From: an uncultured Ulvibacter sp.
Lineage (GTDB): Bacteria; Bacteroidota; Bacteroidia; Flavobacteriales; Flavobacteriaceae
DNA: 64,000 nt
Direction of reading: 5' to 3'
Assembly: GCA_913063405.1 (NCBI GenBank)
Contig: CAJXZB010000003.1
Coordinates: 1-64,000, forward strand
Shown here: positions 1 to 64,000 of the stretch, one piece after another
Position numbering within the stretch: position 1 is the first letter of the stretch
Layout: the number at the start of each line of letters is the position of its first letter
Notes under the pieces: model-generated
What the model was told of the DNA's origin: nothing
The model's input: the letters and a program-made list of their open reading frames with translations, nothing else
The model's database searches: none
Made by a program: the position numbers and the translations under genes

Positions 1-170
1 TGACGAATTTTGTTTTAGGATAAATAGATCCCAATTTAAACAAAGTATTTTTCATAAAGCTATTCAAAGAATGGTTAGCACTAAACCTGTTTATCATAAA
101 AATATAAAACAGATACTAAGTGTATAGCTTAAAGTATTTATATTTTAAGATTGGCATAGGTAAAAACCCC
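1..170 (+). mobile_element. right end of an IS1595/ISXO2-like insertion sequence (left part outside window)
   Basis: The window opens inside a transposase frame that stops at 125-127. After the stop, the sequence up to about 170 ends in a C run (taaaaacccc at 161-170), which could be the terminal inverted repeat. The left end is outside the window, so neither the paired repeat nor a target-site duplication can be checked. The boundary is an inference. Confidence 0.3.
2..127 (+). CDS. C-terminal end of ISXO2-like transposase (partial)
   Basis: Frame 2 is open from the window edge and stops at 125-127, giving 41 residues. It begins DEFCFRINRS, which matches the conserved (L)DEFxxRxNRR segment near the end of ISXO2/IS1595-family DDE transposases. 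The remainder is basic (FKQSIFHKAIQRMV). The start lies outside the window, so it cannot be told whether the gene is intact. It would catalyse cut-and-paste or copy-and-paste movement of its own element. The call rests on one short motif. Confidence 0.55.
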   Translation, partial: DEFCFRINRSQFKQSIFHKAIQRMVSTKPVYHKNIKQILSV

Positions 171-550
171 TAACTTAATTAGGAAAAGCCCTACTAGAGA
201 TGACAATCGTTAACAAATAAAGCTCTCGATTGAAAACCTTTAGACATAACAAAATGCTAATACCACACTTTCTGGCATCAATATCTCATTACAGACTCTA
301 TTGTATGACCTTTGCCCCCATCCATATCTTTATAACTTCGAAAAGCACCGAGCATTCTTACGTGAGTGATGTTATATTCCAAGATCAGATTAGCCTAAAG
401 ACAATCTTATTTCGGGTGTTATTTACAACCTAAGGTTCACAATACTTAATTTCTGTTACAAATTCTCTTTTTTCTGAAAAAGAACTACTAAATTTCAGAA
501 TACATTTTTAATGCAATCCCATTAGAACAATCAATTTTAAAAATCCTTTT
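128..550. other. intergenic region, no convincing gene
   Basis: It holds a C-run and CCTAA/TTAGG inverted-repeat motif at 168-193 (listed separately). A 67-codon open frame at 230-433 has no recognisable features or family resemblance and is treated as chance. The stretch just before the lipoprotein gene is AT-rich and presumably holds its promoter, but no clear -7 box was identified. Confidence 0.4.
168..193. promoter_or_regulatory. candidate operator: inverted repeat plus 21-bp-spaced CCCTA direct repeat
   Basis: ccctaacttaattag at 168-182 contains CCTAA and TTAGG arms (169-183) around a 5-base centre. CCCTA recurs at 189-193, exactly 21 bp from the CCCTA at 168-172, or two helical turns. 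The same 15-mer recurs at 3050-3064 just before another gene. It could be a regulator site, or the outer end of the insertion sequence. Confidence 0.3.
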
Positions 551-751
551 ATGAAAGCCAAAACGCTAATTATCGCAACTATTTTATCTCTAGGTTTATT
601 GACTTCCTGTAGAGAACAAAAACACACAGAAAAAGAAGCCGAAGCCGATGTTAAAATCGAACAAATAGAAGAGCAACCTGAAATCGATGTTGATGAAAAA
701 AGACGCCTTGATAGCATTCGTCAAGTAAAGGAACACGGACACGCTCATTAA
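551..751 (+). CDS. small lipoprotein, 66 aa
   Basis: The N-terminus is a lipoprotein signal peptide: basic start, hydrophobic core, then lipobox LTSC with the modified Cys at residue 20. The mature part is short, acidic and rich in Glu/Lys, and ends in a His-containing tail (EHGHAH) that might bind a metal ion. It lies 49 bp upstream of a HupE/UreJ-like membrane protein and probably shares its transcript. No family is recognised. A periplasmic or outer-membrane accessory for metal handling is inferred only from the neighbour and the His tail. Confidence 0.6.
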   Translation: MKAKTLIIATILSLGLLTSCREQKHTEKEAEADVKIEQIEEQPEIDVDEKRRLDSIRQVKEHGHAH

Positions 752-800
752 TCCTGTTAGCATCGAGTAAACTAATGACTTATAGCCTATATTTTCAATT

Positions 801-1499
801 TTGATGAATGCAAACCTTAAAAAAATAATAACCCGTTCGGTTTTATTACTTTTTTGTTTAATCTCCTTAGGAGTTTATGCACACGGCGTTGATGAACAAA
901 CACAATCCTTTTTATCCTTAAATAAAGGAATTGCCTTTGGTCCTTTTCTCTATGTTGGGGCAAAACATATGATCACAGGATATGATCATTTACTATTTTT
1001 AGTAGGTGTTATTTTCTTTTTATACAGAACAAGAGAAGTCATCGTTTATGTGAGTTATTTTACCATTGGGCATAGTGCAACGCTCTTACTCGGCGTGATG
1101 GCCAATATTCAAGTTAATGCCTATCTAATTGATGCCATCATTGCCTTATCCATTGTCTATAAAGGGTTTGACAATCTGGGTGGGTTTAAACGATTTTTTG
1201 GCAAACAGCCTAATACCAAAGCCGCTGTACTCATTTTTGGATTGTTTCACGGTTTTGGTTTAGCGACCAAATTACAAGAATTTGAGTTTGATAAAGAAGG
1301 CCTTTTTATCAATTTATTGGGCTTTAATCTAGGGGTAGAAATAGGCCAGTTTTTGGCCTTGGGTTTCGTGGTATTACTCATAGCCATTTGGAGAAGGTAC
1401 AACAGCTATCTTAAGTTTTCTAAAATCACCAACATCCTATTAATGGCAGCAGGATTCCTGTTGCTCGGATTTCAATTAACGGGATATTTCATGTCTTAA
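801..1499 (+). CDS. HupE/UreJ-family membrane protein, 232 aa
   Basis: A polytopic inner-membrane protein of the HupE/UreJ_2 family, members of which are implicated in nickel or cobalt uptake. A signal-like N-terminus is followed by about six membrane segments. Conserved features visible are GYDHLLFL (residues 60-67, His63), GHS (90-92) and FHGFGLA (149-155). The length is normal for the family. It sits between the small lipoprotein and a single-pass anchor protein only 9 bp downstream. The same HupE plus anchor pairing is known in Proteobacteria. The substrate is not determined here. The first two codons are both Met, so the start may be 804. Confidence 0.8.
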   Translation: MMNANLKKIITRSVLLLFCLISLGVYAHGVDEQTQSFLSLNKGIAFGPFLYVGAKHMITGYDHLLFLVGVIFFLYRTREVIVYVSYFTIGHSATLLLGVMANIQVNAYLIDAIIALSIVYKGFDNLGGFKRFFGKQPNTKAAVLIFGLFHGFGLATKLQEFEFDKEGLFINLLGFNLGVEIGQFLALGFVVLLIAIWRRYNSYLKFSKITNILLMAAGFLLLGFQLTGYFMS

Positions 1500-1508
1500 C
1501 ACCGCATT

Positions 1509-2147
1509 ATGGAAACAAACAAACAGCCCATTATGGGCAAAAAACAACTTCTAAAATCGACCTGTATTGCCTTATTTATAGGTGTTTTGGTATTATTAGC
1601 AGCGGTTTTTCCTGCCGAATACGGAATGGACCCTTTAGGAGCAGGTAAACTTTTTGGTTTCGGAAAACTATACCAAGGCGATGTAGAGTCCAGCACTAGT
1701 GAAGCCAACAGCACCACAACATCTGTTTTAAATTTTAAAAAATTAGAACTCGAAAAATTGGGTTCTCCAGCCGACGTTCCTAAACCTATTGAAGCTCAAA
1801 ATCCCCCACCAGAAACACAGTACTCTTCAAGAGAAGATACCCTAACTGTATCTGTCCCGGCGGGAAAAGGTCTTGAATATAAATTTAAGATGCTCAAGTA
1901 TGGTAGTGTTAAGTATGAGTGGGCCACCGATCAAGGCATCGTTTATATAGATTTTCATGGAGAAGTGAAACAAGCCCACCCACTAGAAAATGTATTCTAT
2001 GAAAGTTATACCCTCGCCTATTCCAATAATATGGTGGGAACTTTTACGGCTCCTTTTGAAGGAAAGCATGGCTGGTATTTTAGAAATGATAGTAATCAGG
2101 ACATTGTGGTAACCTTACGACTAAAAGGGCAATATGAATTGTTCTAA
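1509..2147 (+). CDS. single-pass transmembrane anchor protein, 212 aa
   Basis: One membrane helix lies near residues 16-36, followed by PAEYGMDPLGAGKLFGF, which resembles proteins annotated only as transmembrane anchor protein next to HupE/UreJ genes. The rest (about 100-212) looks like a beta-rich extracytoplasmic domain. The start lies 9 bp after the HupE-like gene, so co-transcription is likely. Met9 (1533) is an alternative start. Its role is unknown; association with the upstream transporter is inferred from gene order. Confidence 0.65.
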   Translation: METNKQPIMGKKQLLKSTCIALFIGVLVLLAAVFPAEYGMDPLGAGKLFGFGKLYQGDVESSTSEANSTTTSVLNFKKLELEKLGSPADVPKPIEAQNPPPETQYSSREDTLTVSVPAGKGLEYKFKMLKYGSVKYEWATDQGIVYIDFHGEVKQAHPLENVFYESYTLAYSNNMVGTFTAPFEGKHGWYFRNDSNQDIVVTLRLKGQYELF

Positions 2148-2238
2148 ATCATAAATGCGTCCTCAAATAAAACCGAGGTACGATCGGGAAGATGTGGGTT
2201 TGAATCGCACTATTACTTCTATTAATAAGTTCAAAAAT
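2148..2238 (+). other. possible degenerate tRNA-like segment
   Basis: Around 2195-2215 the string gtgggtttgaatcgcac resembles a tRNA T-arm (TTTGAAT loop flanked by partly pairing GTGGG and CGCAC). No matching D-arm or acceptor stem was found upstream. It may be a tRNA remnant or chance, so no tRNA gene is called. Confidence 0.15.
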
Positions 2239-2266
2239 CATCTCGTTTTAAAGTGAGATGTGTTTT
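2239..2266 (+). terminator. hairpin terminator after the HupE cassette
   Basis: CATCTC at 2239-2244 pairs with GAGATG at 2255-2260, with further weak pairs inside, and is followed by tgttttt. It is about 90 bp after the stop of the anchor-protein gene and is in the right orientation to end that transcript. Confidence 0.6.
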
Positions 2267-2458
2267 TGGTTTTTAAAACGCTCTTCAACTGAAATGAGGT
2301 GAAAATTTGGGATAAGAAAGCCAACCACGATTCGGGTAACTAGACTGGTCGAATTAATAAAAACAATGTATTTCGGCGATGAGACTTGTATTTCATAGGA
2401 TTTAATCGTACAATTGAGGTTTAAAGGCCTATTGCCCCCAACCTATAATCTAGTTATT

Positions 2459-2911
2459 ATGACTTTAAGATCTAAATTTACCCTGCTCACTATTGCACTA
2501 TTATTATTTACAACGCTCACTATTGCTCAAAAAAAAGAGCAAAATCCATCGATTATTTCGGGAGATGTTGCAATTAGTAAATATCACGATCGCGATGAAC
2601 TTGAACAAATGCGAAAAGGTCAACTTTTAAGTTTATACAATAGACGGATTGAAGTAATCATCAAGATTTTGCCAAATATTGCATTTGCCACCAAGCCTGG
2701 CACTACCATGAATTCCTTAGGTATTCCAGATACCAAAGAAAACCGTAATGCATTAGAAGATAATATTGATGCAACGACCACATATTTTGATAACACTATA
2801 GAATTTCAAAAAATTGTACTACCCTATTCAGATAAGAGCAACCTAATTTCTGCGATATTGTTTTACGAAGAAACCTTGAAGGCATTGCACACCTATGATG
2901 ACTTTAATTAG
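2459..2911 (+). CDS. secreted hypothetical protein, 150 aa
   Basis: The start at 2459 was preferred over the upstream ATG at 2414 because it places a clean signal peptide (MTLRSKFTLLTIALLLFTTLTIAQ) at the N-terminus. The mature part is mostly helical and charged and has no motif recognised here. There are no Cys residues, no T9SS sorting domain and no membrane helix beyond the signal peptide, so a soluble periplasmic location is likely. The C-rich stretch attgccccca (2431-2440) just upstream resembles the one before the giant adhesin. Confidence 0.6.
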   Translation: MTLRSKFTLLTIALLLFTTLTIAQKKEQNPSIISGDVAISKYHDRDELEQMRKGQLLSLYNRRIEVIIKILPNIAFATKPGTTMNSLGIPDTKENRNALEDNIDATTTYFDNTIEFQKIVLPYSDKSNLISAILFYEETLKALHTYDDFN

Positions 2912-3049
2912 GTGATCGTTCTTTTAATAATTTAACATTTTTAAGATATTCCACGCACAATCACTTTATTTTGTTAAAATTGTGTGCATTTCATCGTATT
3001 TATGCGGATTTTATGGATTTATTGTTGTTTTATTTGTAATTTTAGTAGT

Positions 3050-3064
3050 CCCTAACTTAATTAG
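3050..3064. promoter_or_regulatory. second copy of the ccctaacttaattag motif
   Basis: Exact 15-base match to 168-182. It lies 6 bp before the ATG of the beta-helix gene, so if functional it acts in the leader or as a repressor site. Only two copies are present in the window. Confidence 0.3.
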
Positions 3065-3070
3065 TTTAGT

Positions 3071-4378
3071 ATGAATAAAAACTACCCCTTAGTTATATTT
3101 TTCCTCCTTTTCCCCTTTTTCTGTTTATTCTCACAACAGGAAAAAGGAATATATGGTAGCGAAAATTGGTTAGATATCTGGACCGAATTTAATTCGAGTG
3201 CAAACGAATATCCTGAGCCCACACAGATTCTTTCTGGAAATATTAAAAACGATACTAAGCTGTATAAGAAAGAAACATATCTCCTATTAGGGAATGTATT
3301 CGTTACAGATAGTACTACTCTCTCCATAGAACCTGGTACCGTAATACTTGGCGATTATAAATCCAAAGCTTCGTTAGTTATAAGTAACGGCTCTAAGATT
3401 ATTGCCGAAGGAACCCAAACGGACCCAATTGTCTTCTCATCTAATAGAGGTATTAAAAGAAAGGGAGATTGGGGAGGAATTTTCATTTTAGGTAACGCAC
3501 CTACAAATATGATAGATGAAGCTTCGGAATTGGAATATGGCCTTAATCCATCATCTTCAGAAATGATACTGTATGGTGGGAATGATCAGGCAGACAATTC
3601 TGGAATTTTAAAATATGTAAGAATTGAATATGCTGGAAAGAGAACCAAAAACTATGGCTATTTTAATGGTCTTACCTTAGCCGCAGTAGGTAGTGAAACT
3701 GTGGTGGAGAATATAATGGTTAGTTACTGCCAAGGAAGTTCCTTCCTTGTTCTTGGAGGAAACACAACGCTCAACCAATTAGTATCTTTTCGGTCGAAAA
3801 GGAGTGATTTTATATTTAATTATGGTGCGCAATCTTTATTAGCAAATTCATTAGCAGTAAAGTCGCCATATCATACTTCCTCTGGAGGGGTGAGTAGCAT
3901 TTATTTGGCATCCTATAATGAAAAAGAAGAAGTAGATCCAACCAAAAAAGGCACAAGTCTCTATGCGGAAAATCTAACACTCATGGTTTTGAGTAATAAT
4001 TTAGAAGCAGACATTAAGGTTGGCCTAGTACATGAAGCAATGTACGTTAAAGAAGGTGCCGCATTTTCCATGAATAAAAGCATCTTTTCTGGCTTTAACC
4101 CTGCGGTTAAACTAGACAATAAAATACGGATAAATAACGAAAATCTTAGTAAAATGGGATTCTCTAATATGTATTTTAATAATTGCCAGGGTAATATTTT
4201 TACAGAAAATGAACCTAATAATGAAGATCTAGAGAATTGGTATGGCAATAGAGCATTTGGCAATGTATACTCCCAAGGGTCAGATTCTGAGACTTTTATC
4301 GATGTTAAAGATTTCGATAAACCAGATTTTAGATTAAGAATCAACAAAATTATAGCCATTATTCTTCCTGAAGAATAA
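3071..4378 (+). CDS. secreted right-handed beta-helix protein, 435 aa
   Basis: A signal peptide (residues 1-22) is followed by repeated short strand-turn units typical of parallel beta-helix folds, for example TTLSIEPGTVI, SLVISNGSKIIAEGT and GDWGGIFILGNAP. Flavobacterial proteins with this SIEPGTVI...DPIVFSS...GDWGGI pattern are surface or secreted and often carry a C-terminal sorting domain. Here none is recognisable: the protein ends RINKIIAIILPEE. It opens the adhesin/SprF block. The function is unknown; polysaccharide or surface binding would be a guess. Confidence 0.7.
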   Translation: MNKNYPLVIFFLLFPFFCLFSQQEKGIYGSENWLDIWTEFNSSANEYPEPTQILSGNIKNDTKLYKKETYLLLGNVFVTDSTTLSIEPGTVILGDYKSKASLVISNGSKIIAEGTQTDPIVFSSNRGIKRKGDWGGIFILGNAPTNMIDEASELEYGLNPSSSEMILYGGNDQADNSGILKYVRIEYAGKRTKNYGYFNGLTLAAVGSETVVENIMVSYCQGSSFLVLGGNTTLNQLVSFRSKRSDFIFNYGAQSLLANSLAVKSPYHTSSGGVSSIYLASYNEKEEVDPTKKGTSLYAENLTLMVLSNNLEADIKVGLVHEAMYVKEGAAFSMNKSIFSGFNPAVKLDNKIRINNENLSKMGFSNMYFNNCQGNIFTENEPNNEDLENWYGNRAFGNVYSQGSDSETFIDVKDFDKPDFRLRINKIIAIILPEE

Positions 4379-4406
4379 TCGGAACATACATACAAGAATT
4401 TACTGA

Positions 4407-4435
4407 CTTACATCTTAACCATTTCCGGATGTAAG
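4407..4435. terminator. inverted repeat downstream of the beta-helix gene
   Basis: CTTACATC at 4407-4414 pairs with GATGTAAG at 4428-4435 around a 13-base loop. There is no U-run after it, so a termination role is doubtful. It may instead be an operator upstream of the next gene. Confidence 0.3.
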
Positions 4436-4479
4436 GATATATCCAATTGTAATCGGTTATAAACATTAAAAACATCTAG

Positions 4480-5946
4480 ATGGAGAAAATTACTTTTCTA
4501 AAATTTCTATATTTCTTAGTTGGTTTTTTTATGGTTTCGCCCATTGGGGAAATCGAGGCTCAGGTTGTTATAGGAACTCCAGATCTTCAATTTACACAGG
4601 CGTGTGCAAATGAATCTTTTAACTCGTTTACAGCAAACTTCGTTTTTAGCCCTGAATCTGGTATAGGTCCATCCAATCAATTTATAATCGAAATGTCGGA
4701 CCCTGAAGGTAGTTTCTCAGACCCAAACATTGTATTTAGCTCAAGCCCGGGAGCCATAAGCACGTCTCCCGCCTCAGCCAACTTTTCTCTACCCGTAACC
4801 ACAGCCGGTGAGGGTTATAAAATTAGAATAAGAAGTACGCATCCTGTTGCGTCGAGTACCCTATCTGATAGTTTTTCTGCCTATTATAAAATACAGGATA
4901 GTCCTTTTACAATTAATAACCTAACTGCAACAGCGAGTTTTTGCCCTGGAGGAAGTTATCTTCTAACGATTGATAACCCGGGTACAGGTAATAATGATTC
5001 ACCATTAAATTACCCTTCCCTATCCTTTAACTGGTTTAAGGAAATTAATCCTACAACATCCATTTTCATAGCTCAAAGCCCTACACTATCTGTAACCCAA
5101 GAGGGAACTTATTTTGTTGAGACCAATTACGGTACATGTACGTCCAACTCGTTTTCGAACAGGGTCGCAGTGTCAGAAGCCACTTCTGGAGATGTAGTAT
5201 TTGCAACCATAGTATCTAGCTTAGGTAATCCATTTTGCGCAGCGAATGGACCAACAACATTAAGCACCGATCCAGGAAATGGTTACCAATGGTTTAAAGA
5301 GGGAACACCAATATCTGGTGCCACAAGCCAGACTTATGAGACCTCTGCCTATGGCTCATATTCAGTAATTGTAAATTTTGGAAATTGTGAAGCAACAGGA
5401 AATATTGAACTAGAAACTGGAACCTTTACAAGCAATATCAATGTTCCCTTCAATAATATGCTAGAAGCTGGAGATTCGCTTAGTGTTACTGTTACGACTT
5501 CTGCTATCAACCCTATGTTTCAATGGTTTTTTAATAATGAAATCATTCCTAATGCCACACAAAGCACATTTAATGCAACCGATTTTGGTCTTTATGTTGT
5601 CATCATTACACAAACTAGTGATTGTAGTACTACAAGTGATCATGACTTTTTGGTGGAAGAGTTTATTAATGTTTTTCCTGAAGTAGAAAATATCCCAAAC
5701 CTAATAAGTCCAAATGGTGATGGTATTAATGACACTTGGATTATTCCAACGCCTTATGTGAGTGGCAGCAATACAGAGGTGGTTATATATTCATCTCATG
5801 GAGAAATAGTATTGAATACAAAAGACTATTTAAATAATTGGCCCGAAGATCATCTTAGTGGAAGCAGCGTAAACCAAGTTTATTATTACATGATTATACC
5901 TCAAGACCTTGAACCTAAAAAAGGTTCAATAACCATAGTAAAATAA
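4480..5946 (+). CDS. T9SS type B (gliding-motility C-terminal) Ig-like adhesin, 488 aa
   Basis: A signal peptide ending near IEAQ (residue 28) is followed by about three Ig-like modules, each with a CxxG...YQWF/FNWF...TYxVxV pattern (around residues 140-230, 245-315 and 325-395). The C-terminal ~90 residues are a CHU_C/type B sorting domain: it starts NLISPNGDGINDTW and ends with the usual YYYMIIP...GSITIVK strand. Such proteins leave the cell through T9SS and stay on the surface. The next gene, one base downstream, is its likely SprF partner. Confidence 0.85.
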   Translation: MEKITFLKFLYFLVGFFMVSPIGEIEAQVVIGTPDLQFTQACANESFNSFTANFVFSPESGIGPSNQFIIEMSDPEGSFSDPNIVFSSSPGAISTSPASANFSLPVTTAGEGYKIRIRSTHPVASSTLSDSFSAYYKIQDSPFTINNLTATASFCPGGSYLLTIDNPGTGNNDSPLNYPSLSFNWFKEINPTTSIFIAQSPTLSVTQEGTYFVETNYGTCTSNSFSNRVAVSEATSGDVVFATIVSSLGNPFCAANGPTTLSTDPGNGYQWFKEGTPISGATSQTYETSAYGSYSVIVNFGNCEATGNIELETGTFTSNINVPFNNMLEAGDSLSVTVTTSAINPMFQWFFNNEIIPNATQSTFNATDFGLYVVIITQTSDCSTTSDHDFLVEEFINVFPEVENIPNLISPNGDGINDTWIIPTPYVSGSNTEVVIYSSHGEIVLNTKDYLNNWPEDHLSGSSVNQVYYYMIIPQDLEPKKGSITIVK

Positions 5947-5947
5947 A

Positions 5948-8359
5948 ATGAAAACAATAGCAATTCATACTATCATATTTTTCTGCTTCGTGCAGATAGG
6001 CTACTCTCAGGCTGAGGATGGAGTGGTTGCGCTTGATATACCCGCTAGAAATTCATTGATGTTCAACAGGTATGTGGCACATCCTACCTTTAGTTTCGTG
6101 CGAGAGCAAAACAAGTATATAACAGTAACAAACAAAAGAGAGCTAGTAGAAATCCAAGACGCCCCGCTTACCTATTTCTTTAATTATTCTGGGCGCATCA
6201 AAGAAAATATTGGCGCAGGAATTGGGGTTTATCAACAAAATTATGGGGTACTCACCTCCTTTGGTGGAATAGTCAACTTTGCGTACAACGTTCGAGTACA
6301 GGAAGACAGTAATTTTACATTTGGGATAAATATTGGCGCGTATAAAAGTGGCTTAAATAGCGGAAAAGTGGTTTCTAATTTTGACGACCCAGCTCTTGAC
6401 AATATTCCCTCAAACTTTCTACTAACTATAAACCCTGGACTTAACTATGGCACTGGGTTTATGGATTTTGGTGTTTCGCTCAATAATATACTTACTTATA
6501 ACTTCAAAACTTCTGCCTTAGTAGAAAAAAATCCAAAACAAGGGGTCCAAGGACATATGATGTATACAGGTTATTTTGGCGGTTATGGTTTTTTTGGAGA
6601 AAGTAGGTTTTCAATGCTGGCAAGGTCTGAATTTCAAAAAGAGGCCACTATCGTTTCAGGAGTAATGATGCTAACTGTACCTAAAGGGATATGGGCTCAA
6701 GTAGGCTATAATACCAAACATGGAGCATCTGGCGGACTTGGTATTAATATAACACCACAAATCGCAATTGAATATAATTACGAAAAACCATTTGTTGGGC
6801 TTACCAATTTAGGTGCTGCCCATGAGATTACTCTGGCCTATAGATTTAAAAATAAAAATTATTATGACTATGGCAGTGATGATGATTTAGCAGGATTATT
6901 CACTCTCGAAAAGAAACAGAAGAAGCAAAGCAAGAAAAAAATCGCTGAAGCATCAGAAAAATCGAAAGTCGATGAACAAGAAAAATCAAACCTAGAAGAG
7001 CAAGCAAGGCTGGATACTGAAGAACAAACAAGATTAGCTTCAGAAAAACAAGCAAGACTGGATGCTGAAGAACAAACAAGGTTGGCTTCAGAAGAGCAAG
7101 CAAGACTTGATGAAGAAGAACAAACAAGATTGGCTTCAGAAAAACAAGCAAGACTCGATGAAGAAGAACAAACAAGATTGGCTTCAGAAAAACAAGCAAG
7201 ACTCGATGAAGAAGAACAAACAAGATTAGCTTCGGAAAAACAAGCAAGACTCGATGAAGAAGAACAAACAAGATTAGCTTCGGAAAAACAAGCAAGACTC
7301 GATGCTGAAAAACAAGCAAGACTCGATGAAGAAGAACAAACAAGGTTAGCTTCGGAAAAACAAGCAAGACTGGATGCTGAAAAACAAGCAAGATTAGCTT
7401 CAGAAAAACAAGCAAGACTCGATGAAGAAGAACAAGTACGATTAGATGCGGAAAAAAAGACTAAAGAAGGTTTGATTAAAAGTCCTATTGACAATATTGG
7501 CAAGTCTATTACTGAATTGACAATGCAAACGGACGAGTCTAGCATAACACAAGCCCAATTATTGAAAAAATTACAAGCCGCCGTTACCATCAAGGAGAAA
7601 GATTTGAAAGATTTGAAGGAAGAAAATGACCTTAGCGAACAAAACATCTATGTGGAGCCAAAACCTTTCAAAAGTATTAGTGAAGAAAATGAAGTTATTG
7701 AGCTTCTAAAAATAAATTTAGATACTATTATATTAAGACAAAAGAGAAAGATTATACAACTAGAATCCTTACTGAAGGAGCGAGTAACTACTTTTAAAGA
7801 CCCTAATGATGAAACGAATCTGTACTATCGAAATAAGATAACCACACTAAAATCGGAACAGGAAAAAGCTATCAGAAACCGTGAATCGCTAGTCTCTTCT
7901 TTAGAAGAAATAACTATTGCTACAGATTTTGAACGCAAACGACGTATCAAGAGAGCTGCCTACAATAATGATCAAGACAGGTATACCCAGGACAGAAAGG
8001 TGCTAAATAGTTTAAGGCAAAATGTCTCAATAAGCAAAACTCCATTAACCTTAGAAGATTTAGACTTTGGCCGAGAGCGAAACAACAACATTCAAATTCT
8101 TAAAAATGTACAGCATATCGAAAGTGGATACTATCTAGTTCTCGCTGTTCATAATATCGTTACTAAACGTGATGAATTTTTAGCACAGGTAATTTCTGCT
8201 GGATATAAAGAAGTAGATTTCTTCTTTGATGTAAACACCAGTGAGTATTATATCTACTCCAAAAAATTCGACACTATCAACGAAACTGAACGCTCATTGA
8301 GTACAAAATTAGACAAACCTTATAATCAAAAGACAAGCATAATTAAAATCGAAAACTAA
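5948..8359 (+). CDS. PorP/SprF-family T9SS protein with octad-repeat stalk and SPOR-like C-terminus, 803 aa
   Basis: Residues 1 to about 310 are a PorP/SprF outer-membrane beta-barrel: signal peptide ending YSQA, an NRYVAHPTFSFV start, repeated GAGIGVY/GGLGINI strands and a terminal EITLAYRF. A Lys/Glu-rich linker follows, then 19 tandem octads of the type (A/T)RLxxExQ (residues 353-504), a second helical region, and about 100 C-terminal residues (SGYYLVLAVHN...EYYIYSKKFDT) resembling SPOR-like domains at the end of long PorP/SprF proteins. SprF proteins help export or anchor SprB-type adhesins. Here the barrel may be tethered to the cell wall through the stalk. The gene lies one base after the type B adhesin. 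Confidence 0.85.
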   Translation: MKTIAIHTIIFFCFVQIGYSQAEDGVVALDIPARNSLMFNRYVAHPTFSFVREQNKYITVTNKRELVEIQDAPLTYFFNYSGRIKENIGAGIGVYQQNYGVLTSFGGIVNFAYNVRVQEDSNFTFGINIGAYKSGLNSGKVVSNFDDPALDNIPSNFLLTINPGLNYGTGFMDFGVSLNNILTYNFKTSALVEKNPKQGVQGHMMYTGYFGGYGFFGESRFSMLARSEFQKEATIVSGVMMLTVPKGIWAQVGYNTKHGASGGLGINITPQIAIEYNYEKPFVGLTNLGAAHEITLAYRFKNKNYYDYGSDDDLAGLFTLEKKQKKQSKKKIAEASEKSKVDEQEKSNLEEQARLDTEEQTRLASEKQARLDAEEQTRLASEEQARLDEEEQTRLASEKQARLDEEEQTRLASEKQARLDEEEQTRLASEKQARLDEEEQTRLASEKQARLDAEKQARLDEEEQTRLASEKQARLDAEKQARLASEKQARLDEEEQVRLDAEKKTKEGLIKSPIDNIGKSITELTMQTDESSITQAQLLKKLQAAVTIKEKDLKDLKEENDLSEQNIYVEPKPFKSISEENEVIELLKINLDTIILRQKRKIIQLESLLKERVTTFKDPNDETNLYYRNKITTLKSEQEKAIRNRESLVSSLEEITIATDFERKRRIKRAAYNNDQDRYTQDRKVLNSLRQNVSISKTPLTLEDLDFGRERNNNIQILKNVQHIESGYYLVLAVHNIVTKRDEFLAQVISAGYKEVDFFFDVNTSEYYIYSKKFDTINETERSLSTKLDKPYNQKTSIIKIEN
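7004..7459 (+). repeat. in-frame tandem repeat, 24/48-bp units coding ARLDEEEQ-TRLASEKQ octads
   Basis: Nineteen 24-bp units, mostly alternating as 48-bp pairs, with near-identical DNA in neighbouring copies (gaagaacaaacaagattggc and gaaaaacaagcaagactcga recur). All units keep the reading frame, so copy-number change would alter stalk length without a frameshift. Confidence 0.9.
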
Positions 8360-8381
8360 CTATTACATAAAAAATAACATA

Positions 8382-8416
8382 TTGCCCCCCCCCAGCCACC
8401 TAAAAATTATTTTAGG
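8382..8416 (+). promoter_or_regulatory. candidate promoter with C9 tract in the spacer and an inverted repeat
   Basis: TTG at 8382-8384 (-33-like) is followed by nine C residues (8385-8393). TATTTTAG at 8408-8415 is one mismatch from the TAnnTTTG -7 box, with a 23-base spacer. CCTAAAA / TTTTAGG (8399-8416) form a 7-bp inverted repeat overlapping the -7 box. The ATG of the giant adhesin gene is at 8444. Confidence 0.4.
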
Positions 8417-8443
8417 AGATATTAGAACCAAAACCTAATCGCC

Positions 8444-11400
8444 ATGAACAAACCTACTATTAAAAGATACCCCACGCTTCTTATAGTCTTACTTTTCGGT
8501 ATACAGTCCTTTGCCCAAAATTTTGTCCCATTTACACCTAGATTCGACCAAGATCTTAAAGGTGATATCGTTCTGATAGGAAATAACATTTTGGGTCCCA
8601 ATAATTACCCTTACAATAACAATACAACCTACAATCACAATGTAGATATGCAGTATATTGATATTGATGGGGACCCTTCAACCTTTAGTTCATCAAGCGC
8701 AGATTTAGTAATACCAAACCCAAACTGTTATATAATACAGCATGCTAGTTTGTATTGGGGAGCAGTGACCAAAGGCACTCAACCCTTTACCAATGTAAGG
8801 TTTAAGGGGCCAACTGGAGCATATAATGATATTACAGGAACAGTAATCTTTGACGCAAACGGAACTTCTGTTGACGGTGGCGATAGTTTTCCCTATGCTT
8901 GTTATGCAGATGTTACTTCCATTGTAACAAATTTAACAAACAATTTAGGAACGTATACGCTCGCGAATGTTTCGAGTGCTTTGGGAGAAACAGGTACTTT
9001 TAATCCATACAACGGAACAGGATATTCTTCAGGGTGGTCTCTTTTTGTGGTGTATGAAGACCCTACGCTTCCAGGAAAGTCCATCACTAGTTTTGATGGT
9101 TTTAGCGCCATTAGTGTTGCTGGAAATAATCCAAACTTAGATATTCCTGTTTCTGGTTTCAGAACAGTCCCGGCACCCGCACCTGTAAGAGCAAACTTTG
9201 CTTTTGCTACGTTAGAAGGAGATAAACCAATAACTGGTGATCGCTTAAAATTGAATGGAACTACACTTTCAGCAGTGGATAGACCAGCTAATAATTTCTT
9301 CAACAGTGCCGTAACTCAGATTAGTGCATTACCTGTTGATAATAGAAACCCTAATAGTACTAATACTCTTGGGTTTGACACGGGACTGATGAGTGTACCA
9401 AATCCAGGAAACACTGTGATTGCGAATGATGCTACTTCAGCTACTGTTAGATTGGAGACTAGCGGGGACACCTTTTTTCAATACTTTCTTGCCTTTGCCG
9501 TAGAAATAATTGAACCAAATATTGTACTCACCAAAATTGTTGAAGATGAGTTTGGGAATAACATTGGGGGTCAAACAGTGACCCTTGGGCAGGAATTAAA
9601 CTATGTGATAGGTTTTCAAAATACTGGAAACGATAATGCAACCAATTTTACCATAAGAGATATATTACCTATCAATATAATTTTCGACTACCCTACAGAT
9701 TTAGTGCTACCAACAGGGGTAACTGTATCTAGCTATGATCCTGCCACGCGAGAATTAATATTTGCTATTGAAAACTATCTGGTTGAAGAAAATGACCCAG
9801 TCTACGAAATTCGCATTGAGATCCAAGTTGTAGACACCTGTCAACAATTGGCCGAAGCATGTTCAGACCTTATTAATAACCAAGCATTTGCCACCTATCA
9901 AGGAACTCTTAACCCTACTTTTATTATTACGGATGATCCTAGCCACAGTTCAAATACAGGATGTCTTATTTCACCTCAAGCGACTAATTTTTTAGCTGAT
10001 CTTGATGACTGCGTGTTTACGCAAAATGAGATTCTTTGTGGTGAAAGTCTGGAATTGACAGCTGCAGATGGGTACGACTCTTACTCTTGGTCCACAAGTA
10101 TAACCGGAACTCCGGTTATAGGTACAACTCAAACGATAACCGTTACACAAACAGGAATTTATTATTCATTTAACACAGCGCTTGCCCCATGTAGGTCTAT
10201 TGTTCAAGAATATGATGTAACACTGTATGGCGGTAACATTACAAACCCTGTAATTCCATTTGCAGATGAGGTTGTGACCTGTCCTAATGACGGTAAGTTA
10301 TTACCAAATATATATTTATGCGGTGAAGACGACTTTAGAGAAGTAACAACGGATGTAGCGAGCGCAGTAACAATTATCTGGGAAAAGTTGAATGAATCTA
10401 GCTGTCCGCCTGTATCGAATACCGATTGCGCAAACGAAAACAACTCTTGTACTTGGGATCAAGTAGGTACTGGTGCCGACTATACTGCTAATACAGCGGG
10501 TCAATTTAGATTAACCATTAATTATGATGGTGGATGTTTCAACCAATTTTATTTTAATGTCTATCAAAACCTACTAGAACCTACAGTTACAGCAACTGAT
10601 ATTATTTGTACGACACCAGGAAGTATTACTGTAGGTAATGTGCCAAGCGGTTATGAGTATAGCCTTGATGGTGTTAACTATCAAAGCAGTAATTTCTTTC
10701 AAGTTACCACACCTGGATTGTATACCGTTTATGTACAGCAAGTTGGTGTTCCAGCAAATGCTTGTGTATTTACGGTTCCTGATGTTTTGATTAGAGCACG
10801 GGATTTTACTGTTTCAACTATCATTAATCAACCTCTTTGTAATGGGGATTTGGGTAGTATTTATTTAGCAGCTAATGATGCAGAACCTCAATATTTCTTT
10901 TCTCTTTACTTAGGTGGGGTTTTAGTCAATAGTGTAGGTCCTATTGTTGAAAACAATTATGCTTTTGAGAGCTTAAACCCAGGGACATATACGGCTATTG
11001 TAGAAACTGAGGATGGATGTACACATACAGAAACTATTACAATTATAGACCCTCCTTTATTAACAGTTACGGCAGCAATAACAATACCGTTAACTTGTAC
11101 TAATGGGGAGATTACAGTGTATCCACTAGGCGGTACAGCCCCATACTTTTATTTTGTAAATAGTACTACCGTTTTTCAAACCGTTCCTGAGATTGTAGTT
11201 ACAACCGCTGGTGTTTATAACATAACGGTTGTTGATTCTAATAACTGCAGCGCAGAAACTACCATTACAATTGAGGCAACGCTAGCACCAGAGTTCACTA
11301 TAGAGGTCACTGATATTCTATGCGCTAGCGCCGACACTGGAACGATAAATATTAATGTAACCAACCCCAATGGTAATAGTCTTCGGTATAGCATTGACGG

Positions 11401-14400
11401 AGGGTTAACATTTACTAACTCATCATTATTTACCGGGCTTGCCTCTGGTAATTACGATGTTGTGGTAGAATACACAATTGGTCCATCTGTATGTATCACA
11501 GACCCAGAAACCATTTCAATTAACGCAAATACAGCTATCTCTGGTATTGCCGAATTGATCGCGCCACATACCTGTATTTCTAATGGTTCTATTACGGTAA
11601 CGAATGTCATGGGAGGTACTCCTCCATATATGTACAGTATTGATGGTATTACGTTTCAATCAACCCCTACCTTTACTGACTTGACAGCTGGGACTTACAC
11701 TATTACTATAATGGATGCCAATGATTGTACCTTCATTACCAATGAAATTACAATCCCACCATTAGATCCACCCACAGATTTAATGTTCAGCAACTCTCCT
11801 CTAACGTGTCCATCAAATACGGTTACGATAACAATTACAGGAACCACGGGAGGAATAGCTCCTTTAGAATATCGGATTATTGCTCCCAGCACAGCCGTTA
11901 CTTCATATCAAAGTTCAAATATATTTGCGGACTTAGCTCCAGACTTATATACGTTTCGGGTTAGGGATGCCAATGATTGCATATACGACGAGTCATATCT
12001 CGTTGAGCCATTACCTACCATAGCTATTTTTAGCGAAACTTTGAATGATGTTAGCTGCGTTGGTGGAGCTGATGGTGCTGTTCAATTTGTGGTTTCAGGA
12101 ACTACATCTTTTGAATATAGTATCAATGGAAATACTCCAATAACAGGAACATCACCTATTATTTTAACCGGGCTTCCTGCTGGTAGTTATACGATAGTAG
12201 TGACCGATCTCACAACAAATTGTGAGGCCACAGATACCGCCCTAGTAGAGGAGCCAACAAACCCTTTGACAATTTCAATCGCAACATCACCTATTACTTG
12301 TATTGCTAGTGGTAATGCGATAATTGTAGCCTCAGGTGGATGGGGTGGATATACATATACACTTACACTTCCCGATGCGACAGTGTTAACTCCACAATCA
12401 ACGAACACCTTTTTAAATTTAACGCAAGCTGGAGTCTATTCAATTTCGGTAGAGGATGCCAATGGATGTATTGTTACTGACACATTCAGTTTAACTATTC
12501 CTAATCCGCCTACTGCGATTATTAGTACAACATCTGATATATGCTATGACACAAATGACAATGCAACAATTGAGGTGGAAGTAACTTCTGGCGAGGCACC
12601 ATTCGAGTTCAGTCTTAACGGAGGCCCGTTTGTATCCACCAATATATTTTCAAATTTAACTCCTGGTAGTTATACTATAACGGTTAGAGATGCATTTGGT
12701 TGCGAAACGACATTGCCTGCAATAATCATTGCACCACAATTACTAGTAGATGCCGTTTTAACCGAAGGTTTAGATTGTACTTCTTCTCCAGATGCACTTA
12801 TAACAGGAAACATTACAGGAGGTACAGCACCCTATACTAACGCAGTATCTGTAGACGGATCTCCGTTCACTCCTTTAGGAGCAACAAGTACGCCCTTCAA
12901 CTATACGACCGGAACCGCTGGTACGTATCAGTTTCAAATAACAGATGGTATCGGATGCACTGCCACCTCACCAATTATTACGGTTAATCCAATTTCTCTT
13001 CCTGTGATAGATGTTATTACGCAAACCCAACCTATATTGTGTAATGGAGATTTAAATGGAGCTATTGATATTACTATCGACCCTACTTCGGGGACACCTC
13101 CATTTCAAATTAATGTTTATAACGATACTACAGGTACAGACTACGGTACTCAAACTTCTGGATTGCCCGCTGGCACATATACCATAACTGTTACAGATGT
13201 TAATTCTTGTGTCGGCACAGACACTATTACCATAGTAGAACCAGACCCTATTGTAGTGGTTTACCATACGATCGATATAACCTGTGGACCCGGAGGTATT
13301 TCAAAAGGCTCTATCATAATTGATAGTGTTGTGGGAGGAACAGCTCCTTACAATTATTTCGTATGGAGTTCTAACGGATACTTTAATTCTGAGTTAAATG
13401 CAACTGGATCAACTTCGGTTAGTTTTGATATAGTTGATTTTGGGTTATATGAAATCAATATAGTCGATTCAAATGGATGTTCCGTTCTCTTTCAAGATGT
13501 GCTTGTTGCTTCTCCCCCAGACGATTTAGATATTGCTATTACAAGCACGGTAGACTGTACTTTAGGTGGCGAGGCAGTTGTGACCGTGAGTTCTATATTA
13601 GGAAGCACAGGGCCTTTTCACTTTGCTATTTATCAGGGTCCAGGTACTGTGTATCCATTACCTCCAGGAGCCTGGTTACCTGAAAATCCGCCAACTAGTC
13701 AATCTACTATTTTTACTGGCTTAACGCCAGGTGTTTCCTATACATTTATTGTATATGATGAATCTACCCTGTGTAGTTACTATGAACCCGCGTCCTTACC
13801 AATACCAACAAATTCATCCTTAACTACTACGGCCGTTAGTTCAGATAATATTACCTGTACTGGTAGTGCAGATGGCAATGTGTCTTTCACGGTAAATAGC
13901 GTATATGCTACGCCGGTAAACGTGAACTATGAAATCTTTGACTCCCTTTCTTTAATAACAACAGGGATTGCAGGAAATGGTATTGTACCAGCTGGTGGTT
14001 CATTGAATGTTCCAGATTTAGGCCCCTTACCTTTCGGTACCTATTTTGTTTTAGTTGAAGAAACTACAGGGCCTAATGCAGGTTGTGGTGTTGTAACAGC
14101 TCCTTTTTCTATTACAGAATCTGCCATTTTATTAAGTTTAACTACTACTATTGACCAGAATGCCAATTGCAATCCAAATTCCGGAGTAATTAGTGCCATA
14201 GCGCAAAATGGAACAGCTCCTTATTTATACCAATTAACAATCACCCCTGGAGTACCGTCTCCTACTGATCCATCTTGGAGTACAACCAGTGTTTTTAATG
14301 TAGATGCGGGGAATTATTATGTACATGCTTTAGATGCTTATGACTGTATTGTGACAAGCCCCGTACAAGTGGTTGGTACGGATCCTATTCCACAAATTGC

Positions 14401-17400
14401 AGCTGTAACAGCTAATCAATGTTCTACTCCTGAAGGACAATTCGAGATAGATGTTATTTTATCGGCATCAGGAATACCTCCATATAGTTTTAGTATTGAT
14501 GGTGGTGCTTTTCAAACCCAATCTACCCCTTTTACAATTTCAAATTTATCTTCAGGAACCCATACTGTAGAAGTGAATGATGCCAATGGATGTGGAAATC
14601 TAGTAACAGTTATTATTGAACCGCCAATAGGATTAACTCCTGCTGTCACAGCCTTACCAAGTTGTGATGATGATGATGGCGAAATAACAGTAACGGCGAA
14701 TGGAGGTACTGGCAACTATGCATATACCATTAGTCCAAATCCAACTTCAATAGTATTGACAGGAAACGTATTTTCGGGTGTACCGTCTGGGACCTATACA
14801 GTGACCGTTACCGATACAGTAACATTATGCCTTGAAAACGTTTCAGTTACCTTAGATAGTGCCACACCGGTTACTTTCAATACTGAAGTAACAAATGTAA
14901 GTTGCCAAGGTGGAACTGACAGCCAAATTATAATTAATTTACTTCCTAGCAATGACAACCCAATATATACTTATGAAATTGTCGCACCTATTATAGTATT
15001 ACCTCAAACCGGAAATATTTTTACTGGATTGCCCGCAGCAACTTATACAGTGCAGGTTACTTCGGGAAGAGGTTGTATTGCCACGGCAAATGTGACAATT
15101 AATGAACCATCACTATTAGAAGTGACAGGGAGTGCAACCCCTTTTGCTTGTACACCAGATAATACAACGTCTACATCTACAATAACAATTACTGAACTTG
15201 GAGGCACTGCCACTTACATTTATAGCATTGATGGGACTAACTATTTTAATACAAATGTGTTTGAAGTTCTTGATACAGGTGTTATTCAAATTATTACAGT
15301 TTATGTTAAAGATGCGAATAGTTGTATCGCAACAAATACTGTGACTATAGATCCATTACCAACTATTACTGCGGTTGCGGTAACTATCGTTACACCTATT
15401 GACTGCAACCAAACAGGATCTGTATCTATAAATGTTACCGGTGGTTCAGGTAATTTCGAGTACCAACTGTTACCAGATGGTCTTCCCCAAGCTTCAAATA
15501 TTTTTGATATACCAGGGCCTGGCACTTATTATTACCAAGTAAATGACTTGGACACCGATTGCTATTTTTTAACAGATCCTTTTATAGTTCCACCTTTTGA
15601 TGAAATTGATGCAATATTGACTGCAATAGAAGTAAACGATTGTTTTGGTGATACCAATGGCGAATTAGCATTAACTATTACCGAGTATAGTGGCGAATAT
15701 ACATACCAACTATTGGATGGAATTGGTACACCCATTGGAAGTCCAGTGATTGCTAATACATCAACAAATCCTCAGTTAATTACTGGATTGGCTTCTGGTA
15801 ATTATGCAGTGACTATCGTAGAAACCGAAACACCTTTTTGTACTACAACTTCTAATGTTGTAACCATTGGTTCACCTCCAACACCATTAACATTAGATGT
15901 TGCTGAAACATCGAACGTAACCTGTAACAACAACATAGGTGTAATAACAGCAATAGCCAATGGAGGAACGAGTCCTTATGAATATGAATTAACAGGCGAT
16001 GCTACTGTTTCTTATTCATCCAATAATATGTTTACAGACCTAAGTGCAGGAACCTATACTGTAAATACCAGAGATGCTAACGGATGCATTGAGACAGATA
16101 CTATCACACTAATGGAACCTGAACCTATTAATGCAGATTTTGTTCCTAGCACAACATTGTTGTCATGCTTTAACGATCAAGATGCGTCAATAAGTGTTCT
16201 TAATGTAACGGGCGGACAAGTGGGAAATTATATCTACACGCTTAACACTATTTCGCCAGTGCCGTCAAGCTCGGGACCTCAGTCTTCAAATATATTTGAA
16301 GAATTAGGTGCTGGTATATATTCGGTAACTATTACAGATGGGTTTGACTGTATCTTTACTTCATTACCGGTTACAATTAACCAACCAGATCCTATCATTT
16401 CAAGTTTAGTTGCTAACACAACACCAACTTGTTTAACAGATGCGGAACTTACGCTTAGTGCCGCAGGTGGAACAGGTACTTACGAGTATAGTGAAACTGT
16501 AGATTTCACCTCAGTGTTAGGTACATTTACAACTTCGATTACATTTCCTGTTTCTCCAGGTGTCTATAATTACTATGTAAGGGACGCCAATGAATGTATT
16601 GCTAATGTCTCTAACGAGATCACTATAGACCCACTTCCTACTCTTCAGGTAAATTTAGTTTCTACCAATCCAGAAATAAACTGTTCAGGTGATAACACTG
16701 GAGTTATTGAAGCAACTGCTATCGGTGGCCTTGGTGATTATGTATATATTTTACAAGATTTATTAGGGAACACAATACCTGCTGACCAAAACACTCCGGG
16801 AACATTCATAGGCCTAACAATAGGTAGTTATGTAGTTTATGTTGAAAGCGGTGATTGTTTAAATACTTCAGAAGAAATAACCATTACAGAACCTGATACT
16901 GCTTTAGACACAACATTTGAGGTTACTGATGTTCTTTGTAACGGTGAAAACAACGGTAGATTAGAAATCCTTGCAAATGGAGGGTCAGGTATTATTAAAT
17001 ATGCCATTTCGCCTCAATTGGATCAGTTTTTTGAAACCAATGTATTCGAAAATCTTGCGCCTGGAGCTTATGATGCAATAGTGCAAGATCAGTTAGGGTG
17101 TTTTGTAACGTTCAATTTTGAAATTTTGGAACCGCTTCCAGTTTTAATTACCATTGTTGCAGATTCGACTATTCCAGAAATTTGCGAAGGAGATCAAGAT
17201 GGCTTTTTTAGCATTGATATTGAAGGTGGAACTCTTCCCTATAGTGTAAGTCTAGATGATTATGATGGGGATTATTTTACAGGAGAACTAGACCAAACTA
17301 TATTTGATTTTAACGACTTAAACGGTGGTGATCATATTGTCTACATTCGTGATAGTCTAGGATGTGAGTCTGAATGGAATATTACTTTTCCTGAATCCGT

Positions 17401-18121
17401 TTTCATAGACCCAAGTATTGATTTAGAAGTCCAATGTATCGATAATGTAACTACTAATGTGGTTACCGTTAGCGTAGATGAGAACCTTGTGGACATTTCG
17501 CAACTGCAATATTCTTTAAATGAAGATGACTTCCAAAGCAGTAATGTATTTACAAACTTGCCTCCAAGCACGGACAACTATATCACAGTAAGGCATGTCA
17601 ATGGCTGTGTTAAAACAACAGAATTCTTTGATATTGAAACATTCGCTCCAGTAGAATTATCATTGGAAGAAGGAGAGCTAAATGAAATTGTGGCCAATGC
17701 AATTGGTGGTACAGAAGACTATATTTTTACAATGAATGGTGTCGATTATGGTACTGAAAATACATTTACAATCACAGCGTCTGGAACCTTTGAAGTTACC
17801 GCAACCGATAGCAATGGTTGTATGGCAATTGTGGTAATTACTAAAGATTTCATTGACCTCTGTATCCCCAATTATTTTACACCTAACGGTGATGGTGCAA
17901 ATGACGGGTGGACTATAGGATGTGCACCTAATTACCCAAATCTTATGTTCTCGATATATGACCGCTATGGTCGTAAAGTTGTAACCTTACGTGCAGGGCA
18001 AAAATGGAATGGAACCTACAATAATGCCCAACTCCCTACTGGAGATTATTGGTATGTCGTAGAAACCGACGTAGAAGGCAATAAACGAGACTTTGTAGGT
18101 CATTTTACACTATATAGATAG
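8444..18121 (+). CDS. giant SprB-like gliding/adhesin protein, T9SS type B, 3225 aa
   Basis: A signal peptide ends QSFAQ (residue 25). Residues to about 350 form a conserved N-terminal region containing HASLYWGAVTKG. A DUF11-like module (IVLTKIVEDEFGN...) spans roughly 360-470. From about 530 to 3100 the protein is tandem SprB-type repeats of about 75-90 residues, each with a Cys near the start, GGTxPYxYSIDG in the middle and LxxGxYTxxVxDxNGC at the end. The last ~90 residues are the CHU_C type B sorting domain (NYFTPNGDGANDGW...). SprB of Flavobacterium is the cell-surface adhesin moved by the gliding motor. A gliding or attachment role is inferred. An SprF gene follows 40 bp downstream. Confidence 0.9.
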   Translation: MNKPTIKRYPTLLIVLLFGIQSFAQNFVPFTPRFDQDLKGDIVLIGNNILGPNNYPYNNNTTYNHNVDMQYIDIDGDPSTFSSSSADLVIPNPNCYIIQHASLYWGAVTKGTQPFTNVRFKGPTGAYNDITGTVIFDANGTSVDGGDSFPYACYADVTSIVTNLTNNLGTYTLANVSSALGETGTFNPYNGTGYSSGWSLFVVYEDPTLPGKSITSFDGFSAISVAGNNPNLDIPVSGFRTVPAPAPVRANFAFATLEGDKPITGDRLKLNGTTLSAVDRPANNFFNSAVTQISALPVDNRNPNSTNTLGFDTGLMSVPNPGNTVIANDATSATVRLETSGDTFFQYFLAFAVEIIEPNIVLTKIVEDEFGNNIGGQTVTLGQELNYVIGFQNTGNDNATNFTIRDILPINIIFDYPTDLVLPTGVTVSSYDPATRELIFAIENYLVEENDPVYEIRIEIQVVDTCQQLAEACSDLINNQAFATYQGTLNPTFIITDDPSHSSNTGCLISPQATNFLADLDDCVFTQNEILCGESLELTAADGYDSYSWSTSITGTPVIGTTQTITVTQTGIYYSFNTALAPCRSIVQEYDVTLYGGNITNPVIPFADEVVTCPNDGKLLPNIYLCGEDDFREVTTDVASAVTIIWEKLNESSCPPVSNTDCANENNSCTWDQVGTGADYTANTAGQFRLTINYDGGCFNQFYFNVYQNLLEPTVTATDIICTTPGSITVGNVPSGYEYSLDGVNYQSSNFFQVTTPGLYTVYVQQVGVPANACVFTVPDVLIRARDFTVSTIINQPLCNGDLGSIYLAANDAEPQYFFSLYLGGVLVNSVGPIVENNYAFESLNPGTYTAIVETEDGCTHTETITIIDPPLLTVTAAITIPLTCTNGEITVYPLGGTAPYFYFVNSTTVFQTVPEIVVTTAGVYNITVVDSNNCSAETTITIEATLAPEFTIEVTDILCASADTGTININVTNPNGNSLRYSIDGGLTFTNSSLFTGLASGNYDVVVEYTIGPSVCITDPETISINANTAISGIAELIAPHTCISNGSITVTNVMGGTPPYMYSIDGITFQSTPTFTDLTAGTYTITIMDANDCTFITNEITIPPLDPPTDLMFSNSPLTCPSNTVTITITGTTGGIAPLEYRIIAPSTAVTSYQSSNIFADLAPDLYTFRVRDANDCIYDESYLVEPLPTIAIFSETLNDVSCVGGADGAVQFVVSGTTSFEYSINGNTPITGTSPIILTGLPAGSYTIVVTDLTTNCEATDTALVEEPTNPLTISIATSPITCIASGNAIIVASGGWGGYTYTLTLPDATVLTPQSTNTFLNLTQAGVYSISVEDANGCIVTDTFSLTIPNPPTAIISTTSDICYDTNDNATIEVEVTSGEAPFEFSLNGGPFVSTNIFSNLTPGSYTITVRDAFGCETTLPAIIIAPQLLVDAVLTEGLDCTSSPDALITGNITGGTAPYTNAVSVDGSPFTPLGATSTPFNYTTGTAGTYQFQITDGIGCTATSPIITVNPISLPVIDVITQTQPILCNGDLNGAIDITIDPTSGTPPFQINVYNDTTGTDYGTQTSGLPAGTYTITVTDVNSCVGTDTITIVEPDPIVVVYHTIDITCGPGGISKGSIIIDSVVGGTAPYNYFVWSSNGYFNSELNATGSTSVSFDIVDFGLYEINIVDSNGCSVLFQDVLVASPPDDLDIAITSTVDCTLGGEAVVTVSSILGSTGPFHFAIYQGPGTVYPLPPGAWLPENPPTSQSTIFTGLTPGVSYTFIVYDESTLCSYYEPASLPIPTNSSLTTTAVSSDNITCTGSADGNVSFTVNSVYATPVNVNYEIFDSLSLITTGIAGNGIVPAGGSLNVPDLGPLPFGTYFVLVEETTGPNAGCGVVTAPFSITESAILLSLTTTIDQNANCNPNSGVISAIAQNGTAPYLYQLTITPGVPSPTDPSWSTTSVFNVDAGNYYVHALDAYDCIVTSPVQVVGTDPIPQIAAVTANQCSTPEGQFEIDVILSASGIPPYSFSIDGGAFQTQSTPFTISNLSSGTHTVEVNDANGCGNLVTVIIEPPIGLTPAVTALPSCDDDDGEITVTANGGTGNYAYTISPNPTSIVLTGNVFSGVPSGTYTVTVTDTVTLCLENVSVTLDSATPVTFNTEVTNVSCQGGTDSQIIINLLPSNDNPIYTYEIVAPIIVLPQTGNIFTGLPAATYTVQVTSGRGCIATANVTINEPSLLEVTGSATPFACTPDNTTSTSTITITELGGTATYIYSIDGTNYFNTNVFEVLDTGVIQIITVYVKDANSCIATNTVTIDPLPTITAVAVTIVTPIDCNQTGSVSINVTGGSGNFEYQLLPDGLPQASNIFDIPGPGTYYYQVNDLDTDCYFLTDPFIVPPFDEIDAILTAIEVNDCFGDTNGELALTITEYSGEYTYQLLDGIGTPIGSPVIANTSTNPQLITGLASGNYAVTIVETETPFCTTTSNVVTIGSPPTPLTLDVAETSNVTCNNNIGVITAIANGGTSPYEYELTGDATVSYSSNNMFTDLSAGTYTVNTRDANGCIETDTITLMEPEPINADFVPSTTLLSCFNDQDASISVLNVTGGQVGNYIYTLNTISPVPSSSGPQSSNIFEELGAGIYSVTITDGFDCIFTSLPVTINQPDPIISSLVANTTPTCLTDAELTLSAAGGTGTYEYSETVDFTSVLGTFTTSITFPVSPGVYNYYVRDANECIANVSNEITIDPLPTLQVNLVSTNPEINCSGDNTGVIEATAIGGLGDYVYILQDLLGNTIPADQNTPGTFIGLTIGSYVVYVESGDCLNTSEEITITEPDTALDTTFEVTDVLCNGENNGRLEILANGGSGIIKYAISPQLDQFFETNVFENLAPGAYDAIVQDQLGCFVTFNFEILEPLPVLITIVADSTIPEICEGDQDGFFSIDIEGGTLPYSVSLDDYDGDYFTGELDQTIFDFNDLNGGDHIVYIRDSLGCESEWNITFPESVFIDPSIDLEVQCIDNVTTNVVTVSVDENLVDISQLQYSLNEDDFQSSNVFTNLPPSTDNYITVRHVNGCVKTTEFFDIETFAPVELSLEEGELNEIVANAIGGTEDYIFTMNGVDYGTENTFTITASGTFEVTATDSNGCMAIVVITKDFIDLCIPNYFTPNGDGANDGWTIGCAPNYPNLMFSIYDRYGRKVVTLRAGQKWNGTYNNAQLPTGDYWYVVETDVEGNKRDFVGHFTLYR

Positions 18122-18161
18122 TTCACCCCACGAACTTAACCGTTATAACAAACTTATTCTT

Positions 18162-19148
18162 ATGAAAAATATACTAAAATACCTGCTCCTAATAATTGTA
18201 ATCCAAAGCCACGGTCAAGAACTTAACTTACCTGTTTTTACTCAGTATTTAGCGGATAATGATTTTGTAGTGTCTCCAACTTTTGCAGGAATTGGCGATA
18301 ATTTTAGAGTCAGGGTCAATGGGCTAACACAATGGGTTGGGATTAAAAATGCGCCGCAAAATATGGCATTGTATGCAGACATTAGGTTGGGAAATCGTTC
18401 TGGTGCTGGAATATCTGCCTATAGTGATAGAAACGGGAATACACGCCAACAAGGAGTAAAATTTTCTTTCGCCCATCACCTTATATTAGATTATAAGACA
18501 AAGCAATACTTATCTTTTGGATTGTCATATAACATCAATAGCTTCAGGATTGCTATTGAAAATTTCGAAACTACCTATGAAAATCCTACTATAGACCCCT
18601 ATGTTACAGATGATCGTGCCATTATAAATAATAACTTCGATGTAGGTGCGCTTTATAGATTTAGAAGTTTTTGGTTAAGCGCTAATGCAAATAATATTCT
18701 ATCAAAAGATATAGATTCCTTTGATGAAATAGAACCAAAATCCCTTCTTAATCTCCAATTTTATTCTGGTTATGTGATTAAAAGTTCTAACAACTCTGAT
18801 TATGAACCCTCCGCTTATATTCAGGTATTTACTAATGATGGAAGATCCAGTACCGATTTAAATTTTAAGTATAGAAAATACAATGGAAATGATGATTTCT
18901 ACTGGATAGGAGCCTCCTATCGTTTTTTGAATGACCAGATCATGGTACCTTTAAATGTTGGTCCTATGGCGGGTTTTAAAAAATCAGTATTCTATGTTGC
19001 CTACGCATATCAATTAACACTTAACGACTTAACAGGCTATAATTCTGGCACTCATGCAATTACCCTTGGTGTTGATTTATTCCAATCATTGAGTGATTGT
19101 GAATGCACAAAGGGAAAATATGACCCGGGTGACAAACTGTGGCAATAA
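18162..19148 (+). CDS. PorP/SprF-family T9SS membrane protein, 328 aa
   Basis: Short signal peptide (to about residue 19), then the PorP/SprF signature LPVFTQYLADNDFVVSPTFAG and a barrel of alternating strands to the end, with no extra domains. The length is normal for SprF. It lies 40 bp after the giant adhesin and precedes a strong terminator, so the two form an adhesin/SprF pair in which SprF probably assists export or anchoring of the adhesin in the outer membrane. A Cys pair near the end (DCECTKG) is unremarked in the family as far as I know. Confidence 0.88.
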   Translation: MKNILKYLLLIIVIQSHGQELNLPVFTQYLADNDFVVSPTFAGIGDNFRVRVNGLTQWVGIKNAPQNMALYADIRLGNRSGAGISAYSDRNGNTRQQGVKFSFAHHLILDYKTKQYLSFGLSYNINSFRIAIENFETTYENPTIDPYVTDDRAIINNNFDVGALYRFRSFWLSANANNILSKDIDSFDEIEPKSLLNLQFYSGYVIKSSNNSDYEPSAYIQVFTNDGRSSTDLNFKYRKYNGNDDFYWIGASYRFLNDQIMVPLNVGPMAGFKKSVFYVAYAYQLTLNDLTGYNSGTHAITLGVDLFQSLSDCECTKGKYDPGDKLWQ

Positions 19149-19171
19149 CAATTGCCTCGTTAGTCAAATTG

Positions 19172-19207
19172 AAAAACCCACCCCACTTTAAAGTGGGATA
19201 GGTTTTC
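19172..19207. terminator. hairpin terminator after the SprF gene
   Basis: CCCACTTTAAAGTGGG (19182-19197) is a perfect self-pairing stem, extended by aaaacc and ggtttt on the outside (19173-19178 and 19201-19206). It is near-symmetrical and could serve both the adhesin/SprF transcript and the converging arginine operon. Confidence 0.75.
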
Positions 19208-19348
19208 AACAATAAATATAGGCCGATCTATTTACTTCCTAAAAGTTGCAATTTCTTGGCCCTTAGTAACGTAATTTTCTAAAGAGGTTCATAAATAATA
19301 ATAAATTTTACAACCTAATCTCAAGTATAATATAGTAAACTCATTAAA

Positions 19349-20626
19349 TTAACGATTGCAAAATTTCTCTCTAATCTCACTCAAACATAAATTATGAATA
19401 CTCCCTATATGTGAATGCTGTTTTGAATAATCTGGAACATAAATTCCTTCTTGTACTTCACTTCCTATTTGTTGATAAGCTTCTCTAAACGACATTCCAC
19501 TTACAACCAAATTATTAATATTATCTACCGTGAACAAATACTTGTATTTATCAATATTCAAATCGATATCTTTTACAATGATTTGCTGAATTGAATAATT
19601 AAATATCTCTAAAATAGTATCTATCTCAATGAATGAACTAATCATATTCTCTTTTAACAACTGAAAATCCCTATGGTATCCGCTTGGTAAATTATTGGTG
19701 ATTAATAACATTTCAGAATGTAGTGCTTGTATTTTATTACATTTCCCTCTAATCAATTCAAACACATCAGGATTCTTCTTATGTGGCATAATACTACTTC
19801 CAGTAGTCAACTCATCTGGAAACGAAATGAAATCAAAATTTTGACTCATATACAAACAGATATCCATTGCAAAACGAGATAATGTATTTCCTAAACTTCC
19901 AAAGGCAGCGGCAATAGTCCTCTCACTTTTTCCTCTACTCATTTGCGCTGCTACAGCATTAAATTTCAACGTTGCAAACCCCATCTCTTTTGTTGTAAAT
20001 GCCCTATCTATTGGAAACGAACTGCCATAACCTGCCGCAGAACCCAACGGATTTTGATCTACTGTTTTCAGCGCAGCATCAAACAAATACATGTCATCTA
20101 TTATCATTTCAGCATATGCAGAAAACCATAATCCAAACGATGATGGCATTGCGACTTGCAAATGCGTATATCCTGGTAATAATTTCTCTTGATGTGTTTC
20201 CGCTAATTGCAATAAGGTTTCAAAAAGGGTTTCAGATTTCTGCAATAGCTGTTGTAAATTATCTTTATAAAATAACTGTAATGCCACTAAAACCTGATCG
20301 TTTCTAGAACGTGCCGTGTGTATCTTCTTTCCTACTTCTCCATAATGTTTAGTAAGCTCATATTCAATTTTAGAATGTACATCTTCAAATTGAGATTCAA
20401 TAGCAAACGTTTGGTCATCCACCTGTTTTTGTAATTCTGATAAACCTGCTTCTAACTGTTGTAATTCTTCCGAAGAAATCATATTAATCTTCTCCAGCAT
20501 TTTAGCATGTACCAAAGACGCATGTATGTCATATTTAGCTATATGCACATCTATTTCTCTATCGTTTCCTACGGTAAATTGCTCTATTTTTTTATCTATT
20601 GTAAATCCTTTATCCCAGAGTTTCAT
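19349..20626 (-). CDS. argH: argininosuccinate lyase
   Basis: Splits argininosuccinate into arginine and fumarate, the last step of arginine synthesis, in the cytoplasm. The fumarase/ASL superfamily signature GSSIMPHKKNPD is present, as are the substrate-binding SRNDQV (in TARSRNDQVL) and GYTHLQVAMPSS. At 425 residues it is slightly shorter than many ArgH proteins but complete. It is the last gene of the arginine operon, 52 bp after the deacylase gene. Confidence 0.95.
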   Translation of the reverse strand: MKLWDKGFTIDKKIEQFTVGNDREIDVHIAKYDIHASLVHAKMLEKINMISSEELQQLEAGLSELQKQVDDQTFAIESQFEDVHSKIEYELTKHYGEVGKKIHTARSRNDQVLVALQLFYKDNLQQLLQKSETLFETLLQLAETHQEKLLPGYTHLQVAMPSSFGLWFSAYAEMIIDDMYLFDAALKTVDQNPLGSAAGYGSSFPIDRAFTTKEMGFATLKFNAVAAQMSRGKSERTIAAAFGSLGNTLSRFAMDICLYMSQNFDFISFPDELTTGSSIMPHKKNPDVFELIRGKCNKIQALHSEMLLITNNLPSGYHRDFQLLKENMISSFIEIDTILEIFNYSIQQIIVKDIDLNIDKYKYLFTVDNINNLVVSGMSFREAYQQIGSEVQEGIYVPDYSKQHSHIGSIHNLCLSEIREKFCNR

Positions 20627-20678
20627 ATTCTTAGTTATTTAGTTGTCAATCTGTTTATTTGTATAGCTGTTCTTTTTA

Positions 20679-21746
20679 TCAAATTATAACTTGGCTCAAC
20701 AAATCGATATATATATTTATTCCCTCTTCAATTTCACTAATGTAGATAAATTCATTTGCGGTATGTGAGCGCCTGCTGTCGCCTGGACCTAACTTTAAAG
20801 ACGGACAAGTCAATACTGATTGATCTGATAGTGTTGGTGACCCATAAGTTGTTCGTCCTAATTTTATTCCTGCTTGTACTAGTTCGTGATCGATAGGAAT
20901 TGAAGATGAATCTAATCGTAAACTCCTTGGAATTATGGTATTGCAAGGAGATTTTGTTTCGAGTATTTCAACGATTTCCTGATTAGAATATTCTTCATTC
21001 ACTCTAACATCAATTACCAAATTGACTTCAGCAGGTACAGCATTGTGTTGTAGACCTGCATTAATTTGAGTGACTGTCATTTTCACCTCTCCTAACAGTT
21101 CAGATAATTTTTCAAATTTGAATTCCTTAAACCAATCCAATACAGCAATGGTATTATAAATAGCGTTGTTTTCATTTGGATGTGCTGCGTGACTAGGTGT
21201 CCCTTTCACTTTAGCATCAAAAACCACTAATCCCTTTTCAGCAATAGCGAGATTCATCAATGTCGGTTCTCCTACGATAGCTACATCAATTTTTGGGATG
21301 ATTCCTAGCATACTATTTAAGCCTCCAGGTCCGCTATTTTCTTCTTCTGCCGAAGCGACAAACACCAAATTGTATCTCAAATTTCTATGATTATTATAAT
21401 ATGTAAAAGTTGCTAATAACGACACTAAGCATCCTCCAGCATCATTACAACCCAAACCATATAATTTACCGTCTTCTACAATCGCTTTAAACGGGTCTCT
21501 AGTATAGCCCTTATTAGGTTTTACAGTATCGTGATGTGAGTTTAACAGTAGTGTAGGTTTCGTTTCATCAAAAAATCTATTTGCTGCCCAAACATTGTTT
21601 TTTGTTCTCTGAAACGAAATTTCATTCGTCTTAAACCAAGTCTCAATACAGTCTGCTGTTTTGTTTTCCTCTGTTGAAAAAGACGATATTTCAATTAACG
21701 TCTTCAATAATGAAATGGCATTTGTGATTAATTGTTCTTGTGTCAT
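20679..21746 (-). CDS. M20 metallopeptidase-family N-acyl-ornithine/citrulline deacylase (ArgE-type)
   Basis: An M20 family zinc hydrolase of 355 residues. Visible metal-site motifs are NSHHDTVKP, CNDAGGCL and ASAEEENSG, with the dimerisation domain in the middle (GTPSHAAHP). In the Bacteroidota version of the pathway it is expected to remove the acyl group from N-acyl-citrulline, giving citrulline for ArgG, rather than acting on acetylornithine. Which acyl group is used cannot be read from this protein. It abuts argB, with the stop and start overlapping by one base at 21746. Confidence 0.88.
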   Translation of the reverse strand: MTQEQLITNAISLLKTLIEISSFSTEENKTADCIETWFKTNEISFQRTKNNVWAANRFFDETKPTLLLNSHHDTVKPNKGYTRDPFKAIVEDGKLYGLGCNDAGGCLVSLLATFTYYNNHRNLRYNLVFVASAEEENSGPGGLNSMLGIIPKIDVAIVGEPTLMNLAIAEKGLVVFDAKVKGTPSHAAHPNENNAIYNTIAVLDWFKEFKFEKLSELLGEVKMTVTQINAGLQHNAVPAEVNLVIDVRVNEEYSNQEIVEILETKSPCNTIIPRSLRLDSSSIPIDHELVQAGIKLGRTTYGSPTLSDQSVLTCPSLKLGPGDSRRSHTANEFIYISEIEEGINIYIDLLSQVII

Positions 21747-22522
21747 TAGGCTTGAATTGTAGTGAATTTTGAATTTGAGTTGAATAGCATTTCGGGTTTA
21801 CCAATGCATACTTTCTTAACTTCATTTTTAATAGCATGAAAACAATTGTCCAGTTTCGGCAGCATTCCTTCAGAAATAATTCCTGTTTCAAATAGTGTTT
21901 TATAGGTGTTGGCATTGATATCTTCTATCACCGAATTATCTTCCTTAATATCTTTTAAAACACCATTTTTTTCAAAACAGTAATATAGTTCTACATTATA
22001 TGTTTTAGAAAATCCAATAGCAATTTCTGAAGCCATAGTATCTGCGTTTGTATTTAATAATTGTCCTTTTGCATTATGTGTTATGGCCGAAAAAACAGGT
22101 GTAATCTGATTTTCTAACAATAGGTTTAGTACTTCCGTATTCACAGATTCTATATCTCCTACAAAACCAAAATCGATGTCTTTTACGGGCCTTTTTTTAG
22201 AAATAATTGTATTACCATCCGCTCCTGTAAATCCAATAGCATTACAATACTGAGATTGCAACTGAGCTATAATTGTTTTGTTGATTTTTCCTGCGTAGAC
22301 CATTGTTATAATATCCAATGTCGCTCTATCTGTCACCCTTCTTCCGTTCACTACTTTAACTTCAATATTCATTTCTTTAGCTAAAGTGGTAGCCAAATTT
22401 CCACCTCCGTGAACGAGTATTTTATGGCTCTCTATTTTAGAAAATTGGTTTAAAAAATCAGCCAGCACATCCTGATTATTAATAATATTTCCACCTATTT
22501 TTATAACTTTTAGAGTTTTCAT
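21746..22522 (-). CDS. argB: N-acylglutamate kinase (acetylglutamate kinase family)
   Basis: An amino-acid kinase fold protein that phosphorylates N-acyl-glutamate with ATP. Visible features are KIGGNIINN at the start, the glycine-rich LVHGGGNLATTLAK loop, VNGRRVTDRATLDII, and SEGMLPKLDNCFHAI near the C-terminus. At 258 residues it is normal for short ArgB enzymes. It lacks the N-terminal helix typical of arginine-inhibited hexameric forms, which suggests that feedback control lies elsewhere. It overlaps argF' by 4 bases. Confidence 0.92.
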   Translation of the reverse strand: MKTLKVIKIGGNIINNQDVLADFLNQFSKIESHKILVHGGGNLATTLAKEMNIEVKVVNGRRVTDRATLDIITMVYAGKINKTIIAQLQSQYCNAIGFTGADGNTIISKKRPVKDIDFGFVGDIESVNTEVLNLLLENQITPVFSAITHNAKGQLLNTNADTMASEIAIGFSKTYNVELYYCFEKNGVLKDIKEDNSVIEDINANTYKTLFETGIISEGMLPKLDNCFHAIKNEVKKVCIGKPEMLFNSNSKFTTIQA

Positions 22523-23460
22523 CTATCTAGGTTTTCCAAAATTTGTTTCAATACAATTTGAGCGGAAAATGTTCTGTTATTCGCTTGTTCTATTACAACA
22601 GATTGATCACTGTCTAGGACTGCATCTTCAACTACAACATTTCGTCTTACCGGCAAACAATGCATAAATTTTGCGTCTCCCAACTTCTCCGTAGTCATCA
22701 TCCAATTCAAATCTTGAGATAAAATTTTTCCGTAATCCCTATATCTACTCCAGTTTTTTACATAGACAAAATCAGCCTCTTTTAAAGCACCTTCTTGGTT
22801 GTAATTAATCAAAGAGTTCTTAATCGTATCATCACTCAATTCATAACCTTCAGGATGTGTAATTGTTAAGTCTACATCCAAATTCTGCATCATTTCTACG
22901 AATGAATTTGCCACCGCTTGTGGCAATACTTTAGGATGTGGTGCCCAAGATAAAACCACCTTTGGGCGTTGCTTTGTTCTTAGCTCCTCAATGGTAATTG
23001 CATCGGCCAGAGCTTGTAATGGGTGGGCTGTTGCACTTTCCATACTTACAATAGGTACGGTTGCATATTTCACAAAACTATTTAGCACATATTCCGATTC
23101 GTCCTTCTCTTTATTTGTTAAACTTGGAAATGCCCTTACCGCAATAATATCAGCATATTGAGAGATGACTTGAGCCGCTTCTTTAATATGCTCAGATGTG
23201 CTTAAATTCATATTGGCTCCATCTTCAAATTCTAGGTTCCACGAATCATGTACATTTAAAATCATCACATCCATCCCTAAGTTTTTTGCGGCTTTTTCGG
23301 TACTCAATCTGGTACGTAAACTCGAATTGAAAAAGAGCATTACTAAGGTTTTATTTGTTCCTAATGCTTTAAATTGAAATGGGTTTTCCTTTAATTGAAT
23401 TGCCTTCTGAATGATGTCAGAAAGATTTTCTATATCGGATAGAGTCGTATATTTTTTCAT
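22519..23460 (-). CDS. argF': N-acyl-L-ornithine carbamoyltransferase (succinyl/acetyl type)
   Basis: Transfers a carbamoyl group to N-acyl-ornithine, giving N-acyl-citrulline. The carbamoyl-phosphate loop is FFNSSLRTRLST. The C-terminal FMHCLPVRRNVVV and THPEGYEL match the acetyl/succinyl-ornithine transcarbamylase group, not ordinary OTC. At the position said to decide acyl specificity (Glu in the acetyl enzyme, Pro in the Bacteroides succinyl enzyme) this protein has Ser89, in the segment STSEHI. From memory of published swaps, a small residue there favours succinyl-ornithine. At 313 residues it is full length. Confidence 0.92.
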   Translation of the reverse strand: MKKYTTLSDIENLSDIIQKAIQLKENPFQFKALGTNKTLVMLFFNSSLRTRLSTEKAAKNLGMDVMILNVHDSWNLEFEDGANMNLSTSEHIKEAAQVISQYADIIAVRAFPSLTNKEKDESEYVLNSFVKYATVPIVSMESATAHPLQALADAITIEELRTKQRPKVVLSWAPHPKVLPQAVANSFVEMMQNLDVDLTITHPEGYELSDDTIKNSLINYNQEGALKEADFVYVKNWSRYRDYGKILSQDLNWMMTTEKLGDAKFMHCLPVRRNVVVEDAVLDSDQSVVIEQANNRTFSAQIVLKQILENLDR

Positions 23461-24581
23461 AATTCTAGTTTCAATGCTTCAAAAAACACATCCATATGCT
23501 TCTTTTGAATGGTTAAAGGCGGAAGAATTCTCAATAAGTTTGGGTTCTTAGAACTCCCCGTAAAAATGCGATGTTTATGAATGAGTGTTTTTCTTAATTC
23601 TGCTATTGGAAAATCAAATTCTAACCCTAACATTAAACCTCTTCCTTTTATCATTTTTATTTTTGAAATATTTTTTACATTGTCCAAAACGTATTTTGAA
23701 ATGACTTTTACATTGTCCATTAACGCCTCATCTTCTAATACTTTTAAAACTGACAACGATGCAACACAAGCTACATGGTTACCTCCAAAAGTGGTTCCTA
23801 ATAAACCGAAAGATGCTTTAATTTTAGAGTGAATTAAAATGCCTCCTATGGGAAATCCATTTCCCATTCCTTTTGCCATAGAAATAATATCTGGTTCGAT
23901 ATGATGTTTTTGAAATGCAAAAAAATCGCCTGTTCTTCCAAAGCCAGATTGCACCTCATCTGCGATTAAAATAGCATCGTGAGTCTTGCACAATTTGCTT
24001 AAGCCTTGATAAAATTCTGCAGTACTTTCATCCAATCCGCCAACACCTTGAATGGTTTCTATAATCACAGCGCAAACGTCATTGTTACGCAATACTTGTT
24101 CTACAGCCCCCAAATTTCCAAAGGTGATTAACTCCACTTCTTGCTGTGCGTTTATTGGCGCAATGATTTTTGAATTATCTGTTACCGCAACAGCCGCCGA
24201 AGTACGCCCGTGAAAACCATTTTTAAAGGCAATCACTTTCTTTTTATTGTTATGGAACGAGGCCAATTTCAAAGCGTTCTCATTAGCTTCTGCACCAGAA
24301 TTACATAAAAATAGTTGATAGTCATCGCATCCAGATAACTCAGCTATTTTATCGGCTAATTCTACTTGTAGCGGATTTTGAATAGAGTTACTATAAAACC
24401 CTAATTTGCTCACTTGCCGATTTATATTTTCAACATATTCAGGATGTGAATGCCCTATAGAAATTACAGCGTGACCGCCATATAAATCTAAATATTCAAT
24501 ATTATTTTCGTCGTATATATAAACATCCTTTCCCTTTATGGGCGTAATATTAAACAGTGGATAAACATTAAATAATTTCAT
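23457..24581 (-). CDS. argD: N-acylornithine aminotransferase
   Basis: A class III PLP aminotransferase converting N-acyl-glutamate semialdehyde to N-acyl-ornithine. Motifs are CNSGAEANENALKLA, the PLP-binding LIADEVQSGFGRTG and the Schiff-base lysine in SMAKGMGNGFPIGG. The open frame extends 20 codons upstream, but Met21 (24579-24581) was chosen because MKLFNVYPLF is where family members begin and the longer form would run into argC. It overlaps argF' by 4 bases and follows argC by 10. Confidence 0.92.
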   Translation of the reverse strand: MKLFNVYPLFNITPIKGKDVYIYDENNIEYLDLYGGHAVISIGHSHPEYVENINRQVSKLGFYSNSIQNPLQVELADKIAELSGCDDYQLFLCNSGAEANENALKLASFHNNKKKVIAFKNGFHGRTSAAVAVTDNSKIIAPINAQQEVELITFGNLGAVEQVLRNNDVCAVIIETIQGVGGLDESTAEFYQGLSKLCKTHDAILIADEVQSGFGRTGDFFAFQKHHIEPDIISMAKGMGNGFPIGGILIHSKIKASFGLLGTTFGGNHVACVASLSVLKVLEDEALMDNVKVISKYVLDNVKNISKIKMIKGRGLMLGLEFDFPIAELRKTLIHKHRIFTGSSKNPNLLRILPPLTIQKKHMDVFFEALKLEL

Positions 24582-24591
24582 ATTGATTATA

Positions 24592-25569
24592 TTAAAAAAA
24601 GTTTGCTTTAAGTTGTAATCCTTCATCTTCAGCATAACCAAACATTAAATTCATATTCTGAATCGCTTGTCCAGATGCGCCTTTTAAAAGATTATCTATA
24701 ATACTTGTGATTAATAGTTTGTTGCCGTGTTTGTGTAGATGAACCATACACATATTCGTATTTACCACTTGTTTTAAATGGATTTCATTGTTTGATAGAA
24801 AGGTGAATTTAGCTTCTTCATAATAGTTATTGTAAATAGCATGTGCTTCATCTAAACTACCTTCGAATTTGGTATATGCTGTAGCAAAAATTCCTCTTGA
24901 AAAATTACCACGATTCGGCATAAAATGAATATCAGAATCAAAACTATTTTGTAACCGATTCACCATTTGATTTACTTCACCTAAATGTTGATGTGTAAAA
25001 GGTTTGTAATACGAAAAATTATTGTCTCGCCACGAAAAATGTGTGGTTTTTGACAATGACGTTCCCGCTCCTGTTGCCCCTGTAACCGCATTAACATGAA
25101 CATCATTCGTTAATAAATTCGCTGCGGCTAGTGGTAGTACTGCCAATTGCAATGCTGTTGCGAAACATCCTGGATTTGCTATAAATTGTGCAGTCTTAAT
25201 TTTTTCTTTTTGAAATTCAGGCAAGCCATAAACAAACTCGTTTTCTTGAAAAAATGCATCTTTCTTTAATCTAAAATCATTACTTAAATCGATGATCTTT
25301 GTTTTGCTAGAAAATGAATGATTTTCTAAAAATAATTTTGAATTTCCGTGACTTAAACACAGAAACAACACTTCTACCTTTGGGTTAATTGTATCTGTAA
25401 ATTTTAAGTCTGTAGTTCCTAACAAATCTTGATGGACATCGCATATCAAGTTTCCTGCATTAGAAGTACTATACACAAAATTGAGTGCCGCTTTTGAATG
25501 AAAAACGAGTATTCTAATTAATTCTCCAGCCGTATAACCTGCGCCTCCTATAACTCCTACTTGTATCAT
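24592..25569 (-). CDS. argC: N-acyl-gamma-glutamyl-phosphate reductase
   Basis: Reduces N-acyl-glutamyl phosphate to the semialdehyde with NADPH. An N-terminal Rossmann motif (VGVIGGAGYTAGELIRIL) and the catalytic cysteine in IANPGCFATALQLA are visible, as is the His-containing VHLHKHGNKLL segment. At 325 residues it is normal length for the bacterial short type. It overlaps argG by 4 bases. Confidence 0.94.
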   Translation of the reverse strand: MIQVGVIGGAGYTAGELIRILVFHSKAALNFVYSTSNAGNLICDVHQDLLGTTDLKFTDTINPKVEVLFLCLSHGNSKLFLENHSFSSKTKIIDLSNDFRLKKDAFFQENEFVYGLPEFQKEKIKTAQFIANPGCFATALQLAVLPLAAANLLTNDVHVNAVTGATGAGTSLSKTTHFSWRDNNFSYYKPFTHQHLGEVNQMVNRLQNSFDSDIHFMPNRGNFSRGIFATAYTKFEGSLDEAHAIYNNYYEEAKFTFLSNNEIHLKQVVNTNMCMVHLHKHGNKLLITSIIDNLLKGASGQAIQNMNLMFGYAEDEGLQLKANFF

Positions 25570-26759
25570 AATCCTTTTACGTTTTGATATATCTTACTTT
25601 GATTGCCATAGATTTTGATAAACCCTTTGGCTTCATCTGCCGTCCATCCTTTATTTTCTTCACCATAGCTCCCAAATTTGGCATTCATTAAATCATATTT
25701 TGAATGAATGCCATCCAAAGTAAAGTGATGAGGTTTCAATGTCACAAATACATCTCCTGAGACTTGTTTTTGGCTGCTCGTTAAAAACGCTTCAAGATCT
25801 CTCATCACAGGGTCTAAATACAGACCTTCATGTAAATGCGTTCCATACCAATTCGCCATATAATCTTTGTGCTGCAATTGCCACTTTGTAAGTGTATGTT
25901 TTTCTAATAAATGGTGTGCCTTAATAATAATTGTAGCAGCAGCAGCTTCAAAACCTACCCTACCTTTAATACCTACAATAGTATCCCCAACATGGATATC
26001 TCGGCCAATTGCAAAAGCGGATGCCAAATCATTTAAGATCATAATATTTTTATAAGCTTCATTTTGGGTATTATTAATAGCGACGAGATCTCCTTCTTCA
26101 AAAGTCAGTTTCACTTTTTCTTTGCCGTCTTTTGTTAGCTGTGACGGATATGCGCTTTCTGGCAATGATTTTTCAGAAGTTAACGTTTCTTCACCTCCAA
26201 CACTCGTCCCCCAAAGTCCTTTGTTGATTGAATATTTCGCCTTCTGCCAAGACATATCCACTCCATTTTTTATCAAGAAATCAATCTCCGCTTGTCTTGA
26301 TAATCTCTGGTCTCTAATTGGAGTAATAATTTTGATTTCGGGCGCTAATGTTTGGAAAATTAAATCGAACCTTACTTGATCATTTCCAGCACCCGTACTG
26401 CCGTGAGCTATATATTTTGCATCGATACTTTTTGCATATTCAATGATTTCAATAGCTTGAATAATTCGCTCTGCACTTACCGACAAAGGATATGTATTAT
26501 TTTTCAAAACATTACCATAAATCAAATACTTTACAACTTCATTGTAATATCTTGGAATTGCATTACTGTTCTTATAGGTTTTCACACCCATTGTATATGC
26601 TTTTTCTTCAATAATGTTAATTTCTTCAGGTGTAAATCCTCCAGTATTTACGCTTACAGCATGTACTTCAAAACCTTTATCTTTTGATAAGTGTACGGCA
26701 CAATACGAAGTATCTAATCCGCCACTATAGGCTAGCACTAATTTTTTTGATTGACTCAT
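25566..26759 (-). CDS. argG: argininosuccinate synthase
   Basis: Joins citrulline and aspartate with ATP hydrolysis to form argininosuccinate. The PP-loop AYSGGLDTSY is at the N-terminus, and YIAHGSTGAGNDQVRF and the C-terminal TLKPHHFTLDGIHSKYDLM are typical. At 397 residues it is normal. It is the second gene of the operon and overlaps the upstream acetyltransferase gene by 4 bases, so translation is probably coupled. Confidence 0.95.
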   Translation of the reverse strand: MSQSKKLVLAYSGGLDTSYCAVHLSKDKGFEVHAVSVNTGGFTPEEINIIEEKAYTMGVKTYKNSNAIPRYYNEVVKYLIYGNVLKNNTYPLSVSAERIIQAIEIIEYAKSIDAKYIAHGSTGAGNDQVRFDLIFQTLAPEIKIITPIRDQRLSRQAEIDFLIKNGVDMSWQKAKYSINKGLWGTSVGGEETLTSEKSLPESAYPSQLTKDGKEKVKLTFEEGDLVAINNTQNEAYKNIMILNDLASAFAIGRDIHVGDTIVGIKGRVGFEAAAATIIIKAHHLLEKHTLTKWQLQHKDYMANWYGTHLHEGLYLDPVMRDLEAFLTSSQKQVSGDVFVTLKPHHFTLDGIHSKYDLMNAKFGSYGEENKGWTADEAKGFIKIYGNQSKIYQNVKGL

Positions 26760-27370
26760 TTTTTATTCTTTTTTAAAAACAGCGTTTGTTTTATATTTTT
26801 CAACCTTGTAAAGGTCTTTTCCTTAATTTCTTTCGGTTCTTTGGTTTCAGAATTTGGATCGTATAACATTCCTGTACAGAGGCACATACTTTGTTGGGTA
26901 CGTTGAAGCACATCATAGTTTTTACAGGTTTGACAGCCTTTCCAAAAAAACTGGTCTGTAGTAAGTTCTGAAAACGTAACTGGCTTATAGCCCAATTCAC
27001 TATTCATTTTCATAACAGCTAAACCTGTCGTAATTCCAAAGATTTTTGCTCTAGGGAATTTTTCGATAGAATGTTCGAAAATTCTTTCCTTAATCTGTTT
27101 GGCTAATCCTTGTTTTCTATAATTAGGATGCACGATTAATCCTGAATTCGCCACAAATTTTCCGTGACTCCAAGATTCTATATAACAGAAACCTGCGAAT
27201 GTTTTTCCGTCTAAAGCAATAACAGCATTGCCTATTTCCATTTTAGAAATAACGTATTCTGGTTCTCGTTTCGCAATACCAGTACCACGCACTTTGGCTG
27301 CTTCAGAAATTGTTTCGCAAATAATATTGGCGTACACTATATGTGATTTATCAGCAATAATGATTTTCAT
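26756..27370 (-). CDS. GNAT N-acyltransferase, candidate N-acylglutamate synthase, 204 aa
   Basis: A GCN5-related acyltransferase with the acyl-CoA pyrophosphate-binding motif RKQGLA (residues 85-90) preceded by the beta-strand NSGLIVHP. Unusually, a Cys cluster follows the GNAT core (Cys146, 149, 163, 165; pattern CxxC...CxC), which could bind zinc or iron-sulfur. It is the first gene of the arginine operon. Among the operon genes it is the only one that could make N-acyl-glutamate, the first step. That role is inferred from position. It replaces the usual ArgA or ArgJ, neither of which is seen here. Confidence 0.75.
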   Translation of the reverse strand: MKIIIADKSHIVYANIICETISEAAKVRGTGIAKREPEYVISKMEIGNAVIALDGKTFAGFCYIESWSHGKFVANSGLIVHPNYRKQGLAKQIKERIFEHSIEKFPRAKIFGITTGLAVMKMNSELGYKPVTFSELTTDQFFWKGCQTCKNYDVLQRTQQSMCLCTGMLYDPNSETKEPKEIKEKTFTRLKNIKQTLFLKKNKK

Positions 27371-27446
27371 TATGTTGATTTTGAATTAAACTAGTTTTTA
27401 AGAATTGTGATTTTGAAAAGAAGAACCGGACTCACCTAAGTTCCAT

Positions 27447-27470
27447 AAATAAAAAGCACCCTTACGGGCG
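27447..27470 (-). terminator. candidate attenuator hairpin of the arginine operon leader
   Basis: On the minus strand CGCCC (27470-27466) pairs with GGGTG (27461-27457) around a GTAA (GNRA-type) tetraloop, with one G-U pair, followed by cttttt. The stem is only 5 bp, so it is modest. The sequence ACCCTT at 27561-27556 can pair with the AAGGGT that forms the 3' arm, giving an alternative structure. Confidence 0.45.
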
Positions 27471-27606
27471 ACGTGAGAAAAAGAGGCGTACAGAAATCTC
27501 GTTATTCGAAAGAACAACTATATTTTGAAACGTTGATATGAAGTTTAATTTGTACAAGGGTAAAAAAATAAAAATGACGTAACTAATTGAATGCTAAATT
27601 GAAGAA

Positions 27607-27675
27607 TTAGCGGCGGCGATTGCGCAAGGGCAATACGGGAAAAATAGTACGTATTTTATTTTTTAAGATTTTCAT
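27607..27675 (-). CDS. arginine-rich leader peptide, 22 aa
   Basis: ATG at 27675-27673, stop TAA at 27609-27607. The peptide is MKILKNKIRTIFPVLPLRNR followed by two more Arg. Arg occurs at positions 9, 18, 20, 21 and 22, and the last three codons before the stop are CGC CGC CGC, with another CGC two codons earlier. CGC should be an uncommon codon in this AT-rich sequence. The frame begins 5 bp after a -7-like box and ends 236 bp before the first arginine gene, with a terminator-like hairpin between. It fits a ribosome-stalling attenuator. No ribosome-binding site is evident, so translation would be near-leaderless. Confidence 0.6.
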   Translation of the reverse strand: MKILKNKIRTIFPVLPLRNRRR

Positions 27676-27680
27676 CTATG

Positions 27681-27688
27681 CGAATATA
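27681..27688 (-). promoter_or_regulatory. -7-like box of the arginine operon leader
   Basis: TATATTCG on the minus strand differs from TAnnTTTG at one base. It lies just upstream of the leader ATG, which would leave almost no 5' untranslated region. No TTG -33 element is obvious. Confidence 0.35.
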
Positions 27689-27854
27689 GGAATTATTTTA
27701 AAGCTTTTACTTTTTAAAAACCAAAAAAAGATATTGATCTATCATTGGTCTTGCAATAAAGAAAAGGACATTTAGTTGAGGGATAGGTTTTTTTACTGAT
27801 GCCGTAAATTTAACATCAAAATTGGACATCTTATTATTTATCCTTATTGGTCAT

Positions 27855-27885
27855 AAAAAACCCGAGACCAGAATGGTTCCAGGTT
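27855..27885 (-). terminator. terminator of ssb
   Basis: On the minus strand AACC...ACCAttcTGGT...GGTTTTTT: two stacked stems (ACCA/TGGT inside, AACC/GGTT outside) followed by six T. It lies about 30 bp after the ssb stop. Confidence 0.65.
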
Positions 27886-27914
27886 ATATTTTAGTCAGAT
27901 AAATTAAATTTCGG

Positions 27915-28247
27915 TTACTTCCCCAACATCAACAACTCATTCACAAGAATTTCAGTAGTGTAATTCTTCATACCTTCCTTGTCTTCCCAAGAACGATTTG
28001 TTAATTTACCCTCAACGACAATTTCTTGACCTTTGGTAACATAATTTTCTACAACATTCACCAAGCCACCCTTAACAATAATATTATGCCAGTAGGCACG
28101 CTCAACCTTGGTTCCTGATTTGTCTTTATAACTATCATCGGTAGCCATAGAAAATTTTGCCATTTTGTTACCATCTTCAAAAGTGATGATTTCTGGTTCT
28201 TGTCCTAGTCTTCCAATCAACTGTACTTTGTTTCTAAGTGTGTTCAT
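27915..28247 (-). CDS. ssb: single-stranded DNA-binding protein, short form (110 aa)
   Basis: An OB-fold SSB: NKVQLIGRLGQEPEI, AKFSMATDDSY, RAYWHNIIVKG and QEIVVEGKLTNRSW are the family strands that bind single-stranded DNA. It ends about where the OB fold ends (NELLMLGK) and lacks the disordered linker and acidic DDDIPF-like tail that recruits repair proteins. It is probably a second, specialised SSB rather than the replication one. An unusual decamer array lies upstream of its promoter box. Confidence 0.92.
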   Translation of the reverse strand: MNTLRNKVQLIGRLGQEPEIITFEDGNKMAKFSMATDDSYKDKSGTKVERAYWHNIIVKGGLVNVVENYVTKGQEIVVEGKLTNRSWEDKEGMKNYTTEILVNELLMLGK

Positions 28248-28337
28248 AATTTCAAATTTTAAATAAACAGTTAAGAATTGTCTTCGAGCTCGTCCCGAAG
28301 ATCTATCGAACTGAACCGCTCTAACGATTCAACACTG

Positions 28338-28345
28338 CAAACATA
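28338..28345 (-). promoter_or_regulatory. -7 box of ssb
   Basis: TATGTTTG on the minus strand, a full match to TAnnTTTG, 90 bp before the ssb ATG. The long leader in between is not otherwise explained. Confidence 0.5.
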
Positions 28346-28377
28346 AAACAGCAAAGAAGTTATAGTTGATATTTACG

Positions 28378-28427
28378 CATTTACTATCGCTTATAGTTGC
28401 TTACAGACGTTTGTAAGCGTTTGTAGT
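28378..28427. repeat. phased decamer repeats upstream of ssb
   Basis: Five consecutive 10-base units read on the plus strand: catttactat, cgcttatagt, tgcttacaga, cgtttgtaag, cgtttgtagt. Each keeps a TT(A/G)(T/C)A core at the same position, so the cores recur on one face of the helix. GCTTACA/TGTAAGC (28399-28418) also forms a 7-bp inverted repeat. The array starts about 30 bp upstream of the ssb -7 box, which suggests an operator. Confidence 0.5.
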
Positions 28428-28497
28428 TATATTTAACAATCTGAAAATAAGATAATCATAGTATACTCTAAGAGCCTAAGCCTTTTAAGAATAAAAG

Positions 28498-28656
28498 CTA
28501 ATTAGTATCCGTTTCCTCTTGAGATTTCTTGACAATGGCCTTTAATTTTTCAGCCCGAGCGTCTTTTTCTTTACGAAGTTTATCGAGCTTTCTGCCCATC
28601 AATTTAGAATGTTTGGCTTTATTCTTAGTGTTTTTTGCCTTACCCCTTTTAGCCAC
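28498..28656 (-). CDS. tiny basic protein, 52 aa, GTG start
   Basis: A reading frame starting GTG at 28656-28654, three bases after the stop of the TonB receptor, and ending TAG at 28500-28498. The product begins MAKRGKAKNTKNKAKHSKLM and continues as a Lys/Arg/Glu-rich helix ending EETDTN, with no Cys and no hydrophobic stretch. It looks nucleic-acid-binding in composition. I know of no family function. The close spacing argues for co-transcription with the receptor gene. Confidence 0.55.
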   Translation of the reverse strand: MAKRGKAKNTKNKAKHSKLMGRKLDKLRKEKDARAEKLKAIVKKSQEETDTN

Positions 28657-28659
28657 GTA

Positions 28660-31065
28660 CTAAAATTTATAGGAAGCTGCAACAATCAAATTGCGCCCGG
28701 GAGCCGTAATTCCACTCGAGTAGGTTCTATAGCGCTGATCAGTGATATTCTCAAGCGTTGCGTTAATTCGCAAAGCTTTGGTAATATCATATTGTGTACT
28801 AAAGTTAAGTGTATGCCAATTTGGAGAATATGGATTCCCATCTTCATCCTTTGCATACAAAAAATCATTGCTCTGCTGCGATGGCGCCAGATCTTCAAAA
28901 TCAAATTGACCGTTATATTCGGTAAATGCATCTAATTTCAACTTCTTGATTTTAAAAATCAGATGTGTATTTCCAAATTGAGGTGCTGCGCTTCTAATAG
29001 GGTAACGTTCTCCAGTTTCATCCTCATCAAATCCTTTTGTAATATTATATTGAGACGTAAGCTGCAGTTGTTTGCAAAAATTGACTTCAAGCCCAGCTTC
29101 AAATCCGTAAATTTCAGCCTTCGCAGCATTCTGAATTGCCTGCACATTGCTCAGCTCCCCTTGATATTCAATCTCAGTTTGTCCATTCAACTCAAAATCG
29201 CGCCGTACCAAGGCATCTTCCAAAACGGTATAATAAGTACCTGCATCAATCTTAAGAATATTGTTAAAATTCAAGGTAACTCCTAATTCTCCCGTTCTTG
29301 CATACTCAGGTTTCAAGTCTGGGTTTGGAACAACCACGCTGCCCGGTTCACTATCAAATACTTTTCCAACATCATCAATATTTGGAGCTCTAAAAGCAGT
29401 TCCAAAATTTACATGCCAGCCTAAAATCTTATTTGGATTCCAAGCCAAACCTGCACTTCCTGTTAAGGCACCAGTATTAATATTCGCTTCAGAAAAAGGG
29501 AAATCATAAAACCCGTCCTCAAAACTAGCATCCACCAATATATGATTGTAACGTAACCCTCCTTGAAATGAGAGTTTTTTAGCAAGCTTCAATTGTAAAC
29601 TAGAATAGGCCGCCATGGATTGCCAAGTCGCTCCGTTTGGATAACGAGAAGCGTCTGGCGTAGAAATACCAGAATTTATAGCTGTCTGTTTTCCTTCGCT
29701 ATTCACTTTATTATACACGTATTCAATTCCATAGAAGAAGGTATTTTTCTTCCCAAACTTTTTTTCAAAATCCCATGCTCCACTATAAGCAGAAACCTTT
29801 TCATCGGTTTCAAACAGCACCGTCTCTCCAAAATCTCGATCATTCCGTCCTTCTTTAAAGCGCTGATAAGACAAGGTAATCATGCTCTCATCATAAATGC
29901 CAGAACTACTATTTCTCGCTTGCAGGTTTCCCGCCAACCATTCCTGCGGACCGTAATACCATTCAGCGGCACGAAGATTTCCGTTCTTTCGTCTAATTAA
30001 TCTATCATATCTTGGGTAATCTGTAGTCGTAGTATAGAACAAGCCCAAATCAAAATCCCAATTTTCCGAAGGCATATAACGCACCTTTTGCATTGCGTTA
30101 ATTTGACTGTAACCAGTCGAAACTTGAACACGAGGATCGTCATTTTGAACCACAATATCTTCACTATTTACCGTTTCCACATATTCATTTCGCAAATAAT
30201 CATCCGGACCTTTTGAACCCATTTTTAAGTCACCAAAATCACTATAGCTAACACTTGTTAAAAATGCCCATTCCTTGCTCCCAATATTAAAATCGAAATG
30301 ACCCGTTTTTTCTTGGCTTGCAGTTGCATATCTCCCCATAGCATTTCCCGAAAACGACAGTCCTTCTTCAAAAGAAAATTTCGGCTTTTTAGTATAAAAA
30401 TTCATTACCCCTCCTACCGCATCACTACCATACACCACAGATCCTGGTCCTAAAATGACTTCGGTACGCTCTATTGCCAAAGGATCAATAGAAATCACGT
30501 TTTGTACATTTCCGCTTCGAAAAATAGCAGTATTAAATCGAACCCCATCAACAGTAATCAACAAGCGGTTTGTAGAAAACCCCCTAATATTAGGACTTCC
30601 TCCCCCTAGTTGACTCTTCTGTATATATACTTGTCCACTGCTTTCTAATAGATCTGCCGCCGTTTGTGGATTGCTAAAAAGTATATCTTCGCTGCTCACA
30701 CTAACAATCTGCTGAGGAATATCTCGTTTGTTCTGTCCAAATTTGGCTACTGAAAGAATTACCTCATCAAGATAACTAGCGTCAAGAGACAAATACACTT
30801 TGTTTCCAGCCGAAATAATTTCCCGCTTTTTCATTTTAACCGAAGCATGAGAAATATGTTGAAATGTGATTTGATCCGTATCCAAAAAAGAAGTAATATC
30901 TACAAGGCCATCAAAATCTGATATGCCGTTTTTGGATTTAGTATCATTGAATATTGCAACCCCAGAAACCGGTTGTTCATTGCCTTTTTCTAAGATCTGA
31001 ATTTTTTGGGCTACTGCTGTTGCATGTAAAAGAATTCCCATTGCCAGGAGTAATAGTAATCGCAT
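28660..31065 (-). CDS. TonB-dependent outer-membrane receptor (heme/hemoglobin-receptor-like), 801 aa
   Basis: A signal peptide (to about residue 19) is followed by a carboxypeptidase-regulatory-like domain (about 20-100), a plug with IPQQIVSVSSEDI and PNIRGFSTNRLLITVDGVR (about 110-240), then a 22-strand-type barrel ending in LIVAASYKF. FRAPNIDDV and VPNPDLKPE recall the FRAP and NPxL boxes of heme receptors, but no His lies between them. The substrate is therefore uncertain; heme, siderophore or another ligand are possible. It follows recO by 6 bp. Confidence 0.85.
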   Translation of the reverse strand: MRLLLLLAMGILLHATAVAQKIQILEKGNEQPVSGVAIFNDTKSKNGISDFDGLVDITSFLDTDQITFQHISHASVKMKKREIISAGNKVYLSLDASYLDEVILSVAKFGQNKRDIPQQIVSVSSEDILFSNPQTAADLLESSGQVYIQKSQLGGGSPNIRGFSTNRLLITVDGVRFNTAIFRSGNVQNVISIDPLAIERTEVILGPGSVVYGSDAVGGVMNFYTKKPKFSFEEGLSFSGNAMGRYATASQEKTGHFDFNIGSKEWAFLTSVSYSDFGDLKMGSKGPDDYLRNEYVETVNSEDIVVQNDDPRVQVSTGYSQINAMQKVRYMPSENWDFDLGLFYTTTTDYPRYDRLIRRKNGNLRAAEWYYGPQEWLAGNLQARNSSSGIYDESMITLSYQRFKEGRNDRDFGETVLFETDEKVSAYSGAWDFEKKFGKKNTFFYGIEYVYNKVNSEGKQTAINSGISTPDASRYPNGATWQSMAAYSSLQLKLAKKLSFQGGLRYNHILVDASFEDGFYDFPFSEANINTGALTGSAGLAWNPNKILGWHVNFGTAFRAPNIDDVGKVFDSEPGSVVVPNPDLKPEYARTGELGVTLNFNNILKIDAGTYYTVLEDALVRRDFELNGQTEIEYQGELSNVQAIQNAAKAEIYGFEAGLEVNFCKQLQLTSQYNITKGFDEDETGERYPIRSAAPQFGNTHLIFKIKKLKLDAFTEYNGQFDFEDLAPSQQSNDFLYAKDEDGNPYSPNWHTLNFSTQYDITKALRINATLENITDQRYRTYSSGITAPGRNLIVAASYKF

Positions 31066-31071
31066 AGATGC

Positions 31072-31791
31072 TTATTGAAAAAGTTGGTTAAGAACCAAAA
31101 GAGACTTCGGTTTTTTATAGCCCTGCAAATGTAATTGATAATATGTCAATAACAAATTAAGCACGTCCAAACGTTCTTTTTTGGCCAGTTTTATCTGGCT
31201 GATACTATCAAAATTTATGCCGAAGAACTGCTTGAAACCCGATATAACCTTTCCATTTTCACAATATCCATTGGTCTGGTTTTGTTGAAAGCATCCATCT
31301 AGTAGATTAAAATTTTCACCTTCAATATTTGACGTATCTGGAAAGAAGCCAAGATGTGTTGTTAGTTTTAGTAAAAATAAAACATGAAAATTGGCAATAT
31401 CATCATGACTATCTAACCAATAAAAAGCATTTTCGAGATATTCATACATCGCTTCATTACGTTCTTCTTCTCTAATACAATTCTTTAGCATTTCGGAAAG
31501 AAACATTACCATCCCGGTTTTTACAACATTGGTATGAAGTGTCTGATAAGGGTGCAGTACTTTAGCCTCCTGAATTCGCTCTAAGGTTCCTTTGTTTTTG
31601 TGAAATGCAATCAATTCCAATTGCGTCAATGGCTGAAAATGTGAAGTTTTTAGTTTTCTTGACTTTGATTTCAGTATCCCACGAAGCAAATAACTTTTAA
31701 CTCCTTCTTTTTCGGTAAAACAAGTCACAATAAGATCCGTTTCGGAATATTTAAGTGCTGAAAAAACAATCGCTCTGGTTGAAATAACCAT
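31072..31791 (-). CDS. recO: DNA repair protein RecO
   Basis: Promotes RecA loading and strand annealing in the RecFOR pathway. An N-terminal OB fold (TRAIVFSALKYSETDLIVTCFT...) is followed by the helical C-terminal domain. The longer frame starting at 31905 overlaps porZ by over 100 bp, so Met39 at 31791-31789 was chosen. It gives a 1-base TAATG overlap with porZ and matches where RecO proteins begin (MVISTRAIV). At 239 residues it is normal. Confidence 0.92.
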   Translation of the reverse strand: MVISTRAIVFSALKYSETDLIVTCFTEKEGVKSYLLRGILKSKSRKLKTSHFQPLTQLELIAFHKNKGTLERIQEAKVLHPYQTLHTNVVKTGMVMFLSEMLKNCIREEERNEAMYEYLENAFYWLDSHDDIANFHVLFLLKLTTHLGFFPDTSNIEGENFNLLDGCFQQNQTNGYCENGKVISGFKQFFGINFDSISQIKLAKKERLDVLNLLLTYYQLHLQGYKKPKSLLVLNQLFQ

Positions 31792-34097
31792 TATCGAATG
31801 ATCATTATTTTGGACACCTTGGTTTCGATAGCATCTTCGGTGGTAATAAGTACAAGATAAACTCCGGACGCAACGCGATACTTTCCAAAGGCGGTTGTGT
31901 CCCAAAGAACACTCCCACCCTCCGAGGTTTCCTCAAAAACAAGGTTACCCTCAATGTCTGTGATCTTCACATTTGCATCTGCCGTGAGGCCATCTATGGT
32001 AACATTTCCATTAAACTCTGGTCGAACGGGATTAGGGTACGCGTATACATTGTCCAAATTATCTCTTGGAGCAGTGGCGGTTCCATTGTAAGCAACTAAT
32101 CCATTTACCGTAGCGAAATAAACCGTTCCAGTAAACGGGTCAATCGCTATATCTTGGACATTATTTGTAGGTAATGGCGAATTGTCCTTTGTAAACCTAA
32201 GTAAAGTTTCTTGACCATTTGAAGATAAGTAAAACACTCCCGAAGTGGCAGTAGATATCCATTTATTATTAGAACCATCTACTTCAATATCCGTGATAAA
32301 TAATTCAAAAAGAAGCTCTTGTGGCACCCCATCTTCAAGAATAATGATAGCTTGAGCATCAATTTCGGCTCCTTCATCAAAAAAGCCACCTACATTGAAC
32401 AAAACCCTCAAGCCTCTTGAGGTTCCAATCCAAAGTCGGTTTTGAGCATCAAATGTTATAGAACGAACACTATTTTTTGGAATGTTCCCGTTTCCTTCGC
32501 CATCTTGAATTCTATTAAATCTTCCGTTCTGAGAGTTATAGCCTACCAGCCCTCCTTCTGCAGTCCCGAAAAAGACAAGACCAGTTCTACTTACAGCTAT
32601 ATCAGTAAATGCTTGCTCCGTTTCTCCAGGAATGGCTTCTGTTACATCAATTTTTTCAAACTGTCCGCTAGGAGTAAATTTAATAAGCCCCTCGTTGGAT
32701 CGAGACTGCAGCAACCAAAGATTTCCTTGCCGATCAAATTGAGATCCGTACAATCTAATTCCTAGATCCGTGTCTGTTGGATCTGTAGGTATTTCCAGGC
32801 CAGAATTTGAATCGTCAAACAGGAAAGCAGGGGTTTGTCCCTCAATTTTAAGCAAGCCCTTTTGATATGAGGAAATATAGGTCTCATTTGGGTCTTCAGG
32901 ATTAATTGTTACGTAAACCAAATCGTTAATCCCCCTCCCGCCTAGCGCCTCTGAAAGCTCAGCATACGATATATTGGTCCAGACACCATCTCTTAAATTA
33001 CTAATTCCTCTTCTACTCAAAGGAAAAGGGTTATAGGTCGCAGTAACATCGCCAAAAACGGTCCATAATTGCCCTGCCGAAGCATCAATCGCGAACGAAT
33101 CATTCCTAATTGGTCCATCTGGTAAGATTTCTTCCGCCTGATTGGTTCCAAAGGGAACTTTTTGCAGACCGATTTCGGTCGTCCCTAGATAAAAATGATT
33201 ATTAAACACATAGCCAGATTGCAAACTATATGACAAATCCGGAATACTAGTTACCGACCCTTCTTCCACAAAACCAACAGAATAAGTTCGTATTTCATCT
33301 CGTGTTACGATTGTTAGAAGACCGTTGCTCGATTTAAATTCTATAACACTGTCACTAAAACTTCCAACGTTGGTTACATTTCCCTCAGGAGTCATTCTAA
33401 ATACCGTATTACCATTGTTGATGATATACAACTCATCTTGCACTCTCTGCACTCCCTTAAATCCTCCAGTAACAATAGGAGGAATCCAGTTTTGAAAATC
33501 TATTAGGTTATCATCGTTAACCATGGCTCTTCTAATTCCATTTTGGCTTGTAGCGGCAAATATATAAGGTTCCTGAACCGTAGTTTGAGCAATGTTAATT
33601 TGTGTTCCTAAATCTCCTATAAAATAGGTGTCGCCAAATTCCAGATTTGTTAAATTAAACACAGAAATTCCATATTGAGTTGCTATATAGAGATTTCCAT
33701 TGTATTCATTAAAGTGATTAATTCGTTTCGTATCTGGTGGGATGGTGGGTTTATCTAAAATATCTACAACCGTTAAAATGTCTTCCTCACCATCAATTAC
33801 AACCTCCATAAGCCCATTTTCATATCCAATCACGAGAAGATTATGAACTTCACTATAGTAAATTGTTGAGATCAATTCACCCGCTAGGCCGTTCACTGTG
33901 GAAATAGTTGCTACTTCTTCTGTAGCAAGGTCATAGGTGAAAATCGCATTCTCCGAAGCCGCGTAGATCTTATTATTCCCTTGTGAAATCGCCTTTACCG
34001 AAACATATGAAAAATGTCCTGTCCAAAGATTCTCAAAATTTTGCGCCTGAATTAACGGAGCAATCAAAAACAGAAATAGAAGTGCAAGGTGCTTCAT
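31791..34097 (-). CDS. porZ: PorZ-like T9SS beta-propeller surface protein, type A sorting domain, 768 aa
   Basis: A signal peptide (ending IQAQ) is followed by two propeller-like regions with two-component-regulator-propeller repeats (for example NDLVYVTINPEDPNETYISSY, RSITFDAQNRLWIGTSRGL) and a type A sorting domain from about residue 685 (YAYPNPVRPEF...VSKIMIIR). Size and architecture match PorZ, a T9SS attachment-complex protein on the cell surface that is itself exported by the system. It is co-transcribed with recO. Confidence 0.8.
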   Translation of the reverse strand: MKHLALLFLFLIAPLIQAQNFENLWTGHFSYVSVKAISQGNNKIYAASENAIFTYDLATEEVATISTVNGLAGELISTIYYSEVHNLLVIGYENGLMEVVIDGEEDILTVVDILDKPTIPPDTKRINHFNEYNGNLYIATQYGISVFNLTNLEFGDTYFIGDLGTQINIAQTTVQEPYIFAATSQNGIRRAMVNDDNLIDFQNWIPPIVTGGFKGVQRVQDELYIINNGNTVFRMTPEGNVTNVGSFSDSVIEFKSSNGLLTIVTRDEIRTYSVGFVEEGSVTSIPDLSYSLQSGYVFNNHFYLGTTEIGLQKVPFGTNQAEEILPDGPIRNDSFAIDASAGQLWTVFGDVTATYNPFPLSRRGISNLRDGVWTNISYAELSEALGGRGINDLVYVTINPEDPNETYISSYQKGLLKIEGQTPAFLFDDSNSGLEIPTDPTDTDLGIRLYGSQFDRQGNLWLLQSRSNEGLIKFTPSGQFEKIDVTEAIPGETEQAFTDIAVSRTGLVFFGTAEGGLVGYNSQNGRFNRIQDGEGNGNIPKNSVRSITFDAQNRLWIGTSRGLRVLFNVGGFFDEGAEIDAQAIIILEDGVPQELLFELFITDIEVDGSNNKWISTATSGVFYLSSNGQETLLRFTKDNSPLPTNNVQDIAIDPFTGTVYFATVNGLVAYNGTATAPRDNLDNVYAYPNPVRPEFNGNVTIDGLTADANVKITDIEGNLVFEETSEGGSVLWDTTAFGKYRVASGVYLVLITTEDAIETKVSKIMIIR

Positions 34098-34162
34098 AAA
34101 ATAAACAATTCCCTAAAGGACTATAACAAGCTAAAATAGTATTTATTGCAAGATTTAACTGA

Positions 34163-34191
34163 AAAAGGTTGCCTTTTATAGACAACCTTTT
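34163..34191 (-). terminator. terminator of gdhA
   Basis: AAAAGGTTG (34163-34171) pairs with CAACCTTTT (34183-34191); on the minus strand the stem is followed by further T. It lies 25 bp after the gdhA stop. Confidence 0.75.
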
Positions 34192-34215
34192 CAAATTTGG
34201 TTTCAGGAAAGTTTA

Positions 34216-35559
34216 TTAAACTACTCCTTGGGCTAACATGGCTTCTGCTATTTTAACAAATCCAGCAACATTCGCTCCTTTTACGTAGTCAACGTATCCA
34301 TTTCCATCTTTTCCGTATTTCACGCAAGCTGCATGAATATCGTTCATAATGTTATGTAGTTTTTCGTCAACCTCCTTCGCCGTCCAGCTTAGACGCAAAG
34401 AGTTTTGTGACATCTCTAATCCTGAAGTTGCCACCCCTCCTGCATTCGAAGCTTTTCCTGGTGCGAACAATATCTTTGCTTCCTGAAAAACTTCAATTGC
34501 TTCCGGAGTAGAAGGCATATTCGCGCCTTCACTAACACACATACAACCATTCTTTACAAGGTCCAATGCCTCATCCCTATCCAATTCATTTTGAGTAGCA
34601 CATGGCAAGGCGATATCACATTTCACTTCCCAAGGGCGCTTTCCTTCTTTGTATTCTGCTGACGGATATTTCGTAACATACTCCTTAATACGACCCCGCT
34701 TTTCATTCTTCAACTCCATTACGAAAGCAAGTTTCTCCTTGTTGATACCTTCAGGATCATATATATACCCTCCAGAATCTGAAAAGGCAACTACTTTTCC
34801 TCCAAATTCCATGGCCTTTTCAGCTGCATATTGTGCAACATTACCAGATCCAGAAATAACTACTGTTTTACCTTTAAAGTTCTCTCCCTGAGTCTCTAAC
34901 ATATTCTTCGCAAAATACACGTTTCCGTATCCAGTCGCTTCTGGACGAATTAAAGACCCCCCATAGGCAAGTCCTTTTCCTGTAAGAACACCAGTAAATT
35001 CGTTTCTAAGACGTTTGTATTGTCCAAACATAAAACCAATCTCTCTACCACCAACACCAATATCTCCAGCAGGAACATCTGTATTAGGCCCAATATGTCT
35101 TGAAAGTTCTGTCATAAAGCTCTGACAAAAACGCATTACCTCGGCATCACTTTTCCCTTTAGGATTAAAATCTGATCCTCCTTTACCCCCTCCCATTGGA
35201 AGTGTGGTAAGACTGTTTTTAAATACTTGTTCAAAACCTAAAAACTTTAAAATACTCAAGTTTACCGAAGGGTGAAATCTCAATCCGCCTTTATAAGGTC
35301 CAATCGCCGAGTTAAATTCAACACGATATCCTCTATTTACCTGAATCTCACCTTTGTCATTAGTCCACGTCACTCGGAACATAATTGTTCGCTCTGGCTC
35401 TGCCATACGCTCTAACAACTTTTTGTCTTGATATCTTTCATTTTCCTCAATAAAAGGAATTACCGTTTCAGCGACCTCGGTCACTGCCTGAAGGAATTCA
35501 GGTTCGTTGGGATTCATTTTCTCGACCGTGGAAATGAACTCTTTAATACTTGGTTTCAT
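34216..35559 (-). CDS. gdhA: NADP-type glutamate dehydrogenase
   Basis: Reversibly aminates 2-oxoglutarate to glutamate and supplies the precursor of arginine. The active-site signature PMGGGKGGSDFNPKG, KGGLRFHP and the Rossmann motif ISGSGNVAQYAAEKA are visible. At 447 residues it matches the hexameric NADP-dependent class. It is monocistronic by position, with its own -7 box and terminator. Confidence 0.96.
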   Translation of the reverse strand: MKPSIKEFISTVEKMNPNEPEFLQAVTEVAETVIPFIEENERYQDKKLLERMAEPERTIMFRVTWTNDKGEIQVNRGYRVEFNSAIGPYKGGLRFHPSVNLSILKFLGFEQVFKNSLTTLPMGGGKGGSDFNPKGKSDAEVMRFCQSFMTELSRHIGPNTDVPAGDIGVGGREIGFMFGQYKRLRNEFTGVLTGKGLAYGGSLIRPEATGYGNVYFAKNMLETQGENFKGKTVVISGSGNVAQYAAEKAMEFGGKVVAFSDSGGYIYDPEGINKEKLAFVMELKNEKRGRIKEYVTKYPSAEYKEGKRPWEVKCDIALPCATQNELDRDEALDLVKNGCMCVSEGANMPSTPEAIEVFQEAKILFAPGKASNAGGVATSGLEMSQNSLRLSWTAKEVDEKLHNIMNDIHAACVKYGKDGNGYVDYVKGANVAGFVKIAEAMLAQGVV

Positions 35560-35601
35560 CTATAAATAATTTATTGAAAATGTTTTCGTTTAATTAGTGT
35601 G

Positions 35602-35609
35602 CAAATATA
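35602..35609 (-). promoter_or_regulatory. -7 box of gdhA
   Basis: TATATTTG on the minus strand, a perfect TAnnTTTG match, 42 bp before the gdhA ATG. Confidence 0.5.
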
Positions 35610-35692
35610 AGTTTTATGTAAAAAATAGAATGATAAAATTATATAAATAAGCGAAATATCAACATTAAATTTCCCTGTTTCATATGTTTTTA

Positions 35693-35700
35693 TATATTTG
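35693..35700 (+). promoter_or_regulatory. -7 box of the 35729 gene
   Basis: TATATTTG, a perfect TAnnTTTG match, 28 bp before the ATG and divergent from the gdhA promoter. Confidence 0.5.
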
Positions 35701-35728
35701 TTACGTCTCAATTTAAACCTAATTTACA

Positions 35729-36532
35729 ATGAATACCAGAATTTTGTTATTGGTATTTTTACTTCTTGCCATATCTAAGCAAGACGTTTATAGCCAATTT
35801 GGTTTCTCTCACGAGCTAGGATTTATAGCCGGCCCCGTTGCCTTTTATTCAGATTATGGTGTTCGAAATGATTTCGAAACTAACTCTGGTAATGTTGGTT
35901 ATGGAATAGGGCTTGTTCATTACCTTAACTTTTCCTATAGGGCAGATTGTAACTGCTATACGCGAGATAAATACTTCAACGATCACTTTAAACTTAGAAA
36001 CGAAATTGACTACCATAAAACCAATTTTCAACATTTTGGTCCTTGGGTAGATCCTGATAAAACTACTCCTACAGCGGAAAAATTGCGTGCAATGAGAGGT
36101 TCTACAACCGTATTCGATATTGGTACACAATTAGAGTTTTTCCCACTAAGCATTCGTGATTTTGCAGCTGGTGCATTTAAGATTGCCCCATTTATTAGTT
36201 TTGGGCTGCACTGGGTGAGTTTTGACCCAGAAGCTTACACTGAGAGACCCGGAGCCTTAAACACACCTCAAAATGTACCTCAAAAATATATTAACTCCTT
36301 TCAACTTGAACCCGGAAATACTTGGGGAATTGTAACGAGCGTTGGTATACGTTATAAAATTACTCCATTAAGCGATATTATGATTGATAGTCGTTGGCAG
36401 TATTACTTTTCTAATTGGGTAGAAGGGTTAAATCCAAGTCTAGAAAACAATGGTGAAGTGGCCGTTCCTGAAAACAAAGCCAATGATTGGATTTACTGGT
36501 TGAATGTTGGATACGTATACTATATAGACTAG
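35729..36532 (+). CDS. THC0290_0291-family outer-membrane-like protein, 267 aa
   Basis: A signal peptide ending VYSQ (residue 22), then a beta-barrel-like protein with alternating aromatic strands (HELGFIAGPVAFYSDYG, WIYWLNVGYVYYID at the end). It carries an RADCNCYTR segment with two Cys. This resembles a conserved flavobacterial family often found beside, and sometimes misannotated as, glutamate dehydrogenase. It is expressed divergently from gdhA. The function is unknown; the terminal Tyr/aromatic strand suggests an outer-membrane location. Confidence 0.75.
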   Translation: MNTRILLLVFLLLAISKQDVYSQFGFSHELGFIAGPVAFYSDYGVRNDFETNSGNVGYGIGLVHYLNFSYRADCNCYTRDKYFNDHFKLRNEIDYHKTNFQHFGPWVDPDKTTPTAEKLRAMRGSTTVFDIGTQLEFFPLSIRDFAAGAFKIAPFISFGLHWVSFDPEAYTERPGALNTPQNVPQKYINSFQLEPGNTWGIVTSVGIRYKITPLSDIMIDSRWQYYFSNWVEGLNPSLENNGEVAVPENKANDWIYWLNVGYVYYID

Positions 36533-36552
36533 AGTCAACAACCCATAATGAT

Positions 36553-36596
36553 TTATAGAAAAAGGGGGCTGTTAAAACAGCCCCCTTTTTCTATAA
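36553..36596. terminator. bidirectional terminator, 21-bp perfect stem
   Basis: Arms at 36553-36573 and 36576-36596 are exact inverted copies around an AA centre, with GGGGGCTGTT as the core and A5/T5 on the outer side. It sits between two convergent genes and can terminate both. Confidence 0.9.
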
Positions 36597-36606
36597 GTAC
36601 TCTTTC

Positions 36607-37752
36607 CTAACCCCCAATAGCTTGTTCCAAATCTGCAATTAAGTCATCGGCATCTTCAATTCCAACACTCAATCTTATTAAAGCATCTACAACACCTGTT
36701 TTCTCGCGTTCTTCCCTTGGGATACTTGCATGAGTCATACTTGCCGGATGCCCAGATAGACTCTCAACACCACCCAAGCTTTCGGCTAATGTAAATATTT
36801 TTAGCTTTTCAACAATTCTAATGGCTTCATCATAGTCATTCCCTTTTGTCACAAATGAAATCATTCCACCAAAATCATCCATTTGCGCTTTAGCGATTTC
36901 ATGATTTGGATGAGTTTCAAAACCTGGCCAGTATACTTTTTCTATTTTTAGATGATTTTGAAGATATTCCGCTACTCTTTTCCCATTTTCACAATGACGT
37001 TGCATTCGAACATGCAAGGTTTTAATACCTCGTAACATTAAAAAACTATCTTGTGGTCCACAAACTGCCCCACTTGCATTTTGAATAAAATACAATCTGT
37101 CTGCAAGCTCTTTATCTCTCACAACCAAAGCCCCCATCACAACATCGCTATGACCTCCAAGGTACTTTGTCGCGCTGTGCATCACAATATCCGCTCCCAA
37201 ATCCAAAGGGCGTTGTAAATAAGGAGTTGCAAATGTGTTGTCCACTGCCAAAAGAACATTGTGTTTTTTAGCAATAGCAGCAGCAGCCTTAATGTCAATA
37301 ATATTCATCATTGGGTTAGTGGGTGTCTCTACCCAAATGAGCTTTGTTTTTTCATTTACAAAATCTTCAATTCTGAAGGCATTCTCCATTCCAATGAAAT
37401 GAAATTTAATTCCAAAGTCTTCATAAATTTGAGTAAACAACCGATAAGACCCACCGTATAAATCATTGGTAGACACAACTTCATCCCCAGGTTTTAGTAA
37501 TTTTACAACAGCATCGATTGCCGCCAAACCACTTCCAAAGGCAAGACCAAACTCCCCATTCTCAAGGCTGGCAAATGCTCGCTCGAGAGCAGCCCTAGTA
37601 GGGTTTCCACTTCTTGAGTATTCAAAACCTTTATGCCCTCCGGGCGTACTTTGGGAATACGTACTCGTTTGATATATTGGTGGCATAACCGATCCATAAG
37701 CTGGATCCACATTATGTTGACCTCCGTGTATTGTTTTTGTGTTAAATTTCAT
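36607..37752 (-). CDS. trans-sulfuration enzyme, cystathionine gamma-synthase/lyase family, 381 aa
   Basis: A PLP enzyme of the Cys/Met metabolism family. Motifs are YSRSGNPTRAALE, the lyase/synthase LAVDNTFATPYLQRPLDLGADIV and the PLP lysine in HSATKYLGGHSDVVMG. The C-terminal SLGGVESLSGHPASMTHAS is also typical. Sequence alone does not separate cystathionine gamma-synthase from gamma-lyase. It has its own -7 box and terminator, so it is probably a single-gene unit. Confidence 0.92.
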   Translation of the reverse strand: MKFNTKTIHGGQHNVDPAYGSVMPPIYQTSTYSQSTPGGHKGFEYSRSGNPTRAALERAFASLENGEFGLAFGSGLAAIDAVVKLLKPGDEVVSTNDLYGGSYRLFTQIYEDFGIKFHFIGMENAFRIEDFVNEKTKLIWVETPTNPMMNIIDIKAAAAIAKKHNVLLAVDNTFATPYLQRPLDLGADIVMHSATKYLGGHSDVVMGALVVRDKELADRLYFIQNASGAVCGPQDSFLMLRGIKTLHVRMQRHCENGKRVAEYLQNHLKIEKVYWPGFETHPNHEIAKAQMDDFGGMISFVTKGNDYDEAIRIVEKLKIFTLAESLGGVESLSGHPASMTHASIPREEREKTGVVDALIRLSVGIEDADDLIADLEQAIGG

Positions 37753-37772
37753 CCGTCCTAATTTTAAAAAAA

Positions 37773-37780
37773 CAAAAGTA
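37773..37780 (-). promoter_or_regulatory. -7 box of the trans-sulfuration gene
   Basis: TACTTTTG on the minus strand, matching TAnnTTTG, 20 bp before the ATG. Confidence 0.5.
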
Positions 37781-37823
37781 ACTCTTTAAACCATTATTAT
37801 TAAATCTTGACTATTTTTAACGA

Positions 37824-38582
37824 ATGAAATTTTGGCTTTTATTATACCTTCTAACCTTCGGCCTTTTTATAGGCTGCAAAAAAGGAACGCCCTTGGTTTT
37901 TTCAATGGAAAGTTTTACCGAAAATTCTCTAGAATTATGTAAAAATATTGGCTGCCCAGATGTTACAATAAGCTATGCCGTTGCACAAGGAGATTCAGAA
38001 GCCACAAAAAAAATAAATTCTGAAATAAAAAGCTATATTATATCCACCTTGCACATAGAAGACGAAAGTGAATCAGATGCAAAAACCATTTCCGAAGCTG
38101 TTGAAGGTTTTATTAAAACCTATCGAATGGACAGTGCCGACTTCCCCGATATGTCTGCAGAGTATTTTGCCGAAATTAATGTGTCCAACTCCTATAGTTC
38201 TAAAGAACTAGTCTCCTTTCAACTAGAACAATTGCTCTATACTGGTGGGGCTCACGGCTACCAAAATATAAGCTTTCAAAGTTTCAATCCCAATTCCGGA
38301 GAGGTGATTTTTACTGAAGATTTATTTAACAACATTGAAGCCTTCACAAATCTTGCCGAAAACAAATTTCGAGAAAGCAATAGTATTTCAGAGAACGAAT
38401 CAATAAACTCGACTGGATTTTGGTTTGAAGATGATTTATTCTATTTGCCCGAAACCATTGGTATTACTGCTACGGATATCATTCTAATTTACAATCAGTA
38501 TGAAATTGCCAGTTATGCAGATGGCTCAATCGAACTTGAAATCCCAGTAGAGGAAGTATCAAAATATCTTAGTTATAAATAA
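37824..38582 (+). CDS. DUF4163/DUF3298-type lipoprotein, 252 aa
   Basis: Lipobox FIGC (Cys18) marks a lipoprotein. The body shows the two-part pattern of DUF4163 (VTISYAVAQGD...) and DUF3298/RsiV-like proteins (LLYTGGAHGYQNISFQSFNPNSGEVI, then IILIYNQYEIASYADGSIELEIP at the end). The function in Bacteroidota is unknown; the RsiV relative binds lysozyme in Firmicutes. It is followed 7 bp later by an ArsC-like gene and then a DMT transporter, probably one operon. Confidence 0.8.
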   Translation: MKFWLLLYLLTFGLFIGCKKGTPLVFSMESFTENSLELCKNIGCPDVTISYAVAQGDSEATKKINSEIKSYIISTLHIEDESESDAKTISEAVEGFIKTYRMDSADFPDMSAEYFAEINVSNSYSSKELVSFQLEQLLYTGGAHGYQNISFQSFNPNSGEVIFTEDLFNNIEAFTNLAENKFRESNSISENESINSTGFWFEDDLFYLPETIGITATDIILIYNQYEIASYADGSIELEIPVEEVSKYLSYK

Positions 38583-38589
38583 TACTACT

Positions 38590-38946
38590 ATGCAAAAAGT
38601 ATATCATCTTGGTACCTGTGATACCTGCAGGAGAATTATTAAAGAGCTAGAACTACCCTCTTCATTTACCTTGCAAGACATTAAAAAAGAAGAAATTACA
38701 GTAAAACAACTAGAAGTACTCCATAAACTATCTGGAAGCTATGAAGCTCTTTTTAGTAAACGAGCCAAACTTTACAAAGAGCGCGATCTCAAAAATGAGA
38801 ACTTATCTGAAAGCGATATAAAACAACTTATTCTAGAGCATTATACTTTTTTAAGTCGGCCAGTTATTATTAATGGCGACCAAATCTTTATCGGTAACAG
38901 TAAAAAAACTATCCAGGCCGCAAAGAGTTCTATTCATAATATATGA
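38590..38946 (+). CDS. ArsC/Spx-family protein, 118 aa
   Basis: A thioredoxin-fold protein with CDTC (Cys10, Cys13) at the N-terminus and the LSRPVIINGD segment (Arg plus cis-Pro) in the C-terminal half, as in the ArsC/Spx family. Classical ArsC has a single N-terminal Cys and Spx has CxxC, so this is nearer the Spx/MgsR side. A role as reductase or as RNA-polymerase-binding redox regulator cannot be settled. It overlaps the next gene by 4 bases. Confidence 0.85.
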   Translation: MQKVYHLGTCDTCRRIIKELELPSSFTLQDIKKEEITVKQLEVLHKLSGSYEALFSKRAKLYKERDLKNENLSESDIKQLILEHYTFLSRPVIINGDQIFIGNSKKTIQAAKSSIHNI

Positions 38947-39848
38947 GTTCAAGAGTCCTAGCTTTATTAGCTGCAACACTGGCAAGCACCATTTACGCAC
39001 TCAATCATACGTTGGCCAAAGGCCTTATGCCGGCTGTAATTGACGCCTATGGATTTATACTATTGCGTGTTCTAGGGGCAGGCCTTATATTTTGGGTAAT
39101 AAGTTTCTTTTATCCTTCAGAAAAAATTGACAAAAAAGATTGGCTTCGGATAATTGCTTGTGCCTTTTTTGGTATGGTCTTAAATATGTTAATGTTTTTT
39201 AAAGGCCTAAGCCTTTCAACACCTATAAACAGTTCCGTTGTAATAACACTTGTACCTGTTTTGTTGTTAGTTTTATCTGCCATTTTTTTAAAAGAAAGAA
39301 TCACTTGGTTGAAATCTATTGGTATAGGTATTGGCCTTTTGGGAGCTCTAATTCTCATTCTATTCGGCACAAAAACACAGCTCAACGCGCCCAATATTCC
39401 GCTCGGAAATATGCTCTTTATAGTAAATGCTGCTTCTTATTCTGTCTACCTTATTATTGTAAAGCCGCTGGTTGAAAAGTATAGCTCGATTACTTTAATG
39501 AAGTTTTTCTTCTTATTTGCTATTCTAATGAATTTTCCAGTTGGGATTTCAGAATTTAGTGAAGTTGCATGGACACAGCTTAGTTTCGATTCTATTTGGA
39601 AAATGGTATTTGTAATTGTTGGAACTACGGTTCTAACATATCTGTGTAATATTTATGCGCTTAAACAGCTAAGTCCAACTACGATTGGTGCTTTTATTTA
39701 TCTTCAGCCATTGCTTGCAACCTTATTTGCAATCCTTCTTGGTTCGGATACGCTGACTCCCGTTCGAATTGGAGGCTCAATATTAATTTTCCTTGGCGTA
39801 TTTCTATCTACTAGGAAAAAAAAGGAAACAGTTAAAGTGTCTTCTTAA
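38943..39848 (+). CDS. EamA/DMT-family transporter, 301 aa
   Basis: Two EamA repeats with about ten hydrophobic helices: the first half around residues 5-137, the second around 152-293. Repeat hallmarks are VVITLVPVLLLVLSAIFLKERIT and, in the second half, YLQPLLATLFAILLGSDTLTP. The substrate is not predictable. It is an inner-membrane metabolite exporter or importer, translationally coupled to the ArsC-like gene by a 4-base overlap. Confidence 0.88.
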   Translation: MSSRVLALLAATLASTIYALNHTLAKGLMPAVIDAYGFILLRVLGAGLIFWVISFFYPSEKIDKKDWLRIIACAFFGMVLNMLMFFKGLSLSTPINSSVVITLVPVLLLVLSAIFLKERITWLKSIGIGIGLLGALILILFGTKTQLNAPNIPLGNMLFIVNAASYSVYLIIVKPLVEKYSSITLMKFFFLFAILMNFPVGISEFSEVAWTQLSFDSIWKMVFVIVGTTVLTYLCNIYALKQLSPTTIGAFIYLQPLLATLFAILLGSDTLTPVRIGGSILIFLGVFLSTRKKKETVKVSS

Positions 39849-39932
39849 TTTTGCAATCGTATAACATTTCCTGTCTTTTTATTCCTAAACTGTTTCGTAT
39901 CTTTAGGGTCCTAATTTTAAACACCTTACCAA

Positions 39933-40295
39933 ATGAAAACAGAAGAAGTTGCAAATAACCTAGTTGCTTGGTTTAACAATAATGAAGAAGCCCGTTGCTA
40001 TGAAGAGTTATACAGTCCGAATATCGTGAGCCTTGAACCAGGAGGAGAAATTCCTATTTCCAAAGGAATGGAGGAAATCACAAAAAAAGGAGAATGGTGG
40101 AGACAGAATTTTGAACAACACAGCGCCAAAGCCACAGGCCCTATTGTAGCAGATAACTGGTTTAGTGTTCGTTTTGATATGGACACCACTCATAAACCCA
40201 GCGGACAGCGCAGTCAGATGTCTGAAATTGCCGTCTTTCAAGTAGAAAATGGAAAAATTGTGAAAGAGCAGTTTTTCTATAATACAGGAGAATAA
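39933..40295 (+). CDS. SnoaL-like/NTF2-fold protein, 120 aa
   Basis: A small cone-fold protein: helices at the N-terminus (VANNLVAWFNNNE), the LYSPNIVSLEPGG loop, and strands ending SEIAVFQVENGKIVKEQFFY, as in polyketide-cyclase/SnoaL-like proteins. No catalytic residues can be assigned. TATCTTTA at 39899-39906 is a near -7 box. The 3' end overlaps the convergent thioesterase gene by 19 bp. Confidence 0.85.
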   Translation: MKTEEVANNLVAWFNNNEEARCYEELYSPNIVSLEPGGEIPISKGMEEITKKGEWWRQNFEQHSAKATGPIVADNWFSVRFDMDTTHKPSGQRSQMSEIAVFQVENGKIVKEQFFYNTGE

Positions 40296-40762
40296 TTTAT
40301 TGGGAATTGCCCAAATCTTCGTGTATCCTCTTTAGTAAGCATTTTGAAATCATCCGTTTTATCTAATCCTTCGAGATACTTAAAAAAGTCCATTGGTAGA
40401 CCAGTTAACCTGCGTTCCTTTAAATCTATCCAAGCACCCATCATCTCACTACGTGCCACATTACAGCCTTTAGAATCATAGAAATTATGTAAGAATTCGA
40501 AGAACATACCGTCTTCAGAAATTCCTTTCAATTGCAACGAAACCCGAATTGGTTTCCCAGGAAAAACTTCTTTAAAATAGTACATATGCTCATTCAACGC
40601 AACTGGACCTAGGTTCATCTTCGCCAATTGAACCTGCCCAAAACCTCGCTCAAGAAAAAAACTCATTCTAGTATGACTCATAAAATCTATATAGGTACTA
40701 TTTCGTAAATGACGATTGGCATCTACGTCACTCCATCTGATTTCAAATTCTTTGGTGTACAT
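40277..40762 (-). CDS. acyl-CoA thioesterase, hotdog fold, 161 aa
   Basis: A 4HBT-type thioesterase. The N-terminal EIRWSDVDANRHLRNSTYIDFM carries the conserved Asp and the xNRHLxN turn at the head of the hotdog helix. The middle contains strands PIRVSLQLKGI and FEFLHNFYDSKG. It hydrolyses acyl-CoA thioesters; chain-length preference is unknown. It overlaps a convergent gene at its 3' end. Confidence 0.88.
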   Translation of the reverse strand: MYTKEFEIRWSDVDANRHLRNSTYIDFMSHTRMSFFLERGFGQVQLAKMNLGPVALNEHMYYFKEVFPGKPIRVSLQLKGISEDGMFFEFLHNFYDSKGCNVARSEMMGAWIDLKERRLTGLPMDFFKYLEGLDKTDDFKMLTKEDTRRFGQFPINYSPVL

Positions 40763-40776
40763 CTAAAATTTTTGTG

Positions 40777-40809
40777 CAAATTTAAAGTACTTTTGAACGG
40801 CTTAAGCAA
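40777..40809 (-). promoter_or_regulatory. promoter of the thioesterase gene
   Basis: On the minus strand TTG (40809-40807) and TAAATTTG (40784-40777) are separated by 22 bases, matching the Bacteroidota -33/-7 pattern. The -7 box is 14 bp from the ATG. Confidence 0.5.
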
Positions 40810-40847
40810 TATTAATCTTTAGATTTTATTAAATTTTTAATCTATAA

Positions 40848-41810
40848 ATGCCTCTAGTAAAAAGCAATCACAAACCAACTTTCTTGTTTAAAAATGGCCA
40901 TTTCTCGACCATTTACTCTGCAAAATTACGCCCCGTTCCAAAGTTGCTTCAGGAACGAGAACAACTGCAATTACCCGACAGCGATTTTTTAGATATTGAT
41001 TGGTCTTTTTCTCAAAACCCCTCTAAAAAAGTCGCAATTCTCCTCCACGGACTAGAAGGAAATGCACAGCGCGTTTATATGACAGGACAAGGCAAAGTCT
41101 TAGTTGAAAATGGTTGGGATGTTGCTTCCATGAACCATAGAGGATGTGGTGGGGAGGACAACTTACTATACGAATCTTATAACTCTGGGAGAACCTATGA
41201 TCTTGAATTTTTGGTCGAGTTTATTCTGAATAAAGACCGTTATGACGAAATTACAATTATTGGTTTTAGTCTGGGCGGTAACTTGGTGCTGAAGTATCTC
41301 GGGGAATGTGACACTGTTCCTAAGCAATTAAAAAAAGGAGTCGCCGTTTCATCTCCATTGCAATTGGATAGTTCTCTTGAATCACTCGTAAAACGTGAGA
41401 ATTGGATTTACAATAAAACGTTTATCAATGACCTTCGGAAAAAATACAAACGCAAAATGCCTCGTTTTCCAGAAAAGATGAATCTTGCAGATTATAAACA
41501 AATTACCTCTCTTCTAGCCTTCGACAACCTATACACCGCACCAGCTCACAGATTTGCCGATGCCCATGATTATTATAAAAAAAGCAGTAGCCTTCAATTT
41601 TTGCCAAACATTAAAACCCCTGTTCTTATTCTAAATGCAATGAACGACAGCTTTCTTTCTAAGGACTGTTATCCAACCGAAATCGCTTCAGAATCAAAGA
41701 ACATTTTTCTTGAAACTCCAGAGTATGGAGGACACGTAGGCTTTCATATTACCAACAAACTTTACTATAGCGAAAAACGAGCCTTAGAGTTTATAAATCA
41801 GAAATACTAG
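40848..41810 (+). CDS. alpha/beta hydrolase, YheT family, 320 aa
   Basis: An alpha/beta hydrolase with LLHGLEGNAQRVYM (oxyanion region), SMNHRGCGGEDN and the nucleophile elbow GFSLGGNLVLKYLGE. The Asp (NAMNDSFLS) and His (GGHVGFH) of the triad are at the expected C-terminal positions. The length is normal for the YheT/EMB8 family of hydrolases of unknown natural substrate. Confidence 0.9.
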   Translation: MPLVKSNHKPTFLFKNGHFSTIYSAKLRPVPKLLQEREQLQLPDSDFLDIDWSFSQNPSKKVAILLHGLEGNAQRVYMTGQGKVLVENGWDVASMNHRGCGGEDNLLYESYNSGRTYDLEFLVEFILNKDRYDEITIIGFSLGGNLVLKYLGECDTVPKQLKKGVAVSSPLQLDSSLESLVKRENWIYNKTFINDLRKKYKRKMPRFPEKMNLADYKQITSLLAFDNLYTAPAHRFADAHDYYKKSSSLQFLPNIKTPVLILNAMNDSFLSKDCYPTEIASESKNIFLETPEYGGHVGFHITNKLYYSEKRALEFINQKY

Positions 41811-41882
41811 TTCCATAGAACCGAACTTTCTATGTCGTTTTTTTCTAAATACGAAACGCTGAACTCTGAACTCGAAAATTAC

Positions 41883-41890
41883 TACCTTTG
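41883..41890 (+). promoter_or_regulatory. -7 box of yicC-gmk-nadD
   Basis: TACCTTTG, a full TAnnTTTG match, 18 bp before the first ATG of the three-gene operon. Confidence 0.5.
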
Positions 41891-41908
41891 CCCATCTAAA
41901 ATTCGCAC

Positions 41909-42766
41909 ATGATTCAATCTATGACAGGCTATGGGAAAGCCATAGTCCAGCTACCCTCCAAAAAAATCACCGTTGAAATTAAGTCGTTGAACAGTAAAAG
42001 CCTCGACCTTAATACTAGAGTGCCTTCTTCGTATCGAGAAAAGGAATTGGTGATGCGCGACCGATTGGCAAAATCTTTGGAGCGTGGAAAAGTAGATTTC
42101 AATTTATATGTTGAAGTAACTGGCGAAGCAACTACGACCAAGTTGAACGAAACCGTGGTGAAAGAATATATGAGCCAGCTACGAAACGTGGTGGACGGAG
42201 ATGAAGTAGAGTTGTTAAAAATGGCGGTTCGAATGCCCGAAACTTTAAAAACGGAGCGTGAGGAAATTGATGAGGCAGAGTTTAAGGTAATTATGAACGC
42301 TATTGACGATGCATTGGTGCATATCAATAAATACCGCACGGATGAAGGCAAAGTTTTGGAAGACGACTTTTTATTGCGGTCAAAAAAGATAGCTTCTCTG
42401 CTTGAAGAGGTCATCACAATTGATCCACAACGCATGGATAATGTAAAAGAACGATTGCGAAAAGCAGTTAGTGATTTAAAAGAAAACGTAGACGAAAATC
42501 GATTTGAACAAGAGCTGGTTTATTATCTCGAAAAATACGATATCACTGAAGAAAAAGTACGCCTGCAAAATCACCTCAATTACTTCAACCAGAGTATTCA
42601 ATCCAACGATTCTAACGGGAAAAAATTAGGCTTTATCTCTCAAGAAATTGGTCGCGAGATCAACACTATTGGTTCTAAGTCCAACTTTGCCCCTATGCAA
42701 CAATTAGTGGTTCAAATGAAGGACGAGCTGGAAAAAATTAAAGAACAAGCGTTAAACGTTTTGTAA
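41909..42766 (+). CDS. YicC/YloC-family endoribonuclease
   Basis: The start MIQSMTGYGKA and IKSLNSKSLDLNTRVP are the YicC N-terminal signature. The C-terminal FISQEIGREINTIGSKS is the DUF1732 hallmark. Family members are RNases acting on sRNAs or mRNAs. At 285 residues it is normal. The stop overlaps the gmk start by one base. Confidence 0.93.
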   Translation: MIQSMTGYGKAIVQLPSKKITVEIKSLNSKSLDLNTRVPSSYREKELVMRDRLAKSLERGKVDFNLYVEVTGEATTTKLNETVVKEYMSQLRNVVDGDEVELLKMAVRMPETLKTEREEIDEAEFKVIMNAIDDALVHINKYRTDEGKVLEDDFLLRSKKIASLLEEVITIDPQRMDNVKERLRKAVSDLKENVDENRFEQELVYYLEKYDITEEKVRLQNHLNYFNQSIQSNDSNGKKLGFISQEIGREINTIGSKSNFAPMQQLVVQMKDELEKIKEQALNVL

Positions 42767-43359
42767 TGGCTGGAGGAAAGTTAATTGTGTTTTCGGCCCC
42801 ATCTGGGAGTGGTAAAACAACCATAGTACGTTACCTTCTTGAACGAGAAGAGCTAAACCTTAAGTTTTCGGTTTCAGCTACTTCAAGAGCGGCTCGCGGA
42901 GAAGAAAAAGATGGTGAGGACTATTATTTTATAGATCTTAAAAACTTTAAGCAACACATTAAAAGTGGTGATTTCTTAGAATGGGAAGAAGTATATCGCG
43001 ATAATTTCTACGGAACTTTAAAAGCCGAAGTAGAACGTATTTGGGCACTTGGCAAGAATGTGATTTTTGATATTGACGTGGTTGGCGGACTCCGGATTAA
43101 AAAGAAGTTTCCGAAGAAAACCTTAGCAGTTTTTGTGAAACCTCCAAGTATCGACGAGCTAAAAATACGTCTGAAAAAACGTAAAACGGAAAGTGAAGAA
43201 CGTATTAATATGCGTATTGCAAAAGCTTCGGTGGAATTGGCCACTGCACCACAATTTGACTACATCATTAAGAATGACGATTTAGACACCGCATTATTAG
43301 AGGCCAAGCAATTGGTTTCTAATTTTATAGCCAACAATGATCTTTCAGAAGAAGAATAG
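42766..43359 (+). CDS. gmk: guanylate kinase
   Basis: Phosphorylates GMP to GDP. The P-loop SAPSGSGKTT is at the N-terminus, SVSATSRAARGEEKDGEDYYFI is the GMP-binding segment, and RINMRIAKASVELA is the lid region. At 197 residues it is normal. It lies between yicC and nadD with no intergenic space. Confidence 0.96.
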   Translation: MAGGKLIVFSAPSGSGKTTIVRYLLEREELNLKFSVSATSRAARGEEKDGEDYYFIDLKNFKQHIKSGDFLEWEEVYRDNFYGTLKAEVERIWALGKNVIFDIDVVGGLRIKKKFPKKTLAVFVKPPSIDELKIRLKKRKTESEERINMRIAKASVELATAPQFDYIIKNDDLDTALLEAKQLVSNFIANNDLSEEE

Positions 43360-43953
43360 ATGACTTTTAAAAAACGCATCGGACTTTACTTTGGAACGTT
43401 TAACCCTATTCACGTGGGGCATTTAACGATTGCCAGTTATATGGTGGAATTTAGCGATTTGGATGAAGTTTGGATGGTGGTAACGCCTCATAATCCCCAC
43501 AAAAAGAAAAGCACTTTATTAGAAGATAATCATCGTTTGACGATGGTACGTATTGCCTTAGAAGACTACCCAAACCTAAAGGCAAGTAATGTGGAGTTTG
43601 GAATGAAGCAACCAAATTATACAGTAAACACCTTGGCGCATCTCGAAGAAAAACATCCCGATCTTGCCTTTTGTTTGATTATGGGTGAAGACAACTTAAA
43701 GAGTTTTCACAAGTGGAAAAACTATGAGGTGATTCTAGATCGCTATATAATTTATGTTTACCCAAGAGTTTCGGAAGGGAAAATAGAGACACAATTCAGT
43801 GATCATCCAGCGATCCGTAAGGTAAATGCTCCTATTATGGAGCTCTCTTCTACTTTTATTAGAAAGGGCATTAAGGCTGGGAAAAATATTCGTCCAATGC
43901 TCCCGGATGTGGTTTGGAAATATGTGGACGAAATGCGTTTTTATACAAAGTAA
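43360..43953 (+). CDS. nadD: nicotinate-nucleotide adenylyltransferase
   Basis: Adenylates nicotinate mononucleotide in NAD synthesis. GTFNPIHVGHL is the nucleotidyltransferase (H/T)xGH box and MELSSTFIRKGIKAG the ISSTxIR motif. At 197 residues it is normal. It begins at the base after the gmk stop and ends the three-gene operon. Confidence 0.96.
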   Translation: MTFKKRIGLYFGTFNPIHVGHLTIASYMVEFSDLDEVWMVVTPHNPHKKKSTLLEDNHRLTMVRIALEDYPNLKASNVEFGMKQPNYTVNTLAHLEEKHPDLAFCLIMGEDNLKSFHKWKNYEVILDRYIIYVYPRVSEGKIETQFSDHPAIRKVNAPIMELSSTFIRKGIKAGKNIRPMLPDVVWKYVDEMRFYTK

Positions 43954-43962
43954 AATAAAAAC

Positions 43963-43992
43963 CCGCCCCGTCAATAGATATTGACGAAGCGG
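43963..43992 (-). terminator. terminator of the 44027-44944 lipoprotein gene
   Basis: CGTCAAT (43969-43975) pairs with ATTGACG (43980-43986), extended by CCGC/GCGG after a 2x2 internal bulge. On the minus strand it is followed by gtttttatttt. It may also slow plus-strand transcription from nadD, though no T-run follows on that strand. Confidence 0.7.
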
Positions 43993-44026
43993 CTTACTAA
44001 CTAACCAACCAAAAAATCTTTATATT

Positions 44027-44944
44027 TTAAAACTTGCTAATCTTCACCATTTGCTCAGCAATGGTAGCCTTGGATTCACGAAGTTTTCCTCTGTTATTTT
44101 TATACTGAATATATCCTCTTCCAGTAAATCGGTACAAGGTACCTGACAATGGATGGAACAACTCAATTGTGCTGTCATTATTAACGCTCAGCTCGAAATG
44201 TTCATTGCCCAGATAATCATAATCAAGTGTTAAATATTTCAGGTATTGATTCCCAGAGACATCATCCACATTATAGATTCCGGTATAGTCCCAAATTAGG
44301 TCGTTAATATTGATCCCAATTTGATCTTGAGAACTTTGGAAATTTCCATTTCCTCCACCTGCTAGGAACTGAACGTAATTCTCATTATCAAACTCATTGA
44401 TCGTTCCATACTCACTTGTATAAGTCTTTTCCCAAGTCACATACTCCTGTAAGAAGTAATGAATATTGTCATAGAACAATTTGTTATAATCAAATGTTGA
44501 GCGCTGGTAACCTACCAATATATACGTAACATTTAAAGCTCGATTGTACAATCTAAGTTCATTAGAACTCAATTGTGTCACTTCAAAACGGTAGAATCCA
44601 TCGATATCATGGGATACATCCAACTCAAAATTGTACGTATCATAATAGCCCGTCGAAATTCCGAAACCACCACCTTGTTCCCCAATTCCCACTAAATTAT
44701 TGTTTGCATAAACGCTTCCATTTCGAAATGACATTGTAAACGCGATTTGCATAAATGGTATATAATTACTTCCTGAAGAACGATCAATATCTACATACCA
44801 TAACTCATAAGATGAAACAAGCTCACCCAAAGTAATAGCTGAAATGGGATCTGTATTTGTATCTGCTACAATAACTTCCTGATAACAAGAGGTAAATACA
44901 GTTGCCAAAAGCGCAAAACCGAGTATAAGTTTAAGTCTGTTCAT
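44027..44944 (-). CDS. lipoprotein of unknown function, 305 aa
   Basis: Lipobox FTSC gives a lipidated Cys20. The mature protein is beta-rich and aromatic, with repeated YDYLGNEHFELSV and LYNRALNVTYILVGYQ strands. Similar flavobacterial proteins lie beside nadD and are sometimes mislabelled as the adenylyltransferase, but no nucleotidyltransferase motif is present here. It converges on nadD and has its own terminator. Confidence 0.7.
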   Translation of the reverse strand: MNRLKLILGFALLATVFTSCYQEVIVADTNTDPISAITLGELVSSYELWYVDIDRSSGSNYIPFMQIAFTMSFRNGSVYANNNLVGIGEQGGGFGISTGYYDTYNFELDVSHDIDGFYRFEVTQLSSNELRLYNRALNVTYILVGYQRSTFDYNKLFYDNIHYFLQEYVTWEKTYTSEYGTINEFDNENYVQFLAGGGNGNFQSSQDQIGININDLIWDYTGIYNVDDVSGNQYLKYLTLDYDYLGNEHFELSVNNDSTIELFHPLSGTLYRFTGRGYIQYKNNRGKLRESKATIAEQMVKISKF

Positions 44945-45114
44945 AATATGGTAATTTAAAATTCTTACTAACTAAATTTCAAAAGACGTGCCAAAATTAT
45001 AAGTAACTGATTATCAATATTTTAAATATATTTCGTGTTATAGCCGGAAAAAAAGCGGTCACCTTGCGATTCGAATTTGACCCTAAAATCTTACTGACTT
45101 TGACCCTAATTGGG

Positions 45115-45122
45115 TATTTTTG
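45115..45122 (+). promoter_or_regulatory. -7 box of gpsA
   Basis: TATTTTTG is a full TAnnTTTG match. It ends one base before an in-frame ATG (45124) and is 19 bp before the ATG at 45142, which helps decide the start. Confidence 0.5.
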
Positions 45123-45141
45123 AATGGAACAAATTCAATCT

Positions 45142-46146
45142 ATGTCAAGTAAACCAAAATTCGCAGTTTTTGGAGGAGGAAGCTGGGCAACGGCTATCGT
45201 AAAAATGCTTTGTGAAAACTTAGATGAGGTAGGCTGGTATATGCGAAGTCCTTATGCATTAGAACATCTTAAGAAGCAACAGCACAACCCCAACTATCTA
45301 AGCTCGGTAGAATTTAATATTTCTCAGTTAAAATTGAGTAACGATATTAATGAGCTTGTCACGTACGCAGACTATCTAATTTTTGCTATCCCATCCGCTT
45401 TTGTTCATAGTGAATTGGAAAAGCTAACCGTTTCACCAAAAGGAAAAGTTCTCTTTTCGGCAATCAAAGGAATTGTACCCGAAACAAGCCTTATTGTTGG
45501 GGATCACTTTTATACCCACCATAATATTCCTTTTAAAGATATTGGCGTTATTACAGGACCTTGTCATGCAGAGGAAGTAGCACTTGAACGTCTTTCATAT
45601 TTAACCATTGCCTGTGCGGATCAAGAGAAAGCACAATTAGTCGCAGACACGCTGTCTAGCGATTATATAAAATGCACAATCAGTGATGACATTATTGGAA
45701 CCGAATATGCCGCGATGCTCAAGAACATCTACGCCTTGGCAGCAGGAATCGCTCACGGTTTAGGATATGGAGATAATTTTCAATCGGTTTTGATGAGCAA
45801 TGCTATTCGAGAAATGAAACGCTATGTAAAGAAGGTTCATAAAATGAAGCGTGACATTAATGGTTCTGCCTACCTAGGAGATTTATTGGTGACAGGGTAT
45901 TCTGTTTTTAGTCGAAACAGAATGTTTGGAAGTATGATAGGAAAAGGATATACCGTGAAAAGCGCACAAATGGAAATGAGCATGATAGCGGAAGGTTATT
46001 ATGCTACCAAAAGCGCTTATGAACTCAATCAGCTTAAAGGTAATAAAAAGGCTAAAACTCCAATTATCAATGCCGTTTATGGTATTCTCTACGAAAACAA
46101 GGAGCCAAAGAAAGTCTTTAAAAAATTAACCGAAAAGTTAGATTAA
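45142..46146 (+). CDS. gpsA: NAD(P)H-dependent glycerol-3-phosphate dehydrogenase
   Basis: Reduces dihydroxyacetone phosphate to sn-glycerol-3-phosphate for phospholipid synthesis. The Rossmann motif FGGGSWATAIVK, the catalytic Lys in YAAMLKNIYALAAGIAHGLGYGDN and VTGPCHAEEVA are present. ATG 45142 was chosen over 45124 because the putative -7 box at 45115-45122 would place transcription initiation at or after 45124, and the extra six residues are not part of the fold. At 334 residues it is normal. Confidence 0.93.
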   Translation: MSSKPKFAVFGGGSWATAIVKMLCENLDEVGWYMRSPYALEHLKKQQHNPNYLSSVEFNISQLKLSNDINELVTYADYLIFAIPSAFVHSELEKLTVSPKGKVLFSAIKGIVPETSLIVGDHFYTHHNIPFKDIGVITGPCHAEEVALERLSYLTIACADQEKAQLVADTLSSDYIKCTISDDIIGTEYAAMLKNIYALAAGIAHGLGYGDNFQSVLMSNAIREMKRYVKKVHKMKRDINGSAYLGDLLVTGYSVFSRNRMFGSMIGKGYTVKSAQMEMSMIAEGYYATKSAYELNQLKGNKKAKTPIINAVYGILYENKEPKKVFKKLTEKLD

Positions 46147-46542
46147 TTAGCGCGCTAAAACTCCCTTATTAGTCATTACAGGCAGCATAACAGCATTGTC
46201 TTCTACTATAGAATTTCTCGGAAGCTCATAGCGTTTGTCATACATCTTATCTCCAATAAAATAGGTAACACTAAAAAAATTATCTAGCTTAAAAATACTT
46301 TCGTCAATAAACTCAATCTTTGCATAGCCCTTTGCTGGAACCACATTAATGGTTTTTCGCATAGGGGACGTCATATCTTTTTCATCATATCCTTGAGATA
46401 CAATTAAAACTGTTTCTATTGCCGTACTCCCATCGTTAATAAGATAAATATTCCAATCGTGAGTGTTGTAATCTTCGTTAAACTCAAAAACCGCGGCCAC
46501 GAATACGTTCTTAACTTCTGGGATTTCAATGTCTTTTCTCAT
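46147..46542 (-). CDS. conserved hypothetical protein, 131 aa
   Basis: A soluble, beta-rich protein without signal peptide or membrane helix. It contains VFEFNEDYNTHDWNIYLINDGSTAIETVLIVSQGYD in several strands and a closing YELPRNSIVEDN. I recall such proteins beside flavobacterial pheS, but no function is known. It abuts the 3' end of gpsA tail to tail and lies 22 bp downstream of pheS on the same strand. Confidence 0.65.
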   Translation of the reverse strand: MRKDIEIPEVKNVFVAAVFEFNEDYNTHDWNIYLINDGSTAIETVLIVSQGYDEKDMTSPMRKTINVVPAKGYAKIEFIDESIFKLDNFFSVTYFIGDKMYDKRYELPRNSIVEDNAVMLPVMTNKGVLAR

Positions 46543-46564
46543 ATACCAATTGTTGGAAAGAAAT

Positions 46565-47584
46565 CTAGAACGAGCTTTTAAACTGTTCTAAGAAACGGAT
46601 ATCATTTTCGCTAAACATTCGGATATCCGGAATTTGATGCAGCAATAAGGCGATACGGTCAATCCCCATTCCGAAGGCAAAACCAGAATACTCTTCTGCA
46701 TCAATTCCACAGTTAGTAAGTACGTTAGGGTCCACCATTCCGCAACCCATAATCTCTAACCATCCTGTTCCTTTGGTCATTTTATAATCGGTTTCGGTCT
46801 CTAAGCCCCAATACACATCTACCTCGGCACTTGGTTCTGTAAACGGGAAATAGGAAGGACGAAGTCTAATTTTTGACTTCCCAAACATTTCCGTAGTGAA
46901 ATACTGAAGTGTTTGCTTTAAATCAGCAAAGCTTACTCCCTTATCAACATATAATCCTTCCACTTGATGGAAAAAACAGTGAGATCGAGCAGAGATTGCT
47001 TCATTCCTATAAACACGTCCCGGAGAAATAGTACGGATAGGCGGTTTGTTGTTTTCCATATAGCGCACCTGCACCGATGAGGTATGTGTACGCAGCAACA
47101 CATCTGGATTAGTTTCAACAAAAAAGGTATCTTGCATATCACGTGCTGGATGATATTCAGGAAGATTTAAAGCTGTGAAGTTATGCCAATCATCCTCGAT
47201 TTCTGGTCCTTCAGAAACATTAAAACCAATACGCGAAAAAATCTCAATGATCTTATTCTTTGTAATCGATATAGGATGACGAGACCCTAATTCTATTGGA
47301 TCGCCAGGACGAGAAAGGTCTCCATAAACACCAGTAGACTTTTCTTTGGTTTCCAAAGAATCCTTCAAAGTATTTACTTTTTCTTCCGCACTACTTTTAA
47401 GCTTGTTTACAACTTGCCCAAATTCCTTTTTCTGATCATTCGCTACATTTTTAAATTCGGCAAAGAAATCATTTAGCAGGCCTTTTTTTCCCAGGTACTT
47501 GATTCGGAAATTTTCTGCTTCTTCTTTCGAAGATGTTTTAAAGGCTTCAACTTCGGCAATATGTTTTTTTATCTTCTCTAACAT
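46565..47584 (-). CDS. pheS: phenylalanyl-tRNA synthetase alpha subunit
   Basis: The catalytic subunit of PheRS, class II aminoacyl-tRNA synthetase. An N-terminal coiled-coil (about 1-85) is followed by motif 2-like [10 protein letters not shown] and motif 3 [17 protein letters not shown] at the end. At 339 residues it is full length. The beta subunit gene is not in the window. Confidence 0.96.
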
Positions 47585-47603
47585 GGTACTATTCTTCAGC
47601 GGG

Positions 47604-47611
47604 CAAAATTA
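47604..47611 (-). promoter_or_regulatory. -7 box of pheS
   Basis: TAATTTTG on the minus strand matches TAnnTTTG and lies 19 bp before the pheS ATG. Confidence 0.45.
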
Positions 47612-47623
47612 CGTTTTTTCTTT

Positions 47624-47980
47624 CTATTGGATTACTTCCTTCTCGACAAAGTATTGGACAATAGCATCTTTCATTAATACACTTTGTTCCCCAGCTTTTA
47701 AAGGTGGCAGTTGTTCTAGTATTTTGTAATGTGGCCAACCTTGTTCGTCAAAATATTCGAACTCATAATAACCAAAGGGCTCCAACAACCTGCAAATCGC
47801 AATATGCATTAGGTTTACCTTTTCGTCCTTTCTATATTTTCGATGCAATTGTCCCAATTCTTGAACACCCACCAAGTAGATAATGGCATCCAAATCCAGC
47901 TTTTCGCCATCAGCAAAGCGATCACTAAGCAGCTTGACCACAGCATCCCATCGTTCTTTTAATTGTTCATCTCTTGCCAT
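47624..47980 (-). CDS. conserved hypothetical protein, 118 aa
   Basis: A soluble acidic helical protein without signal peptide. LDAIIYLVGVQELGQL and LMHIAICRLLEPFGYYEFEYFDEQGWPHYKILEQLPPL are its most distinctive segments. I recognise it only as a family common in Flavobacteriaceae. It has its own -7 box and lies upstream of pheS on the same strand. Confidence 0.65.
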   Translation of the reverse strand: MARDEQLKERWDAVVKLLSDRFADGEKLDLDAIIYLVGVQELGQLHRKYRKDEKVNLMHIAICRLLEPFGYYEFEYFDEQGWPHYKILEQLPPLKAGEQSVLMKDAIVQYFVEKEVIQ

Positions 47981-47996
47981 ATACTTTTTTCCGAAG

Positions 47997-48004
47997 CAAA
48001 GATA
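47997..48004 (-). promoter_or_regulatory. -7 box of the 47624-47980 gene
   Basis: TATCTTTG on the minus strand matches TAnnTTTG and is 16 bp before the ATG. Confidence 0.5.
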
Positions 48005-48114
48005 GCGGTATAATTTTTCACACCTTTCTTTTCGATGGTCAAATTATTATGTGATTTCCAACAAAAAGGGGACATTATGTTATGATGCTCGAGCCATAAG
48101 GCTAATAAAGAACA

Positions 48115-48429
48115 TTAATAATCTATAATGAAATCTTTGAGATCTTCATTTTCTGGAAGCGATATTTTTTTCTTTATTCTATATCGAGTTGCTTGCACTG
48201 AACGCGGGTCTATATTCATCAATACAGCGATTTTCTTAGTTGGCAATAATAATTTGATAAAGGCGCAATGCCGAAGTTCATTTATAGTTAATGATGGGAA
48301 GTTGCTTTTTAAACGCGTAAAGAAATCTGAATGAATCATATTGAAATGTACTTCGAGATTTCCTAAAAAACTCGTTTTTACGGGAAAAAGTTGTCGAACC
48401 ACTTTTGTTGATGAATTGATCTCGCTCAT
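48115..48429 (-). pseudogene. C-terminal fragment of a TPR/LuxR-type regulator
   Basis: The frame codes FFTRLKSNFPSLTINELRHC, then IAVLMNIDPRSVQATRYRIK, which is the C-terminal helix-turn-helix of flavobacterial membrane TPR-LuxR regulators (compare the intact gene at 50751-52358: FYKKLIIKHPDLTSKDKRLC). All upstream parts (signal peptide, TPRs, membrane helix) are missing. The open frame continues upstream to 48549 but crosses a terminator hairpin at 48473-48491, so that part is unlikely to be coding. Met at 48429-48427 is the first plausible start. Probably a decayed gene. Confidence 0.6.
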
Positions 48430-48784
48430 CCTTAGTAAACACAAGCCTTTCCGAAGATTGAAAATAAAAAATCCCCGTCTAAAAGACGGGGAGTCAAGTA
48501 AAGCTCCCTCTATTAGCCCTATATCGAACCGTAATTTGCTGTTTTTCAAATACTTAACACTAAGAAAGACCCTTTCCTAGGCTCGAACCAAAGTCAAATT
48601 TGTAGGGTTTTTCATGAATTCGCACCGTTCAGTGCTAGACAATTATTGAGAATCATCACTTTCAATAATCAACTCTACTTTTCCTATAATTACCAATCTG
48701 CGATCCTATATGATCATTCCTTTTAATCTAATAGAAGGAGCCGCCTTTTTGGCAACCTCTTTATTCAAATATTAATAAAAGGAT
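48430..48784. other. intergenic region with terminator and tRNA-like 3' end
   Basis: Besides the hairpin at 48473-48491, the minus strand reads ctttggttcgagcctaggaaagggtc around 48595-48570. Part of that looks like a tRNA T-arm plus acceptor (TTCGAGC loop in a 5-bp, wobble-rich stem). No D-arm or anticodon arm fits upstream, so it is at most a remnant. Confidence 0.3.
48473..48491 (-). terminator. strong intrinsic terminator
   Basis: CCCCGTCT (48473-48480) and AGACGGGG (48484-48491) form an 8-bp stem with an AAA loop. On the minus strand it is followed by attttttattttc. It faces transcripts coming from the T9SS gene at 48785 or from the tRNA-like remnant. Confidence 0.8.
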
Positions 48785-50404
48785 TTAATTTTTAATAACC
48801 CTTTTAGAGATAACTCCTAAATTTGTATAAACATTCATAATATAAATACCCGAGTTCCAGTTTTCAGTATTTATTGAAACTACATTTGAAGAATTATTTT
48901 TCAATTTAAAAATAAATTGTCCTAATACATTATAAATTAAGATAGATGTAATTGTGTTTTCGCTTTTTATCGTCCAGTTTTCTGAAACGGGATTTACATA
49001 AAATATTGAATTATAATCTACATCATTTACAGATAAAATTTCATGGGTAATATTTTGAGCATATATTCTTTCTCCAGCACCTTTATCTTCAATAAAAACT
49101 GCTATACTTTGATTATTTATTGGCTTAGTAAATTGAATTCTACCTTTATTTGCACTAAAAGTAGCCGCTGATAAATCATCTTCATTTAATACAATATCTC
49201 CATTATCATCTAATAAAACTCCACCTAATGTAGTTGGACTTACACCATTATCTATTCCACTTTTTAATAGAAATAATGGTGCGTCATCCTTTAAATATAA
49301 AGATCCTGCATGTACTTTTTCGCTTCCTATTGGATAAATAACTTTTGCATTTTCTGTTAATAAACGAGTACCAGAATCTTTATCGAATTTTTGAACATAT
49401 TCCCCTTTTTCACCTTGACTAGTAGTCGTATAAGTACAAATTGCCCAAACATTTTGAGATCCAGGTTGAAATGAAATCTGAGTATTCATTTCATAATCTG
49501 TTTGATTTGTATCAAAGTCTGAACCATTAATTCCCCAAGGCAATGTACCATCAGGATTCAATCGTTGTAAAAAAGAATCAAATCGTGAACCAGGTGAAGC
49601 CTTATATCCCATATAAACTACATCCCCATCTTGTAAGCCACTATAGGTTGTATTAAAAACAGTTCCATAATCCGCTAATTGAGTTGGATTTGCCCATTGA
49701 GATTCTCCCAAGTTATTATATCGCTGACCATAAAGAATTGAATTAATTCCAAATGTTAAGCTATGAAAAACCATCATATAGCCTCCATCAGAATGTTCAA
49801 ATATATTTGCAGGAACCGTATCATTTGCGCCTTCAGTTATAGATTGAGTGGAACCCCAAATAGCTGTACCTGAAGCATCATATTTTTGCATCAAACCTTG
49901 AGATCCAGGCCACCAAGAAACAATTGTTTCTCCACTAGATAATGGCAAAAAAGTAACTGAAAAACCACTTCCTATATTAACTCCATTTGTTCCCCATAAA
50001 TGATTTCCAGTAGTATCTAATTTAAAAACATAAGCAGGTTCACCTCCACCAGATCCTGTTGCACCTATATATAAATTATCATTTTCATCGATGGTAATAT
50101 TCCAGATATATGTAAATGTACTCATTGGTATTTGGTCACTTACAAGTATACCATCATTTCCTAACATTAGAGAACCGTCTACACCCAACATTTGCAACCT
50201 AAGTTCGTAATTTATTGGAGCTGAAACGGCTTTCCAAAAAACTACATATGTTTTCCCTTCTGAAGTTCCTATCGCTTTCATATCTCCGCTTTCAGAATCA
50301 GCAACTAAAGTATTAATAGCTGTATCTGTTGTCCATTGTGCATTCACATTAATTGAAATCATTAATGCAATCATTATTAAAAATGTAATTTTTTTCATTT
50401 CCAT
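48785..50404 (-). CDS. secreted protein with T9SS type A sorting domain, 539 aa
   Basis: A signal peptide ending VNAQ (residue 22) is followed by a propeller-like body of repeated short strands (AIGTSEGKTYVVFWKA, NLYIGATGSGGGEPAYVFKLD, GGYMMVFHSLTFG), and a type A sorting domain (FYVNPVSENWTI...IYNVLGQFIF...SGIYIMNVYTNLGVISKRVIKN) in the last ~75 residues. It is exported through T9SS and probably anchored or released at the surface. The DNA is very AT-rich compared with the housekeeping genes nearby. It lies downstream of a TPR-LuxR regulator on the same strand. Confidence 0.8.
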   Translation of the reverse strand: MEMKKITFLIMIALMISINVNAQWTTDTAINTLVADSESGDMKAIGTSEGKTYVVFWKAVSAPINYELRLQMLGVDGSLMLGNDGILVSDQIPMSTFTYIWNITIDENDNLYIGATGSGGGEPAYVFKLDTTGNHLWGTNGVNIGSGFSVTFLPLSSGETIVSWWPGSQGLMQKYDASGTAIWGSTQSITEGANDTVPANIFEHSDGGYMMVFHSLTFGINSILYGQRYNNLGESQWANPTQLADYGTVFNTTYSGLQDGDVVYMGYKASPGSRFDSFLQRLNPDGTLPWGINGSDFDTNQTDYEMNTQISFQPGSQNVWAICTYTTTSQGEKGEYVQKFDKDSGTRLLTENAKVIYPIGSEKVHAGSLYLKDDAPLFLLKSGIDNGVSPTTLGGVLLDDNGDIVLNEDDLSAATFSANKGRIQFTKPINNQSIAVFIEDKGAGERIYAQNITHEILSVNDVDYNSIFYVNPVSENWTIKSENTITSILIYNVLGQFIFKLKNNSSNVVSINTENWNSGIYIMNVYTNLGVISKRVIKN

Positions 50405-50750
50405 ATATTTTAATTTAATAGATTATTGTTTTTCATTCTTTTTTTGATCAAGAGAATTGACAATCTTTTTTAGAGCACTCTTTATTTACTTGATTATCAT
50501 TCTGAATTTTTTGTAGTAAATCCTTTTCTTGTTCTTTATATGTTTTCATTATTAGTTCAATTAAAAATTCAAATAGCTACTGAACAAAAATAGTATGAGA
50601 ATGTTCAAAAAATTAACATTCCCCCCTTTCAAAATCACTCAATTGAAATTTTAACACACTAATTTACCACTCAGGTGTAGCTATGTAATTGATTATGTGT
50701 ATTTTAATAATTCAAAAATTAACTATAATAGTGAAGATTGTTTAAAAAAA
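50405..50750. other. AT-rich intergenic region
   Basis: Apart from the 33-codon frame at 50448-50549, nothing is recognised. The plus strand around 50600-50750 is very AT-rich and probably holds the promoter of the secreted-protein gene, but no clear -7 box was found. Confidence 0.4.
50448..50549 (-). CDS. possible small peptide, 33 aa
   Basis: ATG at 50549-50547, TGA at 50450-50448. The peptide MKTYKEQEKDLLQKIQNDNQ... ends NKECSKKDCQFS, charged with two Cys spaced CxxxxC. There is no signal peptide. It lies between the regulator and the T9SS gene, on their strand. It may be a small regulatory or redox peptide or a chance frame. Confidence 0.25.
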   Translation of the reverse strand: MKTYKEQEKDLLQKIQNDNQVNKECSKKDCQFS

Positions 50751-52358
50751 CTAACTAAAACTTGATAAGTAGATAGATAATTCTGTTTTTAAATTAGTAA
50801 TGTTTAACTTTTTTCTAAGTCGTGTACGTGCATTTTCTACAGATTTAAAAGATTGCCCGGTAATTTGAGCTATTTCTTTTGAAGATAAATCCAATTTTAA
50901 TAGCGCACATAAACGTTTATCTTTTGAAGTTAAATCCGGATGTTTTATAATAAGCTTTTTATAAAAAGATTCATGAACTTGCTCAAAACGTACTTCAAAT
51001 TCTTTCCAAATATCACTATTTGTATCCTTTTCTAATCGTCTAACAATATAATCTATTGCTTGTTGGGTTTCTTTTTTTACTGCTTTTCTTCTAACATTTT
51101 TAAGTTCTAGCAAAATTTCATCGATAATTTCTGTCCGATGAATTTCAGTCATTGCTTTACCTATTAATTCATTATTTTTTATTTCTAAACTCGCATCTAA
51201 CTCTTTTTGTTTTGCCAACATCAGTTCTTTTTCTAACTGTATGTTTTTCAGTTTAGTTCTATATTTTACAAGTAATATTGTTAATATCAATAGTAATACA
51301 AAAAGACTCAATCCAAAAATGTAATATTTTAATCGTCTTTTCCCTTCTTTTAAAATTTGTATTTTTTCTTTTGATTTATAGGCTTCCTCTATAAGTATTT
51401 TTTCAACATTTACTTTTTTCTCTTCAATATTTATTGTGTCACTAATTCTATTATAGGAATCAAAATAATTTGTTGCTTTTTCAAAATTCTTATCTAGTTT
51501 ATAGGATTTGTAAAGCAATTCAACAGACTCTAAGCTTGCTAAGCTATAAGGAGCAATACTATCTATAAGCCGGAAGGACTTTTCAGCATAATAAATACTT
51601 GAATCTGGTTGAGATTGCTTTAAATAGAAGGTTGAAAACTCAGTATAAAGCCAAACTTTATTTCTTAGGTCAGTGTTCTCATTTAAAGTTGAAATTGCTT
51701 TATTAAAATAAAATTTAGATATTTCAGGTTGATCATCAGTAATATATACCCGGCCTAAATTTGTATACAAATAAAAATATAGATTATTGTCACTTAATGT
51801 TTTAGCAATTTTTAATGACTTTTGATAATAAATTATAGAGGAATCTCTTTGAGTTTCTAAGTATAAATTCCCAATATTATTTAATGTTTTTGCAATGGAC
51901 AAGGTATCACTTTGTTCATTTTGATACTTATAAACGCGTCTAAAGTAATCTAATGCAACATCACTATTTTCTACCCTCGCATTTACAATTGCAAGGTGAT
52001 TTTCTAAAACATATCTTTCTGGGTATTCTTTATCCTTGTAAAAATCATAGGCCTTTAGGTAATAATCTAAAGAGATATCTAAAGCATCCTTTTGATAATA
52101 TATTTCTCCAGTTTTTTTTTGATAATCCGCATATACCTGAGGGTCATCAGAAGCCAAAGCGGCAGATTCAGCAACTTCAATATAATATAGTGATCGTTCC
52201 CAATCAGTATTGGATAATTCTGAAGCTATTTTTAGACTAATTCTCGATTTTTCACTTTCACTTGAAACAACCGACAAACTATCTAAAAGGGGAGTAACAA
52301 CCTCTTGTGCTATTGAATATTGAACAACTAATAATAGTACAAAAACACGAAATAACAT
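50751..52358 (-). CDS. membrane TPR-LuxR-type transcriptional regulator, 535 aa
   Basis: A signal peptide (1-17) is followed by about six to eight TPR repeats (residues 60-320), one membrane helix (about 348-370, YYIFGLSLFVLLLILTILLV), a coiled coil, then a LuxR/GerE-like helix-turn-helix near the C-terminus (LTSKDKRLCALLKLDLSSKE, then SFKSVENARTRLRKKL). This is the flavobacterial one-component arrangement with sensor repeats outside and DNA binding inside. It probably regulates the T9SS protein gene downstream. Confidence 0.85.
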   Translation of the reverse strand: MLFRVFVLLLVVQYSIAQEVVTPLLDSLSVVSSESEKSRISLKIASELSNTDWERSLYYIEVAESAALASDDPQVYADYQKKTGEIYYQKDALDISLDYYLKAYDFYKDKEYPERYVLENHLAIVNARVENSDVALDYFRRVYKYQNEQSDTLSIAKTLNNIGNLYLETQRDSSIIYYQKSLKIAKTLSDNNLYFYLYTNLGRVYITDDQPEISKFYFNKAISTLNENTDLRNKVWLYTEFSTFYLKQSQPDSSIYYAEKSFRLIDSIAPYSLASLESVELLYKSYKLDKNFEKATNYFDSYNRISDTINIEEKKVNVEKILIEEAYKSKEKIQILKEGKRRLKYYIFGLSLFVLLLILTILLVKYRTKLKNIQLEKELMLAKQKELDASLEIKNNELIGKAMTEIHRTEIIDEILLELKNVRRKAVKKETQQAIDYIVRRLEKDTNSDIWKEFEVRFEQVHESFYKKLIIKHPDLTSKDKRLCALLKLDLSSKEIAQITGQSFKSVENARTRLRKKLNITNLKTELSIYLSSFS

Positions 52359-52362
52359 AAAT

Positions 52363-52680
52363 CGGATTAATTTAGCTTACAAATTACATAAATTACTTAA
52401 TAGCTTAGGAAATGTCTCTGGAGATGTAAATATTATAGTATATCCTAATCCTTTTGATTCAAAATTAAGCATCAAAATTCCACAAGAGTTTTCCCAGGTC
52501 AAAGCGCAACTTTTTGATATAAACGGAAGACAATTATATCCGAGGAATCTTTTGTCAAATAGTAATAGTTCGAATACAATCGTAGTTAATCCAAATATTA
52601 GTCAATCCGGAATTTACTTCCTGAAAATATCTTCCGATAAAGGATTAGTATTATCAACGGTAAAATTAGTTAGAGAGTGA
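52363..52680 (+). pseudogene. orphan T9SS type A sorting domain (truncated gene)
   Basis: An open frame without start codon covers the last ~100 residues of a T9SS cargo protein: IIVYPNPFDSKLSIKIPQEF at the start, then AQLFDINGRQLYPR and SGIYFLKISSDKGLVL, ending STVKLVRE before TGA at 52678-52680. That is a complete type A sorting domain. The body of the protein is absent: the frame runs into the 5' end of the divergent regulator gene. A terminator follows. Confidence 0.75.
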
Positions 52681-52705
52681 TGTAGAGTGATTTTTTAGTT
52701 AAGAT

Positions 52706-52734
52706 AAAAGGTCATATGTAAGGTATGGCCTTTT
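52706..52734 (+). terminator. terminator behind the truncated T9SS gene
   Basis: AAAAGGTCATA (52706-52716) pairs with TATGGCCTTTT (52724-52734) with one G-U pair, followed by further T. It is retained although the gene it served is broken. Confidence 0.75.
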
Positions 52735-52774
52735 TTAATGCATATCTTTAAAACTTCCGTTTTACTAGAAATGT

Positions 52775-52782
52775 TATCTTTA
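52775..52782 (+). promoter_or_regulatory. near -7 box of cvpA
   Basis: TATCTTTA, one mismatch from TAnnTTTG, 14 bp before the ATG. A second TATCTTTA is at 52743-52750. Confidence 0.35.
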
Positions 52783-52796
52783 CGAAAATACTTTTT

Positions 52797-53336
52797 ATGA
52801 GCGCGGTCGATATTATCTTAGGCATCATACTTATCATAGCTTTTTATACTGGAATTAAAAAAGGCTTATTTGTTACGTTGGCTTCCCTTGTTGGCCTTAT
52901 CGCGGGTGTTTATGGAGCCATTTATTTTTCCCACTATGCAGGTGCTTTTCTTTCGGGTGCTTTCGATTGGAGCGAGCAAACCACCAACCTAGCCGCTTTT
53001 GCCGTTACTTTCTTAGTAATCATTTTTGTGGTGACCGCTGCGGGGAAACTGCTTACCAAGATTGCAGATTTTGCTGCCTTGGGAATGATTAACAAATTGG
53101 CAGGTGGAGTTTTTAGCACCCTTAAATACGCATTTATCATTAGTGTGATCTTTATGTTTATCAATGCATCTACAGACGTAAGTGGTTTTCTTATTTCTGA
53201 AGAAAAAAAAGCAGACTCTGTACTTTATGAACCTATTGCTTCGCTAGCGCCTATGGTGCTGCCTAATCTTCTAGCAGAGGTTGAGAACTACAGAAAAGGG
53301 GAGGAAGAAGAAGCCCCAGCGCAGGAAAAACAATAA
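52797..53336 (+). CDS. CvpA-family membrane protein, 179 aa
   Basis: Four hydrophobic segments in residues 1-125 with the CvpA start VDIILGIILIIAFYTGIKKGLF and the re-entrant LAGGVFSTLKYAFIISVIFM segment. The tail is acidic (GEEEEAPAQEKQ). In E. coli CvpA is linked to colicin V production and envelope integrity; the function here is unknown. It abuts the 3' end of batE tail to tail. Confidence 0.9.
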   Translation: MSAVDIILGIILIIAFYTGIKKGLFVTLASLVGLIAGVYGAIYFSHYAGAFLSGAFDWSEQTTNLAAFAVTFLVIIFVVTAAGKLLTKIADFAALGMINKLAGGVFSTLKYAFIISVIFMFINASTDVSGFLISEEKKADSVLYEPIASLAPMVLPNLLAEVENYRKGEEEEAPAQEKQ

Positions 53337-54086
53337 CTACAATCCTTTCAAATCACTTGCCGGAATCCAACCATCTTTGCCATCTATTAAGGCAATGCGA
53401 ACCCAGCTATCATCTTGCCCAATAATCTGAACCTTGGTTCCTTCATGGAGGGTAAATGCCGCTTCGCTTCCCATATTAGGTTCACTTTTTACCTCACTGC
53501 TTTCAGCAAAAATAATAGCAGGTTTATCGTTTATACTATCGCTATAGATTTGAAAAGCCATTGCCAAAGAAACTAGTAATACTAGCACAGATAACACCGA
53601 TCCTACAAACAACAACCGCTTTTTTCTTTCGGAAATGGAAAAATAGTATAGCAAGAATAAGCTTATAAAAAGCATCGAGAAAATAACAGACGTCCAAGCC
53701 CAACCATTAAAACTAAGGACTCCTGAAAGACCTGTATACCATTTAGAAAAAATCGTTTTTGGCAAAGGTTCAATGGCATCGATTCGAGCATTTTCTGCAA
53801 AGGCGAGATTGGTTTTTATTTCACTATCCAAAGGGTCCAATTGCAAGGCCTTCTCAAAATAATAAATACTAGGTCCAACATTATTCATTTTATAATGTGC
53901 ATTCCCAAGGTTGAAATAAAGGCCTGAAGAATGTGTTCCCTTATCCAAAATTTTCATCCAGCTATTGATAGCATCTAGATATTTTCCTTCCTTATAACGT
54001 TCTTTCCCCTGTTCAAATAAAGGGTCGCCTTGTGCAAAACTCAAGGTCGTAACTAAAAAAGTAAGCATGTACAGTAGGTGTTTCAT
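53337..54086 (-). CDS. batE: BatE: TPR plus SH3-domain protein
   Basis: Signal peptide (to about 19), three TPR-like helices (residues 25-100: KYLDAINSWMKIL, GLYFNLGNAHYKM), two membrane helices (about 130-185), and a C-terminal SH3_3-type domain (VQIIGQDDSWVRIALIDGKDGWIPASDLKGL). The architecture is that of BatE of the Bacteroides aerotolerance operon, in the envelope. It is the last gene of the operon, 14 bp after batD. Confidence 0.9.
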   Translation of the reverse strand: MKHLLYMLTFLVTTLSFAQGDPLFEQGKERYKEGKYLDAINSWMKILDKGTHSSGLYFNLGNAHYKMNNVGPSIYYFEKALQLDPLDSEIKTNLAFAENARIDAIEPLPKTIFSKWYTGLSGVLSFNGWAWTSVIFSMLFISLFLLYYFSISERKKRLLFVGSVLSVLVLLVSLAMAFQIYSDSINDKPAIIFAESSEVKSEPNMGSEAAFTLHEGTKVQIIGQDDSWVRIALIDGKDGWIPASDLKGL

Positions 54087-54100
54087 TTTCTTTGGAAAGT

Positions 54101-55876
54101 TTACTGTATTTGTTTATCAATAACGGTAATCACTTCAACCGCTTTATTATAATCCGTCTGGATGGTCACATTCGAGGTTGGCGTATACCGAGCAAACTCG
54201 CAGCTCTTCAATAAGCTCACAAAGTCAGTTACTTTTCCAGTATTTACCCCTCGTTCTATGAGCAATCCAGAAATACCCTCTTTCGAAAACTCGGAAGTTT
54301 CAATATTTAATTTTGCCTTCAAATAATTATGTAAAGCTCTTTCGAGAGCCTCATAGAATACCACTTGACTCCCCATATTCTTCTTTGCTTCCGATAGGTG
54401 TTTTCTAGCAAGTTTATCCGCCTTCCGAAGTCTATTCCCCTCCACATCTGCCAAACGTCTCTTACGTTTCTTTCCACCAATAATAAACAAAGGAATCAAC
54501 AAAACGGGACCGCCCAATAAAGACCAAAACAAGGTAGATTTAAAGAAAGGCTTCGAAGTTATTGGCTCCAAATCCGCGTCCAACTTGATATACTTAAACT
54601 GCTCTTTTGAAAGGATTACAGCTTGTTTTGAATTCCCAGTTTCTGCAACTGCCTCTTTCTTAACAGAAACAGGTCCATTCTCAACGTTGATAACAATCTC
54701 TTCGGAAGATAGAGTCTTAAACGTTTCCGTTTTTGGATCAAAAAAGGAGAAGGTGATAGGTCTAATTGGGTAATTTCCCTTGTATTGAGGCACTACCGTA
54801 TAGGTTTCTGTAATTGATCCCGTCATCCCAGATCTCTTGGTACGAACACTTTCGGAGTGTTCTGGCTCATATACCTCAAGCGAGCTTGGAAGCTTTGCGC
54901 TGGGAAGATCAAAAAGTTTTAAATTACCATTCCCCGAAACCCTTGTTTTCAACTCAAAAGCCTCATTAGCGTCCAAGGTATTCTTATTAGTACTCACACC
55001 AAACTTAAAATCTCCTACGGCTCCTGTAAAATTATCTGGTCGCCCATCAAAAGGAATTGGCTTCACGTCAATCTTTCTATTTCCGGCCGAAATTGTTTTG
55101 TTCACGCGAGTCGTCAATCGCCGACCAAATAAATCTCTTCGTTTACTAGGCACATCAATTGGTACATCCAAGGTAAGAGGTTCAATATCTAATTTTCCCG
55201 TTTTTTGTGGATACAACACTGTGGTTCGCAAAATAACATAGCGATAATCTTCTCCCCTGTACTTGCCTTCGTATATTTTATAATTCCCTTTACTGTCTAT
55301 ATTTTGACTCCAAAAATCAGCATACTTAGGGGTGTCAATCTCTCTCCAGCTACTGGTAATGCTAACATCATGAGAAACATACATTTTATAAACCACCGTG
55401 ATAGCCTCATTTAAATACGGATTCGCATTTGATACCTCAGCTACCAAATGTACATTCTCACTAGCAACATATTCGGCGTTATTACCGTCTTTTGGTACGG
55501 CAACGGCGGACGTAATTTCTATATCAATGGGTAGTGTTTTGTAGGTTTCACCTTTGATTTCTATACTGGCCTGACCAATTTTTAGCTTTCCTCTTGTTTG
55601 AGGAGATAAAAAATAGGAATAGGTCTTCGAATAGCTTCGTTTCCCGTTCATCCAGGAATTGCTTACAGATTGGTTTGGGCCTCCAACTACGCGAAAGCCT
55701 TTGAAGTCTGGTGGATTAAAATTATCTCCATCTTGATTCATTTCAAAATCTACCCGTAACCGTTCATTAATCCCCAGTCTTTTTTTGCTCACCTTAGCAT
55801 CAAAACGAACTTGTGCTTGAACTGCACTGCAGCTAAGCATAAAGAAAAAAACATATATAAAATACTTCAACTTCAT
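54101..55876 (-). CDS. batD: BatD: oxygen-tolerance protein
   Basis: A signal peptide (to about 22) is followed by several Ig-like beta-sandwich domains (RFDAKVSKKRLGINERLRVDF..., NPYLNEAITVVYKMYVS, and later KFGVSTNKNTLDANEAFELKT), a membrane helix (about residues 443-464) and a cytoplasmic tail containing RKADKLARKHLSEAKKNMGS. It is the BatD homologue of the bat operon, implicated in oxygen tolerance in Bacteroides. Four bases separate it from batC. Confidence 0.92.
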   Translation of the reverse strand: MKLKYFIYVFFFMLSCSAVQAQVRFDAKVSKKRLGINERLRVDFEMNQDGDNFNPPDFKGFRVVGGPNQSVSNSWMNGKRSYSKTYSYFLSPQTRGKLKIGQASIEIKGETYKTLPIDIEITSAVAVPKDGNNAEYVASENVHLVAEVSNANPYLNEAITVVYKMYVSHDVSITSSWREIDTPKYADFWSQNIDSKGNYKIYEGKYRGEDYRYVILRTTVLYPQKTGKLDIEPLTLDVPIDVPSKRRDLFGRRLTTRVNKTISAGNRKIDVKPIPFDGRPDNFTGAVGDFKFGVSTNKNTLDANEAFELKTRVSGNGNLKLFDLPSAKLPSSLEVYEPEHSESVRTKRSGMTGSITETYTVVPQYKGNYPIRPITFSFFDPKTETFKTLSSEEIVINVENGPVSVKKEAVAETGNSKQAVILSKEQFKYIKLDADLEPITSKPFFKSTLFWSLLGGPVLLIPLFIIGGKKRKRRLADVEGNRLRKADKLARKHLSEAKKNMGSQVVFYEALERALHNYLKAKLNIETSEFSKEGISGLLIERGVNTGKVTDFVSLLKSCEFARYTPTSNVTIQTDYNKAVEVITVIDKQIQ

Positions 55877-55880
55877 AACA

Positions 55881-56762
55881 TCACCAATCTTTATTAGATT
55901 TCACCTTAGCACCTTTCTGTTTTTGGGCGTTAATTTTATCCTGTACTTTCTTTTCTTCATTATTCATTGCCTCTAGTAAACTCTTTACCTGCTGGGGTGA
56001 TAATTGACCAGGAACAGGTTGCTGCTGTTGTGGCTTATCTCCTTCCCCTTCCTTAGGCTCATCAGGTTTTCCTTTACCCTCTTCTTTATCACCATCCTTA
56101 TTTTTGTCTTTCTCGTCTCCCTTGTCCTTATCTTCTTTATCCTCTCCATCATCTCCTTCTTTATCCTCTCCATTCTCGTTCTTATCCTTATTTTCCTTGT
56201 CTTCGTTTTCTTTGTCTTGATCTTTATTCTCATCCTCTCCATTATCATCTTGCGGAGGATTTTTCTCCAACATATCTTTCGCCAAGGCCAAATTGTAACG
56301 GCTTTCATCATCTGTTGGGTCATTTCTTAAAGCATTTTTATAAGATTCCACAGCCTCTGCATACTTCTTTTCATTCATATAGGTGTTCCCTAAGTTATGA
56401 TACGCTTTATGCTTTTCAGATTTGGCATTAGCTACTGAAGCCGCTTGCTTAAAACGATTTAGAGCCTCTGCATTTTTACTTTTTCCATAGTAAGCAGTTC
56501 CTAAATTGTACTTTCCTGTTTCATCAGAGGGGTTTAAGGCAATGGCCTTTCGATAATCAGCTTCGGCGCTAGGGAATTCTTCCTTTTGAAGTGCCAAACT
56601 TGCATCACTCAGCAATTCCTGAGATTCTTTTAGCTCTTTTAACCTCTCTTTGTCCTCCTGAGCATATAGTACTCCAGAAGTCATTCCCAAAACAACAAAA
56701 AGCAGTACAACTTTCAACAAGTTGGCCACTTCTAAGATCGATATGTTACTTCTAACTTTCAT
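55881..56762 (-). CDS. batC: BatC: TPR protein with long charged region
   Basis: A signal-anchor-like start (about residues 15-35) leads to three TPRs (51-168), followed by an extraordinary Asp/Glu/Lys/Asn-rich stretch (about 172-245) and a conserved end PGQLSPQQVKSLLEAMNNEE. BatC is the TPR subunit of the Bat complex. The charged stretch is probably disordered. The start overlaps batB by 11 bases. Confidence 0.9.
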   Translation of the reverse strand: MKVRSNISILEVANLLKVVLLFVVLGMTSGVLYAQEDKERLKELKESQELLSDASLALQKEEFPSAEADYRKAIALNPSDETGKYNLGTAYYGKSKNAEALNRFKQAASVANAKSEKHKAYHNLGNTYMNEKKYAEAVESYKNALRNDPTDDESRYNLALAKDMLEKNPPQDDNGEDENKDQDKENEDKENKDKNENGEDKEGDDGEDKEDKDKGDEKDKNKDGDKEEGKGKPDEPKEGEGDKPQQQQPVPGQLSPQQVKSLLEAMNNEEKKVQDKINAQKQKGAKVKSNKDW

Positions 56763-57786
56763 TAAATAGATTCAGTTTTTTTAACCATGCCGTTTTACGT
56801 TCTAACAATAATACATCAAATACTAGCAAAAATAATGCCCCTGCAAGAAACCATTGAAACTGATCCTTAAAATCTGTAAACTGCTTGGCTTCAAATTCCT
56901 TCTTATCCATTCCATTTAAAATTGCACGCACCGTATCAACTACTTCGGTAGTGTTTGCTCCATTGATATAATCTCCATCTGCGGCATCTGCAATCCCTTT
57001 CAAAGTCTCTTCTCCTAGGCGTGTAATTACTTGTTCATTGTTTTGATCTCGCTTATAAGATTGGAGTACTCCATTACGCTTTATAGGAATTGGTCCTCCT
57101 TGCAAGGTTCCTACGCCAATTGTAAAAATCCGAATCCCTAGTTTGTTAGCTTCGGAAGCAATAGCTTCGAAATTCCCTTCGTGATCTTCGCCATCGGAAA
57201 CAATAAACAACACTCTATTGGTTTGTTCTTCATCGTTATAATAAGTTTCCGCCATCTGAATGGCCTCATTAATCGCAGTTCCTTGAGACGAAACCATATC
57301 GGTATTCATTCCTGAGAGAAACAACTTAGTCGAAGAGAAATCGGTTGTAATCGGAACCTGCGGAAAGGCACTTCCAGCATATCCAATAATCCCTATTCGA
57401 TCTCCAGCAAGACTATTTATTATTTGAGTTACCAACTGCTTCGATTTCTCCAAACGGTTTGGTGCAATGTCTTCAGCAAGCATACTTTTGGATACATCCA
57501 AAGCAAAAACAACATCTACGCCTTCTCTTTTTACTGTTTCTAGCTTGGTTCCAATTTTAGGGTTAATCAAAGCAAAACTCAAACAAGTGATTGCCAAACT
57601 CAACACCAAAACCTTTAAAATAGATTTAAACACTGAACGACTTGGACTCAGTTTTTTTAGCAAATCTGAATCCGCAAAACGCGTTTGTGTTCGCCTTTTC
57701 CAAACCGCCACCAATAGAAAAAGTACAATCACCACCGGAATGGCAAACAATACATAAAAAAATATGGGTTCTTCTAATTGATACAA
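56752..57786 (-). CDS. batB: BatB: von Willebrand factor A-domain membrane protein
   Basis: Two N-terminal membrane helices (about 9-28 and 56-74), a vWA domain with MIDAS motif DVSKS (Asp97-Ser101) and the supporting TDF/VSDGEDHEGN sites, and a C-terminal membrane helix (about 310-330). It forms a membrane complex with BatA. The length is normal. Confidence 0.92.
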   Translation of the reverse strand: MYQLEEPIFFYVLFAIPVVIVLFLLVAVWKRRTQTRFADSDLLKKLSPSRSVFKSILKVLVLSLAITCLSFALINPKIGTKLETVKREGVDVVFALDVSKSMLAEDIAPNRLEKSKQLVTQIINSLAGDRIGIIGYAGSAFPQVPITTDFSSTKLFLSGMNTDMVSSQGTAINEAIQMAETYYNDEEQTNRVLFIVSDGEDHEGNFEAIASEANKLGIRIFTIGVGTLQGGPIPIKRNGVLQSYKRDQNNEQVITRLGEETLKGIADAADGDYINGANTTEVVDTVRAILNGMDKKEFEAKQFTDFKDQFQWFLAGALFLLVFDVLLLERKTAWLKKLNLFNES

Positions 57787-57847
57787 ACTATTCTCTATTT
57801 AGTATTCTATTCTTTATTTTCATAATTGCCTTTTCTCCTTGCTTAGT

Positions 57848-58852
57848 TTAAACAAAACTTCTAAAAACTGTATACCTTAACAACAAATCCAGTCCTAATA
57901 ACCCAAGGGCCAGCAGCACCCATGGACGGAACATTTCATCATAATTTGTATATTTAAATTCTTCAATATCTGTTTTTTCAAGCTTATTAATCTCTTCATA
58001 AATTTCCTTCAACTTTGTCGTACTGGTAGCTCTAAAATATTGTCCGCCCGTGGTTTTTGCAATTTCTTTTAGTAAGACTTCGTCAATTTCGACCGCTACA
58101 TTTCCGTATTGGAATCCACCGTCTGGTCGAAGCCCAATGGGCGAGGATGCCATTCCGTTAGACCCCAGCCCGATGGTATAAACTTTTATTCCGAATTCCA
58201 CAGCCAGCTCACTTGCTATCTTTGGATCTATAAAGCCTGTATTATTAACTCCATCGGTTAGTAATATAATAACCTTGCTTTTGGCTCGACTTTCTTTAAG
58301 TCTATTCACTGCAGTCGCCAATCCCGAGCCAATAGCTGTTCCTCCTTCAATTATAGTATTATAAACGATCGCCTTCAAAGAAGATAATACGATACTTTTA
58401 TCACTGGTTAAAGGTGTCTTTGTAAAACTCTCCCCAGCATATTCTACCAGTCCAATACGATCATTAGGTCGTGCATTAATGAAACGAGCTGCCACTGTTT
58501 TTAAGGCTTCCAATCTATTTGGCCTTAAATCCCTAGCCAACATACTGGCCGAAACGTCAATGGCCATTACAATATCAATTCCCTGAGACGTCTTAATATG
58601 CGTTGACTCATCTACTGTTCTTGGCCTCGCCATAGCAACAATAAGTGCTGAAATAGCCAGAAGTCTAAGAAAAAACAGCAATGGGCGTAACTTAGCCATC
58701 CAATTCTTTCCCGTTTTGAACCCTTTAATACTCGAAATTTTCAAAGATGCGGTTTGCTGTTTCCGCTTCCAGAAATACCATAGCAATAGGGCTGGAAGTA
58801 ATAAAAACAACCAGAAGAATTGCGGATTTACAAATTCAAAATTATCAAACAT
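57848..58852 (-). CDS. batA: BatA: von Willebrand factor A-domain membrane protein
   Basis: Same plan as BatB: N-terminal helices (about 13-30 and 55-75), vWA MIDAS DVSAS (Asp99-Ser103), metal-supporting Thr in TPLTSDKS and the Asp-containing LLTDGVNNTG, and a C-terminal helix. It is one of two paralogous vWA subunits. The start overlaps the stop of the upstream gene by one base. Confidence 0.92.
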   Translation of the reverse strand: MFDNFEFVNPQFFWLFLLLPALLLWYFWKRKQQTASLKISSIKGFKTGKNWMAKLRPLLFFLRLLAISALIVAMARPRTVDESTHIKTSQGIDIVMAIDVSASMLARDLRPNRLEALKTVAARFINARPNDRIGLVEYAGESFTKTPLTSDKSIVLSSLKAIVYNTIIEGGTAIGSGLATAVNRLKESRAKSKVIILLTDGVNNTGFIDPKIASELAVEFGIKVYTIGLGSNGMASSPIGLRPDGGFQYGNVAVEIDEVLLKEIAKTTGGQYFRATSTTKLKEIYEEINKLEKTDIEEFKYTNYDEMFRPWVLLALGLLGLDLLLRYTVFRSFV

Positions 58853-60459
58853 TACTTTTTAGTTTCAGAAACTTCAAGTTCTATAGATTCTACAATTCGT
58901 TTTTTTATGTCTTCAGCAAAACGACCATCGTCTTGATATACAACTAGTACTCTTTGTAAGCTTTCTTGTTGGGCAAAAAACAAAAGTTCGTATTGACTCG
59001 TTTCTTTGCGCACTTTTGTATCTGAAACTTGAACATTAAATGTCCCAAAGGCCTTTATTCCCTTAACACCCTTGTCCGTTTCAAATTCTTCCTGTTTTAC
59101 AATCATGTTCTTGGCTCCCTTTGCTTCAATTTCTTCTAGTGAACTTTGAAGTGCATCTTCTAAGTTAATCTCTTGTGGCTGCCTAAGTTTTGTTGTTGTA
59201 ACAGCGATGAAAAATGGATCTAGCCTGTTCCCAAAACTAAAAGTACCCATCTCTTTAATGACCGTTTTTAGGTTTTCTGGAATATTGACATCAGTCCTTA
59301 TCAAAACTTCAGGGGTTTCAATAATCACCGCAGGATTACCATATTCACTTTTAATCCATTTACCTTCAGCAAGTTCCCGGATATCGTTTCCTAATACTGC
59401 ATCTTTAAGGTTATCAAACCCCTTAATGCTTCCATAAATAACCCCAGATAAAACCAGCGCCGCCAAAACAACAGTCACTCCTGCCATCCACTTTTTACGC
59501 AGTTGTTTTTTCCGAAGTTCTTCCAAATATTGCGCATTCTTCAATAACTCTTCCTCTGTTGGTTCAGGAATAACCTCATGAGTTTCATTGATAATTTCCT
59601 CTATGGTTCCTCTATCTGCCTCAACTTGTCCAATCACCTGCTCCATCTTGGCAAACTTTACCAAATCGGCACGCTTCAATATTTGATCCAGATGTCTAAT
59701 TGTCTCTCTATCAAAATCGAAATTTCCTGCATCCTTGTGTAAAATTAAGCGTTCAATTAATTCGCCTGTGGTACTCTCTAAGGCCGAATCGTCCACCTCC
59801 CGATCTAAATATCGCTTTACAATCTCGGTTAGGTTTGAATAATATTCTTTGGATTTATTTTCCTGAAGTAAATGAGAATCATCCAATCTCTTTAAAGCAA
59901 CCAAGGCTTCCTCATAAGGAGGGAGTATTTCTTCTTTTGCAGCTTTTCTCTTTTTCCTTCTGAATAAAATATACCCTATCAAACCAATCACCGCAAGAAT
60001 TGGCAATAGCCAAGTTAACAACTCTTTAAAATCGAATGGTGGGCGATCCACTTCAACAGCAGGTTTAATATCGAACATTTTCTGCTTTGTGGTATCGACA
60101 ACTATATCGCGAACCTCAACTTTTACCGAATCCGTTAAAAATGGTTTGTTATTAATCAATATTTGCTGTCTTGGTATTGTATAATGACCAGAGTCAAATT
60201 GGGTCAAACCATACTTCTTTATAAGACGATACTTAGCTTGCTCAAAAGTTGTGTCAAGTTTATATGATTCAATCATCTCTAAAGGCGAGAAAGTTGGTCC
60301 CTCTGGGAAAAGTACCACAGCTGTAGAATCTACTTGAACTTGAATTGTGTATCGAATCTCTTCACCAATCTTTACAGACGTAGAATCAATAAAAGAAGTG
60401 ACTTGAGCGAAAGAGTTCGCTGTAAACATAAGTGCCAAAACAAGTATGAGTTTCGTCAT
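58852..60459 (-). CDS. bat-operon membrane protein with N-terminal Ig-like domain, 535 aa
   Basis: Signal peptide (MTKLILVLALMFTANSFAQ if started at 60459), an Ig-like extracytoplasmic domain (to about 140), a membrane helix (about 155-172) followed by the basic FRRKKRK, a cytoplasmic helical region with DUF4381-like features (EEALVALKRLDD..., LTEIVKRYLDREVDDSALESTTGELIERL), a second membrane helix (about 325-345) and a C-terminal domain. It sits between DUF58 and batA as in other Bacteroidota. The open frame continues to 60507, giving a longer N-terminus with operon-like spacing, so the start is uncertain. Confidence 0.8.
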   Translation of the reverse strand: MTKLILVLALMFTANSFAQVTSFIDSTSVKIGEEIRYTIQVQVDSTAVVLFPEGPTFSPLEMIESYKLDTTFEQAKYRLIKKYGLTQFDSGHYTIPRQQILINNKPFLTDSVKVEVRDIVVDTTKQKMFDIKPAVEVDRPPFDFKELLTWLLPILAVIGLIGYILFRRKKRKAAKEEILPPYEEALVALKRLDDSHLLQENKSKEYYSNLTEIVKRYLDREVDDSALESTTGELIERLILHKDAGNFDFDRETIRHLDQILKRADLVKFAKMEQVIGQVEADRGTIEEIINETHEVIPEPTEEELLKNAQYLEELRKKQLRKKWMAGVTVVLAALVLSGVIYGSIKGFDNLKDAVLGNDIRELAEGKWIKSEYGNPAVIIETPEVLIRTDVNIPENLKTVIKEMGTFSFGNRLDPFFIAVTTTKLRQPQEINLEDALQSSLEEIEAKGAKNMIVKQEEFETDKGVKGIKAFGTFNVQVSDTKVRKETSQYELLFFAQQESLQRVLVVYQDDGRFAEDIKKRIVESIELEVSETKK

Positions 60460-60523
60460 AGATGCTTTAAACAATAATCGAATTCTATTAAATATGCTCT
60501 CTAACATATATGTTTTAATCTCT

Positions 60524-61387
60524 TTATCTTCTTTTAAAATACCCCAGTAATTTTTTCACATAGCTCTCATCGACCCTACAACTCAGGACTCCAGCACCAC
60601 TCTTCAAAAAGGCATCTTGAAAATAATCAACTCGCTCTCTATAATAAGCATTGTAATTTCTTCTTACGCTTTTTGACCCTGTATTAACCAACATCAATTC
60701 TCCCGTCTCTTCGTCTTCCATTTGTACCATTCCCAAGTTTGGAATCTCCTCCTCACGACGATCATAAATTCGTATTCCGGTAACATCGTGCTTTCCTGCA
60801 GCAATTTTCAAGGTGTCTTTATATCCATCTGTAATGAAATCTGACATCACAAAAACAATAGCCTTTTTCTTCATTACATTCCGAAGGAACTTCAGTGCCA
60901 TAGCCAGATCCGTCTTTTTATTTTTTGGTTGAAACTCTAGCAATTCGCGAATGATTCGAAGTACGTGTGATTTTCCTTTTTTTGGCGGAATGTATAGTTC
61001 AATTTCATCGGTAAATAAAATGAGTCCGATTTTGTCGTTATTCTGTGTTGCCGAAAAAGCCAGAGTTGCCGCTATTTCAGTAATGATTTCGTTCTTAAAC
61101 TGCGCGTCCGTTCCAAAGAGTTCCGAACCACTTATATCTGCCATCAGCATCAACGTTAGTTCGCGTTCTTCTTCAAAAACTTTTACATAGGGTTCATTAT
61201 AACGCGCCGTGACATTCCAATCAATATTACGAACATCATCGCCAAATTGATACTGACGCACCTCACTAAAAGTCATTCCACGTCCTTTAAAAGTACTATG
61301 GTACTCACCTCCAAAAACATGATCGCTTAAGCGACGTGTTTTGATTTCAATTTTGCGTACTTTTTTAAGAAGTTCTTTAGTATCCAC
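60524..61387 (-). CDS. DUF58-domain protein, 287 aa
   Basis: A DUF58 protein: VRQYQFGDDVRNIDWNVTARYNEPYVK is the family core. It includes an integrin-like MIDAS DISGS (Asp84-Ser88), so it has a vWA-like fold. It is predicted soluble, and works with a MoxR ATPase in the RavA/MoxR-vWA type of chaperone system, thought to assist maturation or assembly. It is the second gene of the operon. Confidence 0.92.
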   Translation of the reverse strand: MDTKELLKKVRKIEIKTRRLSDHVFGGEYHSTFKGRGMTFSEVRQYQFGDDVRNIDWNVTARYNEPYVKVFEEERELTLMLMADISGSELFGTDAQFKNEIITEIAATLAFSATQNNDKIGLILFTDEIELYIPPKKGKSHVLRIIRELLEFQPKNKKTDLAMALKFLRNVMKKKAIVFVMSDFITDGYKDTLKIAAGKHDVTGIRIYDRREEEIPNLGMVQMEDEETGELMLVNTGSKSVRRNYNAYYRERVDYFQDAFLKSGAGVLSCRVDESYVKKLLGYFKRR

Positions 61388-61448
61388 GGGGTATCAGTTA
61401 ACTACTTTTGGTCGGCTAAGCTTAGCTTAAATCTTTAACTATTTACAT

Positions 61449-62453
61449 TTAAGGGACTTCAATCTCGTTTACGATCTTGTTAATGATGTCTTCGGAAGTC
61501 ACATTCTCCGCCTCCGCCTCGTAGGTAATCCCAATACGATGGCGTAGCACATCATAAACTACCGCACGAACGTCTTCAGGAATAACATACCCACGTCTTT
61601 TAATGAAAGCATAACATTTTGAAGCCATTGCCAAGTTGATACTTCCCCTTGGAGAGGAACCAAAACTAATAAGTGGTTTTAAATCTGCTAAGCGATAGTT
61701 CTCTGGATTACGTGTTGCAAAAATGATATCAAGAATATATTTCTCAATCTTCTCGTCCATATATACTTCGCGCACTGCTTCCTGTGCTCTTTTTATTTGA
61801 TCTATAGTCACTACTGCATTTACTTGCTCGTAGGCACCTTTTAAATTCTGCCGAATAATCAATTGCTCCTCGGCCATTTTAGGATAATCAATTACCGTTT
61901 TCAACATAAAACGATCGACTTGTGCTTCAGGTAACGGGTAGGTTCCTTCCTGTTCTATTGGATTTTGCGTTGCCATCACAAGGAAAGGCTTGTCCAGAAT
62001 AAACGTCTCATCACCAATAGTCACTTGCTTTTCTTGCATCGCCTCTAGTAAGGCAGATTGTACTTTAGCAGGTGCACGGTTGATCTCATCTGCTAAAACA
62101 AAATTAGCAAAGATGGGGCCCTTTTTTATGCTGAAATCGTTCACCTTCATATTATAAATGAGCGTTCCAACAACATCTGCAGGCAACAAATCTGGAGTAA
62201 ACTGAATTCTACTAAAGCTTCCATGAACCGCTTTCGACAGCGTGTTAATGGCTAAGGTTTTTGCCAGACCAGGAACCCCTTCTAGTAAAATATGTCCTTG
62301 TCCTAACAATCCAATCATCAATCTCTCCACCATGTGTTTCTGACCAATGATCACTTTATTTATCTCTAAAGAGAGAATGTCAATAAAGGCACTTTCCTTT
62401 TCAATTTTTTCATTTAAGGCGCCAATATCTAAGGCAGTTGTTGTTTGTTCCAT
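61449..62453 (-). CDS. MoxR-family AAA ATPase
   Basis: An AAA+ ATPase with Walker A GVPGLAKT (residues 59-66), Walker B LADEINRAPAKVQSALLEAMQE and sensor 1 ATQNPIEQEGTYPLPEAQVDRF. MoxR ATPases act as chaperones for vWA proteins such as BatA and BatB, and in bat operons they come first. The length (334) is typical. It is divergent from the SDR gene at 62654. Confidence 0.95.
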   Translation of the reverse strand: MEQTTTALDIGALNEKIEKESAFIDILSLEINKVIIGQKHMVERLMIGLLGQGHILLEGVPGLAKTLAINTLSKAVHGSFSRIQFTPDLLPADVVGTLIYNMKVNDFSIKKGPIFANFVLADEINRAPAKVQSALLEAMQEKQVTIGDETFILDKPFLVMATQNPIEQEGTYPLPEAQVDRFMLKTVIDYPKMAEEQLIIRQNLKGAYEQVNAVVTIDQIKRAQEAVREVYMDEKIEKYILDIIFATRNPENYRLADLKPLISFGSSPRGSINLAMASKCYAFIKRRGYVIPEDVRAVVYDVLRHRIGITYEAEAENVTSEDIINKIVNEIEVP

Positions 62454-62653
62454 ATTCTATTTCTTTCTATAAAAGCTATCGTATTATAAAGACGACGCAA
62501 ATTGAAGATTTATTACTTAAAATCCTGTTAACAATTGGTTAAAAATATCACTAAAATAATGGGGTATGACAATTCATAATGCTTTCAATTTCCCTATTTT
62601 TAAAATGAAGTTTCAAATATATTTTTCTTCAGAAAAAAAACAAAATAATTTTA

Positions 62654-63409
62654 ATGAAAAATAAAATCGCGTTAATTACTGGAGCAACTTCGGGCATTGG
62701 AAAAGCAACAGCGGCACTCTTTGCCAAAAATGGTATACGTTTAATTCTTTGTGGAAGAAGACAAGAACGGCTTGAAGCAGTTGCTTCCGAATTGAAAAAA
62801 CACACCGATGTGCACCTGCTAAACTTTGATGTTCGCGACAAAACATCGGTTTTTGAATTGCTGCAGAATTTACCGGAGGCCTTTTCAGAAATAGATATTC
62901 TTATAAATAATGCAGGAAATGCCCACGGTTTGGATACCATTGCTGAAGGTAATCTTGATGACTGGGATGCTATGTTGGATATCAATGTAAAAGGACTTTT
63001 ATATGTGAGCAAGGCAATTCTTCCAAAAATGCTTGCTAAAAAAAGCGGACATATTATCAATATTGGCTCTACGGCTGGAAAGGAAGTATATCCAAAAGGA
63101 AACGTGTATTGCGCTAGTAAACACGCGGTAGATGCCATCAACCAAGGGATGCGCCTTGACCTCAACGGGAAAGGAATTAAAGTGGGTGCCATAAATCCAG
63201 GGCTGGTTGAAACAAAATTTAGTGAAGTACGTTTTAAAGGAGATAGCGATCGAGCCGGGAAAGTGTACCAAGGTTTTACACCACTACGCCCAGAAGATAT
63301 TGCAGATGTTATTTGGTTTGCTGTAACAAGGCCTCCACATGTGAATATCGCAGATCTCACCGTAATGTGCCTAGACCAGGCATCCTCAACTATCGTGAAT
63401 AAAGTATAA
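62654..63409 (+). CDS. SDR-family NAD(P)-dependent oxidoreductase, 251 aa
   Basis: A short-chain dehydrogenase with the nucleotide motif TGATSGIGKATA (residues 9-20), NNAGNAHG, and the catalytic Ser (NIGSTAGK), Tyr and Lys (YCASKHA). The C-terminal GLVETKFS and APPHVNIADLT-like region resembles YdfG-type 3-hydroxy acid dehydrogenases. The substrate is unknown. It is followed 3 bp later by the TTG-started gene. Confidence 0.93.
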   Translation: MKNKIALITGATSGIGKATAALFAKNGIRLILCGRRQERLEAVASELKKHTDVHLLNFDVRDKTSVFELLQNLPEAFSEIDILINNAGNAHGLDTIAEGNLDDWDAMLDINVKGLLYVSKAILPKMLAKKSGHIINIGSTAGKEVYPKGNVYCASKHAVDAINQGMRLDLNGKGIKVGAINPGLVETKFSEVRFKGDSDRAGKVYQGFTPLRPEDIADVIWFAVTRPPHVNIADLTVMCLDQASSTIVNKV

Positions 63410-63412
63410 ATT

Positions 63413-64000
63413 TTGATCAACAAACGCCTTCTTATCAAAAATCTTTTAGCTCACAACGATGAGAGTAGTTTCTATGATAAAAAACGAAAGATCGATCTAG
63501 GAAGCAAGGAAGGGAAAGCTAAGTTCTTAAAACACATTTGCGCTTTAAGTAATAGTAATCCAGCCAACAACTCGTTTATTGTGATTGGCGTGGAAGACGA
63601 AACCAACGAAATTACTGGGGTTGATTTCTTTGATGACAGCAAGATCCAAAACTTAATAAACGCCTACCTAACCAATGCACCACTCATTATATACGAGAAC
63701 GTTGCTTTTCCCAATCTTCCAGCGGACAAAGTAGTTGGGCTGGTTACCATAAGACCTCACGGAAAAATCACTTCCCTTCGGAAAAATATTTGGAAGTACT
63801 GGGGTGGTTCTATCTTTATGCGAGATGGCAGTATTTCGATGCCCAAGGATTTCGATATTGAGATAAAGGATGTGAATTCTGAAATCGTCCAGGCTATTGA
63901 AACCAAGGCTAAAAACAATATCGAGATGACCCTAGATGGGGTTATTGATTTTATAAATGAACGCCACAAAGATCTAGATTCACATTACAAAGTTTTTAAA
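63413..64000 (+). CDS. AlbA_2 (Schlafen AAA_4)-domain protein, N-terminal part
   Basis: A 196-codon frame starting TTG at 63413-63415 and running off the window edge. Residues about 17-130 show the AlbA_2 pattern: KFLKHICALSNSNPANNSFIVIGVEDETNEITGV and YWGGSIFMRDGSISMPKDFDIE. AlbA_2 domains are found in putative DNA- or RNA-binding regulators and Schlafen-like ATPases. There is no ATG near the 5' end and the next in-frame Met is far inside, so TTG is the best start. It follows the SDR gene by 3 bp, so co-transcription is likely. Confidence 0.75.
   Translation, partial: MINKRLLIKNLLAHNDESSFYDKKRKIDLGSKEGKAKFLKHICALSNSNPANNSFIVIGVEDETNEITGVDFFDDSKIQNLINAYLTNAPLIIYENVAFPNLPADKVVGLVTIRPHGKITSLRKNIWKYWGGSIFMRDGSISMPKDFDIEIKDVNSEIVQAIETKAKNNIEMTLDGVIDFINERHKDLDSHYKVFK

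Follow-up and report, generated by a model that had tools for sequence, protein, structure and literature searches.

Arginine-ending leader frames and a covarying pair of hairpins upstream of the arginine operon in Flavobacteriaceae

The arginine operon of an uncultured Ulvibacter sp. is preceded by two short reading frames that end in arginine codons and by two hairpins that recur upstream of the same operon in related Flavobacteriaceae. From comparison of these sequences, the operon is very likely under arginine-codon-dependent leader control. The most likely form of such control would be ribosome-mediated attenuation that dispenses with an intrinsic terminator, the leader sensing charged tRNA-Arg for CGC and CGT codons. 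Far more uncertainty attaches to the output step than to the codon-dependent control itself.

Results

The window (the whole stretch of DNA analysed, 64,000 nucleotides) carries the leader and its operon on the minus strand. The ATG of the first leader peptide, uORF1 (27675-27607), lies 5 nt past the end of a -7 promoter box (TATATTCG, 27688-27681). uORF1 was read from the window sequence as MKILKNKIRTIFPVLPLRNRRR, and its last codons are CGC AAT CGC CGC CGC TAA. A second leader peptide, uORF2 (LYKLNFISTFQNIVVLSNNEISVRLFFSRRP, 27557-27462), starts with TTG and was recognised by its open frame and by an excess of third-position differences. It ends in VRLFFSRRP, and its final CGT CGC CCG TAA runs into hairpin h1 (CGCCC-GUAA-GGGUG, 27470-27457); the 5' arm of h1 holds the Arg codon CGC and its GNRA loop holds the uORF2 stop TAA. 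The sequence CTTTTT lies directly 3' of h1. It is followed by hairpin h2 (GGAACU-UA-GG-UGAGU-CC-GGUUCU, 27444-27422), which is supported by covariation and has a bulged A and a conserved UGNGU loop. We also identified a hairpin inside uORF2, h0 (27501..27518), of variable sequence and conserved position, and a long-range stem, S, between uORF1 (27645..27664, around the codons for KNKIR) and a U-rich strand immediately 5' of the uORF2 start (27563..27585).

The first gene of the operon encodes a GNAT acetyltransferase (26756..27370), and the operon extends to 19349. The eight same-strand genes 3' of the leader encode GNAT, argG, argC, argD, an N-acetylornithine-carbamoyltransferase-like protein, argB, an argE-like M20 hydrolase and argH; for the carbamoyltransferase, argG, argD and argE-like proteins the best NCBIfam scores fall under the model cut-offs. 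On its plus strand the window also carries a gene for a repetitive, secreted-looking protein of 3225 residues (8444-18121) and, after it at 18162-19148, one that we take to be PorP/SprF-like.

The original prediction, of an arginine-rich leader peptide and an attenuator-like hairpin, had named the uORF1 frame, the -7 box, h1 with its five T residues, the segment ACCCTT (27561-27556) as a partner for an h1 arm, and the eight arginine-pathway genes. All of these are present where it placed them. It had missed uORF2 with its stop in the h1 loop, the covarying h2, h0 and stem S.

To compare relatives, we searched 149 family genomes (148 genera) and found GNAT in 98. Upstream DNA was read for 90 of these, and 82 loci remained after removal of four without a recognised gene start and four with more than 3 mismatches in the h2 loop. 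This set was thus chosen on h2. Because h1 was found by a pattern starting CGC or CGT, the codon within h1 itself was left out as evidence.

In all 82 loci at least 22 codons of open uORF2 frame lead up to h1, while the two other frames there reach 20 codons in 22/82 and 19/82. Arginine accounts for 247 of the 738 codons in the nine positions before h1, compared with averages of 0.34 and 0.51 Arg per ten codons in the other frames. Codon choice is also skewed: 131 of the 247 are CGT and 98 are CGC (229 together, or 93%), with a single AGA. Among the 178 Arg codons of 13 genes in the window, AGA is the commonest (81), with 25 CGT and 13 CGC. The peptide ends Arg-Pro with its stop at the h1 loop in 71/82 loci and continues for a further 3-9 codons in the remaining 11, so Arg-Pro-stop is not universal. 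In two-leader genomes the start is TTG or GTG in 31/35. Over the last eight codons before h1, differences at the three codon positions numbered 540/514/806 in two-leader loci and 310/255/420 in the others. This third-position excess is confined to the last 8-12 codons of uORF2, and an ungapped comparison of the last 66 nt in two-leader loci gave equal differences by codon position (749/748/739).

An Arg-rich short frame 5' of uORF2 was found in 39/82 loci, against 1.1 expected from Markov shuffles, so the leader peptide predicted from the window alone recurs among its relatives, although a few of the 39 frames (e.g. that of L054) look accidental. At the uORF1 ends, 136 of 154 Arg codons are CGC or CGT. 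The -7 box near the uORF1 start also recurs: where a start was recognised in a two-leader locus, a box scoring 5-6 of 6 was present in 34/34, its end 4-6 nt upstream of that start (L008, although listed, was dropped). Among 47 loci treated as single-leader, where the start was picked for the best box, that box scored 5-6 of 6 in 35, and in 20 of those it lies 7 nt before the uORF2 start; with one random start each as control, 5/81 positions scored at least 5. Since the box lies a few nucleotides before the leader start, translation of the leader probably begins very near the RNA 5' end, on a nearly leaderless transcript. These bacteria are described, in passages of a study of Flavobacterium psychrophilum, as lacking Shine-Dalgarno sequences (PMC9723704). 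Judged from these frames, many genera have uORF2 as the only conserved Arg-ending leader frame, without uORF1, and two loci (L026 and L035) keep uORF1 and have no match to h1 and h2.

In two-leader genomes, stem S joins early uORF1 codons to the U-rich strand that precedes the start of uORF2. Across 34 loci, cognate strands paired at -11.6 kcal/mol and non-cognate strands at -9.4 kcal/mol, and none of 5000 permutations was as strong. Stem S probably couples the accessibility of the uORF2 start to uORF1 translation. Within uORF2, ahead of the Arg codons, is hairpin h0, which relative to synonymous-codon shuffles folds with a mean z of -1.25, with 41/82 loci below -1 and none above 1. The shuffles and permutations used throughout leave the relatedness of the loci in place.

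We built a covariance model of h1 plus h2 (R1) from 27 sequences, including that of the window, taken from these same loci. R1 matched 93/149 family genomes, and in 91 of the 93 the match lies on the GNAT strand, 38-241 nt upstream (median 47). The Arg-ending frame and the hairpins are conserved in related Flavobacteriaceae, the comparison by which the original prediction was to be judged. The remaining two matching genomes are G084 and, with a weak match, G028. In G084 we did not find GNAT; the element is kept upstream although the first gene encodes another protein, without a Pfam match, which is followed by argG. Counted by locus, R1 matched 86/90 fetched upstream regions, and a match was absent from 7/98 GNAT-bearing family genomes. 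It also matched all 80 loci examined in named genomes (the best 80 of 586 GNAT relatives), in each case shortly upstream of GNAT; these come from Gelidibacter, Winogradskyella, Polaribacter, Tenacibaculum, Maribacter, Zobellia, Dokdonia and other genera, with two labelled just Bacteroidetes bacterium. The argG signature SGGLDTS was found in 80/80 of these best relatives and in 30/30 family loci.

Family genomes with an R1 match have one match each at E <= 0.01, save for a weak second match in G075. We rejected the extra weak matches in G028 and G075, where no arginine leader was seen. Of 196 genomes of the order, R1 matched 15: 13 family members and two outside the family (G296 and G154), whose weak matches we rejected as lying within long frames. 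We likewise rejected the idea that h1 and h2 are a device of many operons, as the four other copies of AGGTGNGTCC in the Ulvibacter genome all look coding.

Covariation was assessed in an alignment of 86 sequences (A4), fitted to the R1 structure and so favouring pair counts, in which 95.7% of cells are paired and 8 of 13 pairs show double-sided changes, including all six outer pairs of h2. None of 500 shuffles reached any of five measures, and sliding the partner strand abolished the signal. A search of the whole window against Rfam gave no match at the curated threshold, and the leader alone gave far sub-threshold matches only. The operator hairpin of phage MS2 has a bulged A and two G-C pairs under a four-base loop. 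Hairpin h2 resembles it in the bulged A and the two G-C pairs; loop size and context differ, and we treat this as a resemblance only.

The h2 loop is AGGTGNGTCC in 76/82 loci (selected with at most 3 mismatches there) and is the most conserved part of an element whose stems covary freely. Together with the single occurrence of the motif before a gene in its own genome, this would suit an arginine-sensing RNA that serves mainly to bind a protein or a small molecule and in which the Arg codons are secondary. We consider this unlikely, as the element has a small size for an aptamer, conservation extends throughout to the Arg codons and the open frame, and we have no candidate protein. A compact, conserved and structured 5' region could also give a stable short transcript, which would make control of the operon incidental to a trans-acting small RNA; the position of the element before the same gene in nearly every matching genome, with Arg codons, makes this extremely unlikely.

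We then asked whether the leader ends in a conserved terminator, as classical attenuation of the his/trp type would require: h1 or h2 would be an intrinsic terminator, and ribosome stalling would favour a mutually exclusive antiterminator. The run of T residues after h1 in the window, h1-type hairpins followed by T6-T7 in L089, L085 and L023, and the his operons of relatives, which work by this route, all speak for it. However, a T-tail (at least 6 T in 8 nt) was uncommon, following h1 in 9/82 loci and h2 in 1/82. Hairpins with a T-tail at dG <= -8 occurred in 18/82 arg leaders, versus 10/82 when each was shuffled once. At dG <= -10 the count was 10/82 between the Arg codons and the gene, or 15/82 over the whole leader. 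The predicted pairing of ACCCTT with the h1 arm was found in 1/35 loci and is thus peculiar to the source genome, and we found no conserved alternative pairing that would exclude h1 or h2. By comparison, His-rich leader peptides (e.g. MAFIQLHHHHFHICSQANRK) precede hisG in 14/14 loci read (L200-L213, the source genome being L207), and all 14 have a strong hairpin with a T-tail (dG <= -13.3). These came from 21 genomes examined, of which 14 have hisG; some are members of the order from outside Flavobacteriaceae. As the his stretch (320 nt) is longer than the arg stretch, the whole-leader 15/82 is the fairer figure. No clear Ile/Val/Leu leader was found directly before ilvD in the relatives examined.

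On these counts we rejected h1 with its T5 as a conserved intrinsic terminator. Of the attenuator proposed originally, the arginine leader and its closeness to a promoter stand, and the conserved terminator and the ACCCTT pairing do not. Terminators are scarce in arg leaders, and therefore arginine control here does not, as a rule, rest on an intrinsic terminator; classical attenuation is very unlikely here.

The spacing of the element bears on a further alternative, in which leader ribosomes and hairpins govern access to the GNAT start, with polarity following in the operon, compare toiL-topAI and rbfL-rbf. Hairpin h2 ends 41-58 nt before GNAT in 74/82 loci (median 49.5), stem S precedes the uORF2 start, and a lineage outside the family (f36, below) has a similar stem before GNAT itself, all of which would fit translational control. 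Longer spacers are tolerated, though, at 84-98 nt in five of the 82 loci and at 164 and 241 nt between the model end and GNAT in G115 and G061, and no pairing with the gene start was noticed, albeit without a systematic search. We regard translational control as somewhat unlikely. Five loci (L009, L012, L014, L015 and L018) have small palindrome-like inserts, noted by eye, that make the h2-to-GNAT spacer longer; the element is kept in them.

Beyond the family, GNAT was found in 83/198 phylum genomes at E <= 1e-10, and upstream DNA was read for all but 13. Judging by their frames, arginine leaders of other kinds precede GNAT in other parts of the phylum. In lineage f36 (L247-L264, L270), 19/20 loci carry a different leader, typically MQxxLAHRIDxxPxRxIPRRR-stop and mostly ending RRIPRRR-stop or similar, in which 74 of 119 Arg codons are CGG; the twentieth locus (L267) has another Arg-rich frame. 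Early codons of the f36 leader pair with the strand before GNAT, and cognate strands beat swapped ones (1/5000 permutations). In one set of 40 phylum loci, 8 of them from f36 and 2 from genus g127, an Arg-rich short frame was present in 31, against 13.8 expected.

The stop codon of the Arg leader apparently falls within a small hairpin loop in f17 (L268) and in f22 (L274, L288, L289). In f22 this is AGGGTTTGACCCT-like, and a second hairpin comes after it whose loop is CUACG and whose stem letters have changed (all noted by eye). This suggests the same layout built with different hairpins. Genus g127 differs: its nine GNAT-bearing genomes had no R1 match, one of them (G127) being among the seven family non-matches, and seven of its loci had no Arg-rich frame; of two more, one (L290) has a frame that contains an Arg cluster. 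In g127 (L088, L239-L245) we noted by eye another short frame before GNAT, MNKISLHITSLSRTISPGTSPEVRMLSI in L088, which is not Arg-rich; similar DNA is present in several of the others.

Finally, we looked for the arginine repressor ArgR (PF01316). It was found in 0/149 family genomes, 124 of which are at least 90% complete, and the same search was positive in 9/14 control genomes, including a Bacteroides.

Discussion

The leader precedes an operon for arginine biosynthesis and has a short frame in which arginine itself is abundant. It also combines candidate stall codons in a leader frame with the absence of a conserved intrinsic terminator, as in Rho-dependent uORF attenuators of the orf34 and toiL type. 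Under ribosome-mediated attenuation, a ribosome supplied with plentiful arginine would complete uORF2 and depart, h1 and h2 would fold, and transcription would be aborted before GNAT. When arginine is scarce, a ribosome held on the CGY cluster would keep h1 open and RNA polymerase would continue. Termination would probably be factor-dependent, because no intrinsic terminator is conserved. If attenuation is indeed the mechanism, Rho is a plausible factor, a proposal we hold just short of probable; that termination needs a factor reading h2 is more doubtful.

The nearest known system is Salmonella orf34-speF, which, as passages of its description show, also has a short leader frame with consecutive Arg codons, no intrinsic terminator and a response to arginine, and in which it matters where the stop codon lies and that a hairpin closely follows it, as the layout here would suggest (PMC6386406). 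Its termination is described there as Rho-dependent. It differs in regulating ornithine decarboxylase through a DUF2618 peptide, while the element described here precedes a biosynthetic operon and often has tandem leaders, and those passages describe neither a GNRA-loop-stop hairpin like h1 nor h2 (PMC6386406). In E. coli toiL-topAI, the passages at hand describe a leader frame within a hairpin, stalling that refolds the RNA, and ensuing Rho termination, but the leader senses antibiotics and not arginine (PMC12121999). The peptide of Staphylococcus aureus rbfL-rbf senses arginine by specific Arg codons, there AGA and AGG; according to the passages available, it acts on a transcription factor gene by blocking its ribosome-binding site and lowers expression on arginine limitation, whereas expression of the arg operon should rise (PMC13009471).

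Closer in phylogeny, passages on F. psychrophilum state in general terms that leader peptide attenuation occurs at amino-acid operons; this is the same family and the same idea, and no arginine operon, peptide or hairpin is named there (PMC9723704). Long 5' UTRs of Bacteroides thetaiotaomicron, in the same phylum, hold short frames that resemble attenuating leaders, which in the passages concerned are not arginine-linked; arginine is nowhere mentioned in the main text of that study (PMC7366714). The carA leader of Pseudomonas aeruginosa is a peptide before an arginine-related operon, but its attenuation is ascribed, in the passages seen, to pyrimidines, with arginine acting transcriptionally (PMC4997734). 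Going by these passages, then, arginine-sensing leaders are already known in other phyla and amino-acid attenuation in flavobacteria has been stated generally; an arginine attenuator or such an RNA motif in Bacteroidota was not found in the open-licence literature, supplements excluded. The his leaders of relatives share the principle of a peptide rich in its own amino acid, and the strong terminator that they all have is mostly absent from the arg leader.

We tentatively suggest, as a possibility well short of probable, that h1 and h2 form a new class of regulatory RNA, in which a ribosome at or near the stop in the h1 loop would decide whether a putative dedicated factor or RNA polymerase reads h2. 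Such an element would replace both an intrinsic terminator and ArgR in Flavobacteriaceae, and may be one lineage's version of phylum-wide arginine leaders with lineage-specific hairpins.

There is an isoacceptor theory of leader codon choice, and the codon bias seen here (CGY and not AGA, with mainly CGG in f36) makes it testable. The leader provides both a covarying RNA element whose loop is conserved and a test case for attenuation without an intrinsic terminator. If true, leader control of this kind would explain how arginine synthesis is controlled in a large family in which ArgR was not found.
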